Origin: Bacteroidota bacterium
Lineage (GTDB): Bacteria > Bacteroidota > Bacteroidia > UKL13-3
DNA length: 64,000 nucleotides
Reading direction: 5' to 3'
NCBI GenBank assembly: GCA_027488905.1
Contig: JAIYAT010000017.1
Coordinates: 124,001-188,000 of the forward strand
The notes under the pieces were generated by a model, which was given only the letters and a program-made list of their open reading frames with translations, ran no database searches and was not told the origin of the DNA. A program made the position numbers and the translations under genes. This document shows, one piece after another, positions 1 through 64,000 of the stretch (the first letter of the stretch is position 1; the number at the start of each line of letters is the position of its first letter).

Positions 1-54
1 AACCTTAACGGTATTTCCATTTATAATGATAGCATGGCCAATTTTGACAGGCAT
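1..54 (-). CDS. Possible 5' end of a minus-strand gene cut by the window edge
   Basis: Reading the minus strand from an ATG at 54-52 gives 18 codons without a stop up to the left edge (MPVKIGHAIIINGNTVKV). It would be divergent from the glycosyltransferase at 182. The peptide is too short to assign to a family, and a chance open frame of this length is quite possible in AT-rich DNA. Confidence 0.25.
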   Translation of the reverse strand, partial: MPVKIGHAIIINGNTVKV

Positions 55-181
55 GTTTTTTTAGTATATAGATTATGTTAGTTTTTTTTAGAATGGCTTT
101 TTTGATTAAAAGTAAGTAGGCCTAAATTGTCAAGCACTTAAGTCAATATTTAAACTAATAAATTAATAAAGCAAATACAAA

Positions 182-1162
182 ATGGAAAAGTTTAATAACT
201 CAATGAACTTTCAAACATTCGTTAGAAATTTTGAAAAAAAACCTGTAGAACTATACAAGGTTGACAAGTCCTTCGAAATTTTGAATGATATTGTTGTCTC
301 AGTTATGATAAGAACTTACAACCATGTTGATTTTATTAGGCAAGCGATTGAAAGCGTTTTAATTCAAAAGACAAGTTTTAATTTTGAAATCATAATTGGA
401 GATGACCAATCTAATGATGGCACAAGAGAAATTTGCATGGCATATGCCGAAAAATATCCTGAGAAAATAAGGTTGTTTTTACATCATAGAGAAAACAACA
501 TACAAGTTTATGGAAGTAATACTCCTACCTTTATGTTTGGTTACAATATTTATCAAACAAAGGGTCAATTTATTGCTTTTTTATGCGGCGACGATTATTG
601 GACAGATCCTGAAAAATTAGAGAAACAATATCGTTTTTTGGAGCAAAATTCAAAATATTCATTTGCTATCCATCCTTTTATAACCTTGTATGAGAATTCT
701 GAAGAAGGTCCAAAACTAGATGAAACATTGGTTAAACACTTTTATTCAAATTGCTCGATGATTAAAAACAACTTTCAACTTTTGCCTTTTGCATTATTTC
801 AGGTATTAAACGAAGATATTTTTATGCAGTTTATGACGGAAACAATGGGGGAAGGCATTTTATTAGAAAATATAAAACCAACAGTAAGACGAATACAAAA
901 CAAGGGCATCTGGTTTTCAAAAAAGGATGAATTGTTTAAAGTAAAATGTAGAATTTTAACTGCTAATAAAATGTTTGAAGCTTATTCTAATACCAAGTTT
1001 AAAACTGTTTTAAAAAGTAAAATACTATACCAATGCATTCAAGGTTGGAATTCCTTGAAATATTGCGGTAGCGATAATTTGGATAAGTCTACTAAAATAA
1101 AATTCTATTATTTTTTATGGCGCAATGGAGTTTTATTAGAGTTTTTATTTAAAAAAAAGTAG
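182..1162 (+). CDS. Family 2 glycosyltransferase
   Basis: This is probably a cytoplasmic GT-A transferase that adds one sugar to a lipid-linked glycan. The fold begins at residues 39-47 (VSVMIRTYN), followed by the nucleotide-binding GDDQS at 73-77 and the DXD-type metal site CGDDYW at 135-140. About 35 residues precede the catalytic fold. The 326-residue length is normal for small GT2 enzymes. The C-terminal third has no motif I recognise, so donor and acceptor cannot be predicted. It is the first gene of the large glycan locus. The upstream 130 bases are AT-rich and show no clear -7 element. Confidence 0.85.
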   Translation: MEKFNNSMNFQTFVRNFEKKPVELYKVDKSFEILNDIVVSVMIRTYNHVDFIRQAIESVLIQKTSFNFEIIIGDDQSNDGTREICMAYAEKYPEKIRLFLHHRENNIQVYGSNTPTFMFGYNIYQTKGQFIAFLCGDDYWTDPEKLEKQYRFLEQNSKYSFAIHPFITLYENSEEGPKLDETLVKHFYSNCSMIKNNFQLLPFALFQVLNEDIFMQFMTETMGEGILLENIKPTVRRIQNKGIWFSKKDELFKVKCRILTANKMFEAYSNTKFKTVLKSKILYQCIQGWNSLKYCGSDNLDKSTKIKFYYFLWRNGVLLEFLFKKK

Positions 1163-1188
1163 TCAACTAGTTTTATTATATCAATGAT

Positions 1189-1953
1189 ATGATTCTTCAG
1201 CGGTTTAAAAACTTTCTTAGAATTTCTAATTTAAAAAATGCACATAAAAAAGGTACTGCCTTTATTATAGGGAACGGTCCAAGTTTGCAGGCAAAAGACC
1301 TCGACCTCATCCGACAATATAATATTCCTACTTTTGCAAGTAATAAGATTTATAAAATATTTAATAAAACAGACTGGCGGCCAAGTTACTATGTAATTGA
1401 GGATTATGGAATTTGTTCCTCTAATTACAATGAAATTCAAGAGAAAATTACTTGTCCAATTTTTGCAGGAAATTATTTAAAAGAGTTTTTCCCAAATAAT
1501 ACCAAAGCATTATTTTTTGAACAAATTGGGAGGGTAGATCCTCCTGAAATCCCAGACTTTTCAAAATCTATCGCGCATGGTATCAATGCAGGTGGAACGG
1601 TAACTTATACTTGTATGCAAATAGCCTATTATCTTGGCTTTACAGATTTAATTCTACTTGGTGTAGACTTTAGTTATTCAACGCCTGGTTTAAGGCCTCA
1701 TGACACAATGCATGGGTATAAAACTTATACTCCAGACAATTCAGCTAATTATTTTGATAGCAATTATCTTGATGAGAAGGAAAATATTTTTGCACCTGAT
1801 TTGGAAACTTCCTACTGTGCCTACAAATCTGTTTCTGAAAAGATAAAAAATGGAAGTTTAAAGTGTCAAGTAAGAAACGCTACCAGAGGTGGGAAGTTAG
1901 AGGTTTTTGAAAGAGTTAATTTTGATGACTTAAATTTAAAGGACTGCCATTAA
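1189..1953 (+). CDS. DUF115-type (MptE/Maf-like) glycan protein
   Basis: The protein has the hallmark GNGPSL loop at residues 28-33, then AGGTVTY at 134-140 and LLGVDFSYS at 156-164. This arrangement is seen in DUF115 proteins, which include the Maf transferases that attach nonulosonic acids to flagellin, and more distantly in GT42 sialyltransferases. Given NeuB/NeuC/NeuA and a second CMP-transferase in the same locus, transfer of a CMP-activated acidic sugar is a reasonable inference, but the sequence alone does not prove it. It starts 26 bases after the preceding GT2 gene. The downstream aldolase carries a C-terminal domain with a related glycine loop. Confidence 0.7.
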   Translation: MILQRFKNFLRISNLKNAHKKGTAFIIGNGPSLQAKDLDLIRQYNIPTFASNKIYKIFNKTDWRPSYYVIEDYGICSSNYNEIQEKITCPIFAGNYLKEFFPNNTKALFFEQIGRVDPPEIPDFSKSIAHGINAGGTVTYTCMQIAYYLGFTDLILLGVDFSYSTPGLRPHDTMHGYKTYTPDNSANYFDSNYLDEKENIFAPDLETSYCAYKSVSEKIKNGSLKCQVRNATRGGKLEVFERVNFDDLNLKDCH

Positions 1954-1977
1954 GCACTTTTGAAAAGTTATTATTGG

Positions 1978-2103
1978 ATGAAAAAACTAATTAGTTCTAG
2001 GGATGCATTTCAATTAATTGAAATGAATCCTACTTATAGGATGTTAATTCTAAAAATACAACTTGGCTTTTTGGCCAAAGAAAATAATTCAATTATTGAG
2101 TGA
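1978..2103 (+). CDS. Possible small ORF (41 aa), function unknown
   Basis: An ATG at 1978 opens 41 codons ending in TGA at 2103 (it begins MKKLISSRDAF). It sits alone in the 268-base gap between the DUF115 gene and the aldolase. There is no recognisable domain, signal peptide or membrane segment. It may be a real small gene, a remnant, or chance. Confidence 0.2.
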   Translation: MKKLISSRDAFQLIEMNPTYRMLILKIQLGFLAKENNSIIE

Positions 2104-2221
2104 CTCAAAAACGCAACATATCCTTGCACAAACAATTTGAATACAATTAGAAACCAGCCTAAAATTGGTTAGATTATTAAACTAAATATAAATTGAATTA
2201 AATAGGAAAAAATTAAAGATA

Positions 2222-3760
2222 ATGGAAATTTTAGATTGTACTTTTAGAGATGGAGGTTATTATACCAATTGGGATTTTGAATCAGATGTGGTAAATATGT
2301 ATCTCACTTCCATTAGTCAGTTACCCATCGATTACCTTGAGGTTGGGTATAGGTCTATGCCAAAAGATGGATATTTTGGTGAGTTTTTTTATTGCCCAAT
2401 TCCAACACTGAAAAAAATTAGAGCGCTAACAAATAAATCTCTTGCAATTTTATTGGATGAAAAAGACCTTGAACTTGCGCATTTAGATGAACTTTTAAAA
2501 CCTTGCATTGGTATCATTCAAATGGTGAGGGTTGCGGTAAGCCCAGATAGGCTTAGTTTCTCTTTGCCAATTGCAAAGAAAATAAAGTCCTTAGGATTTA
2601 GGCTTGGCTTTAATGTAATGTACATGTCTAAATGGAATTTTGACGATTCATTTATTACGATTTTAAAGCAAATTGATGGACTGGCAGATTACTTTTATAT
2701 GGTGGATTCCTATGGTGGAGTTTTTCCTGATGATGTAAAAAGAATTTGTCAGTTGCTAAAGGCTGAGACCAATTTGAAAATTGGTTTTCATGGACATAAC
2801 AATTTAGAATTAGGTTTAATAAATACCTTAACAGCTATTGAATACGGTGCAGAAATTGTAGATGTTACGGTAGCAGGCATGGGCCGAGGTGCTGGTAATT
2901 TATCTACAGAACTTTTGCTAACCGTATTGGCATCAAAAGAGCAGGTTTCCGAATTTGATTTTAATGAATTAAGCAGATTGGTTGAACCCTTTTATAAATT
3001 AAAGGAGGAGTATAAATGGGGTACAAATCTTCCCTATATGTTTTCTGGTGCAAATTCACTCCCTCAGAAAGATGTAATGGAGTGGGTGGGTAAGCGTTAC
3101 TATTCATTTAACAGCATTGTACGTGCTTTGGCTAATCAAACCAAAGGTTTAATGGACAATGAACAATTGCCTAAGTTTAAATCGCCTACAAATATAGCGG
3201 CAAAGGTATTAATCATAGGAGGTGGGGAATCAGTGACCAATCACGCCTCAGCCCTTCAAACATACTTATTTAAACATCCTGAAATTATTATTATTCATGC
3301 CAGTTCAAAAAATGCTTTGGTTTGTAATGATTTATCTAATCAACAATATTTTTGTTTAATAGGAAATGAAGGTTATCGCATGGAAAGTGTATTTGCGGGT
3401 AATTTGCCACAAAATGCCATTTGCATATTGCCGCCATTTCCTCGTAAAATGGGCACCTATATTCCTCGTGATTTATTGGGTCAGGCCTTTGAGTTATCCA
3501 ATTTTAAATTAAAAAGAAATTATATTGATTCCCTTACCGCAATTGCCATCCAACTTGCAGATGAATTAAAAGCAAGTTCCATAGAACTAATTGGTTATGA
3601 TGGGTATTCAGGATTGACGATTGGTTCAAAAGAACAAGACTTACTTAAAGAAAATGATGAGATTTTTCAAGAAGCCTATGCGCTTAATCTTCCTTTGGTA
3701 AGTTTAATCCATTCAAATTATAAGACTTTGAAAACTAAGTCTATTTATGCTTTGATATGA
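2222..3760 (+). CDS. HMGL-family aldolase fused to a DUF115-like domain
   Basis: Residues 1 to about 300 form a DRE-TIM metallolyase barrel like HMG-CoA lyase and 4-hydroxy-2-oxovalerate aldolase. It shows the Asp5 and RDGG (9-12) start, VDSYGG at 161-166, the metal-binding HGHNN at 190-194 and GMGRGAGN at 219-226. Residues about 325-512 form a Rossmann-like domain with a GGGES loop at 333-337, resembling the GNGPSL loop of DUF115 proteins. Its ATGA overlaps the KdsB-like gene, which in turn overlaps a HAD phosphatase gene. I infer that it makes or cleaves a 2-keto-3-deoxy sugar acid in place of KdsA or NeuB. The substrate is unknown. Confidence 0.75.
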   Translation: MEILDCTFRDGGYYTNWDFESDVVNMYLTSISQLPIDYLEVGYRSMPKDGYFGEFFYCPIPTLKKIRALTNKSLAILLDEKDLELAHLDELLKPCIGIIQMVRVAVSPDRLSFSLPIAKKIKSLGFRLGFNVMYMSKWNFDDSFITILKQIDGLADYFYMVDSYGGVFPDDVKRICQLLKAETNLKIGFHGHNNLELGLINTLTAIEYGAEIVDVTVAGMGRGAGNLSTELLLTVLASKEQVSEFDFNELSRLVEPFYKLKEEYKWGTNLPYMFSGANSLPQKDVMEWVGKRYYSFNSIVRALANQTKGLMDNEQLPKFKSPTNIAAKVLIIGGGESVTNHASALQTYLFKHPEIIIIHASSKNALVCNDLSNQQYFCLIGNEGYRMESVFAGNLPQNAICILPPFPRKMGTYIPRDLLGQAFELSNFKLKRNYIDSLTAIAIQLADELKASSIELIGYDGYSGLTIGSKEQDLLKENDEIFQEAYALNLPLVSLIHSNYKTLKTKSIYALI

Positions 3761-4485
3761 ACTATAAAATAATTATTCCTGCCAGATATAAGTCTTCCCG
3801 TTTGCCTGGTAAACCATTGGTGTTAATTGCGGGCAAACCAATGTTGCAACGAACCTATGAAAGGTGCTTACTTGCTGCCGAAGCTAATAATATTTTGGTT
3901 GCTACTGATGATGTTAGCATACAAGAATTTTGCTTGTCTCGAGAAATGAAAGTTGTAATGACTTCCTCTAAATGCTTAACCGGTACTGATAGAGTGGCCG
4001 AAGCAGCCTCCTCAATGGACTTGGATTATGTAATTAACGTACAGGGGGATGAACCTATCATGAATCCTAAAGACATTACTTCCATCATTGAAGCATCTAT
4101 GGACAAAACTTATGAAGTGTATGCTGGCTATGCAGAAATAACGCATGAAGAAGATTTCTTAAGTGTCTCTACTCCAAAGGTGATTGTAAATGAAAAGGAA
4201 GAATTATTATACATGTCGAGAGCACCAATTCCTTTTAATAAAGAAGCCAAGTTTGTAAAAGCTTGGCGACAAATTTGTGTGTATGCATTTTCAAAAGAAG
4301 CATTAGCCTTGTTTAAATCACGCACCTCGAAAAGTGAAATTGAAGAAATTGAGGATTTAGAACTTTTGCGATTTTTAGAAATGGGCGTAAAAGTGAAAAT
4401 GGTCAGGTTATCGAAAGATTCAATTGCAGTAGACCATCCTACCGACATAGAAAAAGTTGAACGTGCATTAAATTTAGCCCAATGA
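3757..4485 (+). CDS. KdsB-like CMP-ulosonate cytidylyltransferase
   Basis: The 242-residue protein carries the CMP-Kdo synthetase signatures: IPARYKSSRLPGKP at 7-20, ATDD at 49-52, TGTDRV at 75-80 and NVQGDEP at 94-100. It should transfer CMP from CTP to a 2-keto-3-deoxy sugar acid in the cytoplasm. It overlaps the aldolase by four bases (ATGA) and the HAD gene likewise, so the three are translationally coupled. Because it sits between an unusual aldolase and a phosphatase inside a glycan locus, it is more likely to be specific for that pathway's product than to be the housekeeping Kdo enzyme. It could still be a relocated kdsB. Confidence 0.85.
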   Translation: MNYKIIIPARYKSSRLPGKPLVLIAGKPMLQRTYERCLLAAEANNILVATDDVSIQEFCLSREMKVVMTSSKCLTGTDRVAEAASSMDLDYVINVQGDEPIMNPKDITSIIEASMDKTYEVYAGYAEITHEEDFLSVSTPKVIVNEKEELLYMSRAPIPFNKEAKFVKAWRQICVYAFSKEALALFKSRTSKSEIEEIEDLELLRFLEMGVKVKMVRLSKDSIAVDHPTDIEKVERALNLAQ

Positions 4486-5102
4486 GCCAGCAATTAAAAA
4501 ATTTATTATGGGATTTTGATGGGGTAATTCTCGACTCTAACCATGTTAGAAATGAAGGCTTTGAAACTGTATTAAAAGACTTCCCTTCAGGCCAAGTTGA
4601 AGCATTGCTAAATTTTCACAAGGCCAATGGTGGAATATCCAGGTATTATAAATTCAGGTACTTCTTTGAAGAAATTAGAAACGAAAAAAAGTCTGAGCAA
4701 GAACTACAAGTATATTTTGACTCTTTCACACAAATTATGCGAAAACGATTGTTAGATAAAAGTTTACTAATTAAAGAAACAACACATTTTATAATGAAAA
4801 AATATACTCAGTATCAAATGCACATAGTTTCTGGCTCGGATCAAAACGAATTAAGATTTTTATGTAACTATTTAGAACTCGAAAAGTATTTTCATTCAAT
4901 TAATGGTTCGCCTACACCTAAAGGTGAACTAATAAAGAATGTTATGGAACACGGGAATATGCATTCCTATGAGACACTAATGATAGGTGATGCTATTAAT
5001 GATTATGATGCAGCGAGGTTAAATGGCATACACTTTTTTGCTTATAATAATCCATCTTTAAATCAGTTTAACACAATGCCATTTGAATTTTTAGTGTATT
5101 AA
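4482..5102 (+). CDS. HAD-family phosphatase
   Basis: The Gph-like haloacid dehalogenase motifs are all present: the nucleophile motif DFDGVILDS at 11-19, the serine motif VSGS near 116-119, Lys147, and the acidic motif GDAINDYDAA at 169-178. A four-helix cap lies between motifs one and two. It is translationally coupled (ATGA) to the KdsB-like gene. By analogy with KdsC, its inferred role is to remove phosphate from the ulosonic-acid 8- or 9-phosphate made by the aldolase before CMP activation. At 206 residues it is of normal length. Confidence 0.82.
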   Translation: MSQQLKNLLWDFDGVILDSNHVRNEGFETVLKDFPSGQVEALLNFHKANGGISRYYKFRYFFEEIRNEKKSEQELQVYFDSFTQIMRKRLLDKSLLIKETTHFIMKKYTQYQMHIVSGSDQNELRFLCNYLELEKYFHSINGSPTPKGELIKNVMEHGNMHSYETLMIGDAINDYDAARLNGIHFFAYNNPSLNQFNTMPFEFLVY

Positions 5103-5240
5103 TCTTTAGTCTGGATGATTTATATTAAAAGAAATAATTTGCCCATAATTGCAAATGGGATTTTCTAAGTTTAGAATTCTGCAGATATTATTTTGTTATT
5201 CATTAATTATTGTAAAGTTCACCATTAATTACTTCCAAAT

Positions 5241-6173
5241 TTGCCTGACTTAGTAAGTATTATTATTCCTAATTATAATCATGGACAATTTTTGAACCAA
5301 AGGATTGAATCCGTTTTGAGTCAAACCTATAAAAATTTTGAAGTTATTATTTTGGATGATGCATCTGAAGATAATAGCATCGACATTATAAATTCATATG
5401 CAGGACATCCTAAGGTTAGCCAAGTTATGCTTAATACCAATAATAGTGGCTCTGTCTTTTCACAATGGTTTAAAGGAATTGAATTGGCCAAAGGAAATTA
5501 TATTTGGATTGCAGAAAGTGACGATTATTGTGAACCAGATTTTCTGCAAAACATCATGCAAGTTTTCGTTAGCGATATAGAATTTGGACTTGTATATACG
5601 GGCTCTAATGCTGTTGATTATTCAGGTAAATTGTTATGGAATTCCCCTCTCTCAAAATCAGCAGAAAGAATGGATGGATTGACATTTGTTCAGAATAAAA
5701 TGGTTCAAGAGAATTCAATATATAACGCTAGCATGGCTGTTTTTAACAAAAAATACATAACAACAGACATTGAAGATATAAAATCTTTTAAATTCTGTGG
5801 TGATTGGCTCTTTTGGATTTTAATCGCTCAAAATTGCAAAGTGGCATACATTGGAAGATTGCTTAATTATTTCAGAAATCATGAAAAGGATGTGTCTGGT
5901 AAATCTTACCATTCTGGAATTTATTTTAGAGAGTATAAGCTATTGTTAGATCAATTGTTGAAAAGGAAAATCATTACGCTAAGTAAAAGGCGTCATTCCT
6001 TATTTCTTATGTTGCCTTTGGTTAAAGAACAAATATCAAACTTAGCGCTAAAAAATGAGATTATAAGTGAATATAAACTAGAATTAAATTCTTGGGAATG
6101 TTTGCTTTGGAAACTCGAAATTGTGGTATGGAATAGAATTAGGCATAGAATTAACAAATACTTAGATTCTTAA
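5241..6173 (+). CDS. Family 2 glycosyltransferase
   Basis: This is a GT-A enzyme with SIIIPNYN at residues 6-13, LDD at 38-40 and the DXD-type ESDDY at 92-96. No ATG lies upstream of the fold in this frame, so the TTG at 5241 is taken as the start; it places the first strand four residues in. A 138-base spacer separates it from the HAD gene, so a new promoter is possible. The sugar donor cannot be told. The C-terminal 90 residues are basic and helical with no recognised motif. Confidence 0.83.
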   Translation: MPDLVSIIIPNYNHGQFLNQRIESVLSQTYKNFEVIILDDASEDNSIDIINSYAGHPKVSQVMLNTNNSGSVFSQWFKGIELAKGNYIWIAESDDYCEPDFLQNIMQVFVSDIEFGLVYTGSNAVDYSGKLLWNSPLSKSAERMDGLTFVQNKMVQENSIYNASMAVFNKKYITTDIEDIKSFKFCGDWLFWILIAQNCKVAYIGRLLNYFRNHEKDVSGKSYHSGIYFREYKLLLDQLLKRKIITLSKRRHSLFLMLPLVKEQISNLALKNEIISEYKLELNSWECLLWKLEIVVWNRIRHRINKYLDS

Positions 6174-6175
6174 GG

Positions 6176-7141
6176 TTGACCCAAGGTTTTTCAATTATAA
6201 TTTGTTGTTTTAATAGTAGGTTTCGGCTCGAACCAACCTTGATTCATTTAGCCCGTCTAAAAAGGGAAGGAATTCAAGTTGAAATCATTTTGGTGGATAA
6301 TCAATCTACTGATGATACGGCTCAATTTGCCAAGAAAATTTGGACAGAATTAATGCAGCCATTTCCAATGGTAATTGTTTCGGAGCAAAAACAAGGCTTA
6401 AGTTATGCAAGATTTTCAGGTGTTCAAAATGCGAACTTTGATTTAATTGTTTTTTGTGATGATGACAATTGGTTGGATGAAGATTATTTGTTGGAGGCCA
6501 AATCTATAATGAATAGTCAATCAACGGTAGCAGCTTTAGGGGGATATGGAGCTGCAGCTGCAGAGGTTGAGATGCCAGAATGGTTTGAAGCATATAAAGG
6601 AGGTTATGCTATAAGTGACGATAGTTTTGAAAGTGGTATTTTGTCAGAGGGTATCTATTTAACAGGAGCAGGATTGGTGTTTAGAAAGGCTTTATTTATA
6701 AAGGCCTTTGAAAATTTACCTAGCTTGCTTACGGATAGGGCTGGCAGCCAACTTACTTCTGGCGGTGATACAGAAATTTGTTTAAGGTTTAAATTAATGG
6801 GGTACCAGCTTTGCTATGATACAAGATTAAAGTTTAAGCATTTTATACCAAAAGAAAGACTTACTATAGCATATCGCGACCGCTTGTTTGCAGGATTTGA
6901 AGACCACAAAGAGGTGATTGAATATTATCAAAAGTTGATAGGCTTAATTAAATTAGGCTCAGTTGCAAAGTTTATAATTATCCTTTCAGTTATTGTTAAG
7001 TTGCCTTTTACTTCATTTAAACTTATCAAGCGTTGGGAATTAAAACGTGATTTAATTTCAATTTATATATTAACTGGAATAGACTTTTTACAATTACCTA
7101 ATAATTGGAAGGTAATCAAGAAACTTTATGAATACAAGTGA
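6176..7141 (+). CDS. Family 2 glycosyltransferase with C-terminal hydrophobic helix
   Basis: The GT2 core opens with FSIIICCFN at residues 5-13, has the LVDNQSTDDT nucleotide site near 39-48 and the metal-binding CDDDNW at 94-99. A later GGDTE supplies the acidic acceptor-side residues. Residues about 258-275 are hydrophobic and may anchor the enzyme to the inner membrane. The start is the TTG at 6176, two bases after the previous stop. It is the last gene of the first block; 360 bases of non-coding DNA follow. Confidence 0.83.
   Translation: MTQGFSIIICCFNSRFRLEPTLIHLARLKREGIQVEIILVDNQSTDDTAQFAKKIWTELMQPFPMVIVSEQKQGLSYARFSGVQNANFDLIVFCDDDNWLDEDYLLEAKSIMNSQSTVAALGGYGAAAAEVEMPEWFEAYKGGYAISDDSFESGILSEGIYLTGAGLVFRKALFIKAFENLPSLLTDRAGSQLTSGGDTEICLRFKLMGYQLCYDTRLKFKHFIPKERLTIAYRDRLFAGFEDHKEVIEYYQKLIGLIKLGSVAKFIIILSVIVKLPFTSFKLIKRWELKRDLISIYILTGIDFLQLPNNWKVIKKLYEYK
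6219..6238 (+). repeat. Copy of dispersed GGTTnnGGTTTGAACC motif (variant)
   Basis: GGTTTCGGCTCGAACCAACC inside a GT2 gene; two internal mismatches from the consensus. Confidence 0.35.
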
Positions 7142-7501
7142 ATTTAAATTTTTTATAAAGAGCCCAATAAAATATATTTAATTGGTAAATTATCTCAGAT
7201 TTTTTGATATTTTCTAATAAGTCAACTTTATTAAAAGTAGACCAACGGAAAATAAATTTAATCATCCTTGAACCTTTAAGTTTAAACAGCGGTAGATTTG
7301 AAAAAAAATTAATGAAATAAAAAAGTACAAATCTCCATCAAGTAATAATTCTCATTTTTTTAAACTTAAAGTAAAAAAAAGTAGCAGTTTGTATAAATAT
7401 ATATTAAATTAAATGAACTAAAATTATTTGCACCTTTATTGATTAAAGTTTAATATTACATTAATATTGCAGCTTATTTAGTAATAATTATAGTAGTAAA
7501 T
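7142..7501. other. Non-coding gap, 360 bases
   Basis: Very AT-rich spacer between the GT2 gene and the fucosyltransferase gene. I see no ORF, strong hairpin or repeat. ATTATTTGC near 7429 resembles, but does not match, the Bacteroidota -7 element. The gap may mark a boundary between separately acquired gene blocks. Confidence 0.5.
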
Positions 7502-8494
7502 GTGAAGAAATTAAAAATATGTTTTGTTGATTTTTGGGCTAATTTTGATGCTGAAAACAATTTCTTTTATAACTTATTAAAGGGAAAATATGAAATTGAA
7601 TTGAGCGAGGAACCTGATTATTGTTTTTTTTCAGTGTATGGGTATGAAAATTTAAAGTTTTCCAATTGCATAAAAATTCAATTTATTGGTGAAAATCAAG
7701 TCCCTGATTTTAATTTATGTGATTATGCTATTGGATTTCAATATATGGCTTTTGAAGACAGGTATTTTAGATTTCCCTTGTTTTTTATTTATGGAGGTTA
7801 TGACAATTTGAGAAACAAGCTAGTTTTTGACCCTGAAAAATACTTGAATAGAAACTTTTGTAACTTTATTTATTCAAATCATTTATATGCAAACCCGATA
7901 AGAGAGGTTTTTTTTAAAGAACTTTCAAAATATAAGAAGGTTGATTCTGGTGGTAAATTTATGAATAACCTTGGTTATACAGTATCAGATAAGGTAGAGT
8001 TTATTAGAGATTATAAATTTACAATTGCATTTGAAAGCTCTAAACTAAATGGTTATACAACGGAGAAGATTTTCGAGCCAATGATAGTGAATAGTATTCC
8101 TATTTATTTTGGAAATCCTATGGTAAATCAAGATTTCAATGAAGAATCTTTTATATGGCTAAAAAATGAGAAGGATATTGATGAAGTTGTTTCTAAAGTT
8201 ATTGAATTAGATAATAATGATGACAAGTATATTGAAATGTTAATGCGTCCTTGTTTAACTCCCGAACAAATGAAAATTGATTGGAAGGGGAATTTGTTAG
8301 CCTTTTTGGGGAGTATTTTTGAAAGGGATATAATAGAAGCAAAAAGGTTACCGTTTTTTGGGTATAATTCATTTTTTCAAGGTGAATTAGCAAAAATTTC
8401 AGAAATAAAGATAAAGCAACAAAAGGTTAATAAGTTTAAGTTAAAATTGGGAACTATTTATGAATCAATTTTTAGCTCATTTATAAAGAATTAA
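7502..8494 (+). CDS. GT10 alpha-1,3-fucosyltransferase
   Basis: The C-terminal GDP-fucose-binding half is diagnostic of GT10: KFTIAFESS at 172-180, GYTTEKI at 184-190 and PIYFGNP at 200-206, with VDSGGK at 147-152 upstream. Such enzymes transfer L-fucose from GDP-fucose in an alpha-1,3 or alpha-1,4 linkage. The donor would be made by Fcl and Gmd encoded at 38,754-40,887 in this window. The 330-residue length is typical of bacterial members, and no heptad repeat of the Helicobacter type is present. The start is a GTG at 7502. The stop overlaps the next ATG by one base. Confidence 0.92.
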   Translation: MKKLKICFVDFWANFDAENNFFYNLLKGKYEIELSEEPDYCFFSVYGYENLKFSNCIKIQFIGENQVPDFNLCDYAIGFQYMAFEDRYFRFPLFFIYGGYDNLRNKLVFDPEKYLNRNFCNFIYSNHLYANPIREVFFKELSKYKKVDSGGKFMNNLGYTVSDKVEFIRDYKFTIAFESSKLNGYTTEKIFEPMIVNSIPIYFGNPMVNQDFNEESFIWLKNEKDIDEVVSKVIELDNNDDKYIEMLMRPCLTPEQMKIDWKGNLLAFLGSIFERDIIEAKRLPFFGYNSFFQGELAKISEIKIKQQKVNKFKLKLGTIYESIFSSFIKN

Positions 8495-9420
8495 TGCTAG
8501 TAAGTATAGCAGTTACAACCTATAATTCAGAAGAATATGTGCTCGAAACGCTAGAAAGTGTTTTCGATCAAACCTACTTTGATATAGAATTGATTGTTTC
8601 AGATGATTGTTCACAAGACAGAACTTTGGACATTGTGATGAATTGGATAAAATTGGAAAGGGTAAAGTCTCGATTCAAAAATATTCAAATAATTCATGTT
8701 GATGTTAATACTGGTGTTTCAGCCAATTGCAACAGAATTTTGAAGGCAAGTACCTCCAATTATATAAAAATGATAGCAGGAGATGATATTTTATATAGGA
8801 ATTGTATTGCAGATAACATAAATTTTATCAATGAGTGCCCTGAAGCAAATTTTGTATTTAGTAAAGTGGAAGTATATCGAGATACTTTTTTGAAAGAAAA
8901 CTATTTGAAAACTTCTCCATTAAATTTTCCTTTAGAATTTATGGGTTCCACTGTAAGTGCAAAAGAACAGTTTCAAATGCTATTAAAGTCTGATAGAATT
9001 AGTTTTACTCCTTCCTATTTTTTTAAGAGGGATGCATTGCTGAATATAGGAGGTTACGATGAAGAAAATCGACTGATCGAAGATTATCCAATGTGGTTGA
9101 AGCTTACACATGCAGGTGAGAAATTATATTTTTTTGACAAAATTACGGTAGGATATAGGGCCCATTCAAAATCTTTAAGCAATTCAAATATTTCAACTTT
9201 GTTTCAAGTATCTTATAAAAGAAATTTTAAAGTTAAGGAACATTATGTTTTTAAACATATTTCTAGTTTTGATATTTGTGCTGAATATTACAGTTACTAT
9301 GTTCAAAGTATATTTGATTTTTTAGGATTAAATAAAAAAAATAGCTTGAATTTGCTACTATATAAATCTTTTAATTTTTACTTAAATCCTTTTTATGTCT
9401 TTCGAAAACTCTGTTTTTAA
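8494..9420 (+). CDS. Family 2 glycosyltransferase
   Basis: A GT-A core is visible with SIAVTTYN at residues 4-11, VSDDCSQD at 35-42 and the metal-site AGDD at 95-98. The acidic IEDYPMW segment near residues 188-194 is typical of the acceptor site. The ATG overlaps the fucosyltransferase stop by one base, implying co-translation, so it may act next to the fucosyltransferase in glycan assembly. Substrate unknown. Confidence 0.85.
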   Translation: MLVSIAVTTYNSEEYVLETLESVFDQTYFDIELIVSDDCSQDRTLDIVMNWIKLERVKSRFKNIQIIHVDVNTGVSANCNRILKASTSNYIKMIAGDDILYRNCIADNINFINECPEANFVFSKVEVYRDTFLKENYLKTSPLNFPLEFMGSTVSAKEQFQMLLKSDRISFTPSYFFKRDALLNIGGYDEENRLIEDYPMWLKLTHAGEKLYFFDKITVGYRAHSKSLSNSNISTLFQVSYKRNFKVKEHYVFKHISSFDICAEYYSYYVQSIFDFLGLNKKNSLNLLLYKSFNFYLNPFYVFRKLCF

Positions 9421-9431
9421 TATTAAAAAAG

Positions 9432-11207
9432 TTGAAAAATTTTAAATTTTATTGGAAATCATACAAATTTTTTAAAGAATTTGTTGGTATTCGAATGCAG
9501 TTACTTCTGATAAGCAGTTTAATGGTTGGCTTTTTAGATGGATTAGGATTAGCACTTTTCTTACCTTTGTTAAAAATGGCTGACGAAAGCAATTCAGAGA
9601 GTCAGAACAATGGTAATTTTTTCAATGAAGCTTTTAGCTTTTTTCATATTTCCCCATCTATTAATTCAATTTTAATAGTAATGCTTTTGTTTTTCATTTT
9701 GAAAGGCGTGGCTTTGCTTTTTAATGAATATATCAAAGTTGCAATTGAGCAAAAATTTATAAGGAAGTTGAGAAACAGCCTTTTAAACCTTTTGAATAGT
9801 ATTTCTTTCGCGTATTTTGTAAAATCTGATATCGGTCGCATTCAAAATACAATGACAGGAGAAGTTGGTAGGGTAGTTACTGCTTTTACTTCTTTTACTT
9901 CTGTATTACAACAAATGTTATTGGTTGTTGTATATTGTATCTTTGCTTTTCAGACCAATGCAGTTTTTGCATTATTCGTAACAATTGGGGGCATTCTAAG
10001 TTCTTTTGCATTTAGTTCTTTGTATACGATTACAATGAACAACTCCGCATTTTTAACTAAGCGAAGTAATAATTTTCAAGGCTTGGTTATTCAACATGTG
10101 TCAAATTTTAAGTATTTAAAGGCAACAGGTACAATTGATAAGTATAGTGATAAATTGCGCAAAACTATATTGGCAATAGAAGAAAGTAATACAAAAATTG
10201 GTGTCTTAAAAGCGATACTTACTGCAACAAGAGAGCCTATTCTTGTCGCAATAATTGTGTCAACAATAATTATCCAAGTTAAGTATTTTGAAGCATCAAT
10301 TGGATCAATATTGGTTAGCTTATTGTTTTTTTATAGGTCTTTATCTTTTATGTTTACTGCTCAGACTAGTTTAAACCAGTTTATGTCAGTATCTGGTTCG
10401 TTAGAAAATATGTCAAACTTTCAGAAAGAGTTAAATGCAAATTTAGAAAGTGAAAATGGCGAGCTAGCAATGCCTTTTAGTAAAAGTATAGAATTTAATA
10501 AGGTGTGTTTATCTTATGGGCAGAAGCAAGTTTTAAAGCAAATTGATCTGGTGATTAAAGACAAGTCAACAGTTGCAATTGTAGGCCCTAGTGGAAGTGG
10601 AAAGACTTCTCTTATTAATATTTTGGTAGGTTTAGTTAAACCCAATAGTGGCACTCTAATTGTAGATGGAAATGATATTACAACCATTGATAAAATGGTT
10701 TATCAAAAAGGAATAGGATATATTACCCAAGAATCTGTTATTTTCGAAGATACAATTTTTAATAATATAACTTTTTGGGATGACTATTCGGCTGAAAACA
10801 TTCTTAGGTTCAGGGAGGCGATAAGTTTGGCAAACATTGCTGAGCTTATTGAAAGTTTACCAGACAATGAACATTCGTTATTAGGTATTAATGGAGTTAA
10901 CTTGAGTGGGGGACAAAGGCAAAGAATATCCATAGCTAGAGAGCTATACAAAAATTCAAGTATTTTGGTTCTAGATGAGGCCACATCGGCGCTAGATTCA
11001 GAATCTGAGGATATGATTAGAACAAATATTAATAACTTAAAAGGTAAATATACAATGGTAATGGTTGCCCATAGGTTATCAACAGTTAGAAGTGCCGATT
11101 TAATAGTTTTGCTAAATGATGGAGAAATTATTGCACAAGGAACATTTAATGAAATGATAAAGGATATTCCAGAATTTAAAAAAATGGTAGAATTACAGTC
11201 ATTATAG
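9432..11207 (+). CDS. PglK/MsbA-type ABC flippase for lipid-linked glycan
   Basis: This is a fused half-transporter of 591 residues. The first about 320 residues hold six hydrophobic segments. The ATPase part has Walker A GPSGSGKT near 385-392, the signature LSGGQRQR near 491-498, Walker B ILVLDEA near 511-517 and the switch histidine in AHRLST near 546. The layout matches Campylobacter PglK, which flips undecaprenyl-linked oligosaccharide across the inner membrane. The start is the TTG at 9432, giving a basic N-terminus. It is followed after four bases by a sulfotransferase. A second, unrelated flippase (Wzx) lies at 19,895. Confidence 0.87.
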   Translation: MKNFKFYWKSYKFFKEFVGIRMQLLLISSLMVGFLDGLGLALFLPLLKMADESNSESQNNGNFFNEAFSFFHISPSINSILIVMLLFFILKGVALLFNEYIKVAIEQKFIRKLRNSLLNLLNSISFAYFVKSDIGRIQNTMTGEVGRVVTAFTSFTSVLQQMLLVVVYCIFAFQTNAVFALFVTIGGILSSFAFSSLYTITMNNSAFLTKRSNNFQGLVIQHVSNFKYLKATGTIDKYSDKLRKTILAIEESNTKIGVLKAILTATREPILVAIIVSTIIIQVKYFEASIGSILVSLLFFYRSLSFMFTAQTSLNQFMSVSGSLENMSNFQKELNANLESENGELAMPFSKSIEFNKVCLSYGQKQVLKQIDLVIKDKSTVAIVGPSGSGKTSLINILVGLVKPNSGTLIVDGNDITTIDKMVYQKGIGYITQESVIFEDTIFNNITFWDDYSAENILRFREAISLANIAELIESLPDNEHSLLGINGVNLSGGQRQRISIARELYKNSSILVLDEATSALDSESEDMIRTNINNLKGKYTMVMVAHRLSTVRSADLIVLLNDGEIIAQGTFNEMIKDIPEFKKMVELQSL

Positions 11208-11211
11208 TTTT

Positions 11212-12231
11212 ATGGGTGAGTTGAAGTCAAATATTATCATAATCGGATTAGGAAATAGTGGTTCAAGTGCCATTCAAGATTTATTGTTAGAATATGATAA
11301 TATTGGGAAATTTAGATATGAGGAAGTTAATTGGTCAACAGGTGAGTTAAATCATTTTAGGTTGCCTGGAATGATTGGAGATAGACTTAAAGAATCCACA
11401 GATTTGGAAAATTCAAATAACCTAGAATTATGGTTAAAAGAAAATAAAAGGCCTATTGTACCTTCTTCATTGTATTTCAGGACTATTATTCCTGATTCGA
11501 TTTACAATCTGTATAAAGAAAATAAGTTTACAAGAAATTTTGCAAAGAGTAAGATTTCTCAATGGAAACAACAGCAAAAATATTACGACTCTTTGGTTTC
11601 AATTAACTCTGATTTATCGAAAACCAAGGATTATGATGAAAGAATGAAAATTGCAAGAAGGTGGTTGGAGGAGTTGCGTAACATTTTTGGGAAGGATAAA
11701 CCATTTATGCAACATAAACCAATTTTCCATGAAAGACACTTGGATATTTGGCCTACTTTATTTGACCCATTTAAAGTAATAATGATATTTAGAGAGCCTC
11801 GGGATCAGCTAGCTACAGTTCTAAAATCAAGCGTGATGTTTCGACACACCGATTGGAAATATCATGCACTTTTTGGAATGGATAAAGGAAATAGACGCTT
11901 GTTTCATGCCCTAATTGAAACAACTTATATGAGGGCTTTATGTATTGATGTAATGGAAAAAAGATTTGGACCTTCTAAGTTTTTGAAATTGGATTTTGAA
12001 GGTTTAATTTCCAACTATGACCAATATAAGGCTATCATTGAGAATTTTTTAGAAATAGGACCCTTGCATCATGTAAAACCTAAGGCTTTTTTTGATCCGA
12101 AAGTCTCTATAAATTCGATTAAAGAAAATTCATCGCTTTTGGATCCATCTGATGAAGAATATATTATACCACTTGAAAAATGGTATCAACAAAAAATAAA
12201 AGAAGTAAAAGAATCTCTTAATAACTATTAA
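11212..12231 (+). CDS. Sulfotransferase-like protein
   Basis: The N-terminus shows a PAPS-type P-loop, GLGNSGSS at residues 12-19, like the GxxRSGTS loop of sulfotransferases. FREPRDQLATVLKSS, near 193-207, fits the 3'-phosphate-binding motif, with Arg and Ser in the expected places. It would move sulfate from PAPS to a sugar hydroxyl in the cytoplasm. It lies between the ABC flippase and NeuB with gaps of four and five bases, so sulfation probably belongs to the same glycan. The loop has Asn where Arg is common, and the family call is by motif only. Confidence 0.7.
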   Translation: MGELKSNIIIIGLGNSGSSAIQDLLLEYDNIGKFRYEEVNWSTGELNHFRLPGMIGDRLKESTDLENSNNLELWLKENKRPIVPSSLYFRTIIPDSIYNLYKENKFTRNFAKSKISQWKQQQKYYDSLVSINSDLSKTKDYDERMKIARRWLEELRNIFGKDKPFMQHKPIFHERHLDIWPTLFDPFKVIMIFREPRDQLATVLKSSVMFRHTDWKYHALFGMDKGNRRLFHALIETTYMRALCIDVMEKRFGPSKFLKLDFEGLISNYDQYKAIIENFLEIGPLHHVKPKAFFDPKVSINSIKENSSLLDPSDEEYIIPLEKWYQQKIKEVKESLNNY

Positions 12232-12236
12232 ATTGT

Positions 12237-13235
12237 ATGAAAAGAACTAAAATTATTGCCGAAATTGGAAATACACATGAAGGTTCTGTAGGGTTAGCTA
12301 AACAGTTTATTAAGGAGGCTGCAAATTGCGGTGTTGATGCTGTTAAATTTCAAACCCACATTTTTGATGAAGAAAGCCTACCATCTGCACCAAATCCTCC
12401 TTATTTCAAAGACGAATCGAGAAAAGCATATTTTGAAAGAACTGCTTTTACCTTTGAGCAATACCAGCAGCTAAAAACTTTTGCAGAGGTAGATTGTGGA
12501 GTTGAGTTCTTATCTTCACCTTTTTCTATAAAGGCAGCCCAAATGCTGATTGATTTAGGGTTAAACACATTGAAAATACCATCAGGAGAAATTAGTAATA
12601 TTCCTTTATTAGAATTTATAGCTGAAAATACCAATGCAAGTATTATTTTGTCTAGTGGAATGAGCAGTTGGCTAGAACTTGATAGAGCAGTTGAAGTATT
12701 TAGAGGAAAAAATGAAACCATTGTTTTACAATGTACCTCACAGTATCCATGTCCGCCTGAAAATGCTGGATTAAATTTAATGCAAGAAATGGGAAAACGC
12801 TATAATTGTAAATATGGATTTTCTGACCATACATTAGGTATAGGAGTTCCTTTAGCAGCTGTAATGTTGGGTGCAAGTATTGTGGAAAAGCATTTTACTT
12901 TGTCAAAAAAAATGTATGGAAGTGATGCAAAGAACTCTGTTGAACCGCATGAATTTTCAGAATTGGTTAAAGCTATTCGTGATGCAGAAATATCAAGCCA
13001 GGTTAGAATTGAGAAAGATGACATATTAAAAGGACTAGGAGATATGAAGCTCGTTTTTGAAAAATCAATTGTTTCCACAAGAAATCTTATTAAAGGTGAA
13101 AAAATTGAGTTAGGTGATTTAGCTTTTAAAAAACCAGGGAATGGAATTCCTGCTGCCAATTATAAAGATTTGATTGGTAGGGTTTTGAAGAAAGATGTAA
13201 ATGAAAATGAACAAATATTATTTGATTATTTTTAA
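12237..13235 (+). CDS. neuB: NeuB-family sialic/legionaminic acid synthase
   Basis: This enzyme condenses phosphoenolpyruvate with ManNAc or a related 2,4-diacetamido hexose to give a nine-carbon 2-keto acid. Motifs visible along the barrel are EIGNTHEG at 9-16, KFQTH at about 37-41, KIPSGEISN, SSGMS, the metal-site GFSDHT near 194-199 and EKHFTL near 217. An antifreeze-like SAF domain fills about residues 275-332. At 332 residues it is close to NeuB and LegI length. Directly followed by NeuC and NeuA. Motif reading cannot separate Neu5Ac from legionaminic acid specificity. Confidence 0.9.
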   Translation: MKRTKIIAEIGNTHEGSVGLAKQFIKEAANCGVDAVKFQTHIFDEESLPSAPNPPYFKDESRKAYFERTAFTFEQYQQLKTFAEVDCGVEFLSSPFSIKAAQMLIDLGLNTLKIPSGEISNIPLLEFIAENTNASIILSSGMSSWLELDRAVEVFRGKNETIVLQCTSQYPCPPENAGLNLMQEMGKRYNCKYGFSDHTLGIGVPLAAVMLGASIVEKHFTLSKKMYGSDAKNSVEPHEFSELVKAIRDAEISSQVRIEKDDILKGLGDMKLVFEKSIVSTRNLIKGEKIELGDLAFKKPGNGIPAANYKDLIGRVLKKDVNENEQILFDYF

Positions 13236-13283
13236 TTTATTTTAATTTGCAATGCGTGTTCTAAAATAGTGAAAGAATTAAAG

Positions 13284-14447
13284 ATGAAAAAAATTTGTGT
13301 TTTTGTTGGTAGTAGAGCTAATTATAGTAGCATAAAGTCAGTAATGACTTCTATCAAAAACCACCCAGCTTTGCAATTGCAAGTTATAGCTGGTGCTTCT
13401 GCTGTGTTAGATAGATTTGGTAAAGTTGAAGATATTATTAAGGCGGATGGATTCTCAATTGATTTTAGTTTTTACAATAACGTAGAAGGCGAAATTCCAG
13501 TAACAATGGCTAAATCAACAGGTTTGGGATTGATTGAAGCAGCCCTGATTTTTGGAAATCTAAATCCAGACTATTTGATAGTTGTAGGAGATCGATTTGA
13601 AATGATGGCTGTTACAATTGCAGCTGCCTATATGAATATAAGGGTTGCGCATACAATGGGAGGCGAAGTTACTGGCACCATAGATGAAAGTATTAGGCAC
13701 GCCATTACAAAATTTGCACATGTTCACTTTGCAGCAAGTGAAGATGCTAAAAATCGAATTATTAAATTGGGAGAGGATCCTAAATATGTTTTTAACGTTG
13801 GTTGCCCAAGAATGGATTTGGTTTTAAATGAAATTAAAGTTGATTCAAACATAGTTTTAAATTATATATTTGATAATTTTGGCGGAGTTGGTTCAAACAA
13901 GTTTGATTTAAATGAGCCTTTTTTACTTGTTTCCCAACATCCTGTTACAACTGAATTTGGTGAAAATAAGGATCAAATTAATGAAACCTTAGCAGCCTTA
14001 AATGAGCTAAAAATCAATACCATCATGCTTTGGCCAAATATTGATGCTGGAAGTGATGATATTTCAAAAGGAATTAGGTCTTTTAGAGAGACAACTAAAC
14101 CTACATGGTTACATTTGTTTAAAAACCTACCTACTCCTGTTTACATTCATTTGATGAAAAATTGTCTTTGTTTGATAGGAAATAGCAGCTCTGGTGTTAG
14201 AGAAGGGGCCACTATTGGAACTCCTGTTGTAAATATAGGATCAAGGCAAAATAAAAGAGAAATGGGCGAAAATGTCATCAATGTAGATTACCATAGAGCG
14301 GAAATTATTGATGCAATAAAGAAGCAAATTAGTCATGGTAAATACAAAAGTAATGGAATTTATGGAGATGGAACAGCAGGAAAAAGTATTGCCACAATAT
14401 TAGCTGAAATTGAAGATCCACCTATACAAAAGACGATCTGTTATTAA
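13284..14447 (+). CDS. neuC: NeuC-family hydrolysing UDP-GlcNAc 2-epimerase
   Basis: The protein begins MKKICVFVGSRANYSS, matching the GTRAEY/GSRANY start of NeuC. The GDRFEMMA segment near 102 and GNSSSGVRE near 299 are further NeuC-type signatures. It releases ManNAc, or a 2,4-diacetamido-mannose analogue, together with UDP for use by NeuB. I chose ATG 13,284 (387 aa) over the in-frame GTG at 13,269 because it places the first strand at the N-terminus. It lies between neuB and neuA on the same strand with short spacers, forming a standard three-gene nonulosonate unit. Confidence 0.9.
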   Translation: MKKICVFVGSRANYSSIKSVMTSIKNHPALQLQVIAGASAVLDRFGKVEDIIKADGFSIDFSFYNNVEGEIPVTMAKSTGLGLIEAALIFGNLNPDYLIVVGDRFEMMAVTIAAAYMNIRVAHTMGGEVTGTIDESIRHAITKFAHVHFAASEDAKNRIIKLGEDPKYVFNVGCPRMDLVLNEIKVDSNIVLNYIFDNFGGVGSNKFDLNEPFLLVSQHPVTTEFGENKDQINETLAALNELKINTIMLWPNIDAGSDDISKGIRSFRETTKPTWLHLFKNLPTPVYIHLMKNCLCLIGNSSSGVREGATIGTPVVNIGSRQNKREMGENVINVDYHRAEIIDAIKKQISHGKYKSNGIYGDGTAGKSIATILAEIEDPPIQKTICY

Positions 14448-14468
14448 TATTACCTAAGTTTTTATATA

Positions 14469-15161
14469 ATGAATTTTGTTGCAATTATTCCTGCGAGAGG
14501 CGGAAGCAAAGGTATAATAGGTAAAAATAAAAAGTTATTACTTGGTAAACCCCTTATTCAATACACGCTTGATGCTGCATTGGCTTCCTCCCAATTAAAA
14601 TTGATAATTGTTTCAACGGATGACCAAGAAATTGCAGACTTATGTTTAGCCCGAAATGTGGAAGTTCAATTTAGGCCAGAACATCTTTGTGGTGATTTAG
14701 TTCCAACATTGCCTGTGCTGCAACATGTGCTTTTAAATTCTAAAATTGATTATGATGCTGTATTGACCTTGCAGCCAACCTCCCCACTTAGAACCTCGCA
14801 ACACATCATAGAGGCTGTAACGCTATTTAAACAAAATCAAGAAGCTGATTCTTTAGTTAGCGTAGTGAAAGTACCGCATAATTTTAGCCCAGAGTCTCTG
14901 ATGAAAATGGAGGGTAATTACCTATTTAATTATTTAGACGTTGATCCTATACTACGACGTCAAGATAAGAAAACTTATTTTGCTAGAAACGGTGCAGCAA
15001 TTTATATTACCAAACGACAACAATTAGAAAAGTCAATTTTGGGAGGTAAAATTATTGGATATGAAATGTCTGCAATTGATAGCTTAGACATTGACACTAT
15101 GGAAGATTGGGAAATGGCAGAATTGATCTTGAGTAAAGACTATAAAATCCCTGAAGAATAG
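14469..15161 (+). CDS. neuA: CMP-nonulosonate (NeuA-type) cytidylyltransferase
   Basis: IPARGGSKG at residues 7-15 is the CTP-binding loop of CMP-sialate synthetases and differs from the Kdo-type loop of the gene at 3,757. STDDQEI, LQPTSPLR near 102-109, ARNGAAIY near 174 and the late SLDIDTMEDW segment follow in family order. It activates the NeuB product with CMP. At 230 residues it is the short, single-domain form without the esterase domain of some NeuA proteins. Two distinct CMP-sugar synthetases in one locus imply two different acidic sugars. Confidence 0.92.
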   Translation: MNFVAIIPARGGSKGIIGKNKKLLLGKPLIQYTLDAALASSQLKLIIVSTDDQEIADLCLARNVEVQFRPEHLCGDLVPTLPVLQHVLLNSKIDYDAVLTLQPTSPLRTSQHIIEAVTLFKQNQEADSLVSVVKVPHNFSPESLMKMEGNYLFNYLDVDPILRRQDKKTYFARNGAAIYITKRQQLEKSILGGKIIGYEMSAIDSLDIDTMEDWEMAELILSKDYKIPEE

Positions 15162-15238
15162 TTTAGCATCACAATTTTATTGCTCCTTAGAAATAGGTTA
15201 GAATTAGATTTCAGTTTTCTATTTAGTATAATATTTAT

Positions 15239-16180
15239 ATGACTCTTACCCCAACATTCTCAATTGTATCGCCTGTTTACAAAGCAGAAAAAATAATTCC
15301 TGTTTTAATTGATAGAATTGAAAAAAGCATGAATTCTATAACTAATAATTATGAAATCATATTGGTTGAGGATTGCGGGCCAGATTATTCTTGGGAGGTT
15401 ATTGAAACAATTGCAAAAGAAAACTCAAGGGTTGTTGGTGTAAAGTTAAGTAGAAATTTTGGCCAACACCATGCCATTACTTGCGGTTTAGAATTAGCTA
15501 AAGGAGATTGGATTGTTGTAATGGATTGTGATTTGCAAGATCAACCGGAGGAAATACCAAAATTGTACCAAAAGGCTCTGGAAGGTTATGACATGGTTTT
15601 GGCTCAAAGACACAATAGAAATGATAGTTTTTTAAAGAAATTAAGCTCAACCGCATTTTATTCTTTTTTTTCTTATTTAGCAGGGGTTCCTCAGGATGGT
15701 TCGATTGCAAATTTTGGAGTTTACAACAAAAAAGTTATTGATGAGGTCGTGAAAATGAAAGAACCATTACGCGCATTTTTTTTTATGGTAAAATGGGTAG
15801 GCTTTAAAAGTATTGCTATTCCTATTGAACATGCCGCAAGATTCGAGGGTAAAACCTCTTATAGTTGGAAGAAGTTAATTAATTTGGCATTAGATGCCAT
15901 TGTTTCATATTCAGATAGACCATTAAAAATGGCAGTAAAAACAGGAATCTGCATTTCTTTTATTTCAATTGTCTTTGCTTTTTTTCAATTAATAAATTAC
16001 TTTTTGGGAAATATTACTGTGAGCGGATATACAAGTCTTATTTTCTCTATTTGGTTTTTATCTGGGATGATAATCTTCTTTTTAGGAATTATAGGTTTAT
16101 ATTTGGGCAAAACTTTTGAAGGAGTAAAGAACAGACCAATTTTTATTATAGATAAGATGACTAATAATGGAGGTTATTGA
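15239..16180 (+). CDS. DPM1/ArnC/GtrB-like polyprenyl-phosphate glycosyltransferase
   Basis: A GT2 domain opens with FSIVSPVYK and has LVEDCGPDYSW near 42-52, LSRNFGQHHA at 70-79 and the metal-site MDCDLQDQPEE at 95-105. Two hydrophobic helices at about 231-252 and 266-290 anchor it in the membrane. This is the layout of enzymes that load a hexose or aminohexose onto polyprenyl phosphate for use in the periplasm, as ArnC and GtrB do. That suggests some sugars are added outside the cytoplasm, although no periplasmic GT-C partner is visible here. Confidence 0.88.
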   Translation: MTLTPTFSIVSPVYKAEKIIPVLIDRIEKSMNSITNNYEIILVEDCGPDYSWEVIETIAKENSRVVGVKLSRNFGQHHAITCGLELAKGDWIVVMDCDLQDQPEEIPKLYQKALEGYDMVLAQRHNRNDSFLKKLSSTAFYSFFSYLAGVPQDGSIANFGVYNKKVIDEVVKMKEPLRAFFFMVKWVGFKSIAIPIEHAARFEGKTSYSWKKLINLALDAIVSYSDRPLKMAVKTGICISFISIVFAFFQLINYFLGNITVSGYTSLIFSIWFLSGMIIFFLGIIGLYLGKTFEGVKNRPIFIIDKMTNNGGY

Positions 16181-16604
16181 TATTTAGCGTTTTAGAATGT
16201 CAAGTAAGTTCAAGTTTAAATTTAGTTTGAAATTTTCTAAATTGAGAAATTTTTTATTATCAAAACAAATTCTTTAAACATTTATTTATGTTAACGAATA
16301 GATTCTAAAATTAAAAAGCATGATAAATATTCAAGTTGAAAATTTCAAAAATGGGATCACTACTTTTTTGTGATCTAAATATAGGTGCTAAATTAGAAAA
16401 ATCTAAATGAATGTTTATTCCAATCTAAAGTTAATCTAAAAAATATAAAAATTGAAAATCTGATAACGAAATTGATTTTGAAGGTTAAAATGTTTTTTAC
16501 TTCAATGTTTCAAATCGGCTTTTTACAAGTAGAAAATCAGTTGAAGAAATAAAATTTATGAAGTTTTTATTATCCAAAAAAGCAAGATTTACACATTATT
16601 ATTA
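16181..16604. other. Non-coding gap, 424 bases
   Basis: AT-rich spacer between the NeuBCA block and the Fuc4NAc block. No credible ORF. A small hairpin with six-base arms (GATCAC 16,355-16,360 and GTGATC 16,370-16,375) lacks a following T-run, so it is a poor terminator. The gap may mark a junction between gene blocks. Confidence 0.5.
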
Positions 16605-17753
16605 ATGATGATTCCCTTTAACAAACCCTATCTTACAGGCAAAGAAGGCCACTATATTTACCAAGCAGTATTGTCTGGAAAAATAAGTGGGGATGGTGTA
16701 TTTACTAAAAAATGCCATCAATGGTTTGAACAAAACTATGGCTTTAAAAAAGTTTTGCTTACAACCTCTTGCACAGATGCCCTAGAAATGGCTGCTCTCT
16801 TATTAGATATTCAACCAGGTGATGAGGTAATTATGCCTTCATACACTTTTGTGTCTACCTCTAATGCCTTTGTTTTACGAGGAGCTAAAATTGTTTTTGC
16901 CGATAGCAGAACAGATCATCCAGGTTTAGATGAAAGTTCCATTGAGGCACTTATTACTTCAAGAACAAAAGCCATTGTACCAGTACATTATGCTGGTGTG
17001 GCTTGCGATATGGACATGATAATGAACCTAGCCTCTAAGCATAACCTATTTGTAGTTGAAGATGCCGCTCAAGCAATTGACGCTTATTTTACTGGAAAGG
17101 GTGGTGTTAAAAGACCTCTTGGTTCTATTGGCCATTTGGCTGCATTTTCTTTTCATGAAACTAAAAATATCATGAGTGGAGAAGGGGGATTGTTGGCTAT
17201 TAATGATGATCGTTTTATCAATAGGGCTGAAATCATTAGAGAAAAAGGAACCAATCGTTCTGCTTTTTTTAGAGGAGAAGTAGATAAGTATAATTGGGTT
17301 GACTTGGGTTCTTCTTTTTTACCTTCTGATATTATTGCTGCATTTTTGTTTGCCCAACTTGAGAACTTAAGCGAAATTCAATCTAGACGTAAAGAAGTAT
17401 GGAATAGGTACAATAAAAATCTTAACCCACTGGAAGAAGAAGGTAAACTCAAGCTACCCGCCTTGCCAAACTTTGCTTCGAATAATGCTCATATGTTCTA
17501 CATTTTATTATCAGACTTAAATACGAGAACAAGATTGATTTCGCATTTAAAAGATAAAGGTGTTTTATCTGTGTTTCATTATTTGAGTTTGCATAAAAGC
17601 GCCTTTTATGAGGAAAAACATGATGGACGTGAGCTTCTTCAAAGTGATTATTATACCGATACACTGCTTCGTTTGCCTCTATTTTTTGAATTGACAAATG
17701 AGCAAGTTGATATGATTTCAAATGAAATAAAATTTTTTTTTAATCAGAGTTGA
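16605..17753 (+). CDS. wecE: WecE/RffA-type dTDP-4-amino-4,6-dideoxygalactose aminotransferase
   Basis: This is a PLP enzyme of the DegT/DnrJ/EryC1 family. The Schiff-base lysine is Lys187 in SFHETKN, and VEDAAQA at 151-157 holds the PLP-contacting Asp. The N-terminus (IPFNKPYLTGKEG), the TSCTDALEMAALLL segment and the 382-residue length closely follow E. coli WecE (376 aa). It turns dTDP-4-keto-6-deoxyglucose into dTDP-Fuc4N. A WecF-like transferase lies two genes downstream, which supports the call. RmlA, RmlB and the WecD acetyltransferase are not visible in the window. Confidence 0.9.
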   Translation: MMIPFNKPYLTGKEGHYIYQAVLSGKISGDGVFTKKCHQWFEQNYGFKKVLLTTSCTDALEMAALLLDIQPGDEVIMPSYTFVSTSNAFVLRGAKIVFADSRTDHPGLDESSIEALITSRTKAIVPVHYAGVACDMDMIMNLASKHNLFVVEDAAQAIDAYFTGKGGVKRPLGSIGHLAAFSFHETKNIMSGEGGLLAINDDRFINRAEIIREKGTNRSAFFRGEVDKYNWVDLGSSFLPSDIIAAFLFAQLENLSEIQSRRKEVWNRYNKNLNPLEEEGKLKLPALPNFASNNAHMFYILLSDLNTRTRLISHLKDKGVLSVFHYLSLHKSAFYEEKHDGRELLQSDYYTDTLLRLPLFFELTNEQVDMISNEIKFFFNQS

Positions 17754-18835
17754 AAATTCATATACTAACAAATCAGCGTCAATGGGCAAGGGGATTCAAT
17801 GATTTTTTTCCGCTTTATAAATGGGAAAAAGCATTAAAACAGGCTGGTTTTTGTTTTGACTATTTTAATAATCAGGATAATCCAAAACTTTATAAATGCG
17901 ATCAATTGTGGGTGGAGTACCGTTATTTTTCTTCATTTTTTGATACCACCGATCAAAATAAAGACATTAAACCTGTTATAGATTTTTTGGTTCAAGCCAA
18001 AGCGAAAATTGGAAGTTTAGTATTATTTGATTCATCCGATGGAACCGGCAGTCAATGTTTGATTTTAACGCAATATGTTGACTTGCATCTTAAAAAACAA
18101 TTGTACAAAGATTTGAACCAATACACCATTGATTGCGGCGACAAAGGTTTTATGTGTTGGATTCCAAATGATGCAACACCTAGTAATATTAAGTATTATA
18201 CAACAACAAAGGAGCATTTGCAAAAGTTCAAGCTTTCTTGGAATATAGGAATGGTTGATTATAGATATTTTCCTCTTTCTAAATATTATCCTTTTGGAAC
18301 CTCTAAATTGTTTCCCTCAAAATTGGATTACATAAAAACTACTAACCCTGATTCTCGAAGAGATTTAATTACTTCTTACCGAGGAAGTATATCAAACGAT
18401 ACGCGCTATTCCTTTCAACGCTTTGTCATACTTGAGTTTTTAAAAAAATTTGAGTTAAACCCAATGATTAAAGTTGGTAAATACATTAAAAAAGAGGACT
18501 ATTTAAAAGAAATGAGCTTGTCTCAAATTTCTATTAGTCCCTTTGGTTGGGGGGAAGTTTGTTACCGTGACTTTGAAATATTTTTGTCTGGAAGTGTACT
18601 TGTTAAACCAAATATGGAACACCTTGATACCTACCCCAGTTATTATTTTCCCAACGAAACATATGTTCCAATTAAATGGGATATGAGTGATTTAAATGAG
18701 GTATTTAATAATTTAATGACTTCTCCAAAATCCGATTTGCAAGCTATTGCTTCAAAGGGGCAAGAACTATTTATTGAGGCTCAAAGTAGTGCAGATAATT
18801 TTGTAAATCATTTTAAATCGATGTTGAATTTATGA
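17750..18835 (+). CDS. Putative glycosyltransferase, unassigned family
   Basis: The 361-residue protein has no clear N-terminal family motif. Its C-terminal third contains ISPFGWGEVCYRDFEIFLSG near 260-279, which resembles the donor-binding E-containing motif of GT-B enzymes such as GT47 exostosin and GT1/GT4 proteins. The start is a TTG at 17,750 that overlaps the wecE stop by four bases, and its own stop overlaps the next ATG. That coupling to WecE and WecF suggests it builds the same Fuc4NAc-containing chain. It could instead be a non-catalytic GT-like protein. Confidence 0.6.
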   Translation: MKIHILTNQRQWARGFNDFFPLYKWEKALKQAGFCFDYFNNQDNPKLYKCDQLWVEYRYFSSFFDTTDQNKDIKPVIDFLVQAKAKIGSLVLFDSSDGTGSQCLILTQYVDLHLKKQLYKDLNQYTIDCGDKGFMCWIPNDATPSNIKYYTTTKEHLQKFKLSWNIGMVDYRYFPLSKYYPFGTSKLFPSKLDYIKTTNPDSRRDLITSYRGSISNDTRYSFQRFVILEFLKKFELNPMIKVGKYIKKEDYLKEMSLSQISISPFGWGEVCYRDFEIFLSGSVLVKPNMEHLDTYPSYYFPNETYVPIKWDMSDLNEVFNNLMTSPKSDLQAIASKGQELFIEAQSSADNFVNHFKSMLNL

Positions 18836-19911
18836 GCAATCCATATATTATTCATATAATGGTGGGAGACAAGTTTACTATACCTCTCGTAATTGAATTA
18901 AATAAATTGTTCAAGACTCACCAGCATCATTTTTTAGTTTTGGGTCAAGCCCATATTTCTAATGCACAATATGAAAATGTCTCTTATTTAAAATCGCCAT
19001 TTAGACGCAATCTCCTTCAGAATCTAAAAATAATTTCGAAAAACTTTTATAGGGCAGAATTGATTGTGATGCATGGATTGCCTGTCTTGCATTGTTTTTT
19101 ACTTTTTCCATTTGCATTAAAGAAATTGGCTTGGATTATTTATGGTGGAACTGACTTGTACTTATACAGTGGGGATACTTTAAATAATAGAACAGTTTGG
19201 TTGAACAGATTAAGGAAATTCATATTGAAAAGAGTGAAAATTCACCTTACGCACATAGAAGGTGATTCTAAATTGGCCAATGATTTCTATCATTCAAAAG
19301 CTAAGTTTATCTATCATCCTGTTTATTTAAGCAATGTTGTTGAATTAAATATTGAACCATATGAAAATAAAAAAAATGACTCAAAAAAATTAAATGTATT
19401 ACTAGGTCATTCAACAGACCCTAGCAATAATCATCTTGAAATATTTGAATGGTTAAGGGGCATGGATAATATTCAAATATATTGTCCACTTTCCTATGGT
19501 TCTTACATTGAGCACAAAGAAAAGGTGAAACAAAAAGGGTTTGAGATATTTGGGAATCGATTTATACCCATTGAGCATTTTATGCAGTTTAAAGAATATA
19601 AAGCATTTCTTGCAACCATTGACATAGCGGTTTTTAATCATAAACGTCAGGAGGCAATGGGAGTTACCTTAACCTTGCTATCTTTGGGTAAAGAGGTATA
19701 TGTAAACAGCAGCACTACTTCATTCCAAAGTTTTAAAAAACGGGGATTTCAAATATTTGAAAATTCACTTTTGCAAACTGAAAAACAATTCTTAGCCACT
19801 CGAAATGTTTCTGCTAATCACAGTTTATTAGAAAAATATTATAGCAAACAAGTTTGGGAAACACAATGGAAACAGGTTTATAATTTTAACTCGTTTGACG
19901 AATTCGCATAA
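18832..19911 (+). CDS. wecF: WecF-like Fuc4NAc transferase (GT56)
   Basis: Several segments match E. coli WecF/RffT, the dTDP-Fuc4NAc:lipid II transferase: YGGTDLY at 104-110, GHSTDPSNN at 192-200 (WecF has a GNSADPSNNH-type loop), CPLSYG near 218-223 and a KRQEAMGVTLTLL stretch corresponding to WecF's RQQGIGTLCLL. The enzyme adds Fuc4NAc to a polyprenyl-linked acceptor at the inner membrane. It is 359 residues, as expected. WecE, which makes the donor, is two genes upstream. It overlaps both neighbours by a few bases. Confidence 0.85.
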   Translation: MSNPYIIHIMVGDKFTIPLVIELNKLFKTHQHHFLVLGQAHISNAQYENVSYLKSPFRRNLLQNLKIISKNFYRAELIVMHGLPVLHCFLLFPFALKKLAWIIYGGTDLYLYSGDTLNNRTVWLNRLRKFILKRVKIHLTHIEGDSKLANDFYHSKAKFIYHPVYLSNVVELNIEPYENKKNDSKKLNVLLGHSTDPSNNHLEIFEWLRGMDNIQIYCPLSYGSYIEHKEKVKQKGFEIFGNRFIPIEHFMQFKEYKAFLATIDIAVFNHKRQEAMGVTLTLLSLGKEVYVNSSTTSFQSFKKRGFQIFENSLLQTEKQFLATRNVSANHSLLEKYYSKQVWETQWKQVYNFNSFDEFA

Positions 19912-21325
19912 AGAAAAAACCATAACAGGGCTAAAATGGTCTGGTATTGGGCAATTAATTAAACAAGTAGCTAATATTGGCATTGGCATTTGGTTAGCAC
20001 GTTTACTTTCTCCAATAGAGTTTGGTTTGCTTGGAATGATAACTGTTTTTACTGGCTTTATGCAGTTGTTTAATGACTTTGGATTTGGAGCGGCAGTCAT
20101 TCAAAGAGAAAAGGTAGATAATACTGATCTAAACAGTGTGTTTTGGTTCAATTTGTTTACTGGGATTACTTTTTTTTTTTTTTTTTTTTTTCTAGGAAAA
20201 TGGATTGCTATTTTTTATGATAATTTGCAATTGGAAGCTATCGTACAATGGGTAGCACTCATCTTTATTTTGCAAGCCCTTACCTATGTTCAACAAACCT
20301 TGTTTAGGAAACAATTGGATTTTAAAACCATTTTTTTAGTTGAATTCATGAGTTTACTTGCTGGAGGTTCAACTGCAATAATAATGGCCTATAATGGATT
20401 TGGGGTATATAGTTTAATAGCCCAACTGCTTGTAAATAGTTTGATAAGTGTAATTACATTATGGTTTTTTTCAGCATGGCGACCTGCATTTGAGTTTTCT
20501 TTTGAACGCATTAAAGCAATGTTGGGATATAGTTTACCTTTAATGGGCTCAAGCGCTTTGGGGTATGTTTTGGGTAATTTGGATAAATTATTAATTGGAA
20601 AGTTTTTAGGGAACCAAAGTTTGGGATTGTATTCGCGTGCATATTCTTTAATGGTTTTCCCTGTAAGTCAAATTAGTGGAGTTATTTCGCAGGTAATGTT
20701 TCCATCCTTGGCTCAAATTCAATATGATAAGCCGCGTATAAAAGAGATTTATTTAAAGATGAATCTAGTAATAAGTTTTGTAACTTTTCCAATGATGGGT
20801 TTGGCTTTTCTTTTGGCTGAACCTTTTGTATTGCTAGTTTTAGGTGAGCAATGGCGCGAGATGATTCCTTTGTTTAAGATTTTTACAGTTGTGGGCGCTA
20901 TGCAATCGGTTGGTACTTTGATAGGAAATATTTATATGGCTTTAGGTGAAATGAAATTATATTTTAAAGTCAATTTATATTCTGGTATTTTTTTTATTTT
21001 AGCTTCAATGATAGGTGTTCAATTTGGAATTTATGGTGTTGCTATTGCTTATAGTTTAGCTTCATTTGTTGTTGGTATTCCGCAATGGATAGTAACAGGC
21101 AAGTTGATAAACGTTTCATTATTGGATTATTTTAAGGCCTGGTTTATGAGTTTTGTTCTTGCAATTGTTCCTTCAACTTTAATAGGATTGTTGTATTTCT
21201 TTTTCGGTGTGGAAATGCATTTTATTGAAGCACTGTTTGCTATTGCATTGTTTTTGTTTCTATTTGTAGCGATTAACTGGTTTTTTAACCGCAAGTCTTT
21301 TTTAATGATTTTAAACATACGATAA
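19895..21325 (+). CDS. wzx: Wzx-type polysaccharide flippase
   Basis: A 476-residue integral membrane protein of the MOP superfamily with about 12 to 14 hydrophobic helices. The N-terminus (TGLKWSGIGQL, then LARLLSPIEFGLLGM) is typical of Wzx/WzxC proteins that flip undecaprenyl-linked repeats. The start is a TTG at 19,895, overlapping wecF by 17 bases. Residues 93-99 are seven phenylalanines encoded by an uninterrupted T22 run (20,170-20,191). Losing one T creates TTC-TAG at once, and gaining one gives TGA after nine codons, so the gene can be switched by slippage. Confidence 0.9.
   Translation: MTNSHKEKTITGLKWSGIGQLIKQVANIGIGIWLARLLSPIEFGLLGMITVFTGFMQLFNDFGFGAAVIQREKVDNTDLNSVFWFNLFTGITFFFFFFFLGKWIAIFYDNLQLEAIVQWVALIFILQALTYVQQTLFRKQLDFKTIFLVEFMSLLAGGSTAIIMAYNGFGVYSLIAQLLVNSLISVITLWFFSAWRPAFEFSFERIKAMLGYSLPLMGSSALGYVLGNLDKLLIGKFLGNQSLGLYSRAYSLMVFPVSQISGVISQVMFPSLAQIQYDKPRIKEIYLKMNLVISFVTFPMMGLAFLLAEPFVLLVLGEQWREMIPLFKIFTVVGAMQSVGTLIGNIYMALGEMKLYFKVNLYSGIFFILASMIGVQFGIYGVAIAYSLASFVVGIPQWIVTGKLINVSLLDYFKAWFMSFVLAIVPSTLIGLLYFFFGVEMHFIEALFAIALFLFLFVAINWFFNRKSFLMILNIR
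20170..20191 (+). repeat. T22 homopolymer tract inside wzx
   Basis: Twenty-two consecutive T bases: the last base of an ACT codon plus seven TTT codons. This is far longer than any other run in the window. It lies in a membrane helix, where poly-Phe is tolerated. A -1 change gives an immediate TAG; a +1 change gives TGA nine codons later. Confidence 0.95.
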
Positions 21326-22000
21326 ATGGCAGATTTAAAGCGAGAAAGGTTCATTAACTTAATGATTTTTGAAATTTTCGAAAATTACTTTTTCCCACAA
21401 TGTAAAAGGTATTTAAAAGGCAAGCTTATTGATATTGGTTGTGGTGTTAAACCTTATAAAACAGAATTGTCGTCTATCGTTGACGAGCATATAGGTGTGG
21501 ATCATTATGGAACTTCACATGATAAATCTGAAATAGATTTATTTGGTACCGCTTATACAATACCAGCAGAAAATAGTTCCTTCGACTCTGCCATTTGCAC
21601 CGCCGTTTTAGAACATTTAGAGGAGCCTGAGCAAGCCATAAGAGAATGTTATCGTGTGCTTAAGCCAGGAGGTGTTGCCATTTATTCTGTCCCATTTATT
21701 TGGCATCAACACGAAGCTCCCCGAGATTTTTTTAGGTATTCTTCCTATGGGTTAAAATATTTATTTGAAAAGGTTGGTTTTGAAATTATTGAAATTAAGC
21801 CATTATCGGGATTTGCAGTTACCTTTCTTCAATTGCACATTTATATCATTAATGGTAAATTTAATAAGGGTATCATTAGGAAGTTAAGAGTCTTAGACTC
21901 ATATATTTGGTTATGCCATAAAATAGGTTTATGGCTTAATAAAAGAGACAATACGACAGATTGGTCATGGATGTTTGTAGCGACTGTGAGAAAAAAGTAA
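21326..22000 (+). CDS. SAM-dependent methyltransferase (class I)
   Basis: A Rossmann methyltransferase of 224 residues with the SAM motif LIDIGCG at 34-40, an acidic GVDHY segment after it, and the AVLEHLEEPEQAIREC and LKPGG signature typical of Methyltransf_11. It starts directly after the wzx stop. In such loci these enzymes O- or N-methylate a sugar of the glycan, though a different substrate cannot be excluded. Its C-terminal 60 residues are helical with no further motif. Confidence 0.85.
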   Translation: MADLKRERFINLMIFEIFENYFFPQCKRYLKGKLIDIGCGVKPYKTELSSIVDEHIGVDHYGTSHDKSEIDLFGTAYTIPAENSSFDSAICTAVLEHLEEPEQAIRECYRVLKPGGVAIYSVPFIWHQHEAPRDFFRYSSYGLKYLFEKVGFEIIEIKPLSGFAVTFLQLHIYIINGKFNKGIIRKLRVLDSYIWLCHKIGLWLNKRDNTTDWSWMFVATVRKK

Positions 22001-22553
22001 GAGGTAATTTTAGAGTAATACTCACATTTTATGTGATTTATAATAATTGCCGGTCGTAAATTCTTGACTGCACCATCAAAATAAACTTTTAGTATCACTA
22101 GAAATTGGATGTCATTTATTCTAAAAATCTGGAAAATAAAATTAAGAAACATCTAGATTCAGTAATGATTTTAATGTGTTCTTAATTTTAAAGGCCTTTC
22201 TTTGCTCCTTAAATGGTATAAGCCTAAATATTAACTTTAAAAACAATGAAAATCAATGCAATTCAAAATGGTATTGTTAGAATTGAAAATAAAAAATTAT
22301 TTTCTATTATGGCAACATTTTATATTAACAGGTAAATTATTTTAAAAGCCTAGTAACATGCTAAATAAATTTTTGAAAATAGGTAATCATAATTTGAACC
22401 CAAAAATTAAATTACCTTAATAAAAAACTAATTACAAGAGTTGATTAATTAAAAACGTGTTTAATATTTTTCACTATTTGGAATTATTGTTTTGAATATC
22501 CACCATAATATTGATTAAACTAAAATTTTTTTGGAAACACCAATAAATAGAAA
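22001..22553. other. Non-coding gap, 553 bases
   Basis: The longest spacer in the window, AT-rich, between the methyltransferase and the first asparagine-synthase gene. A perfect six-base hairpin, TCACAT-TTT-ATGTGA, lies at 22,022-22,036, shortly after the stop. It lacks a T-run and is at best a weak terminator. Only short chance ORFs are visible. I see no perfect TAnnTTTG element before the gene at 22,554. Confidence 0.5.
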
Positions 22554-24572
22554 ATGTGCGGAATCTGTGGAATTATAAGTAAAGGAAAAAGTAATCTTGG
22601 AAAAAGGCTTTCAGATATGAACAATCTTGCAAAGCACCGCGGTCCAGATGATGAAGGGTATGTGCTAATTGATTCAAATATCAAGAATTTTATTTGCGCA
22701 GCAGGCAATGATACTCCCCACGATTCTTGGCATACCTTAACTGGTTATCAACCTTCTGTAAATATACATAGTACCGATCCAATAGTAAATTTAGGTTTAG
22801 GACATCGTCGCCTTTCAATTTTAGATTTATCGCCATTTGGACATTTGCCTATGTGCGATAATTCATCCCAATATTGGATAACTTATAATGGCGAAGTTTA
22901 TAATTATGTTGAAATTAGAAAGGAACTAATAGAATTAGGGTGTCATTTTAAAACAGAGTCTGATACAGAAGTAATTCTTCAATCGTATATTATTTGGGGT
23001 TCTGAATGTGTTGAAAAGTTTGAAGGCATGTTTGCCATTGCCATTGTAGATTTAAATAAGAATGAAGTATTTTTAGCTAGAGATGTATTTGGAATTAAGC
23101 CTTTATACTATTGGGTAAGTCCAAATGGTGATTTTTGTTTTGCAAGCGAAATAAAACAATTTACTGAATGTCCAGGTTGGAAGGCTCAAATGAATAAGCC
23201 AAGAGCATTTGAATATTTGTATTATAGCCTTACCGACCATACTGAGGAAACCCTTTTCGAAAATGTTTTTCAATTAAAACCAGCTAACAGGGTGGTTTTT
23301 AATTTAAATGAATCTCCTTTATGGGTTCAAGGTAAACCAATTCAAACAGAAACTTATTTTCAATTTAAGCCTGATTCTCCAGCAGAAAATTTTGAAACTG
23401 CAAAACAAAAATTTAAAGAAAGATTTAAGGAGAGTGTTGGTTTGCACTTACGTTCTGATGTGCCAGTTGGTTCAGCCCTAAGTGGAGGACTAGATTCAAG
23501 CGCAATAGTTTGTGAAATTAATAAAATATTAAAGGCAGAGGGTAAGTCGGAATTGCAAAAAACTTTCTCAGCAATAAACGATAATCCTAATTTTAGTGAG
23601 GAAAAATGGATAGACAAGGTAACTGAGTATACAAATGTCGATGCATATTTTGTAACTCCAACTTCGGAGGATGTCTTTAAACTTACCCATAAAATCCTTT
23701 GGCACATGGATGAACCTTATCAATCGCAGAGCGCATTTTTGGGGTACCATGTTTTTGAGCTTGCTGCAAAAAATAATGTAAAAGTTTTATTAAATGGACA
23801 AGGTGCAGATGAATATTTAAGTGGTTATGGTGAAATTAGGATATTACGATGGTATTTGTTGTTTAAAAACTTTGCTTGGATAAAGTTATACAAGGAATTT
23901 AAATTTAATTTAGGCATTAAACCCATACACTTTATAACTTTTATTTTAAGATTTTTTACTTATTCATTTCCCAAAGACTGGATTAATTTTTTCAATACGA
24001 AAACAGAAATGTTTAGGCAGTATTCAAAAATTATGCCTCCAAATAAATTTGTAGATAAGTTCAAACATCCTCATTTAGGTTATTTATCGAAACGAAAAAA
24101 TCATTTAGATTTAATCAAATTTCAATTGATTTGTTCTCCTCTTCCAAGATACCTGAGGTGGGAAGATCGCAATTCAATGGCGAATTCCGTGGAAGCACGT
24201 GTTCCATTTTTAAATAAGAAGTTGGTTAATTTTGCAGCAGGACAACCATTAGATTTTTTGGATGGAATAAACACCTCCAAGAAGCTTTTGGTTGAATCTT
24301 TAAAAGACTTGCTTCCAGAGGCAATCTACAATAGGAAGGACAAAGTAGGATTTATTTCTGCTGAAGAGCTTTGGGTCAAGGAAGACAAAGACGGAAAATT
24401 TGAGGAATTATTTAATTCAAGTATTTCTGTTTTAGGTGATTTGGTAAATCCAATTGAGGCTAAAAAGTATTATTTGAAATTAAAAAGAGATGAAATTCCA
24501 TTTGATTATCTATATTGGCGCCTGATTTTACTAGGGATATGGATAGAACTATTCAAAATAGAAAGGTCTTAA
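22554..24572 (+). CDS. asnB: Asparagine-synthase-like glutamine amidotransferase
   Basis: The protein starts MCG, so after Met removal Cys becomes the class II glutaminase nucleophile. HRGPDDEG at 28-35 follows. The synthetase half has the ATP-pyrophosphatase loop SGGLDSS near 311-317. At 672 residues it is longer than E. coli AsnB (554). In glycan loci such enzymes are often thought to amidate uronic acids rather than make free asparagine. Its stop overlaps the wecB start by one base, so the two are co-translated. A second paralog is at 30,152. Confidence 0.88.
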   Translation: MCGICGIISKGKSNLGKRLSDMNNLAKHRGPDDEGYVLIDSNIKNFICAAGNDTPHDSWHTLTGYQPSVNIHSTDPIVNLGLGHRRLSILDLSPFGHLPMCDNSSQYWITYNGEVYNYVEIRKELIELGCHFKTESDTEVILQSYIIWGSECVEKFEGMFAIAIVDLNKNEVFLARDVFGIKPLYYWVSPNGDFCFASEIKQFTECPGWKAQMNKPRAFEYLYYSLTDHTEETLFENVFQLKPANRVVFNLNESPLWVQGKPIQTETYFQFKPDSPAENFETAKQKFKERFKESVGLHLRSDVPVGSALSGGLDSSAIVCEINKILKAEGKSELQKTFSAINDNPNFSEEKWIDKVTEYTNVDAYFVTPTSEDVFKLTHKILWHMDEPYQSQSAFLGYHVFELAAKNNVKVLLNGQGADEYLSGYGEIRILRWYLLFKNFAWIKLYKEFKFNLGIKPIHFITFILRFFTYSFPKDWINFFNTKTEMFRQYSKIMPPNKFVDKFKHPHLGYLSKRKNHLDLIKFQLICSPLPRYLRWEDRNSMANSVEARVPFLNKKLVNFAAGQPLDFLDGINTSKKLLVESLKDLLPEAIYNRKDKVGFISAEELWVKEDKDGKFEELFNSSISVLGDLVNPIEAKKYYLKLKRDEIPFDYLYWRLILLGIWIELFKIERS

Positions 24573-25660
24573 TGAAACTGACATTAGTAGCTGGTGCAAG
24601 GCCTAATTTTATGAAAATTGCACCACTAATACATGCTTTGGAAGCTCATAACCTAACTAAGTCTAGAAAGTTAGAATATGATTTGGTACATACAGGTCAG
24701 CATTTTGATGAAAAAATGAGCGAGACATTTTTTAGGGAATTAAACATTCCGCATCCTAATGCCAATTTGGCTGGAGGGGGGGGCTCCCAAGCCGAACAAA
24801 CAGCAGCCATTATGGTTGCTTTTGAAAAATATTTACTTGTAAATCCATGCGATTTGGTTTTGGTTGTTGGAGATGTTACTTCCACCTTAGCTTGTTCCAT
24901 TGTTGCTAAGAAATTACAAATAAAAGTTGCTCATGTAGAGGCTGGAATAAGATCTTTTGACTTAAGTATGCCAGAAGAAATTAACAGAATGGTAACAGAC
25001 AGCATTACTGATTATTTTTTTACTACCACTATTTGGGCAGGGCAAAACCTGCTAAATATAGGGGTGGCGCCAGAAAATATCTATTTTACTGGGAATGTAA
25101 TGATTGATACCTTAAATAAAAATTTGCCAAACTTACGTGAACCTTCTATTTGGAAGGAAGCGGCTTTACAGAAAGGTAATTTTTTAATGATAACCTTGCA
25201 CAGACCCTCAAATGTAGATGACAGGGAACAATTAAAAGGATTGATGGAAGCAATTATTGCGCATTCAGGTAATTTAAAACTTGTTTTTCCGGTGCATCCT
25301 CGCACTCGGAAAATGCTCGCACAAATTGAATTAAATACAGATCGCATGTATTTAATTGAACCATTGGGTTATTTAGAATTTAACTTTTTAGTAAGTCACG
25401 CCAAAGGAGTTGTCACGGACTCTGGAGGAATAACAGAAGAAACTACAGTTTTGGGGATCCCATGTATTACGCTACGCACAACAACAGAAAGGCCAGAGAC
25501 AGTCGAGGTTGGTACTAATGAGTTAATCGGCAATGAGCCAAAAGCCATTCAACCTTACCTAGAACGATTATTGGCAGGTGAATGGAAGAAAGGAGAGATT
25601 CCAGAAAAATGGGATGGTAAAGCATCAGAGAGAATAGTTGAAATTTTGGCTTCAATTTAA
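24572..25660 (+). CDS. wecB: Non-hydrolysing UDP-GlcNAc 2-epimerase (WecB/WbpI family)
   Basis: GARPNFMK at residues 8-15, HVEAGIRS near 121, the LHRPSNVDD segment near 209 and SGGITEET near 285 identify the UDP-GlcNAc 2-epimerase family. I set the start at ATG 24,572 (362 aa), which overlaps the asnB stop by one base; an in-frame ATG at 24,515 would add 19 unrelated residues. The product could be UDP-ManNAc, or a 2,3-diacetamido-mannuronate made from the WbpBDE product as WbpI does. Codons 69-71 contain a G8 run (24,776-24,783). Confidence 0.88.
   Translation: MKLTLVAGARPNFMKIAPLIHALEAHNLTKSRKLEYDLVHTGQHFDEKMSETFFRELNIPHPNANLAGGGGSQAEQTAAIMVAFEKYLLVNPCDLVLVVGDVTSTLACSIVAKKLQIKVAHVEAGIRSFDLSMPEEINRMVTDSITDYFFTTTIWAGQNLLNIGVAPENIYFTGNVMIDTLNKNLPNLREPSIWKEAALQKGNFLMITLHRPSNVDDREQLKGLMEAIIAHSGNLKLVFPVHPRTRKMLAQIELNTDRMYLIEPLGYLEFNFLVSHAKGVVTDSGGITEETTVLGIPCITLRTTTERPETVEVGTNELIGNEPKAIQPYLERLLAGEWKKGEIPEKWDGKASERIVEILASI
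24776..24783 (+). repeat. G8 homopolymer tract inside wecB
   Basis: Eight consecutive G bases encode part of a glycine-rich loop (AGGGGSQ). In DNA this AT-rich a G8 run is unusual. Gain or loss of one G leads to a stop within roughly twenty codons in either frame. Confidence 0.9.
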
Positions 25661-25665
25661 TAGAA

Positions 25666-26763
25666 ATGAAAGTACTAATAGTTTCGAATGCATTTATTCC
25701 AGAGGTTTCTCCAAGGTCTTTCAGAACAACAGAGTTGGCAAAAGAATTTGCCCGTCAGGGGCATATTGTAAAAGTCATAACACATTTGGCAGAGGATCAA
25801 AAGGATATTTCTACTGAATTTGGAATTGAATTTAAAGATTTAGGTCCCCGTAAATGGAAGCCAATTGGAATAAATGGTTCTGGTTTTATAAGGTTATGGT
25901 TGCGTTTTTGGTCTCGAATGCTTTTGTGGTTTTTTGAATACCCAAATGTAGAATTAGTTAGTTTGGTAAAACAGGCCTTGAAAGATGAAATGGGTTATGA
26001 TTTGTTAATATCCATCGCTGTTCCTCACCCTGTGCATTGGGGTGTGGCAAGTATTAGAAGAAAAAAAGGGGAAATCGCAAAAATTTGGGTGGCAGATTGT
26101 GGGGACCCTTACATGGGGCAAGAAAATGACACATTTAAGCCTATGTTTTATTTCAAGTTTATTGAAAAGTGGTTTTGCAAAAGAGCTGATTATTTAGCTG
26201 TCCCAACAGAAGGTGCAATTCAAGCATATTACCCAGAATTCCACCAAAAAATAAAAGTAATTCCCCAAGGGTTTCGATTTGAGGATTTTAAGCGTTTACC
26301 CCACCACGGTGAGGCTGAAAAGATAGTTTTCGGTTATGGAGGTATGTTCATACCTGGCCGACGTGACCCTTCTGAATTTTTAGATTTTTTGTTGAAACAA
26401 ACTGATTTAAATTATGAGTTTCATATTTATACGGCCACACCTCAGTTTGTGCAGCATTTTGCAAATAAATCAAATGGTAAAATAAAGGTTAAGGCGCCCA
26501 TTAAGCGAGAGCAGTTATTAACAACCCTATCTGCAATGGATTTTGTGGTGAACTTCGAAAATGTAGGAAGTAAGCAAACCCCTAGTAAATTAATTGATTA
26601 TGCCATCATTGAAAAACCAATTTTATCTATAAAAACTGGCGAGTTAGATGAGAATTTGGTTAATCAGTTTTTAAAAAAGAGATATGAAGGTGCGATGCAA
26701 ATTGATACCATCGAAAAATATAAAATAGAAAATGTGGTTAACTCTTTTTTATCCCTCAAATAG
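25666..26763 (+). CDS. GT4-like glycosyltransferase
   Basis: This is a GT-B fold protein of 365 residues. The N-terminus reads MKVLIVSNAFIPEVSPRSFR, with the basic residue after the first loop and a TTELAKEFARQGHIVKVIT helix and strand typical of GT4 acceptor domains. IPQGF near 204 precedes the C-terminal donor domain, and FGYGG follows. The usual EX7E motif is weak (near ENVGSKQTPSKLIDY). It follows wecB after five bases. Donor and acceptor unknown. Confidence 0.75.
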   Translation: MKVLIVSNAFIPEVSPRSFRTTELAKEFARQGHIVKVITHLAEDQKDISTEFGIEFKDLGPRKWKPIGINGSGFIRLWLRFWSRMLLWFFEYPNVELVSLVKQALKDEMGYDLLISIAVPHPVHWGVASIRRKKGEIAKIWVADCGDPYMGQENDTFKPMFYFKFIEKWFCKRADYLAVPTEGAIQAYYPEFHQKIKVIPQGFRFEDFKRLPHHGEAEKIVFGYGGMFIPGRRDPSEFLDFLLKQTDLNYEFHIYTATPQFVQHFANKSNGKIKVKAPIKREQLLTTLSAMDFVVNFENVGSKQTPSKLIDYAIIEKPILSIKTGELDENLVNQFLKKRYEGAMQIDTIEKYKIENVVNSFLSLK

Positions 26764-26813
26764 CGCTGATAATTAGGATTTTTTAAAAGCCATTTAAATT
26801 AATTTATTTTCAA

Positions 26814-27869
26814 ATGTTATTAAGTATAATTATTCCTGCATTCAATGTTGAATTATACATCGAGAGGTGTTTACTTACTTTAGATATACAAGACATCCCA
26901 AAAGAAGATTATGAAATAATAGTTGTCAATGATGGGAGCCCAGACAACTTATCCGAGGTAGTAAAAAAAAATCAAACGAAAATTCCAAACTTAATTTTAA
27001 TTAATCAGGATAATCAAGGAGTGTCTGGGGCTAGAAACAATGCTATTGGTATAGCTAAAGGTAAATATATTTTACCTATAGACCCTGATGATTATCTTAA
27101 AGAGAATTGTTTTAAAGGAATAATAGAAAAGGTAGAGAAATTTGATGCAGACATTGTTTTTCTTAAATATGAAAAAATTACGGACTCAGGGAAAGTAATA
27201 TGGGCACCTGATTTTTCAAAATTTGAAGAAATAACTCATTCAACATTAAACAGTTTTTTTGTTACCAAGGGCGAAAATAATGTTTTAAGTGATCCTGATA
27301 GAAGTTGGGCAATTTTATATAAGAAAGAAATTATTTCTAAAATGACTGAGCCTTATCCACTAAAGGTTCCTTTTCTTGAAGATGCAATTTTTTTGGTAAA
27401 ATATTTATGTTTTGCAAATTCAATTGCATTTGTTAGCAATGAGTTTTATAAAAGAACAATTAGACAAGGCTCTGCAACTAATTCTGATCTCATACATACT
27501 AAAGAAGCAAATCTAGGTTTTGAATTGGGCATTAAACATTTAATTGATTTTAGAAGTGAAATTCAAAAGTCTAATGTTGATGTTCAGCGCAAAGCATATC
27601 TAAATCAAATTATAATTAAGTTCCAACTATTACACCTTAAATCTGAAATGCGTTTTAATGATAAGCAATTATTTAAGAAAATAATTAGTAATTATTCGAT
27701 GCAATTAAAAGGAATTGATTTAGAGGGTGTTAGAAGTCCATATTGGTTTTTAGGTTTTACAATTAAGTATTTCCCCTCATTTTTTTATTTTGCAATTTTT
27801 CTTCAAGAAATAAATGCTTACAGATTAAATTTAATTCCAAAGCTAAAATCTATTTTTAGGCTATTTTAA
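26814..27869 (+). CDS. Family 2 glycosyltransferase
   Basis: A GT-A enzyme with SIIIPAFNVE at residues 4-13, VVNDGSPDN near 37-45, a QGVSGARN segment near 69-76 and the metal-site IDPDDYL near 88-94. This EpsJ/WcaA-like pattern is common in exopolysaccharide and O-glycan loci. A hydrophobic stretch near 325-340 may touch the membrane. It is the last gene before the deacetylase/amidation block, which starts 55 bases later. Confidence 0.87.
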   Translation: MLLSIIIPAFNVELYIERCLLTLDIQDIPKEDYEIIVVNDGSPDNLSEVVKKNQTKIPNLILINQDNQGVSGARNNAIGIAKGKYILPIDPDDYLKENCFKGIIEKVEKFDADIVFLKYEKITDSGKVIWAPDFSKFEEITHSTLNSFFVTKGENNVLSDPDRSWAILYKKEIISKMTEPYPLKVPFLEDAIFLVKYLCFANSIAFVSNEFYKRTIRQGSATNSDLIHTKEANLGFELGIKHLIDFRSEIQKSNVDVQRKAYLNQIIIKFQLLHLKSEMRFNDKQLFKKIISNYSMQLKGIDLEGVRSPYWFLGFTIKYFPSFFYFAIFLQEINAYRLNLIPKLKSIFRLF

Positions 27870-27924
27870 CTTTTTTGTTTCATAAGTATTTGAAAAATAA
27901 ATTTTTATAAAATAGCCAACACCA

Positions 27925-29025
27925 ATGTTATCCAATTTAAAATCCTATATAACTGCGACCAAAACGAATTATAATGGTAAAAGGTTAAAAGGCAAATACC
28001 TTATTATTGAATCGGATGATTGGGGTGCAATTCGCATGCCATCAATAGATTCACTTAAGGAGTTTGAAAAGTCGGGACTTGACCTTAACAAGAGTGTTTA
28101 TAAATATGATGCACTTGAATCTGAATCAGATTTAGAATATTTGTTTGAAGTGCTCTTGAAATTCAATGATTATAGAGGCAATCATCCTTGCATTACCGCA
28201 AATACGATTGTAGCAAATCCTGATTTTGAAAAAATTGAAAGTAGCGGGTTTAAAGATTATTTTTTTGAACCCTACACTAAAACAATCGAAAGGTACCCTG
28301 AACATAAGCAAGTATACAATTTACATTTAAAAGGAAATGAATTAGGTGTTTTTATACCTCAATTTCATGGTAGAGAGCACCTTAATTATAAAAGATGGCT
28401 AAAAGTGTTGCAGGGAGGGAATGAAAAAGCGTTGCTTTGTTTTAAACATGGTGCAACCTACTCTGGGGAGGGCGACTATAGTTTTATGGAAGCTTATGAT
28501 TGGGACACTTTGGCAGATATTGAAGAACAAAAGCTGGTTATTGCTAATGGCTTGAATATCTTTGAACAATTATTTGGGTTCAAATCTAAGTCTTTTATAG
28601 CCCCTTGTTATAATTGGGACACACTTATAGAACCAAGCTTGGTGGCCAATGGTGTTGAGATTATTCAAGGATTAGGCAATCAATATGCTCCAACAGGGAA
28701 GTTTGATCGTTACCAAAAAATTCCACATAAATTTGGTGAAGTTAATAATAATGGACTTTTTTTTAATAGAAGAAATGTTTTCTTCGAACCTACTCATCTA
28801 CCTAGCAAAGATTGGGTTGGCGCAAGCTTAGCAAAAATAGATAATTCCTTCCTATTCAATAAACCGGCTGTTTTGTCCTCACATAGAATAAATTATATCG
28901 GATTTATTGATAAAAATAATAGATCTAATAATTTAAAAATGCTAGAAGAACTTTTGAAAAAAGTTTTGAAAAAGTGGCCAGATGTTCAATTTATTTCAAC
29001 AGATAAGATTAAAGACGTTCAATGA
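27925..29025 (+). CDS. Divergent NodB-like polysaccharide deacetylase (paralog 1)
   Basis: The protein has the hallmarks of the glycoside hydrolase/deacetylase barrel in an unusual spacing: an Asp pair in IIESDDWG (27-34), a metal-site QFHGREH at 146-152 giving His-x3-His, an APCYNWDTL segment near 231, and SSHRINYIG at 318-326. There is no signal peptide, so it would act in the cytoplasm on a nucleotide- or lipid-linked sugar. It shares these motifs and overall length with the gene at 34,186. It overlaps the CapA-like gene by four bases (ATGA). Deacetylase activity is inferred, not shown. Confidence 0.7.
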   Translation: MLSNLKSYITATKTNYNGKRLKGKYLIIESDDWGAIRMPSIDSLKEFEKSGLDLNKSVYKYDALESESDLEYLFEVLLKFNDYRGNHPCITANTIVANPDFEKIESSGFKDYFFEPYTKTIERYPEHKQVYNLHLKGNELGVFIPQFHGREHLNYKRWLKVLQGGNEKALLCFKHGATYSGEGDYSFMEAYDWDTLADIEEQKLVIANGLNIFEQLFGFKSKSFIAPCYNWDTLIEPSLVANGVEIIQGLGNQYAPTGKFDRYQKIPHKFGEVNNNGLFFNRRNVFFEPTHLPSKDWVGASLAKIDNSFLFNKPAVLSSHRINYIGFIDKNNRSNNLKMLEELLKKVLKKWPDVQFISTDKIKDVQ

Positions 29026-30149
29026 AGGTGAAAATAGGATTTACAGGCGATTTTTGTCCGTGGCTTAGAATGGAGCAGTTAATTAAGGAGGGTAATTGGT
29101 CACCCTTATTGGAAACAGTGCAGCCATTTTTTCTTGAAAATGATTATAATATAATTGATTTGGAAGCGCCACTTACGCCTCCCATAAATCCAATCAAAAA
29201 AACAGGCCCTCATATCAATGCATTGCCTGAATCTGCAAAAATTTTAAACTACTTAAATACGAAACTGGTTGTTACTTCAAATAACCATATGATGGATTAT
29301 GGGGTAGATGGTTTAAATAGTACCTATGATGCGCTTAAAAAACACAATATTAATTGGGTAGGATCAGGACTGAACCTACAAAATGCAATTAAACCTTTTG
29401 TATTTGAACAGAATGGTTTGAGTTTTGGAATTATCAATGCTACAGAAAATGAGTGGACAACCACACAAGGTGCAAAACCTGGGTGTGCTCCAATTGATCC
29501 TGTTTTGATATTTAACGCTATTCAAAGCATACGTTCAAAGGTTGATTTTGTTATAATTGTGGCTCATGGAGGTCATGAACACTACGAATTGCCAAGTCCG
29601 AGAATCAAAAAGTTATATAGGTTTTTTGTTGATGCAGGTGCCAATGCTGTAATTGCACATCACACGCATATTATTTCTGGTTTTGAACACTATAAAAATG
29701 CGCCTATTTACTATAGTTTAGGCAATTTTTGTTTTGATTGGGAAGGCTTAAGAAATGGTACTTGGAATAAAGGAATGATGGTAAGGTTAAGCTTTGAAAA
29801 GGGATTACCTGTCCAAGATGAAAGATTTTATATCCATCACATGGACGATTTTATTGGAACCCGCATGCTGCCTTTTAATGAGCAAAAGGAATTAGAAGAG
29901 AAGGTAGAAGCATTGAATTTGATAATTTCTGATGATGAAAAACTTGAGGCTTCCTACGAAATATTCTTAAAGCAAAAAACAAGGGTATTCAATACTTGGA
30001 TAGAGCCTTATCAAGGTAAAATACTTGCTGGTTTGCATGTTAAAGGTTTAATTCCATCCTTAATGAGCAAAAGCAAACGTAGATTATTGCTTAATTTAAC
30101 CCGTTGCGAATCTCATAGAGACATATTAATTAAAGCATTAGAAGAATAA
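29022..30149 (+). CDS. CapA-like (PGA_cap) metallophosphoesterase-fold protein
   Basis: The calcineurin-like PGA_cap pattern is clear: FTGDF at 7-11, the TSNNHMMDYG metal-site near 85-94, AHGGHEHY near 181-188 and AHHTHIISG near 212-220, then YSLGNFCFD. CapA and PgsA proteins take part in poly-gamma-glutamate synthesis or anchoring, and homologues occur in many capsule loci with unknown chemistry. No signal peptide or membrane anchor is visible, unlike Bacillus CapA. It sits between a deacetylase-like gene and an AsnB-like gene, which suggests a role in an amide or amino-acid modification of the glycan. Confidence 0.8.
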   Translation: MKVKIGFTGDFCPWLRMEQLIKEGNWSPLLETVQPFFLENDYNIIDLEAPLTPPINPIKKTGPHINALPESAKILNYLNTKLVVTSNNHMMDYGVDGLNSTYDALKKHNINWVGSGLNLQNAIKPFVFEQNGLSFGIINATENEWTTTQGAKPGCAPIDPVLIFNAIQSIRSKVDFVIIVAHGGHEHYELPSPRIKKLYRFFVDAGANAVIAHHTHIISGFEHYKNAPIYYSLGNFCFDWEGLRNGTWNKGMMVRLSFEKGLPVQDERFYIHHMDDFIGTRMLPFNEQKELEEKVEALNLIISDDEKLEASYEIFLKQKTRVFNTWIEPYQGKILAGLHVKGLIPSLMSKSKRRLLLNLTRCESHRDILIKALEE

Positions 30150-30151
30150 TT

Positions 30152-32047
30152 ATGTGCGGTTTTACAGGATATTATTTATTTGAAGGAAAAAAGGAAAGAA
30201 GCAATCGGCAAATTGCTGAAATGCTAGCTATACAAAAGCACCGTGGACCCGACGATTCTGGTATTACCGCCATTGATACAATCGGACAAAGGGTGCAAGA
30301 GCTTCATGGGAATTTGCCAGTTGAATTTGATTTCGATGCAAATTTGATTTTTGGTTTCAATCGATTGAGTATTTTAGATTTGAGCCAAAATGGCCACCAA
30401 CCTATGTTTGGCGCTGAAGGGAAAGTGGTATTGATGATGAATGGTGAAATCTACAATGCCTTTGATTTTAAACCCGCTTTGCAAGAGAAAGGATATCAAT
30501 TTAAAAGCACTACCGATACGGAAGTTGTTCTTAATTTATATTTGGAGTTTGGTATTGATGTAATGCTTGAGAAGCTAAACGGGATGTTTGCCATTGCCAT
30601 ATATGATGCTAGAATTGGAAAACTATTTATAGCTAGAGATAGATTTGGGATCAAACCTATTTATATAGCGAAACAAAACGGGATGTTGGCTTTTGGTTCA
30701 GAAATGAAAAGCTTTAAAGCCATTCCAGGTTTTAAATTCGAATTGAACCAACAAGGTTTAGATGAATTTTTATTGTTTAGAAATTTAATCAATGACACGC
30801 TATTCGATGGCATACATAATCTTCAACAGGGTACTTATCTTATTGTAAATCCGGATGGTTCGGTTCAAGCCAAAATATACTATGATTTAAATGAGGAAGG
30901 CATTCAGAAGCTTGAAGGGTCAGATGCCAAGGAGAGAATTGAAAAAGCACTTGAGGCAAGTGTGAAAAGCCAATTGATTAGCGATGTAAAGTTGGGTTGT
31001 CAACTGTCGGGAGGTGTGGATTCTTCGCTTGTTACTTGGTATGCCAATCAATTAAAAGGCGGGGCTGAGTTAGAAACTATTTCAATTATATTTGAGGAAA
31101 AGGCTTATTCTGAAGAAAAATACATTGATAGGGTTGCATCTGATTTGAACCTAAAGGCTCATAAGTTTATTTTAAACGAGCAAACCTATTTTGAGCTGTT
31201 AGATAAAGCTTCTTGGCATTTTGAGCAGCCAGTGAACCATCCAAATACCATCGGGATTTACTTGCTTAGCAAATTTGCAAGAGAACATTTAACAGTGCTT
31301 TTAAGTGGTGAGGGTGCTGATGAATTGTTGGCAGGATATGAACGTTTTGCCAACCTAACTCAAAATCCATTAGCAACAAGAAACTTTTGGGCTAAATTAA
31401 AGCAGAACCTTCATCACCCAATGGCCTATTTAAATACCAGTTTGGGCGAAGAAGAAAGAATCATTATGGGCAATTCCTTTGGTTCCATTAGTAATGCCTT
31501 TGAAATCAAAAAGGGATTCTCAGTTGATAAAGCTTTACAGAATCGACGGAAAATTTTGCATGGACTTAAAGGCAATCTTTTTGATAAGCAAAGGAAGTAT
31601 GAATTGCTTACTTATTTGCCAGATTTACTCATGCGCCAAGATAAAATGAGTATGGCTAGTAGCATCGAAAATAGGGTGCCATTTTTGGATAATGATTTAG
31701 TTTCTTTGGGACTTTCTTTACCACAAGAAAGTTTGATACGTTCTCACAATAATAGATTGGAAGGCAAGTTTGCTCTTAAAACAATTTGTGCAGATAAATT
31801 TGATACTTCTTTTGCCTTTAGAGATAAAATGGGCTTTGGAATTCCAATAAGAAGATTTTTGGGATCTAATTCATTTGAGAAGAGGTGGAATGATGAGATT
31901 TTTCCTGGGCTTAAGCGTCGTGGTGCTTTCGAACCGAACACGGTGGCTAACAAGTTTCAACAAATGAAAACAGGCGACCCTGCAGCTGCAGAACTTATTT
32001 GGTTGATGACCTCTTTTGAAATTTGGGCAACACAATATTTAAACTAA
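30152..32047 (+). CDS. asnB: Asparagine-synthase-like amidotransferase (second copy)
   Basis: Cys2 is the glutaminase nucleophile, with HRGPDDSG at 30-37 and the ATP-binding SGGVDSS near 286-292. At 631 residues it is divergent from the copy at 22,554, so the pair is not a recent duplication. It follows the CapA-like gene after two bases and precedes an ATP-grasp gene after three. The context favours amide formation on a uronic or amino-acid carboxyl of the glycan over free asparagine supply. Confidence 0.88.
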   Translation: MCGFTGYYLFEGKKERSNRQIAEMLAIQKHRGPDDSGITAIDTIGQRVQELHGNLPVEFDFDANLIFGFNRLSILDLSQNGHQPMFGAEGKVVLMMNGEIYNAFDFKPALQEKGYQFKSTTDTEVVLNLYLEFGIDVMLEKLNGMFAIAIYDARIGKLFIARDRFGIKPIYIAKQNGMLAFGSEMKSFKAIPGFKFELNQQGLDEFLLFRNLINDTLFDGIHNLQQGTYLIVNPDGSVQAKIYYDLNEEGIQKLEGSDAKERIEKALEASVKSQLISDVKLGCQLSGGVDSSLVTWYANQLKGGAELETISIIFEEKAYSEEKYIDRVASDLNLKAHKFILNEQTYFELLDKASWHFEQPVNHPNTIGIYLLSKFAREHLTVLLSGEGADELLAGYERFANLTQNPLATRNFWAKLKQNLHHPMAYLNTSLGEEERIIMGNSFGSISNAFEIKKGFSVDKALQNRRKILHGLKGNLFDKQRKYELLTYLPDLLMRQDKMSMASSIENRVPFLDNDLVSLGLSLPQESLIRSHNNRLEGKFALKTICADKFDTSFAFRDKMGFGIPIRRFLGSNSFEKRWNDEIFPGLKRRGAFEPNTVANKFQQMKTGDPAAAELIWLMTSFEIWATQYLN

Positions 32048-32050
32048 AAG

Positions 32051-33061
32051 ATGATAGCAATACATCCTACAAAAGGTTCATTTAGTGATAGGTGGATTGC
32101 CTATTGCCAAAAAAATAATATTTCATTCAAGCTCGTAAATTGTTATAGTAACGATATCATCAATGAATTGAAAGGCTGCAATGCATTAATGTGGCACTTT
32201 AGCCAGAACATTCCTACAGATATTTTATTAGCAAAAACGATAGTATATACTTGTTTTCAAATGGGCTTGAAGTTTTTTCCAGATTTTAATACTTCATGGC
32301 ATTTTGATGATAAAGTTTCCCAGAAATATTTATTAGAAATGTCTGGAAGTCCTTTCGTGCCAACCTGGGTTTTTTATAATAAAAAGGATGCTATTAAATG
32401 GGCAAATGAAACTACTTTTCCAAAAGTGTTCAAACTAAAAGGGGGTGCAGGGGCACAAAACGTTGTACTTGTGCGAAACCTAACACAATGCATTAGTCTA
32501 ATTAAAAAAGCATTTGGAAGAGGTTTTTCAAATTATGATGCACTTGGAAGTTTAAAAGAACGTTGGCGAAAATATCGTTTAGGTTTGGTAACGTTTTATG
32601 AAGTTTTTAAAGGATTTATAAGGCTATTTGAAAAGCCCGATTACATAAAGGTTAAAGGGAGGGATTTTGGATACGTTTATTTCCAAGAATTCATTCCTAA
32701 CAATGATTCAGATATCAGAATCGTTGTGATTGGTGACAATGCCTTTGGTATCAAACGCATGGTAAGGGAAAATGATTTTAGAGCATCAGGGAGTGGTTCA
32801 ATTATATTTGATAAAGCCCAAATAGACGAGCGTTGTGTTGCATTGGCTTTTGGTTTGACCCAACAATTGAAAGCGCAATGCTTAGCCTTTGATTATGTAA
32901 TGGATAAATCTAATAATCCTTTGTTAATTGAAATAAGTTATGGGTATGCGGTGGCTGCTTATGATAAATGTGAAGGCTATTGGGATAGTCAATTGAATTG
33001 GTACCCTGAATCTTTTGACCATTGTGGTTGGATGGTTGATTTAGTGATAAAAAATAAGTAA
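32051..33061 (+). CDS. ATP-grasp carboxylate-amine ligase-like protein
   Basis: The ATP-grasp glycine-rich loop KLKGGAGAQNV (about 127-137) follows a KVFKL strand, and the acidic metal site includes IEISYG near 293. These occupy the expected places for RimK/D-Ala-D-Ala-ligase-fold enzymes, which form amide or peptide bonds through an acyl phosphate. It lies three bases after an AsnB-like gene. The likely role is to join an amino acid or amine to a sugar acid. The substrate cannot be read from the sequence, and no signal peptide is present. Confidence 0.75.
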   Translation: MIAIHPTKGSFSDRWIAYCQKNNISFKLVNCYSNDIINELKGCNALMWHFSQNIPTDILLAKTIVYTCFQMGLKFFPDFNTSWHFDDKVSQKYLLEMSGSPFVPTWVFYNKKDAIKWANETTFPKVFKLKGGAGAQNVVLVRNLTQCISLIKKAFGRGFSNYDALGSLKERWRKYRLGLVTFYEVFKGFIRLFEKPDYIKVKGRDFGYVYFQEFIPNNDSDIRIVVIGDNAFGIKRMVRENDFRASGSGSIIFDKAQIDERCVALAFGLTQQLKAQCLAFDYVMDKSNNPLLIEISYGYAVAAYDKCEGYWDSQLNWYPESFDHCGWMVDLVIKNK

Positions 33062-33083
33062 AAAAACTACTCAGAATAAATAA

Positions 33084-34193
33084 TTGACAAGGGAAAAGCA
33101 TATAGTTTTGGTTATTCCTTCTCTTCAGGCAGGGGGAATGGAGAGGGTAATGACAGAGGTTGCAAATTATCTAGTGAGTAACCCTGCCTATAAAATAACA
33201 TTGGTTTTGTATGGAATTTCTAGAGAAATATTTTACCATCTTGATCCAAGCGTTGACGTAATTAAGCCTAGTTTTCTTTTTGATAATAACAAGCGATTTT
33301 TAAGCACTCTAAAAACCTTGGCATTTTTGAGAAGAACTTTTAATAAAATTAAACCAGATCGCATTTTAAGTTTTGGTGAGTTATGGAATAATTTTGTAAT
33401 GATTGCCATATTAGGAACCAAGTACCAAGTAATTTTATCAGATCGTTCTCAACCTGATAAAGGCTTAGGTGCTTTTCATGAAAGGTTAAGAAAAATATTA
33501 TATCCAAAAGCTTTTGGTATAATAGCGCAGACTCATAAAGCACTTGAAATTTATAAAAAAAAGTACAAACACACCAACATAAAGGTGATTGGAAATCCAA
33601 TACGCTCTATTGAATCTACAGGATTGAAAAGAGAAAACATCATACTTTCAGTTGGGCGACTCATTAAATCCAAAAACCATGAAGCCTTAATTAGAATCTT
33701 TTCTAACTTGAAAGGCGCTTATACTTGGAAACTAGTAATTGTGGGCTATGACCATCTAAAACAACAAAACCAAAAACACTTAGAGGCTTTAGCCGATGAA
33801 CTTGGTGTGAAGGATAGAGTTGAGTTTGCAGGAAAGCAAAAGGATGTAGATTCTTATTACTTAATGAGTAAAATTTTTGCTTTTACCTCTCAATCGGAAG
33901 GATTTCCTAATGTTGTAGGGGAGGCAATGGCTTCCGGATTACCAATAATTTCCTATGATTGTGTGGCAGGCCCTTCTGATTTGATAGAGGACGGTTTTAA
34001 TGGGTTTTTAATCCCACTCAATGATGAATTGTTATTTTTAGAAAAATTGCAGCAAATGATTGAAAATCCTGAATTGCTTAATCAATTTGGTTCAAATTCA
34101 TTAATTAAAGTTAGTGAGTTTGAACCTTCTGGAATAATGCAAAAATTTGAGTGTTTTCTAACCTATAAATTAAAAATATCAGATAATGAGTAA
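33084..34193 (+). CDS. GT4 glycosyltransferase
   Basis: This is a typical GT4 enzyme. VIPSLQAGGMERVM (about 9-22) forms the glycine-rich acceptor-side loop, SVGRLIKSKNHE near 190-201 opens the donor domain, and SQSEGFPNVVGEAMASG near 269-285 is the EX7E nucleotide-sugar motif. The start is the TTG at 33,084. Its 3' end overlaps the second deacetylase-like gene by eight bases. It is placed between the ATP-grasp gene and that deacetylase, so it belongs to the same block. Donor unknown. Confidence 0.9.
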   Translation: MTREKHIVLVIPSLQAGGMERVMTEVANYLVSNPAYKITLVLYGISREIFYHLDPSVDVIKPSFLFDNNKRFLSTLKTLAFLRRTFNKIKPDRILSFGELWNNFVMIAILGTKYQVILSDRSQPDKGLGAFHERLRKILYPKAFGIIAQTHKALEIYKKKYKHTNIKVIGNPIRSIESTGLKRENIILSVGRLIKSKNHEALIRIFSNLKGAYTWKLVIVGYDHLKQQNQKHLEALADELGVKDRVEFAGKQKDVDSYYLMSKIFAFTSQSEGFPNVVGEAMASGLPIISYDCVAGPSDLIEDGFNGFLIPLNDELLFLEKLQQMIENPELLNQFGSNSLIKVSEFEPSGIMQKFECFLTYKLKISDNE

Positions 34194-35307
34194 GAGAATT
34201 AAAAAAATCATAAGAAATCTATCCAACATACCTGGATGGAAGACAAAGAGAAAGTTGTTAATAATAGAATCGGATGACTGGGGCAGTGTTAGGATGCCAA
34301 ATTTGGGGGTTTTAAAAGATTTGAAAGCAAAGGGACTTGACTTAGAATCAGGAGATTCATTTAGGTACAATAATAACGATACGCTTGCTGGAACTAAAGA
34401 TTTTGAAATGCTGTTTGAAGTGCTAAACAAGCACAAGGATATCAATGGGAATTCGGCTATAATTACCGCAGTATCGGTTGTTGCAAATCCAGATTTTGAA
34501 AAAATTAAAGCAAACGATTTTAGAGAATATTATTTCGAAACATTTGATAAAACATTGGATCGTTATGGTTATCCAGAAGCATTTAACTGCTGGAAAGAAG
34601 GCATTGACAAAAAGCTATTTATCCCTCAGTTTCATGCAAGAGAACATTTAAATGTTCCCTTTTGGATGAGGGCACTGCAAAATAATGATTCTCACGCGCG
34701 AACAGCCTTTGAATATGGGATGTGGGGTTTTAACAATATTCATAAATATGGTTGTTATTATCAATCAGCATTTGATTTGGAATTTTTCGAGGATCTTAAG
34801 GCACAAGCAGAAACGATTACAAGCGGACTTCATTTATTTGAAAAGTTGTTTGGTTATAAAGCAACTTTTTTTGTTCCACCCAATGGGCCATTTAATAATA
34901 GTTTAGAGGAGCTTGCCTTTAAAGGCGGTATTAAATTTATTTCGGCTTCTAAGATTCAGGAGGAGCCTTTTGGAGAAGGCAAAACAAAGAAGAGGTTTCA
35001 TTATATTGGACAAAAGAATAGGTTCAAACAAATCTATTTAACACGTAATTGCATTTTTGAGCCTGGTTCTAAACAAAGAACTGATTGGGTGGATGCTTGC
35101 TTATCTGATATCGAAATTGCCTTTAATTGGAATAAACCTGCGGTAATAAGTTCGCATCGTGTAAACTATATTGGGCAGCTTAATCCCCTCAATAGAGAAA
35201 CAAGTTTAAAAAGTTTGGATGAGTTGTTGCGTAAAGTCAAATCTAAATGGCCTGAGGTAGAATTTATTAGCTCTCATGAGTTGGGAGAATTGGTAAATAT
35301 AAGGTAA
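34186..35307 (+). CDS. Divergent NodB-like polysaccharide deacetylase (paralog 2)
   Basis: Same architecture as the gene at 27,925: IIESDDWG (26-33), QFHAREHLN near 148-156, a VPPNGPFNN segment near 226-234, and SSHRVNYIG near 322-330. The two copies align along their whole length but are clearly diverged, so they probably act on different sugars. There is no signal peptide. The ATG overlaps the GT4 gene. Deacetylation of an N-acetyl sugar before amidation or N-acylation would fit the neighbours, but this is inference. Confidence 0.7.
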   Translation: MSKRIKKIIRNLSNIPGWKTKRKLLIIESDDWGSVRMPNLGVLKDLKAKGLDLESGDSFRYNNNDTLAGTKDFEMLFEVLNKHKDINGNSAIITAVSVVANPDFEKIKANDFREYYFETFDKTLDRYGYPEAFNCWKEGIDKKLFIPQFHAREHLNVPFWMRALQNNDSHARTAFEYGMWGFNNIHKYGCYYQSAFDLEFFEDLKAQAETITSGLHLFEKLFGYKATFFVPPNGPFNNSLEELAFKGGIKFISASKIQEEPFGEGKTKKRFHYIGQKNRFKQIYLTRNCIFEPGSKQRTDWVDACLSDIEIAFNWNKPAVISSHRVNYIGQLNPLNRETSLKSLDELLRKVKSKWPEVEFISSHELGELVNIR

Positions 35308-35404
35308 AAGAATAAATTAAATTTTAATTAAAGTAGATTTTTGAATCATTTAAAATAATTTCGAACTGCTCCAAATAAAAGACTATCAAATAGGGTTCTA
35401 AACT

Positions 35405-35412
35405 TATATTTG
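35405..35412 (+). promoter_or_regulatory. Candidate -7 element TATATTTG
   Basis: Perfect match to the Bacteroidota -7 consensus TAnnTTTG, 32 bases before the ATG at 35,445 and within a 137-base spacer. No clear -33 TTG lies at the usual distance, so this is a partial promoter by eye. Confidence 0.45.
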
Positions 35413-35444
35413 CTCTGAAATAAATTGAAAATTTACTCAAAATA

Positions 35445-36362
35445 ATGCAAAAAGTAATCGTTACAGGCGGTGCTGGCTTTATTGGCTCAGCAATAGTTCC
35501 AAAATTACAGAATTCAGGATACGACGTTTATGTGGTTGATAATCTTAGTTTTGGGAATAGGAGTTTCATAAATATTGATAGTGGAAATTTTTTTCATGTC
35601 GATATTAGAGAAGTGAATCAACTATTCGAAATATTCAAAGTAGTTTCACCTGACATAATTATTCACTTGGCAGCAATTCATTTTATACCATATTGCAATC
35701 AGAATCCATTTGAGTCTTCAGATATAAATATTCGAGGAACCATTAATGTATTAGAAGCAGCTAAGAAAATCACAAATCTTAAAAAGGTATTCTTTGCCTC
35801 CACCGCTGCTGTATACCCTATTTCAGATTCAAGTGTTTCTGAAATCCATCCTTTGCTACCTTTAGATATTTATGGTTTGAGTAAATTAGCTGGGGAACGT
35901 TTATTGCACGAGTTTTATCTTGAAACAAAAATTGACTCAATTGTTTGTAGATTTTTTAATGCCTTTGGTCCACAAGAAACAAACCCTCATTTAATTCCAG
36001 AAATTGAACGTCAGTTAAAAAGTGGAGTGCGACAAATTGAATTAGGTAACCTAACTCCCAAAAGAGATTTCATACATACCTATGATATGGCAAATGCGGT
36101 GCTAAAGCTTATAGGTTTAAGCAATGCTGGATATGATACTTTCAATTTGGGTAGAGGTATAGAATATTCAGTTACTGAGATAGTTGAATCTTTTGAGAAG
36201 ATTTTAAACGAGAAAATCGAAATAATTGTTGCCCCTGAGCGCGTGAGAAAAGTAGAACGGATGCATTTGCTAGCTGATGTCTCCAAATTAAAAGAAAAAA
36301 CTGGCTGGGAGCCTCAATGGACAATTGATCAGGGAATTGAGGATTTGATTAGTAATTGGTAA
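35445..36362 (+). CDS. NAD-dependent sugar epimerase/dehydratase (GalE-like)
   Basis: An extended SDR enzyme with the NAD loop GGAGFIGS at 8-15, the VDNLSFGN segment near 31-38 that binds the adenine ribose, and the catalytic YGLSK near 143-147. CRFFNAFGP near 165 matches the GalE/WbpP group. It probably converts a UDP-hexose or UDP-hexuronate at C4. It has a plausible promoter just upstream and so may start a new transcription unit. The exact substrate is unresolved. Confidence 0.82.
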   Translation: MQKVIVTGGAGFIGSAIVPKLQNSGYDVYVVDNLSFGNRSFINIDSGNFFHVDIREVNQLFEIFKVVSPDIIIHLAAIHFIPYCNQNPFESSDINIRGTINVLEAAKKITNLKKVFFASTAAVYPISDSSVSEIHPLLPLDIYGLSKLAGERLLHEFYLETKIDSIVCRFFNAFGPQETNPHLIPEIERQLKSGVRQIELGNLTPKRDFIHTYDMANAVLKLIGLSNAGYDTFNLGRGIEYSVTEIVESFEKILNEKIEIIVAPERVRKVERMHLLADVSKLKEKTGWEPQWTIDQGIEDLISNW

Positions 36363-36373
36363 CAACAATTATC

Positions 36374-38752
36374 ATGGCAACAAGACATAAATTAGGTGTT
36401 CTATTTTATTTTGATACCTCCTGGATGGGTGGTATTATTTACATTCAAAATTTGATTAGAACTTTGGATTACCTTGAGGATGAAAAGAAACCAGAGATTC
36501 TATTATTTTATCGTCCTGGCCTTAAAAAGTTTGCCGAAGAAATTGATTATCCATACATTACTAAAATTGAATATAATTTCTTACCTATTTGGAAGAGATA
36601 TGTCTATTCGTGGGTTAAAGGAGAAAATGTATTTATAGAAGAAATAATTGATAAGTACCAACTGAATTCAGTTTTTCCTATCCATGATTTTCCCGTTAAA
36701 TCTAAAAAGGCAGAAAAGAAAAATGTTAATCTGGTATCTTGGTTTGCAGATTTACAACATAAACATTATCCAATGTTTTTTAGCAGGAGTAAGCGAATAT
36801 TTACCGAATTACGATTGTATTTCTTGAAAAAGAATTGCAATAATTTAGTCCTTTCAAGCGAATCTGTAGAGAATGATTTTAAATTATTTTATCAGATAAA
36901 TCCATCTAAAACAAACATTTTTCATTTTGTTTCTATTATTGGAACATTTAAGAATGATAATCTGGAAGAACTCTTAACAAAATATAAATTACCTCTCAGA
37001 TTTTTTATTGTATCAAATCAGTTTCATAAGCATAAAAATCATAAAATAGTAATTGAGGCAATACATGAATTAAACCAAATTGGGATAAAAATTCATGTTG
37101 CATTTACTGGAAAATTACCATTTGATACAAAAGCTCAGCATATTTTAGAGTTACATGATCTTATAGAGAGGTATAATCTCAAGGATCAAATAACTATTTT
37201 AGGTTTGATGCCGAGGGATGAGCAATTGTTGTTAATGAAAAATGCACAAGCTGTTATTCAGCCTTCTTTTTTTGAAGGCTGGAGTACTGTAGTGGAAGAT
37301 GCAATGGCTTTAAATGTACCAGTAATTGCTTCTAACATTGACGTTAATGTAGAACAACTTCAAGAAAAGGGAATTTATTTTGATCCAAATAAGTCTAGCC
37401 AATTGGTGGATGCCATAAAAAAATTTGGTAACAGAGACTTTTCTCAAGACTTTTTTGGAGACTATAGTTTAAGAATAAAGAACGCAGCTTCTATTTTCAT
37501 GTCTATTTTGAAAAATGAAAAAAAAAAGCGAGTACTTCAAATAAATTCTAGTGTAAACTTTGGAAGCAGCGGCAGAATTGTTGAAGAGATTGCAACTATT
37601 GGTTCAGCAAATGAAATAGAAAATTATATTGCATACAGTAAAGGGAATCCTGGGAATACTAATTTATCTTATATTAAAATTGGTTCAATTCAAGATAAGC
37701 TTTGGCACGGTTTATTAACATTATTATTTGATATTCATGGCAAAGGGTCCACGCTAGCAACTAAAAGACTTATAAAAAAAATAGATGTAATTAACCCATC
37801 AATTATTCATTTGCATAACCTTCATGGGTATTATATAAACTACCCCATTTTGTTCAATTACTTAAATGAAAAGGATGTTCAAGTGGTTTGGACATTGCAT
37901 GATTGTTGGAGTTTTACAGGGCATTGTTCGCATTACGAAAACGTGGGATGCAATAAATGGGAAACAAAATGTTTTCAATGTCCAAAAAAATCTAAGTATC
38001 CTAAAAGTATTATGTTTGATAATTCTGAATCTAATTTTATTAGTAAAAAGGAAATTTTCAATAGCATTAATAAATTGCAAATTATAACACCGTCTGATTG
38101 GTTAAACGTGCAAGTAAAGAAATCTTTTCTTTCAAAATTTAATGTCAGAACTATTAATAATGGAGTTGATTTAGATATATTCAAGGAACGAATAGATAAA
38201 GTTGAATTGCTCAGAGCTAAGTATAACTTAAATGATAAAAAAGTAGCACTTTTTGTAGCTTACAATTGGTCAAATGCTAAAGGAATTTTGGATATAATAA
38301 ATGCTGCAAAAATGCTAAAATCAGAGTTTCGTTTTATAGTTGTAGGAATTTCAAAAGAAAAAGGAGATGAATTACCTAAAGAAATTTTAGCTATTGGAAA
38401 AATTTATGATTTATATGAGCTTGCAGATTGGTTTTCCTTAGCAGATGTTTTTGTAAACCCCACTTATATGGATACCTTTCCAACGACAAATTTAGAGTCA
38501 CTAGCTTGTGGCACACCAATAATAACATATAAATCTGGCGGAAGTCCTGAAGCTATAGACGATAATACAGGAGTTGTTTTAGAAAAAGGTGATTTAAACG
38601 GAATGGTAGATGCTATTCAGGAAATTTGCAAAAGGGATAAGTTTTTTTATAAAGAAGCATGCAGAAAAAGAGCTGAAGCCAAATATGATAAAAATAAACA
38701 ATTTCAACAATATATAAACCTTTATAAAGAACTAACTTTAAATAATCAATAG
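36374..38752 (+). CDS. Two fused GT4 glycosyltransferases
   Basis: The 792-residue product contains two full GT4 domains. The first (about 1-380) ends with the donor motif PSFFEGWSTVVEDAMA. The second (about 382-792) begins KRVLQINSSVNFGSSGRI, a fresh GT4 N-terminus, and has PTYMDTFPTTNLESLACG. I prefer ATG 36,374 to the TTG at 36,356, which lies inside the previous gene. The junction falls exactly on an A10 run. With eleven A's the first domain would stop a few codons later and the second would start from its own ATG at 37,515. The fusion may therefore be a slippage product, a switch, or an assembly error. Confidence 0.85.
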   Translation: MATRHKLGVLFYFDTSWMGGIIYIQNLIRTLDYLEDEKKPEILLFYRPGLKKFAEEIDYPYITKIEYNFLPIWKRYVYSWVKGENVFIEEIIDKYQLNSVFPIHDFPVKSKKAEKKNVNLVSWFADLQHKHYPMFFSRSKRIFTELRLYFLKKNCNNLVLSSESVENDFKLFYQINPSKTNIFHFVSIIGTFKNDNLEELLTKYKLPLRFFIVSNQFHKHKNHKIVIEAIHELNQIGIKIHVAFTGKLPFDTKAQHILELHDLIERYNLKDQITILGLMPRDEQLLLMKNAQAVIQPSFFEGWSTVVEDAMALNVPVIASNIDVNVEQLQEKGIYFDPNKSSQLVDAIKKFGNRDFSQDFFGDYSLRIKNAASIFMSILKNEKKKRVLQINSSVNFGSSGRIVEEIATIGSANEIENYIAYSKGNPGNTNLSYIKIGSIQDKLWHGLLTLLFDIHGKGSTLATKRLIKKIDVINPSIIHLHNLHGYYINYPILFNYLNEKDVQVVWTLHDCWSFTGHCSHYENVGCNKWETKCFQCPKKSKYPKSIMFDNSESNFISKKEIFNSINKLQIITPSDWLNVQVKKSFLSKFNVRTINNGVDLDIFKERIDKVELLRAKYNLNDKKVALFVAYNWSNAKGILDIINAAKMLKSEFRFIVVGISKEKGDELPKEILAIGKIYDLYELADWFSLADVFVNPTYMDTFPTTNLESLACGTPIITYKSGGSPEAIDDNTGVVLEKGDLNGMVDAIQEICKRDKFFYKEACRKRAEAKYDKNKQFQQYINLYKELTLNNQ
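37518..37527 (+). repeat. A10 tract at the glycosyltransferase domain junction
   Basis: Ten A bases directly after an out-of-frame ATG (37,515-37,517). In the present length the two GT4 domains are read as one protein. One extra A gives a TAG after the first domain and an ATG-initiated second domain starting MKKKKRVLQ. Confidence 0.9.
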
Positions 38753-38753
38753 C

Positions 38754-39695
38754 ATGAAAATTTTTGTTGCAGGACACAATGGAATGGTTGGTTCAGCCAT
38801 AGTTAGACAACTCCAAAGTAATGGATATAATGAAATTATCTTAAAGTCAAGTAAAGAACTTGATTTGCGTGATCAGGCTGCAGTGCAAAATTTCTTTTTA
38901 GAAGAAAAACCACAAATTGTTATTGATGCAGCCGCGCGAGTAGGGGGTATATTAGCCAATAGCACCTACCCTTATCAATTTTTAATGGAAAACATGCAAA
39001 TTCAAAACAACCTTATTGATTGTGCTGTAAAATTTGATGTTACGAAATTCATCTTTTTAGGTAGTTCATGCATATATCCAAAATTTGCACAGCAACCAAT
39101 TAAGGAATCTAATCTATTAACTGGGGCATTAGAAGAAACTAATGAATGGTATGCTATCGCAAAAATTAGTGGCGTAAAAGCCTGTGAGGCCATAAGGAAA
39201 CAATATCAAAAAGATTTTGTAAGTTTAATGCCAACAAATCTTTATGGGCCTTTTGATAACTTTGATTTGCATACTTCTCATGTAATGCCAGCTATGATAA
39301 GAAAATTTCACGAGGCAAAACAAACGCATGCTCCAGTTGTGTTATGGGGGTCTGGAAGTCCAATGCGTGAATTCTTATTTGTAGAAGACCTTGCAAAAGC
39401 TGTTGTATTTATGATGGAAGGTAAAACAACTGATAATCTTTATAATGTTGGCTACGGAACAGATATAAGTATTAAAGAGTTGGCTTTATTAATTCAACAA
39501 ATTGTCGGACATCAAGGGGAAATAGTTTGGGATGCTTCTAAGCCAGATGGTACTCCAAAAAAATTAATGGACAATTCGAAAATTATGGATTTGGGTTGGA
39601 AGCCCGAGGTTGGCTTGAGCGATGGTGTCTCCATTACTTATGAGTGGTTTTTATCAAACATAGAAAAATATAAAAAGGTAACCATTAACGGATAA
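38754..39695 (+). CDS. fcl: GDP-L-fucose synthase
   Basis: GHNGMVGS at 7-14 is the NADP loop, AARVGGILAN near 61-70 and SSCIYP near 104 are diagnostic of Fcl, and the catalytic pair lies in EWYAIAK near 130-136. PTNLYGPFDNF and the REFLFVEDLAKA segment complete the family pattern. It carries out the 3,5-epimerisation and 4-reduction that gives GDP-L-fucose. Gmd follows after 28 bases. The product feeds the GT10 fucosyltransferase at 7,502. At 313 residues it is normal in length. Confidence 0.95.
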   Translation: MKIFVAGHNGMVGSAIVRQLQSNGYNEIILKSSKELDLRDQAAVQNFFLEEKPQIVIDAAARVGGILANSTYPYQFLMENMQIQNNLIDCAVKFDVTKFIFLGSSCIYPKFAQQPIKESNLLTGALEETNEWYAIAKISGVKACEAIRKQYQKDFVSLMPTNLYGPFDNFDLHTSHVMPAMIRKFHEAKQTHAPVVLWGSGSPMREFLFVEDLAKAVVFMMEGKTTDNLYNVGYGTDISIKELALLIQQIVGHQGEIVWDASKPDGTPKKLMDNSKIMDLGWKPEVGLSDGVSITYEWFLSNIEKYKKVTING

Positions 39696-39723
39696 TAAAT
39701 AAGTTAATTTAAATTTAGATTTC

Positions 39724-40887
39724 ATGAATTCAGAAAGAAAAAAAGTTGCACTCATTACCGGAATAACTGGACAAGATGGTGCTTATTTAGCAGAATTGTT
39801 ATTGGATAAGGGTTACATGGTTCATGGGATTAAGCGCCGTGCCTCGTTATTTAATACTGATAGAATTGACCATTTATATCAAGACCCACACGATACAGAT
39901 TTGCGCCTGAAGCTACATTATGGTGATATGACAGATTCAATGAATATTACCCGTATCATCCAAGAAACACAACCTGATGAAATTTATAATTTAGCAGCAA
40001 TGAGTCACGTGAAGGTTTCTTTTGATACCCCAGAATATACTGCAAATGCTGACGGAATAGGAACTTTAAGAATTCTTGAGGCTGTACGATTATTGGGAAT
40101 GGAAAAGAGAACTAAGATTTATCAAGCTTCCACTTCTGAATTATACGGATTGGTTCAAGCCGTACCTCAGTCTGAAACAACCCCGTTTTATCCTCGTTCT
40201 CCTTATGCTGTAGCCAAAATGTATGCCTATTGGATTACAGTAAATTACCGTGAGGCTTATGATATGTATGCGTGCAATGGGATATTGTTTAACCATGAAT
40301 CACCACTTAGAGGTGAAACGTTTGTAACCAGAAAAATTACAAGATCGGTTGCCAAAATAGCTTTGGGCTTAGAGAAAACCATGTTTATGGGAAATTTGGA
40401 TGCACAAAGGGATTGGGGGCATGCAAAAGATTACGTTGAAGCAATGTGGCGTATTTTGCAACAAGACAAACCTGAAGATTATGTAATTGCAACTGGTATT
40501 ACAACCCGTGTTAGAGAATTTATTAGAATGGCATTTTTAGAAGTCGGTATTGAAGTTACTTTTACAGGCGAAGGCATTAATGAAATTGGCACAATAACTG
40601 GAATAAAGCTAGAATTGTTAAATGCTCACTTGGGTGATTTTAGTGCGGCCAATAAATTACCAGAAATGGGTGAGGTTGTGGTGAAGGTGGATGCTAGCTA
40701 TTTTAGGCCAACCGAAGTTGAATTGTTATTAGGTGATCCAACAAAGGCCCATACAAAACTTGGGTGGAAACCAAAGTATGATTTACCAGCCTTGGTAAAG
40801 GAAATGGTTGATTCTGATGTGAAATTGTTTATTAGAGATTTGCATTTGATGAAAACAGGACATAAGGTTTTAAAGCAAGCTGAATAG
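39724..40887 (+). CDS. gmd: GDP-mannose 4,6-dehydratase
   Basis: [15 protein letters not shown] at 12-26 is the Gmd NADP loop. Further signatures are [24 protein letters not shown] near 139 and [12 protein letters not shown] near 159-170 with catalytic Tyr and Lys, plus NHESPLRGE. The 387-residue length fits. It converts GDP-mannose to GDP-4-keto-6-deoxymannose for Fcl. One base separates it from the following GT4 gene. Confidence 0.96.
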
Positions 40888-40888
40888 T

Positions 40889-42019
40889 TTGAAATCAAAA
40901 AAATCTATAGTATTAATCAATCAAGATTCGGGCTATTTAATGATTGATATTGTAAATCATATCTCTGAAAATTATGATGAAACAACATTGATAGCTGGAA
41001 AACTAATTGAAAGAGGAACTAAACTAAAAGATAGGGTTGGATTGGATTGGATTGCAGAATATAGGCGAAACTCCTTATTGAGTAAGTTTTTTTCTTGGTT
41101 TCTTGGTTTTTTCCAAGCGTTATATTTAGTAGGATTTAAATATAAAAGTTCTGAACTTTTTATCGTTTCTAACCCGCCTTTCGCTGTTTTTATCCCACTT
41201 TTTTTTAGAAGAAAGTTCAAATTATTAATTTTTGATATTTATCCTGATGTCTTAGTTAATAGCATTTCATGGTTTAAATTTACCCCTATTGCTGTGAGTT
41301 GGCGTCAATTGAATAAAATAGTTTTTAAAAGGGCTGAGAAAATCTATACAATAGGTGAAGGATTAAAAGCAACGCTTGAACAGTATGTTAGTTCTGATAA
41401 GATTGAGGTTGTACCACTTTGGACAAATAACGATTTTATTTATTCTATTCCTCGTGAAAACAATGTTTTTTTGAAAGAAAAATCATTTGAAAATAACTTC
41501 ATTGTCCTTTACTCAGGAAATTTAGGTAAAACGCAGCATCCAGAGATAATATTAGAGTTGGCGAAGTGGCTTAAAAGTAAAAGTGATTTACATTTTGTTA
41601 TTATTGGTTCTGGAAGCGAAAAACTTCTACTTGAGGATAGAATTAAAATAGAAAATATTCAAAATGTTAGTATGTTTAATTGGCAGGATCCTTCGCTTCT
41701 TCCACACACATTTTCAAGTGGTCACATAGCAATTGTAACCAGCGGTTCGCAGGTAAACAATTTGAGCATTCCTAGCAAAACATTTAATTTTATGTCTGTA
41801 GGAGTTCCAATTTTAGGGATTTCATCACCTAATAGCGAGTTAGGTAAATTGATCCATAAATATAAAATTGGTGCTTGTTTTGACCCTAGTGAAGTAAATG
41901 AAATTGCAGCGTTTATTCTTAAATTAAAGGAAGATTTAGATTTGTATAACTTCTATTCTGAAAATTCACTTAGCACTTCTAAATTATTTACAATAGAAAA
42001 CGTAAATCGATTTTTATGA
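40889..42019 (+). CDS. GT4 glycosyltransferase (WbuB-like)
   Basis: A GT-B enzyme of 376 residues. FIVSNPPFAVFIP near 90-102 and FDIYPDVLV near 112-120 are typical of the WbuB/FnlC-associated GT4 group. LYSGNLGKTQHPE near 205-217 opens the donor domain. The start is TTG at 40,889, one base after gmd. Its 3' end overlaps the PglC-like transferase by four bases, so it may add the second sugar after the initiating one; this is inference from gene order. Confidence 0.82.
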   Translation: MKSKKSIVLINQDSGYLMIDIVNHISENYDETTLIAGKLIERGTKLKDRVGLDWIAEYRRNSLLSKFFSWFLGFFQALYLVGFKYKSSELFIVSNPPFAVFIPLFFRRKFKLLIFDIYPDVLVNSISWFKFTPIAVSWRQLNKIVFKRAEKIYTIGEGLKATLEQYVSSDKIEVVPLWTNNDFIYSIPRENNVFLKEKSFENNFIVLYSGNLGKTQHPEIILELAKWLKSKSDLHFVIIGSGSEKLLLEDRIKIENIQNVSMFNWQDPSLLPHTFSSGHIAIVTSGSQVNNLSIPSKTFNFMSVGVPILGISSPNSELGKLIHKYKIGACFDPSEVNEIAAFILKLKEDLDLYNFYSENSLSTSKLFTIENVNRFL

Positions 42020-42621
42020 TTTATAAACTGGTTTTTAAAAGACTTTTTGATTTTTTGTTTGCCTTATTGGTGTTGGTCTTAACCTCCCCAATTTTATTAA
42101 TAACTATAGTTTTACTTTATTTTTTAAACGATAAAGCTGTGTTTTTCTTGCAAGAAAGACCTGGTTTAAATGCTAATCCTTTTAAAATTATAAAGTTTAA
42201 AACGATGAATGATAGAAAAGATAAGGAGGGTAAACTACTTCCAGATAAAGATAGACTAACATCAGTAGGAAAGAAAGTTAGGTCTTTCTCGATTGATGAA
42301 TTGCCCCAAATGATAAATGTGCTAAAGGGTGACATGAGTATCATTGGTCCAAGACCTTTACTAATGCGTTATTTGCCTTTATATACTCAGGACCAGGCCA
42401 AACGTCATTTAGTAAAACCTGGAATTACAGGGCTAGCGCAGGTAAATGGAAGGAATACTATTTCTTGGGAAAAAAAGTTTGAATGGGATGTGTTTTATGT
42501 TGAAAATTTATCTTTTTTTCTTGACGTTAAAATTCTAATTTCAACCATTGTAAAAGTTGTAAAACGAGAAGGCATAAGTGCAGAAAATCAAACCACAACA
42601 CTTCCTTTTACAGGGAATTAA
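42016..42621 (+). CDS. PglC-like initiating phosphoglycosyl transferase
   Basis: This short monotopic enzyme (201 aa) has a single N-terminal hydrophobic segment (about 12-36), then QERPG near 50, SIDELPQ near 93-99, the Asp-Glu active-site pair within that motif, GPRPLL near 111-116 and KPGITG near 134-139. It transfers a sugar-1-phosphate to undecaprenyl phosphate and so starts glycan assembly on the inner membrane. It is the only initiating transferase visible in the window. The following ACP, KAS III, SDR, PglD- and PglE-like genes are likely to make its substrate or a related sugar. Confidence 0.93.
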   Translation: MIYKLVFKRLFDFLFALLVLVLTSPILLITIVLLYFLNDKAVFFLQERPGLNANPFKIIKFKTMNDRKDKEGKLLPDKDRLTSVGKKVRSFSIDELPQMINVLKGDMSIIGPRPLLMRYLPLYTQDQAKRHLVKPGITGLAQVNGRNTISWEKKFEWDVFYVENLSFFLDVKILISTIVKVVKREGISAENQTTTLPFTGN

Positions 42622-42631
42622 TTAAAAGAAT

Positions 42632-42859
42632 ATGAATAAAGTAATTGAAGTATTAATCGAAGCGCTAGAAATTGAAAATAAAGAGGTAAAGCTGACTGAT
42701 AATTTCAAGGAGTATCCAGAATGGGATTCCTTATCTCGTCTATCTTTAATTGCACTAATGGATGAGGCATTTGAAATTCAAATTGATGATGATACGTTTA
42801 AGAAAATTGATTCGGTAGAAAAGCTTATAGCCGAGGTAGAATTGAGAATGACAAAATAA
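42632..42859 (+). CDS. Acyl carrier protein
   Basis: A 75-residue acidic protein with Ser33 in EWDSLS, the site for the phosphopantetheine arm. The helices around it are typical of ACP. It overlaps the KAS III start by one base. It is separate from housekeeping fatty-acid genes, so it likely carries a short acyl group for sugar N-acylation, as in some O-antigen loci. Confidence 0.9.
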   Translation: MNKVIEVLIEALEIENKEVKLTDNFKEYPEWDSLSRLSLIALMDEAFEIQIDDDTFKKIDSVEKLIAEVELRMTK

Positions 42860-43917
42860 TGGCAACCCTTTCCTTTAATAATATTGGTGCACTCGGTCTA
42901 TGCGCTGCAGTTCCTCGAAATAAAATTGATAACCTAAAACATACACAAAATTTTTCGAGTAAAGATGTTGCAGAGGTAGTGAGCAAAATTGGTGTTGAGG
43001 AAAGACGCTTTGCACCAGAAGGAATGTGCGCTTCAGATCTTTGTTATGCTGCAGCAGAAAAATTAATTGCTGATTTGAATATTGATAAGTCAGAAATTGA
43101 TCTTATTGTTTTTGTTTCTCAGACTACTGATTTTAGAATGCCTGCCACGTCAATTTTACTTCAAGATAAGCTTAAATTGGGTAAACAAACTGCCGCTTTT
43201 GATATTGGATTAGGTTGCTCAGGGTTTGTTTATGGAATGTCTATTGTCTATTCGTTGGTAAACTCTGGAGGCTTTAAAAATGCATTGCTTCTTAATGGAG
43301 AAACTCGTTCACGTGTGTATTCTCAAAAAGATAGGAAAACAGCCTTTTTGTTTGGTGATGCAGGCACTGCTGTAATGATCTCTAAACATGAGAAATTTGG
43401 TAAATCTACTTTTGATTTAAATTCAGATGGAAGTTTAGGTGATTTAATAAAAATGGATCATGGTGGCTATAGAAATCCCACAACTCCTGATTCTTTGACA
43501 GAAAAAGTTGTTGATGAGTATGGCAATATTCGGTCTGGTGAACATGGTTACATGAATGGTCCAGAAGTTTTTAATTTTGTAATTAGAGAAATACCTCGGA
43601 GTATAAAGAGCCTAATGAAGCAAACTGAAAACGATGAAAGTAAAATTGACTTTTTTATTTTTCACCAAGCAAATACGTTTATGAATAATTATTTGGCTGA
43701 GAAAATGAAACTTCCTAAAGAAAAGTGTCCTTCTAACATAAGGGATTTTGGAAATACCTCCTCCGTTTCTATACCCTTGGCAATTGCAACTGAATTAGGT
43801 GATAAATTAAATGGTTCTAAAACCCTATTCCTTTCTGGATTTGGTGTTGGAATGTCTTGGGCAAATGCAATTGTTAGTTTTCAAGATTGTAAGATTTCTC
43901 CACTTGTTGAAATTTAA
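42859..43917 (+). CDS. Beta-ketoacyl-ACP synthase III-like
   Basis: The thiolase-fold enzyme shows the nucleophile Cys120 in GLGCSGF, His in IFHQANT near 269 and Asn in FGNTSS near 298, the complete KAS III triad. At 352 residues it is slightly longer than FabH. It is coupled to an upstream ACP and a downstream SDR. That trio could build a short beta-hydroxyacyl-ACP, such as 3-hydroxybutyryl, for transfer to an amino sugar. This pathway is inferred from context. Confidence 0.9.
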   Translation: MATLSFNNIGALGLCAAVPRNKIDNLKHTQNFSSKDVAEVVSKIGVEERRFAPEGMCASDLCYAAAEKLIADLNIDKSEIDLIVFVSQTTDFRMPATSILLQDKLKLGKQTAAFDIGLGCSGFVYGMSIVYSLVNSGGFKNALLLNGETRSRVYSQKDRKTAFLFGDAGTAVMISKHEKFGKSTFDLNSDGSLGDLIKMDHGGYRNPTTPDSLTEKVVDEYGNIRSGEHGYMNGPEVFNFVIREIPRSIKSLMKQTENDESKIDFFIFHQANTFMNNYLAEKMKLPKEKCPSNIRDFGNTSSVSIPLAIATELGDKLNGSKTLFLSGFGVGMSWANAIVSFQDCKISPLVEI

Positions 43918-43922
43918 TAATC

Positions 43923-44684
43923 TTGAATCCATTTAGCCTCATAAATAAAAACATTATCATTACTGGAGCTTCTTCTGGTTTAGGCAGAAATTGCGCAATT
44001 GAGTGCAGTAAGCAAGGAGCAACTCTCTTTTTAATAGGAAGAAATATGGACGCTTTGGTTCAAACCTTAAATGATTGTTTGAACCAAGAAAACCATTTGC
44101 TAATTTGTTGTGATTTATTAAATACCGAAAAACTAAAAGAAATATTTTTACCTCTTAACGAGAAATTCCAGTTCCATGGATTAGTTAATTTCGCAGGAAT
44201 ATCACTCACGCTACCCTTTAGAAATACAACAGAAACAAAGCTAAATGAATTGTTTCAAGCAAATATTTATTCTGCTGTTAATGTGAGTAAGCTAGCGATT
44301 AAAGGTAGAAAGGAAAATGACTCAAACACTTTTTCTTTGATCTTTATTGGGTCAATTATGGGAGAAGTTGGTGAGAGCGGGAAATTCGTTTATGCGATGA
44401 CCAAAGGAGCCCTACTTTCAGGAGTGAAGTCGCTAGCAATTGAACTTGCCCCTAAACATATTAGAGTGAATATGATATCTCCAGGATGGGTTCAAACCCC
44501 AATGACAGAAAACCAATATTACGCAAATAATAAAGAAGCACTTGAAATGTTAAATAAAAAACATCCGCTTGGTGTTGGAAAACCTGAGGATGTTTCTTGG
44601 GCTTGTATATATTTGCTTTCAGATGCTGCAAGGTGGGTTACAGGAACTAATTTAATGTTAGATGGTGGTTACACCGCAAGATAG
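43923..44684 (+). CDS. FabG-like short-chain dehydrogenase
   Basis: A classical SDR of 253 residues: TGASSGLG at 14-21, NFAGIS near 89-94, catalytic Ser in IFIGSIMG, and YAMTK near 157-161. LDGGYTAR ends the protein, as is usual in the family. The start is TTG at 43,923. Following ACP and KAS III, it is probably the ketoreductase of the acyl cassette. It might alternatively act on a sugar nucleotide. A perfect 11-base inverted repeat lies within the gene at 44,055-44,087. Confidence 0.87.
   Translation: MNPFSLINKNIIITGASSGLGRNCAIECSKQGATLFLIGRNMDALVQTLNDCLNQENHLLICCDLLNTEKLKEIFLPLNEKFQFHGLVNFAGISLTLPFRNTTETKLNELFQANIYSAVNVSKLAIKGRKENDSNTFSLIFIGSIMGEVGESGKFVYAMTKGALLSGVKSLAIELAPKHIRVNMISPGWVQTPMTENQYYANNKEALEMLNKKHPLGVGKPEDVSWACIYLLSDAARWVTGTNLMLDGGYTAR
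44055..44087. repeat. Inverted repeat TTGGTTCAAAC/GTTTGAACCAA in the SDR gene
   Basis: Perfect 11-base arms at 44,055-44,065 and 44,077-44,087 with an 11-base spacer, in coding sequence. Each arm is the core of the dispersed motif. Confidence 0.6.
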
Positions 44685-44689
44685 TCAAG

Positions 44690-45340
44690 ATGAAAAAAGA
44701 AATAATTTTTATAGGAAGTGGCGGACATGCCGCAGAATTAACAGATTACCTGACTTTTTACAATAAGCTCAATCCCAATTCTCCTATGATTGTAAAGGGT
44801 TACCTTGATGATAATATTGAAGGATATAACCATTACAAATTTGATGCACCCTTTTTAGGTGGCATCAAAGAACATATTGTTGATTCTAGTGCTGATTATT
44901 TAATGGCAATAGCTAATTTGAAATTTAGACGTGAAATTGTTTTAGATTTCATTTCAAAGGGAGCAAGTATTGTAGGATTTGTGCATCCACTAGCCCAAAT
45001 TTCTCCCTCAGCCGAAATTGCAAATGGTGTCGTAATTTCTCATAATTCTTCTTTAGGTCCAAAAGTTAAAATAGGAGCACATACGCTTATTAATTCTCGC
45101 TGCACTATCGGCCATGATTCACAAATTGGGGAATTTAATTTTTTAAGTCCTGCCATTAGTATTTCAGGAAATACTATTATTGGTAATAATAACTTAATTG
45201 GAACTGGGGTAATTACCATTCCGAGTACCAAAATTGGGGACAATAATAAAATTGGTGCAGGTGTAACCCTTTTCTTTAATGTGGAAAATAACACGACTAT
45301 TGTTGGTCAAAAACCTAGAATATTTCAGCATGAGCAATAA
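44690..45340 (+). CDS. PglD/NeuD-family sugar O/N-acyltransferase
   Basis: This is a left-handed beta-helix acyltransferase with an N-terminal Rossmann part: FIGSGGHAAEL at 7-17 binds the UDP-sugar, and hexapeptide repeats fill about 95-205 with the catalytic His in CTIGHDSQIG near 141. PglD acetylates UDP-4-amino-bacillosamine precursors; with the ACP set next door this copy may use an acyl-ACP instead of acetyl-CoA. Its end overlaps the PglE-like gene by 11 bases. Confidence 0.9.
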   Translation: MKKEIIFIGSGGHAAELTDYLTFYNKLNPNSPMIVKGYLDDNIEGYNHYKFDAPFLGGIKEHIVDSSADYLMAIANLKFRREIVLDFISKGASIVGFVHPLAQISPSAEIANGVVISHNSSLGPKVKIGAHTLINSRCTIGHDSQIGEFNFLSPAISISGNTIIGNNNLIGTGVITIPSTKIGDNNKIGAGVTLFFNVENNTTIVGQKPRIFQHEQ

Positions 45341-46463
45341 AAAAATTTGGCTTTCCTCACCTCATATGGGGAGTAATGAATTTAAATTTGTCAAGGAAGC
45401 CTTTGACACTAACTGGATAGCACCGCTTGGTCCAAATGTTGATGGATTTGAGAAAGACATAGTAGAATTTACCAAAACTGGCTACGCCGCTGCATTAAGC
45501 TCCGGAACATCTGCCTTGCATCTGGCTTTAATTCTATTAGGAGTTGGGCAAGGTGATGAGGTGATTTGTCAAAGCTTTACCTTCAGTGCATCGGCTAACC
45601 CAATTGTTTACCAAGGTGCAACCCCAATTTTTGTAGATTCTGAAAATGAAACTTGGAACATGTGTCCAGTTCAATTAAGAATAGCCATTGAGGATAGAAT
45701 TAAGAAAGGTAAAAAGCCTAAAGCCATTATTCCTGTGCATTTATATGGAATGCCTGCTAAAATGGATGAGATTATAAAGGTTGCTAACGAATTTCAAATT
45801 CCCATCATTGAAGATGCAGCTGAAGCGCTTGGGTCAAGCATAAACCAAAAACAATGTGGAACCTTTGGAGAGATTGGTGTATTATCTTTTAATGGAAACA
45901 AAATCATAACAACCTCTGGCGGCGGTGCAATGATTTCATCTACTGAGGCTCATGTTTCTAAATCAAGATTTTTGGCTACACAGGCCAGAGATAACGCACC
46001 ACATTATCAGCATAGCCATATTGGATACAATTACCGCATGAGCAATATTTGTGCTGGAATTGGTAGAGGTCAAATGGAAGTTTTACCTGCCCGTATTCAA
46101 AAGCGTAGAGAAAATCATGCTTTTTACCAAAATGAATTAGCTGAAATAAAAGGTATAAGTTTTTTGCTTGAACCAAATGGATTTTTCTCAAATAGATGGT
46201 TGAGTTGTATTTTGGTTGACCCAAGCAAGTCAAATGGTATCACAAGAGAAGATATTAGAATTTCCTTAGAAAAACTTAATATTGAATGCAGACCGCTTTG
46301 GAAGCCAATGCATATGCAACCTATATTTGAAAGCTCACCCTTTTATGGAAATAAGGTAGCTGAAAAATTATTTGAAAATGGATTGTGTTTGCCTTCTGGA
46401 TCAAACTTAGAAACAGAGGAGTTAAATGCCGTGGTGAATGCAATTAAGGCTTGCTTTGCTTAA
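45330..46463 (+). CDS. PglE-like sugar aminotransferase (DegT family)
   Basis: The protein opens MSNKKIWLSSPHMG, matching PglE-type enzymes that aminate UDP-4-keto-6-deoxy-GlcNAc. PLP residues are in IIEDAAEALGS, and the Schiff-base lysine is in SFNGNKIITT near 190. ATG 45,330 (377 aa) is preferred to an in-frame upstream start at 45,279. It pairs with the PglD- and PglC-like genes; the matching 4,6-dehydratase (PglF/WbpM) is not in the window. A terminator follows. Confidence 0.9.
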   Translation: MSNKKIWLSSPHMGSNEFKFVKEAFDTNWIAPLGPNVDGFEKDIVEFTKTGYAAALSSGTSALHLALILLGVGQGDEVICQSFTFSASANPIVYQGATPIFVDSENETWNMCPVQLRIAIEDRIKKGKKPKAIIPVHLYGMPAKMDEIIKVANEFQIPIIEDAAEALGSSINQKQCGTFGEIGVLSFNGNKIITTSGGGAMISSTEAHVSKSRFLATQARDNAPHYQHSHIGYNYRMSNICAGIGRGQMEVLPARIQKRRENHAFYQNELAEIKGISFLLEPNGFFSNRWLSCILVDPSKSNGITREDIRISLEKLNIECRPLWKPMHMQPIFESSPFYGNKVAEKLFENGLCLPSGSNLETEELNAVVNAIKACFA

Positions 46464-46483
46464 TTAGATTTTTAACTTAGACT

Positions 46484-46515
46484 ATCCCGAGACATACTTG
46501 TTTCGGGATTTTTTG
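46484..46515 (+). terminator. Rho-independent terminator
   Basis: Stem ATCCCGA (46,484-46,490) with TCGGGAT (46,503-46,509), a 12-base loop and a run of six T bases. It lies 21 bases after the pglE-like stop and ends the plus-strand unit there. Confidence 0.85.
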
Positions 46516-46525
46516 TTTATAATTG
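46498..46525 (+). promoter_or_regulatory. Possible promoter overlapping the terminator
   Basis: TTG at 46,498-46,500, 17 bases, then TATAATTG at 46,518-46,525, one mismatch from TAnnTTTG. The GTG start of the next gene is eight bases downstream. The -33 part would lie in the terminator loop. Weak by eye. Confidence 0.3.
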
Positions 46526-46532
46526 GAAACAC

Positions 46533-47555
46533 GTGAAAGAAGAAAAGATAAAATTTATAGTCATAGGTTATGGTCATATTGGTAGTAGACATGCACAACT
46601 AATTCTTGAAAATGAAAGTTGTGAGTTGCTTGGTGTGGTTGAGTTGGAAGAAAAAGTGCCAACTGGAATTAAGCATTGGACCAGCCTTAAGGATTGTTTG
46701 GCTTCACTTGGGGCAACAACAAGTAATATGATTGCTAGTATTTGTCTACCAAACGGATTACATGCTTCAACTGCTAAGTTTTGCCTAGAAAATGGAATGC
46801 ATGTTTTGATAGAAAAGCCCATGTGCATTTCTGTTGAAGAAGGGGAACGATTAATTACAACTGCTAATTTTAATCAGAAGCAAGTTTTCATTGTTAAGCA
46901 AAACAGATATTCTCCATCTGTAAAGTGGATGAAAGAAATGGTAGATACTCAGAAGGTTGGTAGAATTCTATTTGTGGGCATGAATTGTTTTTGGAATAGA
47001 GATGAACGCTATTATCAGGCTGGTGGTTGGCGTGGCACTAAAGACTTAGATGGCGGTACCTTATTTACACAATTCTCTCATTTTATTGATATTCTTTACT
47101 GGGTTTTTGGTGATATAAAAAATATTCAAGCAAAGTTTTCCAATTTAACACATGTAAATCAAATAGACTTTGAAGATACTGGTTTGGTAAATTTTGAATT
47201 TGAAAGGGGAGGGTTGGGTTCTATTAATTATACAACCGCTGTTTGGGACAAAAACCTTGAGAGTAGTATGATTGTTATTGGAGAGAAAGGTAGTTTTAAA
47301 ATAGGTGGCCAATACATGAATACCGTAGATTATTGCCATGTGGCTAACTACACCATGCCAAATTTTGAAACCAATGTTGCAGCCAACCATTATGGTGCTT
47401 TTAGTGGCAGTGCCGCTAACCATCATTTTGTGATTGAAAATATTGTTAATGTTCTACATGGCAATGAACAAATAGCTGCAAATGCTGCCGAAGGCCTAAA
47501 GGTTGTTGATATAATTGAAAGAATTTACAAGTCAGGTAATAGATATAAATATTAA
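46533..47555 (+). CDS. wbpB: WbpB/WlbA-type UDP-sugar 3-dehydrogenase
   Basis: A Gfo/Idh/MocA oxidoreductase with the NAD loop GYGHIGSRH at 12-20 and the EKP motif near 94-96. The catalytic-domain GGTLFTQFSHFIDIL segment matches the WbpB/WlbA group, which oxidises C3 of UDP-GlcNAcA. The WbpD- and WbpE-like genes follow directly, supporting the call. The start is GTG at 46,533; no ATG lies nearby in frame. WbpA (UDP-GlcNAc 6-dehydrogenase) is not in the window. Confidence 0.85.
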   Translation: MKEEKIKFIVIGYGHIGSRHAQLILENESCELLGVVELEEKVPTGIKHWTSLKDCLASLGATTSNMIASICLPNGLHASTAKFCLENGMHVLIEKPMCISVEEGERLITTANFNQKQVFIVKQNRYSPSVKWMKEMVDTQKVGRILFVGMNCFWNRDERYYQAGGWRGTKDLDGGTLFTQFSHFIDILYWVFGDIKNIQAKFSNLTHVNQIDFEDTGLVNFEFERGGLGSINYTTAVWDKNLESSMIVIGEKGSFKIGGQYMNTVDYCHVANYTMPNFETNVAANHYGAFSGSAANHHFVIENIVNVLHGNEQIAANAAEGLKVVDIIERIYKSGNRYKY

Positions 47556-47557
47556 GC

Positions 47558-48133
47558 ATGAACGAGTTTTTTTGTCATGAATCCGCTATTATAGATTTGC
47601 CTTGCGATATAGGAAAAGGGGTTAAAATCTGGCACTTTTCACATGTTATGGCAAATTCAGAGATTGGTGAGGGTTGTAATATTGGGCAAAATGTTGTGAT
47701 CAGTCCTAATGTGATTTTAGGAAGCAACGTTAAAGTGCAAAACAATGTTAGCATTTATACGGGTGTGATTTGCGAAGACGATGTTTTTTTAGGCCCTTCT
47801 ATGGTTTTTACAAATGTGATTAATCCGCGCAGTTTTGTAAATCGAAAAGATGAATTTAAGAAAACTTTGGTTAAAAAGGGAGCCAGTATAGGTGCAAACG
47901 CAACCATAATTTGTGGTATTGAAATAGGACGGTTTGCCATGATTGGCGCAGGCGCTGTGGTTACAAAAAGTGTAAAGGATTATGCATTGGTTGCAGGTAA
48001 CCCAGGAAGGCAAATTGCTTGGGTTTCTGAGTATGGGCATAAACTCGAATTTGGAAGTAATAACTTGTCCCATTGCAAGGAAACTGCCCAAGTTTACCAA
48101 TTAGAAGACAATTTTGTTCGTAGGGTTTCTTAG
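47558..48133 (+). CDS. wbpD: WbpD/WlbB-type N-acetyltransferase
   Basis: A left-handed beta-helix enzyme of 191 residues built of hexapeptide repeats. VKIWHFSHVM near 22-31, the FTNVINPRS segment near 84-92 and AGNPGRQIAWVSEYG near the end are characteristic of WbpD. It acetylates the 3-amino group of UDP-GlcNAc3NA. Two bases separate it from wbpB. Order wbpB-wbpD-wbpE matches the established pathway. Confidence 0.92.
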   Translation: MNEFFCHESAIIDLPCDIGKGVKIWHFSHVMANSEIGEGCNIGQNVVISPNVILGSNVKVQNNVSIYTGVICEDDVFLGPSMVFTNVINPRSFVNRKDEFKKTLVKKGASIGANATIICGIEIGRFAMIGAGAVVTKSVKDYALVAGNPGRQIAWVSEYGHKLEFGSNNLSHCKETAQVYQLEDNFVRRVS

Positions 48134-48140
48134 TTTTTTA

Positions 48141-48159
48141 GGTTCAGGTTTGAACCAAG
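48141..48159 (+). repeat. Copy of dispersed GGTTnnGGTTTGAACC motif
   Basis: GGTTCAGGTTTGAACCAAG, the only copy of this motif lying wholly between genes (wbpD-wbpE spacer). Similar copies are at 6,219, 49,090 (reverse), 59,389, 61,834 (reverse) and 63,799. Confidence 0.5.
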
Positions 48160-48194
48160 TATGTATTCAAAATATTTTCAAATAAAGTTACAAG

Positions 48195-49334
48195 ATGAAA
48201 ATTCAAATGGTAGACCTGCGATCTCAGTATGAGAAAATTAAGGATGAAATTGATGCTGCTATTCAAAGTGTAATAGATTCTTCTACATTTATTAAAGGAC
48301 CAAAAGTTGCAGAATTTGAATTGGCCTTGGCAAATTATTTAAAGGTGAATCATGTTGTTGCTTGCGGCAATGGAACAGATGCCTTGCAGATTGCTCTAAT
48401 GGCCTTAGGATTAGAAAGAGGCGATGAAGTTATAATCCCAACATTTACCTATGTTGCTACTGCAGAAGTGATAGCATTATTAGGTTTAAAACCTGTCTTA
48501 ATTGATGTAAATCCAATTACATTTTGTATTGACGTAAACCAAATTGAGGCAAAAATTACCTCCAATACAAAAGCCATTATTCCCGTACACTTGTTTGGGC
48601 AATCTGCTGATATGGAGTCTATATTGAGTATCGCCCACCGAAATAACTTGTATGTAATTGAAGACAATGCCCAAGCAATTGGTGCTTGTTACACTTTTTC
48701 TGATGGCAGGGTTATGTTTACTGGAACCATGGGAGATATTGGCACTACCAGTTTTTTTCCAAGTAAAAATTTAGGTTGTTTTGGCGATGGTGGAGCTTTA
48801 ATAACAAATAACCAAATCTTGGCAGAGAAGATTAGGATGATTTGTAATCATGGACAAAAAGTGCAGTATTACCATGAATGTGTTGGGGTAAATTCAAGGT
48901 TAGATACTATTCAAGCTGCTATATTACTAGCCAAGCTTCCACATTTAAATGAATATAATATTGCAAGGCAGCAGGCTGCGACTTATTATAATGAGCTTTT
49001 AAAAGATAGGATTGAAATTGTATGCCCTATTTCGGATCCGAAGTCAACACATGTTTTTCACCAATATACGATTAAACTCAATGGTAAACTTGGTTCAAAC
49101 CGAAACCAACTGAAGGAATATTTAAAGGAAAATGGAATACCAACAATGGTTTATTATCCATTGCCAATTCATTTGCAGGAGGCCTATCAAGGCTGGTATT
49201 CGCAAGCTGATTCGTTTTCTGTTGCAAATGAACTTTCGAGTCAAGTGCTCTCCTTACCCATGCATACTCAATTATCTGAGGAACAGCAAAAATTTATTAT
49301 TAATTGTATAACTGAATATAATAGAAAATTATAG
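48195..49334 (+). CDS. wbpE: WbpE/WlbC-type 3-aminotransferase
   Basis: A DegT-family PLP enzyme. MVDLRSQYEKIK at 5-16, GNGTDALQIAL near 59-69, VIEDNAQA near 154-161 and the Schiff-base Lys in SFFPSKNLG near 190 fit WbpE. It transfers an amino group to the 3-keto sugar made by WbpB. At 379 residues it is of standard length. It is the last gene of the glycan locus and converges with the GldL/GldM-like operon, with only 16 bases between the two stop codons. Confidence 0.93.
   Translation: MKIQMVDLRSQYEKIKDEIDAAIQSVIDSSTFIKGPKVAEFELALANYLKVNHVVACGNGTDALQIALMALGLERGDEVIIPTFTYVATAEVIALLGLKPVLIDVNPITFCIDVNQIEAKITSNTKAIIPVHLFGQSADMESILSIAHRNNLYVIEDNAQAIGACYTFSDGRVMFTGTMGDIGTTSFFPSKNLGCFGDGGALITNNQILAEKIRMICNHGQKVQYYHECVGVNSRLDTIQAAILLAKLPHLNEYNIARQQAATYYNELLKDRIEIVCPISDPKSTHVFHQYTIKLNGKLGSNRNQLKEYLKENGIPTMVYYPLPIHLQEAYQGWYSQADSFSVANELSSQVLSLPMHTQLSEEQQKFIINCITEYNRKL
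49090..49108 (-). repeat. Copy of dispersed GGTTnnGGTTTGAACC motif
   Basis: Reverse-strand copy GGTTTCGGTTTGAACCAAG inside wbpE, matching the consensus in full. Confidence 0.5.
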
Positions 49335-49350
49335 GATTATGAATACTATA

Positions 49351-51384
49351 TTATTTTGCTCTTAACTGCTTCACTTTATTAATTAAAACCCCAATATCAT
49401 AGCTCACCCCAACATGTTGAGAAACAAACATATCTGGAAGTAAATTGGTTGTTCTTCTGTATGAATTGTTAATATTAGGAAACGAATTTTCCAAGGTAAT
49501 TTCACGATTTGCAACTTTATCATACCCCAATTCCTTATCTGGTGCACTTTCCAACCATTTTTGATAATTTCCACCATAGGTAAAGCCTTGCCCATAATCA
49601 TCTAAATAATCTGACATAGATAAACTAGCTTTAACTTCATACCTAAACCTGAAATTCTTATACAAATAGGCCAATTGAAATGAAGCATTAATATTCATCG
49701 TATAGCTATTATATTTCTTTTTATTGGGTAGGAAATTTTGTCCTTCTGTACCTAATGGCCTTAATTCAATGAAGGCCGCCTCACTTTTGTCTCTGCTATA
49801 AACAACATTTCTATAAGGGTCATATTTCATAAAGCTTGCTCCAAAACCAAATCCTGGAATAAATTTCCCTTTTATGTTTTTATCTAAAGAATGGCTATAG
49901 TTGTGTTTAGGGGCAAAGTAATAAATGGCTTCAAAATCTAAAATTTGCATTTTGGTTAAAAAATTCAATGCCCAAGATTGTTGCATTTCAATATTGCCAT
50001 TTTGATTTATAAAGGTCGGAGAACTTTGCCAAACCTGAAGCGGAGCAGTTGGGTCATGCATACCAATGTTTGTTCTATAATAAGCCATTCTATAAGACCA
50101 ACTTGGATTTCTGTTGTATTGTAAGAATAGGCCTCCCGACCATTCATAGGTTCCAGGAATGCCAAATTTATGTTTAATGTCACCAATATAAAATGCTAAA
50201 CCACCCCAAGCTCCAATTTCATAGGATGGAAATGTTTTTTTATCTTCTTTTATAATCAGCGAATCTGGTTTTTCTCTGTCTTCTAGGTATCGCTTTTTAT
50301 ACAAACTATCTAGGTTGGTTTCTGAAACAGAGGGAATATCTACTAAAAGACCATTATTCATTACCATGGTTTTGGCAATTCCGTCTGAATAATTAATGAA
50401 TAAAGAGTCCATTTTGAAGGCCTGGATAAAGGTTAACGAATTACCCATTGAGTCTAAAATCTTTGAAATAGCGCAGCTCTTTGAGCCTAATGCTAAAATG
50501 GTTTGTGAGGTATGCTTGATGTAATCTATATAGCAAAAGTCTTCAGGCCAATCTTTTAAATTTAAGTTTTCTGAGGTAAGTGATGGTAGTCTTGGGTCTG
50601 ATTGATAATCGAAAACGGGCCTTTCACTAGCTGTGCTATAGAGTCCTTTAGCATTAATTTCTGCTCTATCACCACTTAAAGATAATCCAATAGGAGTATT
50701 TCCAGCTTTATTTTCGTGGAAGGCTAAGTTACCCAATTTAAGGTTGTCTTGAGTATAAGGTTGACCAATGTTTAGATGAAGAATTCCTAAACTAGGATCG
50801 TTTCCATCTATTTTGTTTTGTTGAAACAAAAGGCTACTAAATTCATACTGAATCCCTTTAATACCAGCATTTTCAATGAGTATTCCAGATTGGTTATTGT
50901 AAAACTCACTATTTGTTAACTTAAATTGAATGGGTTCTAATTTTAAATCAATTAAAGGATTCGCAACAAAAATAACAGCTTCTTTAAAAGAAGAACCATG
51001 TATTTTTAACCTATCTAGAGTAACTTTTTTTCTAGACCAAAAAGGTTCAAAACTGATAGGTCTGGCAATGTTAGCAAACTCAGTATGTTTAATAACAATG
51101 TTAGAGGCAGGTGCATTACCATTAATTATTATTCCAATTCCAGGATTCTCTGGAAATAACGATTTAAATATAATTGGCTTGTTTTTCTCTCCTTCAAAAG
51201 ACAAACTTCCTTCAACCCAAAGCATAGCACCAGGTTTAAAAACTACTGTTGTACCAGCCGGAATGGTAAGCGTTTGGTTTTTATTTACTTTCTTAACTTT
51301 TTCAATTACCAAAGTATCCTGAGCAGAAACACTAAGATTTGTAAGGGTAATTAAAACTAATAATATGGTAAAAATTCTTTTCAT
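49351..51384 (-). CDS. Outer-membrane protein: beta-helix domain plus PorG/DUF6089-like barrel
   Basis: A signal peptide (residues 1-21, ending SVSAQ) is followed by about 300 residues of right-handed beta-helix-like repeats: GSLSFEGEKNKPIIFKS, IVIKHTEFAN and QLTNSEFYNN-type turns are visible. After a linker, residues about 390-677 form a beta-barrel whose IGAWGGLAFYIGDI, SWSYRMAYYRTNIG and SMSDYLDDYGQGF segments resemble the DUF6089 family. PorG, the outer-membrane component of type IX secretion, belongs to that family. It is the last gene of a five-gene operon with GldL- and two GldM-like genes and lies two bases after the second gldM-like gene. Inferred role: outer-membrane partner of that motor. 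Confidence 0.78.
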   Translation of the reverse strand: MKRIFTILLVLITLTNLSVSAQDTLVIEKVKKVNKNQTLTIPAGTTVVFKPGAMLWVEGSLSFEGEKNKPIIFKSLFPENPGIGIIINGNAPASNIVIKHTEFANIARPISFEPFWSRKKVTLDRLKIHGSSFKEAVIFVANPLIDLKLEPIQFKLTNSEFYNNQSGILIENAGIKGIQYEFSSLLFQQNKIDGNDPSLGILHLNIGQPYTQDNLKLGNLAFHENKAGNTPIGLSLSGDRAEINAKGLYSTASERPVFDYQSDPRLPSLTSENLNLKDWPEDFCYIDYIKHTSQTILALGSKSCAISKILDSMGNSLTFIQAFKMDSLFINYSDGIAKTMVMNNGLLVDIPSVSETNLDSLYKKRYLEDREKPDSLIIKEDKKTFPSYEIGAWGGLAFYIGDIKHKFGIPGTYEWSGGLFLQYNRNPSWSYRMAYYRTNIGMHDPTAPLQVWQSSPTFINQNGNIEMQQSWALNFLTKMQILDFEAIYYFAPKHNYSHSLDKNIKGKFIPGFGFGASFMKYDPYRNVVYSRDKSEAAFIELRPLGTEGQNFLPNKKKYNSYTMNINASFQLAYLYKNFRFRYEVKASLSMSDYLDDYGQGFTYGGNYQKWLESAPDKELGYDKVANREITLENSFPNINNSYRRTTNLLPDMFVSQHVGVSYDIGVLINKVKQLRAK

Positions 51385-51386
51385 AA

Positions 51387-52757
51387 CTAATTGATTTGAA
51401 TCACTAAAGTTTGATCCAGTTTTTTGGTTTCTTTTCCAATTCTAATTTGAATATCGTAAACTAAAATATAATTTAGACCTTCTATTTCTTTTTCAGTTAC
51501 TATTATTTTATCACCTGTTGAAGGGTAACTAGTATTTTCTGAACCAATTTTCTTAACATTAAAAGCTAATATTTGAAATGCATCATTCTCTTTAAAGGAA
51601 GGATGTTTTGCAGTTAAAATTAGTTCTTTAAGTTGAGATAATCTTTTTCTGCCAATTGTATTTGAGGGTAAACCTTGAACCAATACTTTTGGATCAGGTA
51701 ATGGTTTTACGAATACAGAGTCGAAGAAAATAGCATTTCCATTGCTAGATTTAATTTCAATGGCACACCATCCTTCTTTGTTAGGACTAAACGATAACAA
51801 ACCTATTTCTGAGTTTATTTTTGCGTTTTTATCAGTATTAGCAAAAACAACCATTCCTGGTTCTTTAAAAGGCAAAGTTTGAGTATAGTTTACTCCTTTA
51901 TAGCAAATTCTAAGTGGTAAAGATTGTTTTTTTGGAAAGCCAGCTGGTAGTACAGAAATTTCTAAATTTTCGGACTTTCTTTTCCCTTTCACATTAATTT
52001 TGTAATTCCCTGCATATTTTGGTTTGAAAACTAAACCATCTTTTAATTGAATAAACTCATCAACTGAATTTTCATCTCTTGTTACAATAACACTTTCTAG
52101 TTTATCCCCTTTAACATTTAATGTTGCCGAGTCACCAACGCGCATGCTAGTGTATTTTGTCATTAAACTAAGAGAAGGTTCTGTTTTAATATCCTCTGGC
52201 ACTTTTCCTTGTTGCGCCATTAATAAAATCCTCACCCTTAGCTCTTCCATAAGGGTTAAGGCTAATTCGGCAGGTACGTGTTTAAACTTGTTTTTTACCC
52301 ATCCCTCTGCATTTTCTTCTTGAAGACCAATTTTTAAATCATAACTAAATAGGGTATTAAATAGCTTATTGGTTCTGTTATTTTCAGGGAAAGAAAGTGC
52401 CCACTTCTTTAATTTAATTAGTTCAGCAAATATGATTCTACCATTCTCTTGATTAATAAAAAAATCATCTGTAATAACATATGCTTTCAACTCCTGCTTT
52501 TTTTTACTAGCTTGGTTCATACCAAGAGCCTCCTTAAAGGAGTTAGTAACTACGATTATATTGGTATTTATAGTATTTAGAGTTGGTTCCTCCAAGTTGG
52601 CCTTCGCTCGATTTAAATAAGTATGCATGGGTTGCGTAACCACTAACCAAGAGGTTGGGATTTGCATTACAGCAAGTACAAAAAATATGATGTACATCAT
52701 GCTGATAAGCTTGAATCGCAAATTTTTACTATGTGTTATCCTTTCAAATTGAGCCAT
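51387..52757 (-). CDS. GldM/PorM-like motor protein, copy 2
   Basis: One N-terminal transmembrane helix (about 17-38) leads into a long periplasmic region. MRVGDSATLNV near 209, LRICYKGVNYTQ near 281, the VKPLPDPKV segment near 355 and FQILAFNVKK near 398 match GldM D2 to D4 landmarks. GldM pairs with GldL to form the rotor/stator motor of type IX secretion and gliding, crossing the periplasm. At 456 residues it is shorter than canonical GldM (about 515). It overlaps copy 1 by one base, and the two are only distantly similar, so a heterodimer is plausible. Confidence 0.82.
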   Translation of the reverse strand: MAQFERITHSKNLRFKLISMMYIIFFVLAVMQIPTSWLVVTQPMHTYLNRAKANLEEPTLNTINTNIIVVTNSFKEALGMNQASKKKQELKAYVITDDFFINQENGRIIFAELIKLKKWALSFPENNRTNKLFNTLFSYDLKIGLQEENAEGWVKNKFKHVPAELALTLMEELRVRILLMAQQGKVPEDIKTEPSLSLMTKYTSMRVGDSATLNVKGDKLESVIVTRDENSVDEFIQLKDGLVFKPKYAGNYKINVKGKRKSENLEISVLPAGFPKKQSLPLRICYKGVNYTQTLPFKEPGMVVFANTDKNAKINSEIGLLSFSPNKEGWCAIEIKSSNGNAIFFDSVFVKPLPDPKVLVQGLPSNTIGRKRLSQLKELILTAKHPSFKENDAFQILAFNVKKIGSENTSYPSTGDKIIVTEKEIEGLNYILVYDIQIRIGKETKKLDQTLVIQIN

Positions 52758-54157
52758 TATTTATTTATAAAAATAGGAGTTCCCATAATTGTGCTTACGC
52801 CATTCTTATTGATTAACCTAATATGATGAAAAAGCAATGTACTGCCGGCAGGGGCTGTTCTTTCTAATGTTCTTAATTCATTTCTCAAGAAACGGGTATT
52901 GCTAGCCAATTCTACTTTTCGCCCATTAGGATAGCATAATGTCATATTAAAATTGAGTACTTGCCAATTTGGGTTTGTACTTTCTAAACAGTGGGCTGTT
53001 TTTAATTGGGTTTCACGTCCTGCGATATCTTTAGGTGCAACTCTTGGTGGATTTCCTTTAAGTGCATACACCGATTTTTTGTCTAATAAAATTTCCCCAG
53101 AAAGCATGTCAATTTCAAACCTTCCTTCGAACTCAGGTGTAATTGTTAACACATTTCCATTACGTTGAACTTTAGCCCCTTTAGAAATAAACTTAAGGTC
53201 TTTTATTTTTTCAAGTCCATTTAAATCCAATGTTAAAAATAATGGCTCGCTTAAATAGGCTGCAATCTCTTGTTCTGTTTCAAGAAACCTTAACGCAGGT
53301 TTTACGACGCTTAACAAATGAGTTATTCCTTCCTCGTCCACTGCGGCTTTTAATTCATAATCACCAGGTAAACTTGGATTCCAATAAACCAGAAAATGAC
53401 GACCATTTACAATAGGTTTAATTCGTTCATTATTTATTGTAATAATCGGTTCAATTGAATCTCTCGAAAAAAAGTCGAATACAACTTCTTCTCCAACATA
53501 ATAATTGCTTTTATATCCTTGAAGCAGGGCCGAATCGGAAGCAGTAGACACATTTACCAATTTTGCATTCAACATTTCTTTTTTGAAATATTGTAAGGTT
53601 TGTGTTAGTACTACTAGTTTAAGGTGCGCGATTATTGCTCCTACTGTTCCATTTGGAGCCTCTTTTAAAAATCTATTTGGAAATTTTACCGCTCCTATTC
53701 TTTCCTCATTGGTAATACCTAAATCTATATTCAGTTTGGGTTTATAACTTTCAGGGAATGCTGAAATAAATAATATTAACTTTTCATTTATGGCGTTTCC
53801 AATTTTATCTCTAGTAATATAATGCTTAGTATATTTTTGCTCTTTTAGCCATGAGTTTCTTTCTGTCTTTCCTTCACTAAATTTTAAATAATGAATTTCT
53901 AAACTGTCTAAAAAGTTTAGTGTTTCAATTGATTTTGTTTTTAAATTAAAATCTTGTTGCTGAATAGGTTCTACCGCATCTAGCCTTTCTCTTAATTGAG
54001 TATTTAGTGTCCTTTGAGTTTTTGATAAGGGTTGAAAATGCACCACGAATTCCCCTGGAGAGGATTGAAAAAAGAAAATAAAAAAAATCAAATACAAAAA
54101 GGCAAGCCTTTTGAAATTTAATGCTTTTGATTTTGAAATTGTAATTGTTCTGGCCAT
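52757..54157 (-). CDS. GldM/PorM-like motor protein, copy 1
   Basis: A basic N-terminus and one hydrophobic helix (about 17-35) are followed by about 430 periplasmic residues. YYVGEEVVFDFF near 220 matches the GldM D2 strand, and the C-terminal NWQVLNFNMTLCYPNG segment with its LLFHHIRLINKNG repeat resembles GldM D4. It is the less conserved of the two GldM-like proteins; identification rests on topology, length and position directly after GldL. Five bases separate it from the gldL-like gene. Presumed role: periplasmic shaft of the motor. Confidence 0.75.
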   Translation of the reverse strand: MARTITISKSKALNFKRLAFLYLIFFIFFFQSSPGEFVVHFQPLSKTQRTLNTQLRERLDAVEPIQQQDFNLKTKSIETLNFLDSLEIHYLKFSEGKTERNSWLKEQKYTKHYITRDKIGNAINEKLILFISAFPESYKPKLNIDLGITNEERIGAVKFPNRFLKEAPNGTVGAIIAHLKLVVLTQTLQYFKKEMLNAKLVNVSTASDSALLQGYKSNYYVGEEVVFDFFSRDSIEPIITINNERIKPIVNGRHFLVYWNPSLPGDYELKAAVDEEGITHLLSVVKPALRFLETEQEIAAYLSEPLFLTLDLNGLEKIKDLKFISKGAKVQRNGNVLTITPEFEGRFEIDMLSGEILLDKKSVYALKGNPPRVAPKDIAGRETQLKTAHCLESTNPNWQVLNFNMTLCYPNGRKVELASNTRFLRNELRTLERTAPAGSTLLFHHIRLINKNGVSTIMGTPIFINK

Positions 54158-54162
54158 AGCCC

Positions 54163-54654
54163 TTATTTAGCTCCGGATAAGAAATCTCTGTATTTGGAAT
54201 TTATCTTTTCCATATGCTCATTATGCTCTCCAATTTGCTTGTTAAATCCTTGCATTTTTTCATGCATTTCCTTACTTGCACTTGCATTTTGAGCCATTTC
54301 TTCTTTAATACTACCTATAGCTTTATTTAAGCCAGAAATTTGCTCTGATAGTTCATTTAATGTTGAACCAAACTGATTCATAGCAGTATTGTAATGCGCA
54401 ATATCTGCTTTATCTTCCCCTTCTTTAGCTAGCTGAGGAAAAACTCTTTCCCACTCGTATTCGGTATCCTCATGAGTTCTTTCAAACGCTGATACTAAAA
54501 AAACAAGAACTTCTATAGATAAACCTGCAATGAATAATTCATTGGCAAAGTCCCAATCCACAAACTTGAACATGGATCCAACTAAAACTACAGCCGCACC
54601 AAAGCCGTAAAAGAAGGTAATTAAATTTAGTTTTCCTTTAGATTTATTAGCCAT
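54163..54654 (-). CDS. GldL/PorL-like inner-membrane motor protein
   Basis: The first 75 residues match GldL closely: two transmembrane helices (about 11-29 and 38-57), the FYGFGAAVVLVGSMFK segment, Glu48 within GLSIEVLVF in helix 2, and YEWERVFPQL at 66-75. In GldL the helix-2 Glu is the proton-carrying residue of the motor. Lys30 is kept, while the position three residues later is Asp rather than the His I recall from F. johnsoniae GldL. The C-terminal 70 residues are a cytoplasmic coiled coil. At 163 residues it is shorter than GldL (about 215). No gldK or gldN is adjacent. Confidence 0.9.
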   Translation of the reverse strand: MANKSKGKLNLITFFYGFGAAVVLVGSMFKFVDWDFANELFIAGLSIEVLVFLVSAFERTHEDTEYEWERVFPQLAKEGEDKADIAHYNTAMNQFGSTLNELSEQISGLNKAIGSIKEEMAQNASASKEMHEKMQGFNKQIGEHNEHMEKINSKYRDFLSGAK

Positions 54655-54658
54655 TTGA

Positions 54659-55186
54659 TTAATTATTACGCTTAATTATATATTCATTAAATTTGTCCCA
54701 AGTTGATTGGTACTTTTCTATTGTTTGATTATTACTTATTCGAATTCCAAAAAACACACCAGCCGCCGCTAGCAGCAACAATACTAAATAAATAATCAAT
54801 TGTTGGTTCCATTGTTTTTCCAAAGTAGCCTTAACACCTTCCATGGTTCTATTCTGCTCCTCAAATTTCTTTTGAAAACCATCTAAAGCTAAATTAACTG
54901 CACGCTCGTTTTGCGCTTGAACTTCAAAATTTCTGTTTACATCTGCTTTTGTTTCAATATTAACTTTATTTAAACTGTCAATAGAAAGTATAAGAAGTTG
55001 AGAAATTTCGGTTAGCTTATTTTCAAGGTCATTTATTTTTTTATTTGCCTCAAATAAATTGGATTTTGAACGCTTTAATTCGCGCTTTAATGTTTGAATT
55101 TCCTGATTCATTGGGTTTTCAGTCATCGACTGACCATTTCCGATGATAGGAATTACTATGCAAAATAGTATAAATAGTTTTTTCAT
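54659..55186 (-). CDS. Secreted coiled-coil protein with C-terminal TM helix, unknown function
   Basis: An N-terminal signal-like segment (1-19, ending GNGQ) is followed by coiled coil (about 28-125), one hydrophobic helix at 129-148 and a 27-residue basic/polar tail. If the signal peptide is cleaved, the coiled coil would lie in the periplasm and the tail in the cytoplasm. I do not recognise a family. It is the first gene of the GldL/GldM-like operon, four bases before gldL, so it is likely an accessory or regulatory subunit of that motor. Confidence 0.7.
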   Translation of the reverse strand: MKKLFILFCIVIPIIGNGQSMTENPMNQEIQTLKRELKRSKSNLFEANKKINDLENKLTEISQLLILSIDSLNKVNIETKADVNRNFEVQAQNERAVNLALDGFQKKFEEQNRTMEGVKATLEKQWNQQLIIYLVLLLLAAAGVFFGIRISNNQTIEKYQSTWDKFNEYIIKRNN

Positions 55187-55202
55187 ATTATATTCAATCT
55201 GT

Positions 55203-55210
55203 CAAATGTA
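55203..55210 (-). promoter_or_regulatory. Candidate -7 element TACATTTG for the GldLM-like operon
   Basis: On the minus strand the sequence is a perfect TAnnTTTG, 16 bases before the ATG at 55,186. The expected start of transcription leaves a very short leader. No -33 TTG is clear. Confidence 0.5.
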
Positions 55211-55416
55211 TTCGACTTTGCCTCATTTCGACATAGTTTGATATACATAAATTACGCTTAAGAAGTCTAGATTTTGATTTATTTAATTACCAATTATACA
55301 CAAATTATTAAATATCCCAAAAAAGCTTGAACAAATTTTGCTAAAAAAATCTTCTGTTGCCTTTCTTGCGCATACTAATTGCATTCATTTTTAAAGAAAA
55401 TCCTACTATAATTATT

Positions 55417-55424
55417 TAGCTTTG
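55417..55424 (+). promoter_or_regulatory. Candidate -7 element TAGCTTTG for corA
   Basis: Perfect TAnnTTTG ending four bases before the GTG at 55,429. Transcription would begin at or next to the start codon, giving a leaderless or nearly leaderless message. Confidence 0.45.
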
Positions 55425-55428
55425 AAGA

Positions 55429-56364
55429 GTGATTCAATACTTTAAATCAAATTATCAGAGTTTGCTAGAAATTGACGGTCCCGAAAAGGATTGCTGGGTT
55501 AATGTTGTAAGTCCAACTTTGCCTGAACTAGATTTTCTTTCAAAAAAACTCTTGTTACCACCTGAAATATTTTCAGATCCGCTAGACCCAGATGAAAGTC
55601 CACGTGTTGAAAATCTTAAAAATGCCCTATTAATAATTCTAAGAATTCCATGTGAAAATGATTTAGATTCTGATTTGCCATATTCTACTATCCCGCTTGG
55701 GATAGTACTTAAAAGAGACTTGATACTTACAATTTGCAGTCGACCGAATGAATTGATAAGGTTTTTTGCCGATAATAAAGTAAAAGGATTTTTTACCTTT
55801 TTGAGAGAAAGGTTTGTGATTCAACTTTTCTTAAAGTCGTCTTTAATGTTTACAAAATACTTAAAGAGGATTAATAATAAGATTGACGATATTGAAAAAA
55901 TGCTTCATAGAAGTACTAGAAATATCGAATTGTTAGAGTTATTGAAGTTGGAAAAAACCTTGGTATTCTTTAACACATCTCTTAATAGTAATGAACTTAT
56001 GATGGGGCGATTGAAAAGAATTAATCTTAATCAACAAACCATTGATGAAGAAAATGAATTGATAGAGGATTTAACAGTTGAAACTAGACAAGCCAAAGAA
56101 ATGGCCAAGATTTACACTAATATCTTAGGCAATATGATGGGTGCTCACTCTAGTATAATTTCAAACAATCTTAATATTACAATTCGATATTTAACTTCCG
56201 TAACAATCATTTTATCGCTGCCAATTTTGGTGGCGAGTATTTATGGAATGAATGTGCCGCTTCCTTTTCAGGAAAATCCACATGCATTTTGGTTTGTTTC
56301 TTTGATAGCAGTAGTATTGAGTGTCATTGGCGTGTTTTTCTTCCGAAAGAAAAACTTATTCTAA
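55429..56364 (+). CDS. corA: CorA-family magnesium/divalent cation channel
   Basis: A cytoplasmic alpha/beta and helical domain (about 1-240) precedes two C-terminal transmembrane helices. The first ends in the family signature YGMN near 270-274, the ion-selectivity motif of CorA. The C-terminal FFRKKN tail is the usual basic end. At 311 residues it is standard. The start is GTG at 55,429, with a -7 element directly upstream. The stop overlaps the convergent minus-strand gene by four bases. Confidence 0.92.
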   Translation: MIQYFKSNYQSLLEIDGPEKDCWVNVVSPTLPELDFLSKKLLLPPEIFSDPLDPDESPRVENLKNALLIILRIPCENDLDSDLPYSTIPLGIVLKRDLILTICSRPNELIRFFADNKVKGFFTFLRERFVIQLFLKSSLMFTKYLKRINNKIDDIEKMLHRSTRNIELLELLKLEKTLVFFNTSLNSNELMMGRLKRINLNQQTIDEENELIEDLTVETRQAKEMAKIYTNILGNMMGAHSSIISNNLNITIRYLTSVTIILSLPILVASIYGMNVPLPFQENPHAFWFVSLIAVVLSVIGVFFFRKKNLF

Positions 56365-56804
56365 TGACTTATTAAAGCAATTTCTTTTGCACCTAATGCT
56401 TCTTCAATCATTACCCAAAATATAGTTTGTGCATAGCCAGAATAAAGCAACATTACTTGTTGTTCAACTTTCTTGTTTTTATCTATTTTGTCTTCTACCT
56501 CAAATGTATGAAACGCGGCAATCTGGTATTTCTTTCCAGCATGTATACAAGGCAACCTGTGTGCGTCAATACTTTTATCGTTAAAAAATGCATCTAATAA
56601 ACCTTCTCCAGTTGATTTCTCAATGCCTGAAGTGTCTAAAGGCAGTGTTCTTGCATACTCGTCTATAAAGTCAAAGTTTTGAGCTCCCTTCTTACAATCG
56701 CCAATCATTACCCAATCTCCAACATTTAAGTTGAAGGTTTGCGCATTTGTTTGGTTCAATCCGAAAAAAAATAAAAGAAAGACTACCAGAATATTAATTT
56801 TCAT
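56361..56804 (-). CDS. Small secreted protein, unknown function
   Basis: A 147-residue protein with a clear signal peptide (1-21, ending TNAQ). Two Cys in the mature part (GDCKKG and LPCIHAG) might form a disulfide. No family recognised. It follows the tryptophan dioxygenase gene after 11 bases on the same strand and may be co-transcribed with it. Confidence 0.7.
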   Translation of the reverse strand: MKINILVVFLLFFFGLNQTNAQTFNLNVGDWVMIGDCKKGAQNFDFIDEYARTLPLDTSGIEKSTGEGLLDAFFNDKSIDAHRLPCIHAGKKYQIAAFHTFEVEDKIDKNKKVEQQVMLLYSGYAQTIFWVMIEEALGAKEIALISH

Positions 56805-56815
56805 GCCTTTTATGA

Positions 56816-57766
56816 TTACATTAAACCACTTTTACCCCACTCGTTGATTTCTTCGTCTGACCAAAGTTCCGGAAAAAAAATACGTTTTTGAAATCTTGGA
56901 GGTAAATACTTCTGCCAATTTGTTCCCCCAGTTGCTGCTACATCATTTGGTTGTTTTTGAAGGTACCTTACAGCTGATTTATAATGCACTAATGGCCAGT
57001 TTACGTTTACGTTTTGATCCAAATTCTTTAATTCAGAAATCAATTTTGAATTAGTCTTTTCTTCCTCAGGCAAGGTGTCAAAAAGTACTTTTAAGTTTTT
57101 GTCTTTGTATTCAATCGCTAATCTTTCTAGTTCTTCATTATATTTTTGTTCAAATTGCGTGAGGGTAAGCGTTTTTTTTCCAGATTCTATTTCTGTTGCA
57201 CCAGCTCTCCAATAAATATGAGGAAACATGCTAGCTATGTCAGATTGTTCTGTGTAATTTGGCCTTTGTTCTTTATCTAACAAATTGTAGAAATGAGTTG
57301 AGCAAATTTCAATTTTTCTGTATTGCGCGCTTTGAAATCCACTTGCTGGTAAGAGGCTCATTCTGAATTTTAAAAATTGCTCTTTTTCCATGCCATTCAC
57401 CATAATTTCAAATGAATGAGTGAGATTTTTAAAATAGGCGTTAATTCTAGCAACTCTTGTTGCAAAAAAATCTGATGTTAATGTTCCCTTTTTATTTGCT
57501 AATTGCTTTATTTCATGGATACTTAATTTGAAATAAAGCTCGGTGATTTGGTGATACATGATGAAGATTTCTTCATCTGGAATGCTAGTTTTAGGTTTTT
57601 GTAAACTAAGCAAAGTATCTACCATGATATAATCCCAATAGCTAGTATAATCTTGATATACCAAGCCTTCTAAATAGGCCTTAAAATCTTGTGCATTTAC
57701 CTCATATTTTTCCTTTAACTGGTTTATGAGGGCAATAACTTCAGGGTCAATATGTGAATTTTCCAT
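56816..57766 (-). CDS. kynA: Tryptophan 2,3-dioxygenase
   Basis: The haem enzyme that opens the indole ring of tryptophan in the kynurenine pathway. MYHQITELYFK near 71-81 contains the substrate-side His72; SGFQSAQYRKIE near 145-156 and the late VHYKSAVRYL contain other conserved contacts, including the likely haem-ligand His. GGTNWQKYLPPRFQ near the end binds the substrate carboxylate. I chose the internal ATG at 57,766 (316 aa) because the upstream in-frame start at 57,793 overlaps rfbC and adds unrelated residues. No other kynurenine genes are visible here. Confidence 0.93.
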   Translation of the reverse strand: MENSHIDPEVIALINQLKEKYEVNAQDFKAYLEGLVYQDYTSYWDYIMVDTLLSLQKPKTSIPDEEIFIMYHQITELYFKLSIHEIKQLANKKGTLTSDFFATRVARINAYFKNLTHSFEIMVNGMEKEQFLKFRMSLLPASGFQSAQYRKIEICSTHFYNLLDKEQRPNYTEQSDIASMFPHIYWRAGATEIESGKKTLTLTQFEQKYNEELERLAIEYKDKNLKVLFDTLPEEEKTNSKLISELKNLDQNVNVNWPLVHYKSAVRYLQKQPNDVAATGGTNWQKYLPPRFQKRIFFPELWSDEEINEWGKSGLM

Positions 57767-57776
57767 TTTTTTTAAT

Positions 57777-58319
57777 TTAAAATGGACTAACAAAGTCTTT
57801 TAATAAGGGTAATAGTTGGTCTTTTTCAGAAACTATAGGATTTTCTGACTGCCAATTTATTTCCAAAGCTGGGTCATTCCAAAATAGGCCGCCTTCGCTT
57901 TCTTTGTGATAAACATTAGTACATTTGTATAAGAAAATTGTCTTATCTTGAAGGGTCTCAAATCCATGGGCAAATCCTGGTGGAATCCAAAACATAAGGT
58001 GGTTTGTGTCTGAAAGTTCTATTGAATAACTTTTTCCGTAGGTGGGAGATGATTTTCTTATGTCTACAATTACATCTATTACAGCACCTTGCACAACTCT
58101 TACTAATTTGCCTTGTTCAAAAGGAGGTGCCTGAAAATGTAACCCTCTTGTGGCTCCTTTATGTGATAAACTTTGGTTGTCTTGCACGAAAACAGCGTCT
58201 ACTTCTGCGGCTTTAAAAATGTCCGTATTATAGCTTTCATAAAAATAGCCCCTAGGGTCATTAAAAATTCTGGGCTCAATTACCAATGGCCCTTCCATGA
58301 ATATTTTAGTTGTTTTCAA
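57777..58319 (-). CDS. rfbC: dTDP-4-dehydrorhamnose 3,5-epimerase
   Basis: A cupin enzyme of 180 residues. DPRGYFYES at 21-29, QSLSHKGATRGLHFQ with catalytic His61, and QGAVIDVIVDIRKSSPTYG are standard RmlC signatures, followed by PPGFAHGF. It makes dTDP-L-rhamnose precursor. It lies outside the glycan locus, next to kynA, with no RmlA, RmlB or RmlD nearby, so those are presumably elsewhere in the genome. Confidence 0.95.
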   Translation of the reverse strand: MKTTKIFMEGPLVIEPRIFNDPRGYFYESYNTDIFKAAEVDAVFVQDNQSLSHKGATRGLHFQAPPFEQGKLVRVVQGAVIDVIVDIRKSSPTYGKSYSIELSDTNHLMFWIPPGFAHGFETLQDKTIFLYKCTNVYHKESEGGLFWNDPALEINWQSENPIVSEKDQLLPLLKDFVSPF

Positions 58320-58388
58320 AATAGATTATTTGCAACAATTATAACAAATACATTACGAAATATAAATGTGTAATGATAAAAATGCTAG

Positions 58389-58418
58389 TTTGCCGTTACA
58401 AATCAAAATGTATTTTTG
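58389..58418 (+). promoter_or_regulatory. Strong Bacteroidota-type promoter TTTG-N18-TATTTTTG
   Basis: TTTG at 58,389-58,392 and TATTTTTG at 58,411-58,418 are 18 bases apart, the best -33/-7 pair in the window. The ATG at 58,423 is four bases beyond, so the message would be nearly leaderless. It rules out the upstream in-frame start at 58,366. Confidence 0.65.
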
Positions 58419-58422
58419 CAAA

Positions 58423-59355
58423 ATGGAACAAGAGAAAAAAATCAAAAGATATAGAATCATTGTTATTGCCCAATCAGTATTAAATGTAATTTTAATATTG
58501 CTGCTTGGGTTTTTTACCTATACTTATTTTAAAACAGATAAAAACCTTTCAGAAAAAAAGGTAGAGTTGTTTCAATCAGATTCTACTAGAATGGCTTTGG
58601 AAGTTGAGTTGCTTGAAACAGATTCTATGTTAACCATTTACAAAGGAAAAAATTCTGAACTTGACCAGTTTTTAAGAGAGAAAAATGATTCGTTACAGCA
58701 ATTTGCAGAGCGTATTGAGTCAATTTTAAGAAAGGGGAATTTAACCAAGGCAGAGTTAGAAAAGGCAAATGATGAATTAGATTTATTAAGATATTATAAA
58801 AAGAAGTACATCGGCCAAATTGATTCATTGAACTCCGTTATTATTAGTCTTGGCGAGGAAAACAACAACCTTAAAACCGATATTAAAAAGCAGAAGAGTA
58901 AAAATGAAATTCTAAACATGGATGTAGCTCGATTAAGCAATAAAGTGGTTGCAGGGTCAAGGTTAACCACTCAAAATGTTTATGTTACAGGAATAAAGCA
59001 AAGAACTAATGGTAAAGAGAAGGAAACCATCCGTGTGAGCCAGTTAAGTCAGTTGAAAATTACTTTTCTACTCAATGAAAACTATGTTACCGATAAAGGT
59101 CAAAAAGAAATTTATCTAAAAATCATTGGGCCTGATGGTTCAACGGTTTACAACCAAATTGCAGGCTCTGGTACGTTTAATTTCCAAAATGAAGAATCCT
59201 TGTATAGTACCAAAAAAACCATTGATTTTACCAACGAGCCTCAAAACGTAAGTATATATTGGGAGAAGGGTTCGGAGTACTCTAAAGGGCTTTACAAGGC
59301 TGAACTTTATTGCGAAGGGTTTAAAATTGGTAATACAGAATTTGAATTAAAATAA
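58423..59355 (+). CDS. Membrane-anchored coiled-coil protein, unknown function
   Basis: A 310-residue protein with one transmembrane helix near residues 13-35, a coiled coil from about 40 to 180, and a compact C-terminal domain of about 110 residues rich in beta-strand patterns (IYLKIIGPDGSTVYN, PQNVSIYWEKGSEYSKG, YKAELYCEGFKIGNTEF), which resembles an immunoglobulin-like fold. The body is probably periplasmic. I recognise no named family. The start at ATG 58,423 is set by the promoter immediately upstream; a longer reading from 58,366 would begin before the promoter. Confidence 0.7.
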   Translation: MEQEKKIKRYRIIVIAQSVLNVILILLLGFFTYTYFKTDKNLSEKKVELFQSDSTRMALEVELLETDSMLTIYKGKNSELDQFLREKNDSLQQFAERIESILRKGNLTKAELEKANDELDLLRYYKKKYIGQIDSLNSVIISLGEENNNLKTDIKKQKSKNEILNMDVARLSNKVVAGSRLTTQNVYVTGIKQRTNGKEKETIRVSQLSQLKITFLLNENYVTDKGQKEIYLKIIGPDGSTVYNQIAGSGTFNFQNEESLYSTKKTIDFTNEPQNVSIYWEKGSEYSKGLYKAELYCEGFKIGNTEFELK

Positions 59356-59388
59356 GCAAGTCATATATTCGTTGCCGCAAATCGTTTA

Positions 59389-59409
59389 GGTTTCGGTTTG
59401 AACACAATG
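59389..59409 (+). repeat. Copy of dispersed GGTTnnGGTTTGAACC motif
   Basis: GGTTTCGGTTTGAACACAATG overlaps the start region of the small lipoprotein gene. It departs from other copies only after GAAC. Confidence 0.4.
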
Positions 59410-59646
59410 CATAAAAAAATGAAAAAAATTGCCGTATTAATTACTTTTGGATTTACATTAACCTTTGGTGCTTGTCATTATGGAGCTGAAGAAGCTAAGA
59501 ATACACTGGAGACCAATCAAGAGTATAAAGGAGATAAAAGCGATTATTCAGTAAACAGGGCAAACGTTACAGAGCCAAAAGAAAGCGATCCAAGCGCAGA
59601 TACTGCATTTGTAGCAACAGTAGATACTGCAGTAACTGTTAAATAA
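59407..59646 (+). CDS. Small lipoprotein, unknown function
   Basis: A 79-residue product (or 75 from the ATG at 59,419). A basic start and hydrophobic core lead to the lipobox LTFGAC, with Cys23 as the lipidated residue. The rest is hydrophilic and rich in Asp, Glu, Lys and Thr, without a domain. A TTG at 59,398 is also in frame but unnecessary. It precedes the sulfoxide reductase gene by seven bases and may be co-transcribed with it. Confidence 0.65.
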   Translation: MHKKMKKIAVLITFGFTLTFGACHYGAEEAKNTLETNQEYKGDKSDYSVNRANVTEPKESDPSADTAFVATVDTAVTVK

Positions 59647-59653
59647 TTCTTTT

Positions 59654-60127
59654 ATGGATAGTTTTCTTCCTTCTGAGGCTCATTCCAAGGAAGAGAAATA
59701 TTTAAGTTTGCTTCCTCAACTTAAAGCCTTATTTGAGGGGGAGAAAGACGCTTCGGCTAACCAAGCAAATTTTGTTGCTGCTCTTAAAACTACCTTTAAT
59801 TGGTGGTGGGTGGGTTTTTATTTTGTTAAAGAAAACGAACTTGTTCTCGGACCTTTTCAGGGACCTGTTGCCTGCACTCGAATAGGGTTTGGCAAAGGGG
59901 TTTGCGGAACAGCTTGGAAAAATAACGAGGTTATTATTGTACCAGATGTTCACCAATTCCCAGGGCATATTGCTTGCTCTGCAGAATCACTTTCCGAAAT
60001 TGTTATACCTTTCTACAATTCAAGTAATTACTGCGTAGGTGTTTTGGATGTAGACAGTGAGTTCCTTTGTCATTTTGATGAAGTGGATGAAAAGTACTTG
60101 AGTCAAATGCTCAAATTTTTATTTTAA
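59654..60127 (+). CDS. msrC: Free methionine-(R)-sulfoxide reductase (GAF type)
   Basis: This single GAF-domain protein of 157 residues has the three conserved Cys of fRMsr: Cys74 in ACTRIGFG, Cys84 in GVCGTAW and Cys108 in HIACSAES, plus NWWWVGFYF and VLDVDSE. It reduces free Met-R-sulfoxide using thioredoxin in the cytoplasm, as part of oxidative-damage repair. All catalytic Cys are intact. Length and motif order fit the family exactly. Confidence 0.92.
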   Translation: MDSFLPSEAHSKEEKYLSLLPQLKALFEGEKDASANQANFVAALKTTFNWWWVGFYFVKENELVLGPFQGPVACTRIGFGKGVCGTAWKNNEVIIVPDVHQFPGHIACSAESLSEIVIPFYNSSNYCVGVLDVDSEFLCHFDEVDEKYLSQMLKFLF

Positions 60128-60201
60128 CCTAGCCTCAATTCAGGATTCTCCTTTGATTGCTGTTTTAGTTTACTTTTCTTATTTTTCCTGAAATTTCTAA
60201 C

Positions 60202-61422
60202 ATGAAGCAGGACAAACGAGTTGTTTTATTAGTGGTTGTTGCGGCCCTTGGTTATTTCGTAGACATTTATGATCTAATTGTGTTTAACGTCGTAAAAAAA
60301 GAAAGCCTTCAACATTTGGGTTTTTTTGGTGAGGACTTAAAAAAGTATGAGATATATCTTTTTAACCTTCAAATGACTGGAATGCTTATTGGTGGCCTGC
60401 TTTGGGGTATATTAGGCGATAAACGAGGTCGTGTTTCTGTATTGTTTGGATCTATTTTCCTATATTCTATTGCCAATATTGCAAATGCTTTTGTAACTAA
60501 CATCGACCAATATGCTTTGGTAAGGTTTATAGCTGGTATTGGTTTAGCTGGTGAGCTTGGTGCAGGCATTACCCTAGTTGCAGAAAATATGCCCAAAGAG
60601 AAACGTGGATATGGCACCATGATAATTGTAACCTTTGGCGCATTAGGAGCTGTTGTGGCAGGGTTGGTTGGTAAAAGCTTTGGTTGGCAAACAACTTATA
60701 TTGTAGGTGGCTGCTTAGGTCTTACCCTCCTTTTGTTAAGAGCAGGGGCATATGAAAGTGGCATGTATCAAAGTTTGTTGCATCAATCGCACATTAAACG
60801 GGGTAATTTCCTTTCACTTTTTAAAAAGAGTTCATTGTTTTTTAAATACCTTTCTTGTATTCTAATTGGCTTGCCTATTTGGTTTGCAATTGGCGTATTG
60901 GTTAATCTTTCTCCAAGGTTTGCCGAGGCCCATGGGTTATTAGAAGGTATTGACGTGGCAGATAGTGTAATGTTTGCCTATCTTGGTCTTTCTGTTGGTG
61001 ATTTAATAAGTGGATTACTCAGCCAATTCATGCGTAGTAGGAAGAAAGTTGTTTTCTTATACCTAGGTTTTTCTTTAATACTCATGTTGGTTTATCTCTT
61101 CAATACTCATGTAAGCGTAGTTTATTATAAATATATGTGCTTTGGAATTGGCTTTGCAACAGGATATTGGGCGCTTTTTGTTACAATTGCAAGCGAACAG
61201 TTTGGAACAAATATTCGGTCTACTGTTACCAATACTGTTCCCAACTTTGTGCGTGGTGCTGTTGTTCCAATTACACTCAGTTTTGCTAGCCTCAGCAAAA
61301 CAAATGGTGTTGTATTTGCTGCTTTTTGGGTTGGAATGGCATGTTTGTTACTTGCTTTTGTTGCTACAGTTTACATCAAAGATTCGTTTAGTAAAGATTT
61401 AAACTACTTTGAAATTGATTAA
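60202..61422 (+). CDS. MFS transporter
   Basis: A 406-residue permease with about 12 transmembrane helices and the MFS loop 2-3 motif GDKRGR at 72-77. LGYFVDIYDLIVFNV near 16-30 resembles the start of sugar or aromatic-acid:H+ symporters. A RFIAGIGLAGELGAGITLV stretch matches the helix 4 motif. The carried solute cannot be told. The 74-base upstream region contains TATTTTTC, one mismatch from the -7 consensus. Confidence 0.88.
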   Translation: MKQDKRVVLLVVVAALGYFVDIYDLIVFNVVKKESLQHLGFFGEDLKKYEIYLFNLQMTGMLIGGLLWGILGDKRGRVSVLFGSIFLYSIANIANAFVTNIDQYALVRFIAGIGLAGELGAGITLVAENMPKEKRGYGTMIIVTFGALGAVVAGLVGKSFGWQTTYIVGGCLGLTLLLLRAGAYESGMYQSLLHQSHIKRGNFLSLFKKSSLFFKYLSCILIGLPIWFAIGVLVNLSPRFAEAHGLLEGIDVADSVMFAYLGLSVGDLISGLLSQFMRSRKKVVFLYLGFSLILMLVYLFNTHVSVVYYKYMCFGIGFATGYWALFVTIASEQFGTNIRSTVTNTVPNFVRGAVVPITLSFASLSKTNGVVFAAFWVGMACLLLAFVATVYIKDSFSKDLNYFEID

Positions 61423-61445
61423 AAACCTTTAGGTAAGAGCAATTA

Positions 61446-61453
61446 TATTTTTG
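61446..61453 (+). promoter_or_regulatory. Candidate -7 element TATTTTTG
   Basis: Perfect TAnnTTTG, 11 bases before the ATG at 61,465. A start at the TTG of 61,459 would lie almost on the transcription start, so the ATG is favoured. Confidence 0.5.
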
Positions 61454-61464
61454 TTTATTTGTAC

Positions 61465-61989
61465 ATGAGAATTTTATTTCTAAGCATTTTACTTACCACC
61501 GCATTTACAAGCTTTTCTCAAAAGAGTGAGCAACCAATGCCTTCGAATCCAGAGTTTAAAAGGTTTGTTTTTGAACCAAACCAGCAAATTGTGTTAAAGC
61601 CCTATGATAGTTTATACTTTGATATAGCTTATGAAAGTGGCGATTATTGGGTTTTTAAATTTGATTTTAGAGCTAAGGATGTAATTGCGATTGCTGATGA
61701 TGAGTTTGCAGAATCCATTCAATTTCAAGTAAAACCAATTTCTGGGAATCAATTTGTGCTCAACGAATCAGATTTTGCGAAGGCAAAAGTCATTTATTCA
61801 AGAAGTTGCTTTTGCAGAGACAGCGGTCCTCGTTTGGTTCAAACCGGAACCATTACTGGAAAAAAAGTAGGAAGAAACAAATGGTTATTGGTAATTGAAT
61901 TGGATATAGAACCTAGGCCAGGAGGCAAATCTGATGTCTTTACCAAAAAAATCAAAGGGTATTTCAATCCAGGAAAATTAATTTACTAA
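61465..61989 (+). CDS. Small secreted protein, unknown function
   Basis: A 174-residue protein with a signal peptide (MRILFLSILLTTAFTSFSQ) and a mature domain with alternating strand patterns (IVLKPYDSLYFDIAYE, YWVFKFDFRAKD). Cys pair CFC and a basic stretch near residues 110-115 are notable. No family recognised. Start taken as ATG 61,465 because of the promoter and because the signal peptide begins there. It lies one base before the GNAT gene. Confidence 0.65.
   Translation: MRILFLSILLTTAFTSFSQKSEQPMPSNPEFKRFVFEPNQQIVLKPYDSLYFDIAYESGDYWVFKFDFRAKDVIAIADDEFAESIQFQVKPISGNQFVLNESDFAKAKVIYSRSCFCRDSGPRLVQTGTITGKKVGRNKWLLVIELDIEPRPGGKSDVFTKKIKGYFNPGKLIY
61834..61851 (-). repeat. Copy of dispersed GGTTnnGGTTTGAACC motif
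   Basis: Reverse-strand copy GGTTCCGGTTTGAACCAA inside a small secreted-protein gene. Confidence 0.5.
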
Positions 61990-61990
61990 A

Positions 61991-62443
61991 ATGCCTTTGC
62001 TCATTAGACAAGCTGCTGCTGAAGATGCAAGTCAAATCCTTTATTTTATTAAAGCCATTGCAGCCTTTGAAGAACTTAGTGAGGAAGTAAAAGCAACAGA
62101 AGAAAATATTTTAAAGTATTTGTTTGGTGAGCATTCTGTAGCATCCTGTCTTCTTGCGTTTGAAGATGAGATTTGTATTGGATTTGCCTTGTACTTCAAG
62201 AATTTTTCAACCTTTGTTGGTAAGCCAGGAATTTATTTAGAAGATTTATTTGTTGAACCGAACTTTCGGGGTAAGGGATACGGAAAGGCTTTGTTAATTG
62301 AGTTGGTTCAATTAGCAAAAAGCCTAGATTATGGCAGGGTAGAGTGGAGTGTGCTCAATTGGAACAAATCTGCAATTGACTTTTATGAAAGCATTGGCGC
62401 AAAACCAATGAGTGGTTGGACAACTTACAGACTTACACTTTAA
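61991..62443 (+). CDS. GNAT N-acetyltransferase (diamine acetyltransferase-like)
   Basis: The acetyl-CoA loop RGKGYGKAL at 93-101 follows the YLEDLFVEP strand, and NKSAIDFYESIGA forms the late helix. The N-terminus (IRQAAAEDASQILYFIKAIAAFE) and GFALYFKNFSTFVGK segment are close to the spermidine/thialysine acetyltransferase group. At 150 residues it is normal. The stop overlaps the nth start by one base. Confidence 0.88.
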   Translation: MPLLIRQAAAEDASQILYFIKAIAAFEELSEEVKATEENILKYLFGEHSVASCLLAFEDEICIGFALYFKNFSTFVGKPGIYLEDLFVEPNFRGKGYGKALLIELVQLAKSLDYGRVEWSVLNWNKSAIDFYESIGAKPMSGWTTYRLTL

Positions 62444-63096
62444 TGAACAAAAAGGAAAGATATACCGAAGTCATACAATATTTTTTATCGCATAGTCCGC
62501 ATGCCGAAACGGAATTACTTTACAATAATCCATTTGAATTATTGGTTGCTGTTATTTTGAGTGCTCAATGCACAGATAAACGAGTAAATATAGTTACGCA
62601 AGAATTGTTTAATGATTTTCCTACACCACAGAAGCTTGCTAACACAGACTTTGATACCCTTTTTCCATACATAAGAAGTATTTCATACCCAAATAATAAG
62701 ACCAAACATTTAATTGGAATGGCCAATATGCTGGTAAATGATTTTGAGGGAAAGGTGCCAGAATCTATCGAGGATTTGGTGAAACTCCCAGGTGTTGGAA
62801 GAAAAACTGCAAATGTAATTGCTAGTGTCGTTTATCATCAACCGGCAATGGCTGTGGATACGCATGTTTTTAGGGTAAGCGCTCGGTTAGGACTTACTAC
62901 TAATGCAAAAACACCGCATCAGGCAGAAACACAATTGGTGAAGAATATTCCAGATGAATACATTGCTACAGCCCACCATTGGCTAATTCTTCATGGCAGA
63001 TATACTTGCTTAGCTAGAACACCAAAATGTGAAGCATGCGGACTTAAACCGTTTTGTAAATATTATCAAAAGAAACTTGCGGGTACTTTAGTTTAA
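62443..63096 (+). CDS. nth: Endonuclease III
   Basis: A base-excision repair glycosylase/AP lyase of 217 residues. The helix-hairpin-helix LPGVGRKTANV carries the catalytic Lys region, AVDTHVFRVSARLG contains the catalytic Asp, and the C-terminus has the 4Fe-4S ligands in perfect C-x6-C-x2-C-x5-C spacing. The start is ATG 62,443; the in-frame upstream start would overlap the GNAT gene. Its 3' end overlaps the convergent GSCFA gene by 53 bases. Confidence 0.95.
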   Translation: MNKKERYTEVIQYFLSHSPHAETELLYNNPFELLVAVILSAQCTDKRVNIVTQELFNDFPTPQKLANTDFDTLFPYIRSISYPNNKTKHLIGMANMLVNDFEGKVPESIEDLVKLPGVGRKTANVIASVVYHQPAMAVDTHVFRVSARLGLTTNAKTPHQAETQLVKNIPDEYIATAHHWLILHGRYTCLARTPKCEACGLKPFCKYYQKKLAGTLV

Positions 63097-64000
63097 AAGA
63101 TTCAATTTCTTTTTCTAGTTTGTTTAAAAATACTTGGTGCACTGCAGAACTTGGATGAAGTGTTTTGTGATTTATTTTTAACATCAGTTGGTCAAAATCT
63201 TCAAGGTAATTCAAGGTTGGTTCATCATACATCCAATGCTTAAACTTATCCCAAATATAATTTATAGCAATTTCATTTGGGTGGGCAAAATCTAAATTGT
63301 AAAAGCGGTAATCTCTAAGTTCGTCTTGCATGATTTCAAATGAAGGGAAATATGAAACATCCTTAATGGTTTTTTGAAGTAAATCTAAAGCTAAAAACAG
63401 ACTGCTTTTTCCCAGGTTGTTTTCAAACGCTCCCCATCTCAAATACTTTACTGGGCTTATACTGATAATAACATGAAGGTTTGGATTAATTTCTCGCATT
63501 AGGCCAATGGTTTTCATTGCTTCTTTTGCAATTTCTTCGGGTTGAACCAAACGTTTGCTAAAAAGATTTTGAGCTTGTTTGTGACAGTTTGCAACATCCA
63601 ATTGATTTGATTTTAATTGATATAACCAAGCGTTTCCCCAAGTCATTACCACATATTTTGAATGTTTGATTGCCAGGTGAAGAGATGTGTTTATTTCTTC
63701 AATTTTCTCTATTAAGGTTTCTTTGTGTGTCTCATAAACACTACCATGATATAAATAGGAAAACCATAAGTTATCTTGTTTAAAAATATATTCATTGTGG
63801 TTTTGGTTTGAACCAAGAGCGAAGTTTATTTGCTTAAAAATTAAGATTGGGTTAAATACAATTCCACCAGGATTGAGTAATGCAGGAATTTGATAATTAA
63901 CGATTTTATTTCCCATGTTCTCAGCGAAACACGAGCCAAGCCACAAGCCATCATTAGAAAAATGAAACCGGTTTTTTGATGAAATAATTGGGAATTGATA
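63044..64000 (-). CDS. GSCFA-domain protein, 5' end cut by window edge
   Basis: GSCFAENMG near the N-terminus is the name-giving motif of this SGNH-hydrolase-like family, common in Bacteroidota. DFAHPNEIAINYIW near the C-terminus supplies the Asp-x-x-His-like pair. A TTG at 63,946 gives 300 residues, but the frame stays open upstream to the window edge with family-like sequence (FPIISSKNRFHFSNDGLWLG), so the gene is taken to run past 64,000. Function of the family is not established; an esterase acting on a cell-envelope glycan is possible. Confidence 0.85.
   Translation of the reverse strand, partial: YQFPIISSKNRFHFSNDGLWLGSCFAENMGNKIVNYQIPALLNPGGIVFNPILIFKQINFALGSNQNHNEYIFKQDNLWFSYLYHGSVYETHKETLIEKIEEINTSLHLAIKHSKYVVMTWGNAWLYQLKSNQLDVANCHKQAQNLFSKRLVQPEEIAKEAMKTIGLMREINPNLHVIISISPVKYLRWGAFENNLGKSSLFLALDLLQKTIKDVSYFPSFEIMQDELRDYRFYNLDFAHPNEIAINYIWDKFKHWMYDEPTLNYLEDFDQLMLKINHKTLHPSSAVHQVFLNKLEKEIESFKLKYPQVSFDNIYKTV
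63799..63817 (+). repeat. Copy of dispersed GGTTnnGGTTTGAACC motif
   Basis: GGTTTTGGTTTGAACCAAG inside the GSCFA gene, which is on the other strand. Confidence 0.5.

Follow-up and report, generated by a model that had tools for sequence, protein, structure and literature searches.

The window, a stretch of 64,000 nucleotides of DNA from a Bacteroidota bacterium, contains at 49351-55186 five co-directional genes, which the ORF map places on the minus strand (Table 1) with intergenic spacings of 4, 5, -1 and 2 bases in the 5' to 3' direction of the operon. The first-pass annotation had proposed a five-gene minus-strand operon ranging from a 1-base overlap to 5-base gaps, and this layout is reproduced in full. 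We refer to the genes and their products, in operon order, as CC, L2, MA, MB and OM.

Table 1. Genes of the operon and features of their products; functional descriptions are predicted, and positions within proteins are residue numbers.
Feature	Position	Strand	Description
CC	54659-55186	-	175 aa; N-terminus resembling a signal peptide, coiled-coil-like stretch, single TM helix (~130-148), short C-terminal tail
L2	54163-54654	-	163-aa short GldL homologue; two TM helices, Glu48 and Glu58, coiled-coil-like C-terminal region
MA	52757-54157	-	GldM-family protein of 466 aa, first of two; Arg9 position occupied by N14, Glu31 position by E36
MB	51387-52757	-	GldM-family protein of 456 aa, second of two; Arg9 position occupied by R14, Glu31 position by S36
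OM	49351-51384	-	677-aa putative outer-membrane protein; signal peptide, N-terminal region ~23-300 (beta-helix by eye)
OM, C-terminal part			PorG/DUF6089-type barrel, ~386-677; no C-tail Cys

L2 is, as judged from its sequence, certainly a GldL homologue. It matches the Pfam family PF22827 (GldL_N) above cut-off with an E of 2.1e-23, the NCBIfam model TIGR03513 at 6.1e-27 (95 bits against a 68-bit cut-off) and the GldL structure 7sau in the PDB at 1.1e-17, congruent with the initial reading of a clear GldL homologue with Glu48 in TM helix 2. Residues E48 and E58 are the equivalents of GldL Glu49 and Glu59, and GldL Glu49 is reported as required for motor function (PMC8986121). The Glu49 equivalent is kept in all 16 five-gene L2 proteins, all seven GldL proteins of a three-gene form described below and all 29 canonical GldL proteins, and is thus a trait shared with the canonical GldL-GldM/PorL-PorM motors. 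Nevertheless, this operon departs from the canonical set in that it encodes two GldM-type proteins and a PorG-like outer-membrane protein of its own, and in that its GldL is short and belongs to a separate clade, stand-alone GldL being split from canonical GldL with a support of 100/100 in trees that carry long-branch warnings.

Placement of MA and MB required more sensitive comparisons. Neither protein had a credible match in Pfam or NCBIfam, and no GldM model (the Pfam GldM domains and TIGR03517) was matched up to an E of 1, while profile-profile comparison using hhalign placed both with GldM, MA at 95.6% and MB at 96.6% across 422-424 columns, against a maximum of 1.1% for controls in which each was reversed or had its columns shuffled (30 shuffles per protein). 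The alignment spans nearly the whole length of GldM, so that the arm proteins resemble those of canonical GldL-GldM/PorL-PorM almost end to end. Predicted single-chain models of MA and MB were then searched against the PDB, and the top matches of both were 6ey4 and 7cmg (PorM/GldM). VIA-align of the models to PorM 7cmg yielded a Z of 13.3 for MA (rmsd 32.7, 376 aligned) and 11.7 for MB (rmsd 31.7, 342 aligned), and for the C-terminal domains in 6ey6 the corresponding values were 11.8 (rmsd 3.6, 173 aligned) and 9.9 (rmsd 4.8, 175 aligned). Because the best unrelated chains, which are Ig-like, score close behind (Z 9.6 for MA and 8.6 for MB), it is the match over the whole arm that carries the structural case. 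An alignment that was used as a PDB sequence query (A7) also gave strong matches to GldM/PorM chains; this result is however not independent, since the alignment includes the canonical GldM of the same genome. On these profiles and models, MA and MB are GldM relatives, and an origin as periplasmic proteins unrelated to GldM is ruled out. The earlier view of two different GldM-like proteins at 52757-54157 and 51387-52757 therefore stands as far as profile-profile and structure searches are concerned, but not by the curated single-sequence models, and as MA and MB match none of the latter we class them as GldM homologues rather than equivalog GldM. All five tested GldM proteins of the three-gene form matched TIGR03517, with E of 1e-24 to 1e-37, under its 180-bit cut-off.

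The last gene encodes a protein whose C-terminal barrel is, by profile matching, of the PorG type. OM matches NF052316 with an E of 7.2e-9 (35.7 bits, under the 130-bit cut-off) and DUF6089 with an E of 0.0026 (under cut-off), and a profile built from the OM proteins of the five-gene family matches one of the PorG-type proteins of the genome itself over the whole barrel (387-666, E 5.7e-12), in agreement with the DUF6089-like barrel noted at the outset. Among the OM relatives of the three-gene form, DUF6089 was matched above cut-off in two of three tested (E 1.6e-18 and 3e-19), and the OM profile found zero matches among PDB sequences up to an E of 0.1. OM thus shares the family of its C-terminal barrel with PorG, but differs in having, ahead of it, some 300 additional residues that make up an N-terminal domain, and a linker, the start of which is flanked by Cys284 and Cys304. 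PorG uses a cysteine of its C-tail for a disulfide with GldK. Such a cysteine is found in both of the best PorG matches of the same genome, but in 0/14 five-gene OM proteins with a complete C-terminus and in 0/6 intact barrel-bearing OM proteins of the three-gene type. At one three-gene locus (L138), the OM protein is 449 aa long and the profile match is confined to its N-terminal part, and the barrel may therefore be dispensable there.

CC is the member of the operon that was seen only in the five-gene form. Its proteins were aligned in 15 rows, and a CC-profile match was absent from all seven three-gene loci at an E of 0.01. Hydropathy indicates a signal-peptide-like segment at residues 4-22 and a single TM segment at 130-148, which agrees with the signal-peptide/coiled-coil/TM protein originally suggested.

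A further 12 genomes of the family carry all five genes side by side, and four more are cut by contig ends. Among 16 loci (15 genomes and this one), 11 have all five genes in order, one of these 11 with its last gene cut by a contig end; the other five loci are cut by contig ends, and an alternative order was observed in none. All five genes are also present in a third genus (locus L136). In a comparison of 17 loci, the genes flanking this operon are shared only with the two nearest genomes. The gene order, for which a survey of Bacteroidota had been proposed, is conserved across relatives while the flanks change. A second arrangement, consisting of GldL, GldM and an outer-membrane protein, occurs in seven genomes from four other families. 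In a class sample of 395 genomes, MA was matched in 11, with 5 weak partial matches, and MB in 10, with 3 weak partial matches that led to three-gene loci. A phylum-wide sample of 395 genomes returned 6 at an E of 1e-45, namely this one and five by the PorG barrel alone, and a scan of genome contigs recovered at least eight loci. With the same caution for long branches, the three-gene GldM proteins form one clade, the three-gene GldL proteins do not, and MA and MB are sister clades with a support of 98/91, which speaks against two separate acquisitions. The two-GldM form is probably derived from the three-gene form with one GldM.

The genome also harbors a canonical motor. On another contig (C32) we recovered canonical GldL, GldM above cut-off and the only GldN match of the genome, adjoined by a gldK that was recognised by eye, and the five-gene motor is therefore an additional one, in support of the second motor that the first-pass annotation had inferred; the possibility that it is the sole type IX secretion (T9SS) motor, which the first-pass annotation had raised against its own interpretation, is ruled out by this locus. 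GldM above the curated cut-off was found in all 16 MA-bearing genomes among 60 relatives and in nine of nine further genomes (the seven three-gene genomes, G257, which has the outer-membrane gene of that form, and G393, a five-gene genome), amounting to 25/25 checked genomes with a stand-alone motor. The GldK and GldN proteins of this genome were used as phmmer probes at an E of 0.001. Matches were obtained in 0/20 five-gene and 0/8 three-gene-type loci, as compared to 28 (GldK) and 29 (GldN) of 31 canonical loci that served as control. The stand-alone loci thus differ from canonical GldLM in being devoid of gldK and gldN, as had been proposed for this operon.

Taken together, our favored reading, which we hold to be somewhat better than even, is that the operon encodes a dedicated GldLM-family motor, proton-driven and of 5:2 composition, operating beside the canonical T9SS motor, with an axle of MA and MB that pushes its own OM. 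Alternatively, the products may represent an auxiliary or alternative motor for T9SS and gliding, in which MA and MB push a shared GldKN track and OM is a PorG variant that serves with the canonical translocon. The PorG-type barrel, the presence of GldM above the curated cut-off in every genome checked and the single GldN, which could be shared by both motors, are in line with such a role, and the GldKN ring of the canonical motor, being present in the same cell, might serve this motor too. We nonetheless consider it unlikely, as the missing C-tail cysteine, the N-terminal domain that PorG does not have, the complete lack of gldK and gldN matches at the 28 stand-alone loci and the separate GldL clade all point away from a common track.

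MA and MB differ at the position of GldM Arg9, which lies at the cytoplasmic end of the TM helix and is said to pair with GldL Glu49. The Arg9 of GldM is kept in 31/31 canonical GldM, 7/7 three-gene GldM and 15/15 MB proteins. In MA, the position holds arginine in 0/17 (13 N, 3 S and 1 T), and this asymmetry is conserved across three genera. In the view set out in PMC12239597, Arg9 of only a single GldM chain pairs with GldL Glu49 at any moment. At the Glu31 position, 14/17 MA proteins have an acidic residue, but so do 5/15 MB proteins, and a clean reciprocal loss of the two residues can thus be rejected; only the loss of Arg9 is clean. As the Glu31 pattern is mixed, and loss of this residue in F. 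johnsoniae GldM is described as giving no phenotype (PMC8986121), we assign no weight to it.

The lack of Arg9 in all 17 MA proteins would leave an MA2 axle with zero ion pairs of the current models. MA might still form a homodimer, and a second alternative is a pair of homodimeric motors with one type of L2 ring, in which MB2 is active and MA2 is inactive, regulatory or idling; the single-base overlap of the MA and MB genes is in line with it. However, MA and MB are conserved to a like degree (column identity averaged per domain of 0.50-0.79 and 0.53-0.78, respectively), and the two co-occur in all loci without a contig break between them, either one alone being seen only at contig ends. Such conservation and constant co-occurrence exceed what is predicted for a dispensable regulator, rendering this arrangement improbable. 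Least credible, with only a slim chance of being correct, is a complex in which GldL and GldM domains have been put to new use in sensing protons or the envelope, without generating force: a locus of another genome (L147) has GldM_1st fused to a SpoIIE phosphatase along with a weak GldL_N match, meaning that such modules can serve signalling, but MA and MB align with GldM nearly full length, the Glu49 equivalent does not vary, and what the last gene of the operon supplies is an outer-membrane barrel rather than a cytoplasmic output domain.

For the dedicated motor, we envision that five copies of L2 form a ring in the inner membrane, as expected from GldL, around an axle that most likely consists of one MA and one MB. 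With MB as the sole carrier of the Arg9 equivalent, each turn would comprise five arginine-glutamate engagements of ~72 degrees instead of ten of ~36 degrees, as derived from published GldLM models. In the periplasm, the arms of MA and MB would contact OM and push directly on its periplasmic part, with force reaching OM without GldK/GldN and without the PorG-GldK disulfide, and CC may, speculatively, anchor the L2 ring. The complete version of this scheme, with an obligate heterodimeric 5:2 axle, arginine on one subunit, 72-degree strokes, half the protons per turn and direct coupling to OM without an intermediate ring, is put forward more tentatively, and we regard it as rather less probable than its failure in one or more parts. 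The likeliest class of function would be an energised event at the outer membrane, by which a surface component might, for example, be moved or released.

A further parallel is the gliding motor AglR/AglQ/AglS of Myxococcus, which likewise combines one ring protein with two different axle proteins, and for which heterodimer formation of AglQ and AglS is stated to be unknown in PMC9389320. The Agl proteins are of the MotA/MotB type, whereas those analyzed here are of the GldL/GldM type, and AglQ and AglS both have the conserved TM aspartate according to the same source (PMC9389320), in contrast to the loss of Arg9 in MA. The published GldLM models considered here build the axle from a single kind of chain, present twice. 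With the key arginine apparently confined to one member of the axle pair, step size, proton count and the requirement for two arginines become accessible to testing. The three-gene form in turn suggests a minimal GldLM machine that spans to the outer membrane without a GldKN ring, and could shed light on how the larger T9SS was put together. Among the titles and abstracts listed by searches of open-access PMC papers, none concerned a second or stand-alone GldLM motor; relative to the initial description of this operon, the one-GldM form in other families, the Arg9 asymmetry and the missing PorG C-tail cysteine are new. Finally, dN/dS was assessed against the locus L024, where dN amounted to 0.067-0.172 and synonymous sites were saturated for four of the five genes, and a ratio was obtained for MB only, at 0.086.

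The five-gene operon that the first-pass annotation had placed on the minus strand was recovered as open reading frames at the same coordinates, with CC (a coiled-coil and transmembrane protein), L2, MA, MB (the latter two different GldM-family axle proteins) and OM (the outer-membrane protein) spaced in this order by 4, 5, -1 and 2 bases. L2, proposed as a clear GldL homologue, is on sequence grounds beyond doubt exactly that, matching PF22827 of Pfam (E 2.1e-23) and, above the cut-off, TIGR03513 of NCBIfam, with GldL chains as its sequence matches in the PDB.

Coordinates of the five-gene operon and of related features in other genomes
Feature	Location	Strand	Remark
CC	54659-55186	minus	five-gene operon
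L2	54163-54654	minus	five-gene operon
MA	52757-54157	minus	five-gene operon
MB	51387-52757	minus	five-gene operon
OM	49351-51384	minus	five-gene operon
Three-gene loci	L138, L139, L140, L179, L180, L181, L182		four families other than the window's
GldL-GldM fusion-like protein	L141:8755-10032	minus	Pfam domains
GldL-GldM fusion-like protein	L143:5683-6933	minus	Pfam domains
GldL-GldM fusion-like protein	L146:8587-9639	minus	Pfam domains

MA and MB returned zero matches to the Pfam and NCBIfam GldM models, and their suggested GldM-like nature was borne out by profile-profile comparison and structure search. Against 25 GldM the MA and MB profiles reached 94.8% and 96.4%, against 31 GldM 95.6% (E 1.3e-8) and 96.6% (E 5.2e-10), almost end-to-end, and against the seven GldM of a three-gene form (GldL-GldM-OM) found in other families 98.8% and 99.2%; MA compared with MB gave 98.4%. 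The controls remained at 0.1% (MA) and 0.2% (MB) for reversed profiles, at a maximum of 0.8% and 1.1%, respectively, for 30 column shuffles each, and at 0.1-0.6% for profile pairs involving OM, CC or L2. AlphaFold2 models of MA and MB displayed a mean pLDDT of 76.5 and 78.6, with a pTM of only 0.46 and 0.44, and when searched against 350,542 PDB chains both ranked GldM/PorM periplasmic structures best. With VIA-align, the top four rows were PorM/GldM chains for MA as for MB, followed by unrelated Ig-like chains (Z 9.6 and 8.6, respectively), and superposition on GldM/PorM yielded an rmsd >30 over the whole arm and 3.6-4.8 for the C-terminal domains.

Canonical GldL, GldM (above cut-off) and the single GldN of the window's genome, G000, are all located on contig C32, accompanied by gldK-like and porP-like genes recognised by eye. 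The operon is thus not the only motor of G000, rather an additional one. MA was detected in 16 of 60 relatives searched (G000 counted among them), and GldM above cut-off is present in all 16, as well as in all 8 other-family genomes whose OM match includes the N-terminal half and in G393, which represents a third genus. Congruent with the proposal that the operon is devoid of GldK and GldN, probes consisting of G000's own proteins found no match at E 0.001 in 20 five-gene loci (the window and the overlapping L005 included) or in 8 three-gene-type loci, whereas 31 canonical control loci returned a GldK match in 28 cases and a GldN match in 29.

From N- to C-terminus, OM comprises a signal peptide, a beta-helix-like region (assigned by eye), a linker and a barrel. 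The window protein matches the PorG model (E 7.2e-9) and DUF6089 (E 0.0026) weakly and under cut-off; two of three three-gene relatives tested are above cut-off for DUF6089. The anticipated PorG-like barrel was substantiated by a profile built solely from five-gene OM proteins, which matches one of the G000 PorG-type proteins at barrel positions 387-666 (E 5.7e-12). According to PMC12635249, C-tail cysteines bond PorG to GldK. Such a cysteine is present in both of the two best PorG matches of G000 (138.8 bits, above cut-off, and 116.8 bits, below), which rank ahead of four weaker ones besides the window OM and to which the check was confined. It is found in 0/14 five-gene OM proteins whose C-terminus is complete (the cut L026 protein omitted) and in 0/6 intact barrel-bearing proteins of the three-gene type. 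Since the cysteine is missing and gldK and gldN are absent from the loci, the data argue that the motor may reach its outer-membrane protein without a GldK bond. A cysteine pair of the window OM, 284/304, is conserved at corresponding positions in 11 of the 13 five-gene proteins and is missing in L034 and L036. Separately, contig C2 of G000 harbors two adjacent PorG-type genes (17469-19097), each with a C-tail cysteine, and adjoining PorG-type matches also recur elsewhere in the class sample, in several genomes.

At the level of gene order, the five-gene operon is a conserved unit, as the survey suggested by the first-pass annotation confirmed. Among 16 loci read from the 15 other MA-bearing genomes (one operon being split over two contigs), all five genes occur in order in 11, in one of which the contig ends within the last gene, while the remaining 5 are interrupted by contig ends and a differing order is seen in none. 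G393 (locus L136) also carries the complete set, in G014 MB and OM are present at the edge of a contig, and by MA search the operon is present in 14 of 19 genomes of the genus. When ORFs of >=90 aa were compared over 17 loci, real neighbours of the operon were common only to the window and its two nearest genomes, and one ORF antisense to OM matched two further genomes as well.

Across 395 genomes sampled from the whole class, MA was matched in 11 (6 full-length, all of the window's family, and 5 weak and partial) and MB in 10 (6 full-length and 1 partial, all of this family, and 3 weak). The OM profile gave a match at E 1e-8 in 364 genomes, its barrel half widely matching PorG-type proteins; matches covering the N-terminal half occurred in at least 15, namely 7 of the window's family and 8 others, a lower bound from a capped list with at most 3 candidates scored per genome, and three of the 8 other-family proteins were in the profile. 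Seven of the 8 other-family loci listed display a GldL-like gene, one GldM-like gene and OM in tandem, in that order, and in the eighth genome, G257, the locus is cut by a contig end and a GldM-like frame lies on a separate contig. No CC-profile match was recovered in the seven loci at E 0.01, and the L138 OM protein is without a barrel match. The OM gene of L181 (6991-9196) is in two overlapping frames, owing either to disruption of the gene or to a sequencing error. Downstream of the L138 operon, at 11349-18001, are three long ORFs, alike at their N-termini and TPR-like by eye, the first with PD40 and OmpA domains, a make-up that we take to be PorE-like.

In the GldL tree (52 rows), a branch supported at 100/100 divides the stand-alone GldL, five-gene and three-gene rows alike, from the 29 canonical rows, with the 16 five-gene rows as one clade (100/99) that joins five of the seven three-gene rows (86/83). 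In the GldM tree (47 rows, after removal of 4/17 MA, 3/15 MB and 16/31 canonical), MA, MB, three-gene and canonical proteins form one clade each, and MA and MB group together versus all others (98/91). Both trees raised long-branch warnings, and the three-gene rows form one clade for GldM, not for GldL. With the canonical proteins as outgroup, we read the topology as a single GldM that would have duplicated before three genera of the window's family split, and we infer that the three-gene form came first.

A 2025 paper (PMC12239597) describes an ion pair between GldM Arg9 and GldL Glu49, thought to be made by one GldM chain at a time and implicated in proton transport. With the conserved Tyr in the transmembrane helix as reference point for the Arg9 position, arginine is found in 31/31 GldM above cut-off, 7/7 three-gene GldM and 15/15 MB, and in 0/17 MA (13 Asn, 3 Ser, 1 Thr), many rows being close relatives and the independent lineages fewer than the rows. 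L2 has the equivalents of both Glu49 and Glu59 in 16/16 cases; three-gene GldL has Glu49 in 7/7 and Glu59 in only 2/7. If the axle consists of one MA and one MB, the motor would therefore possess a single engaging arginine. Such an MA:MB axle in a pentameric L2 ring would make five 72-degree strokes each turn and push OM directly, and more speculatively, CC could anchor the ring, the GldL anchor being termed unidentified in a review (PMC9389320). No description of a stand-alone GldLM motor, or of two GldM per motor, was found at the level of titles and abstracts in text searches of open-access PMC. AglQ/AglS of Myxococcus come closest as an earlier example of two distinct axle proteins; the same review calls their heterodimerisation unknown.

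Other domain combinations were also encountered. Proteins of 350-425 aa in L141, L143 and L146 combine a partial GldL_N (E 7e-10 to 6e-11) with GldM_1st (E 4e-13 to 6.5e-27), and are apparently GldL-GldM fusions without the remaining arm. A 717-aa protein in L147 (7746-9899, plus strand) carries a weak GldL_N below cut-off and GldM_1st, together with a SpoIIE phosphatase domain at its C-terminus, as though domain 1 of GldM acted as a sensor.
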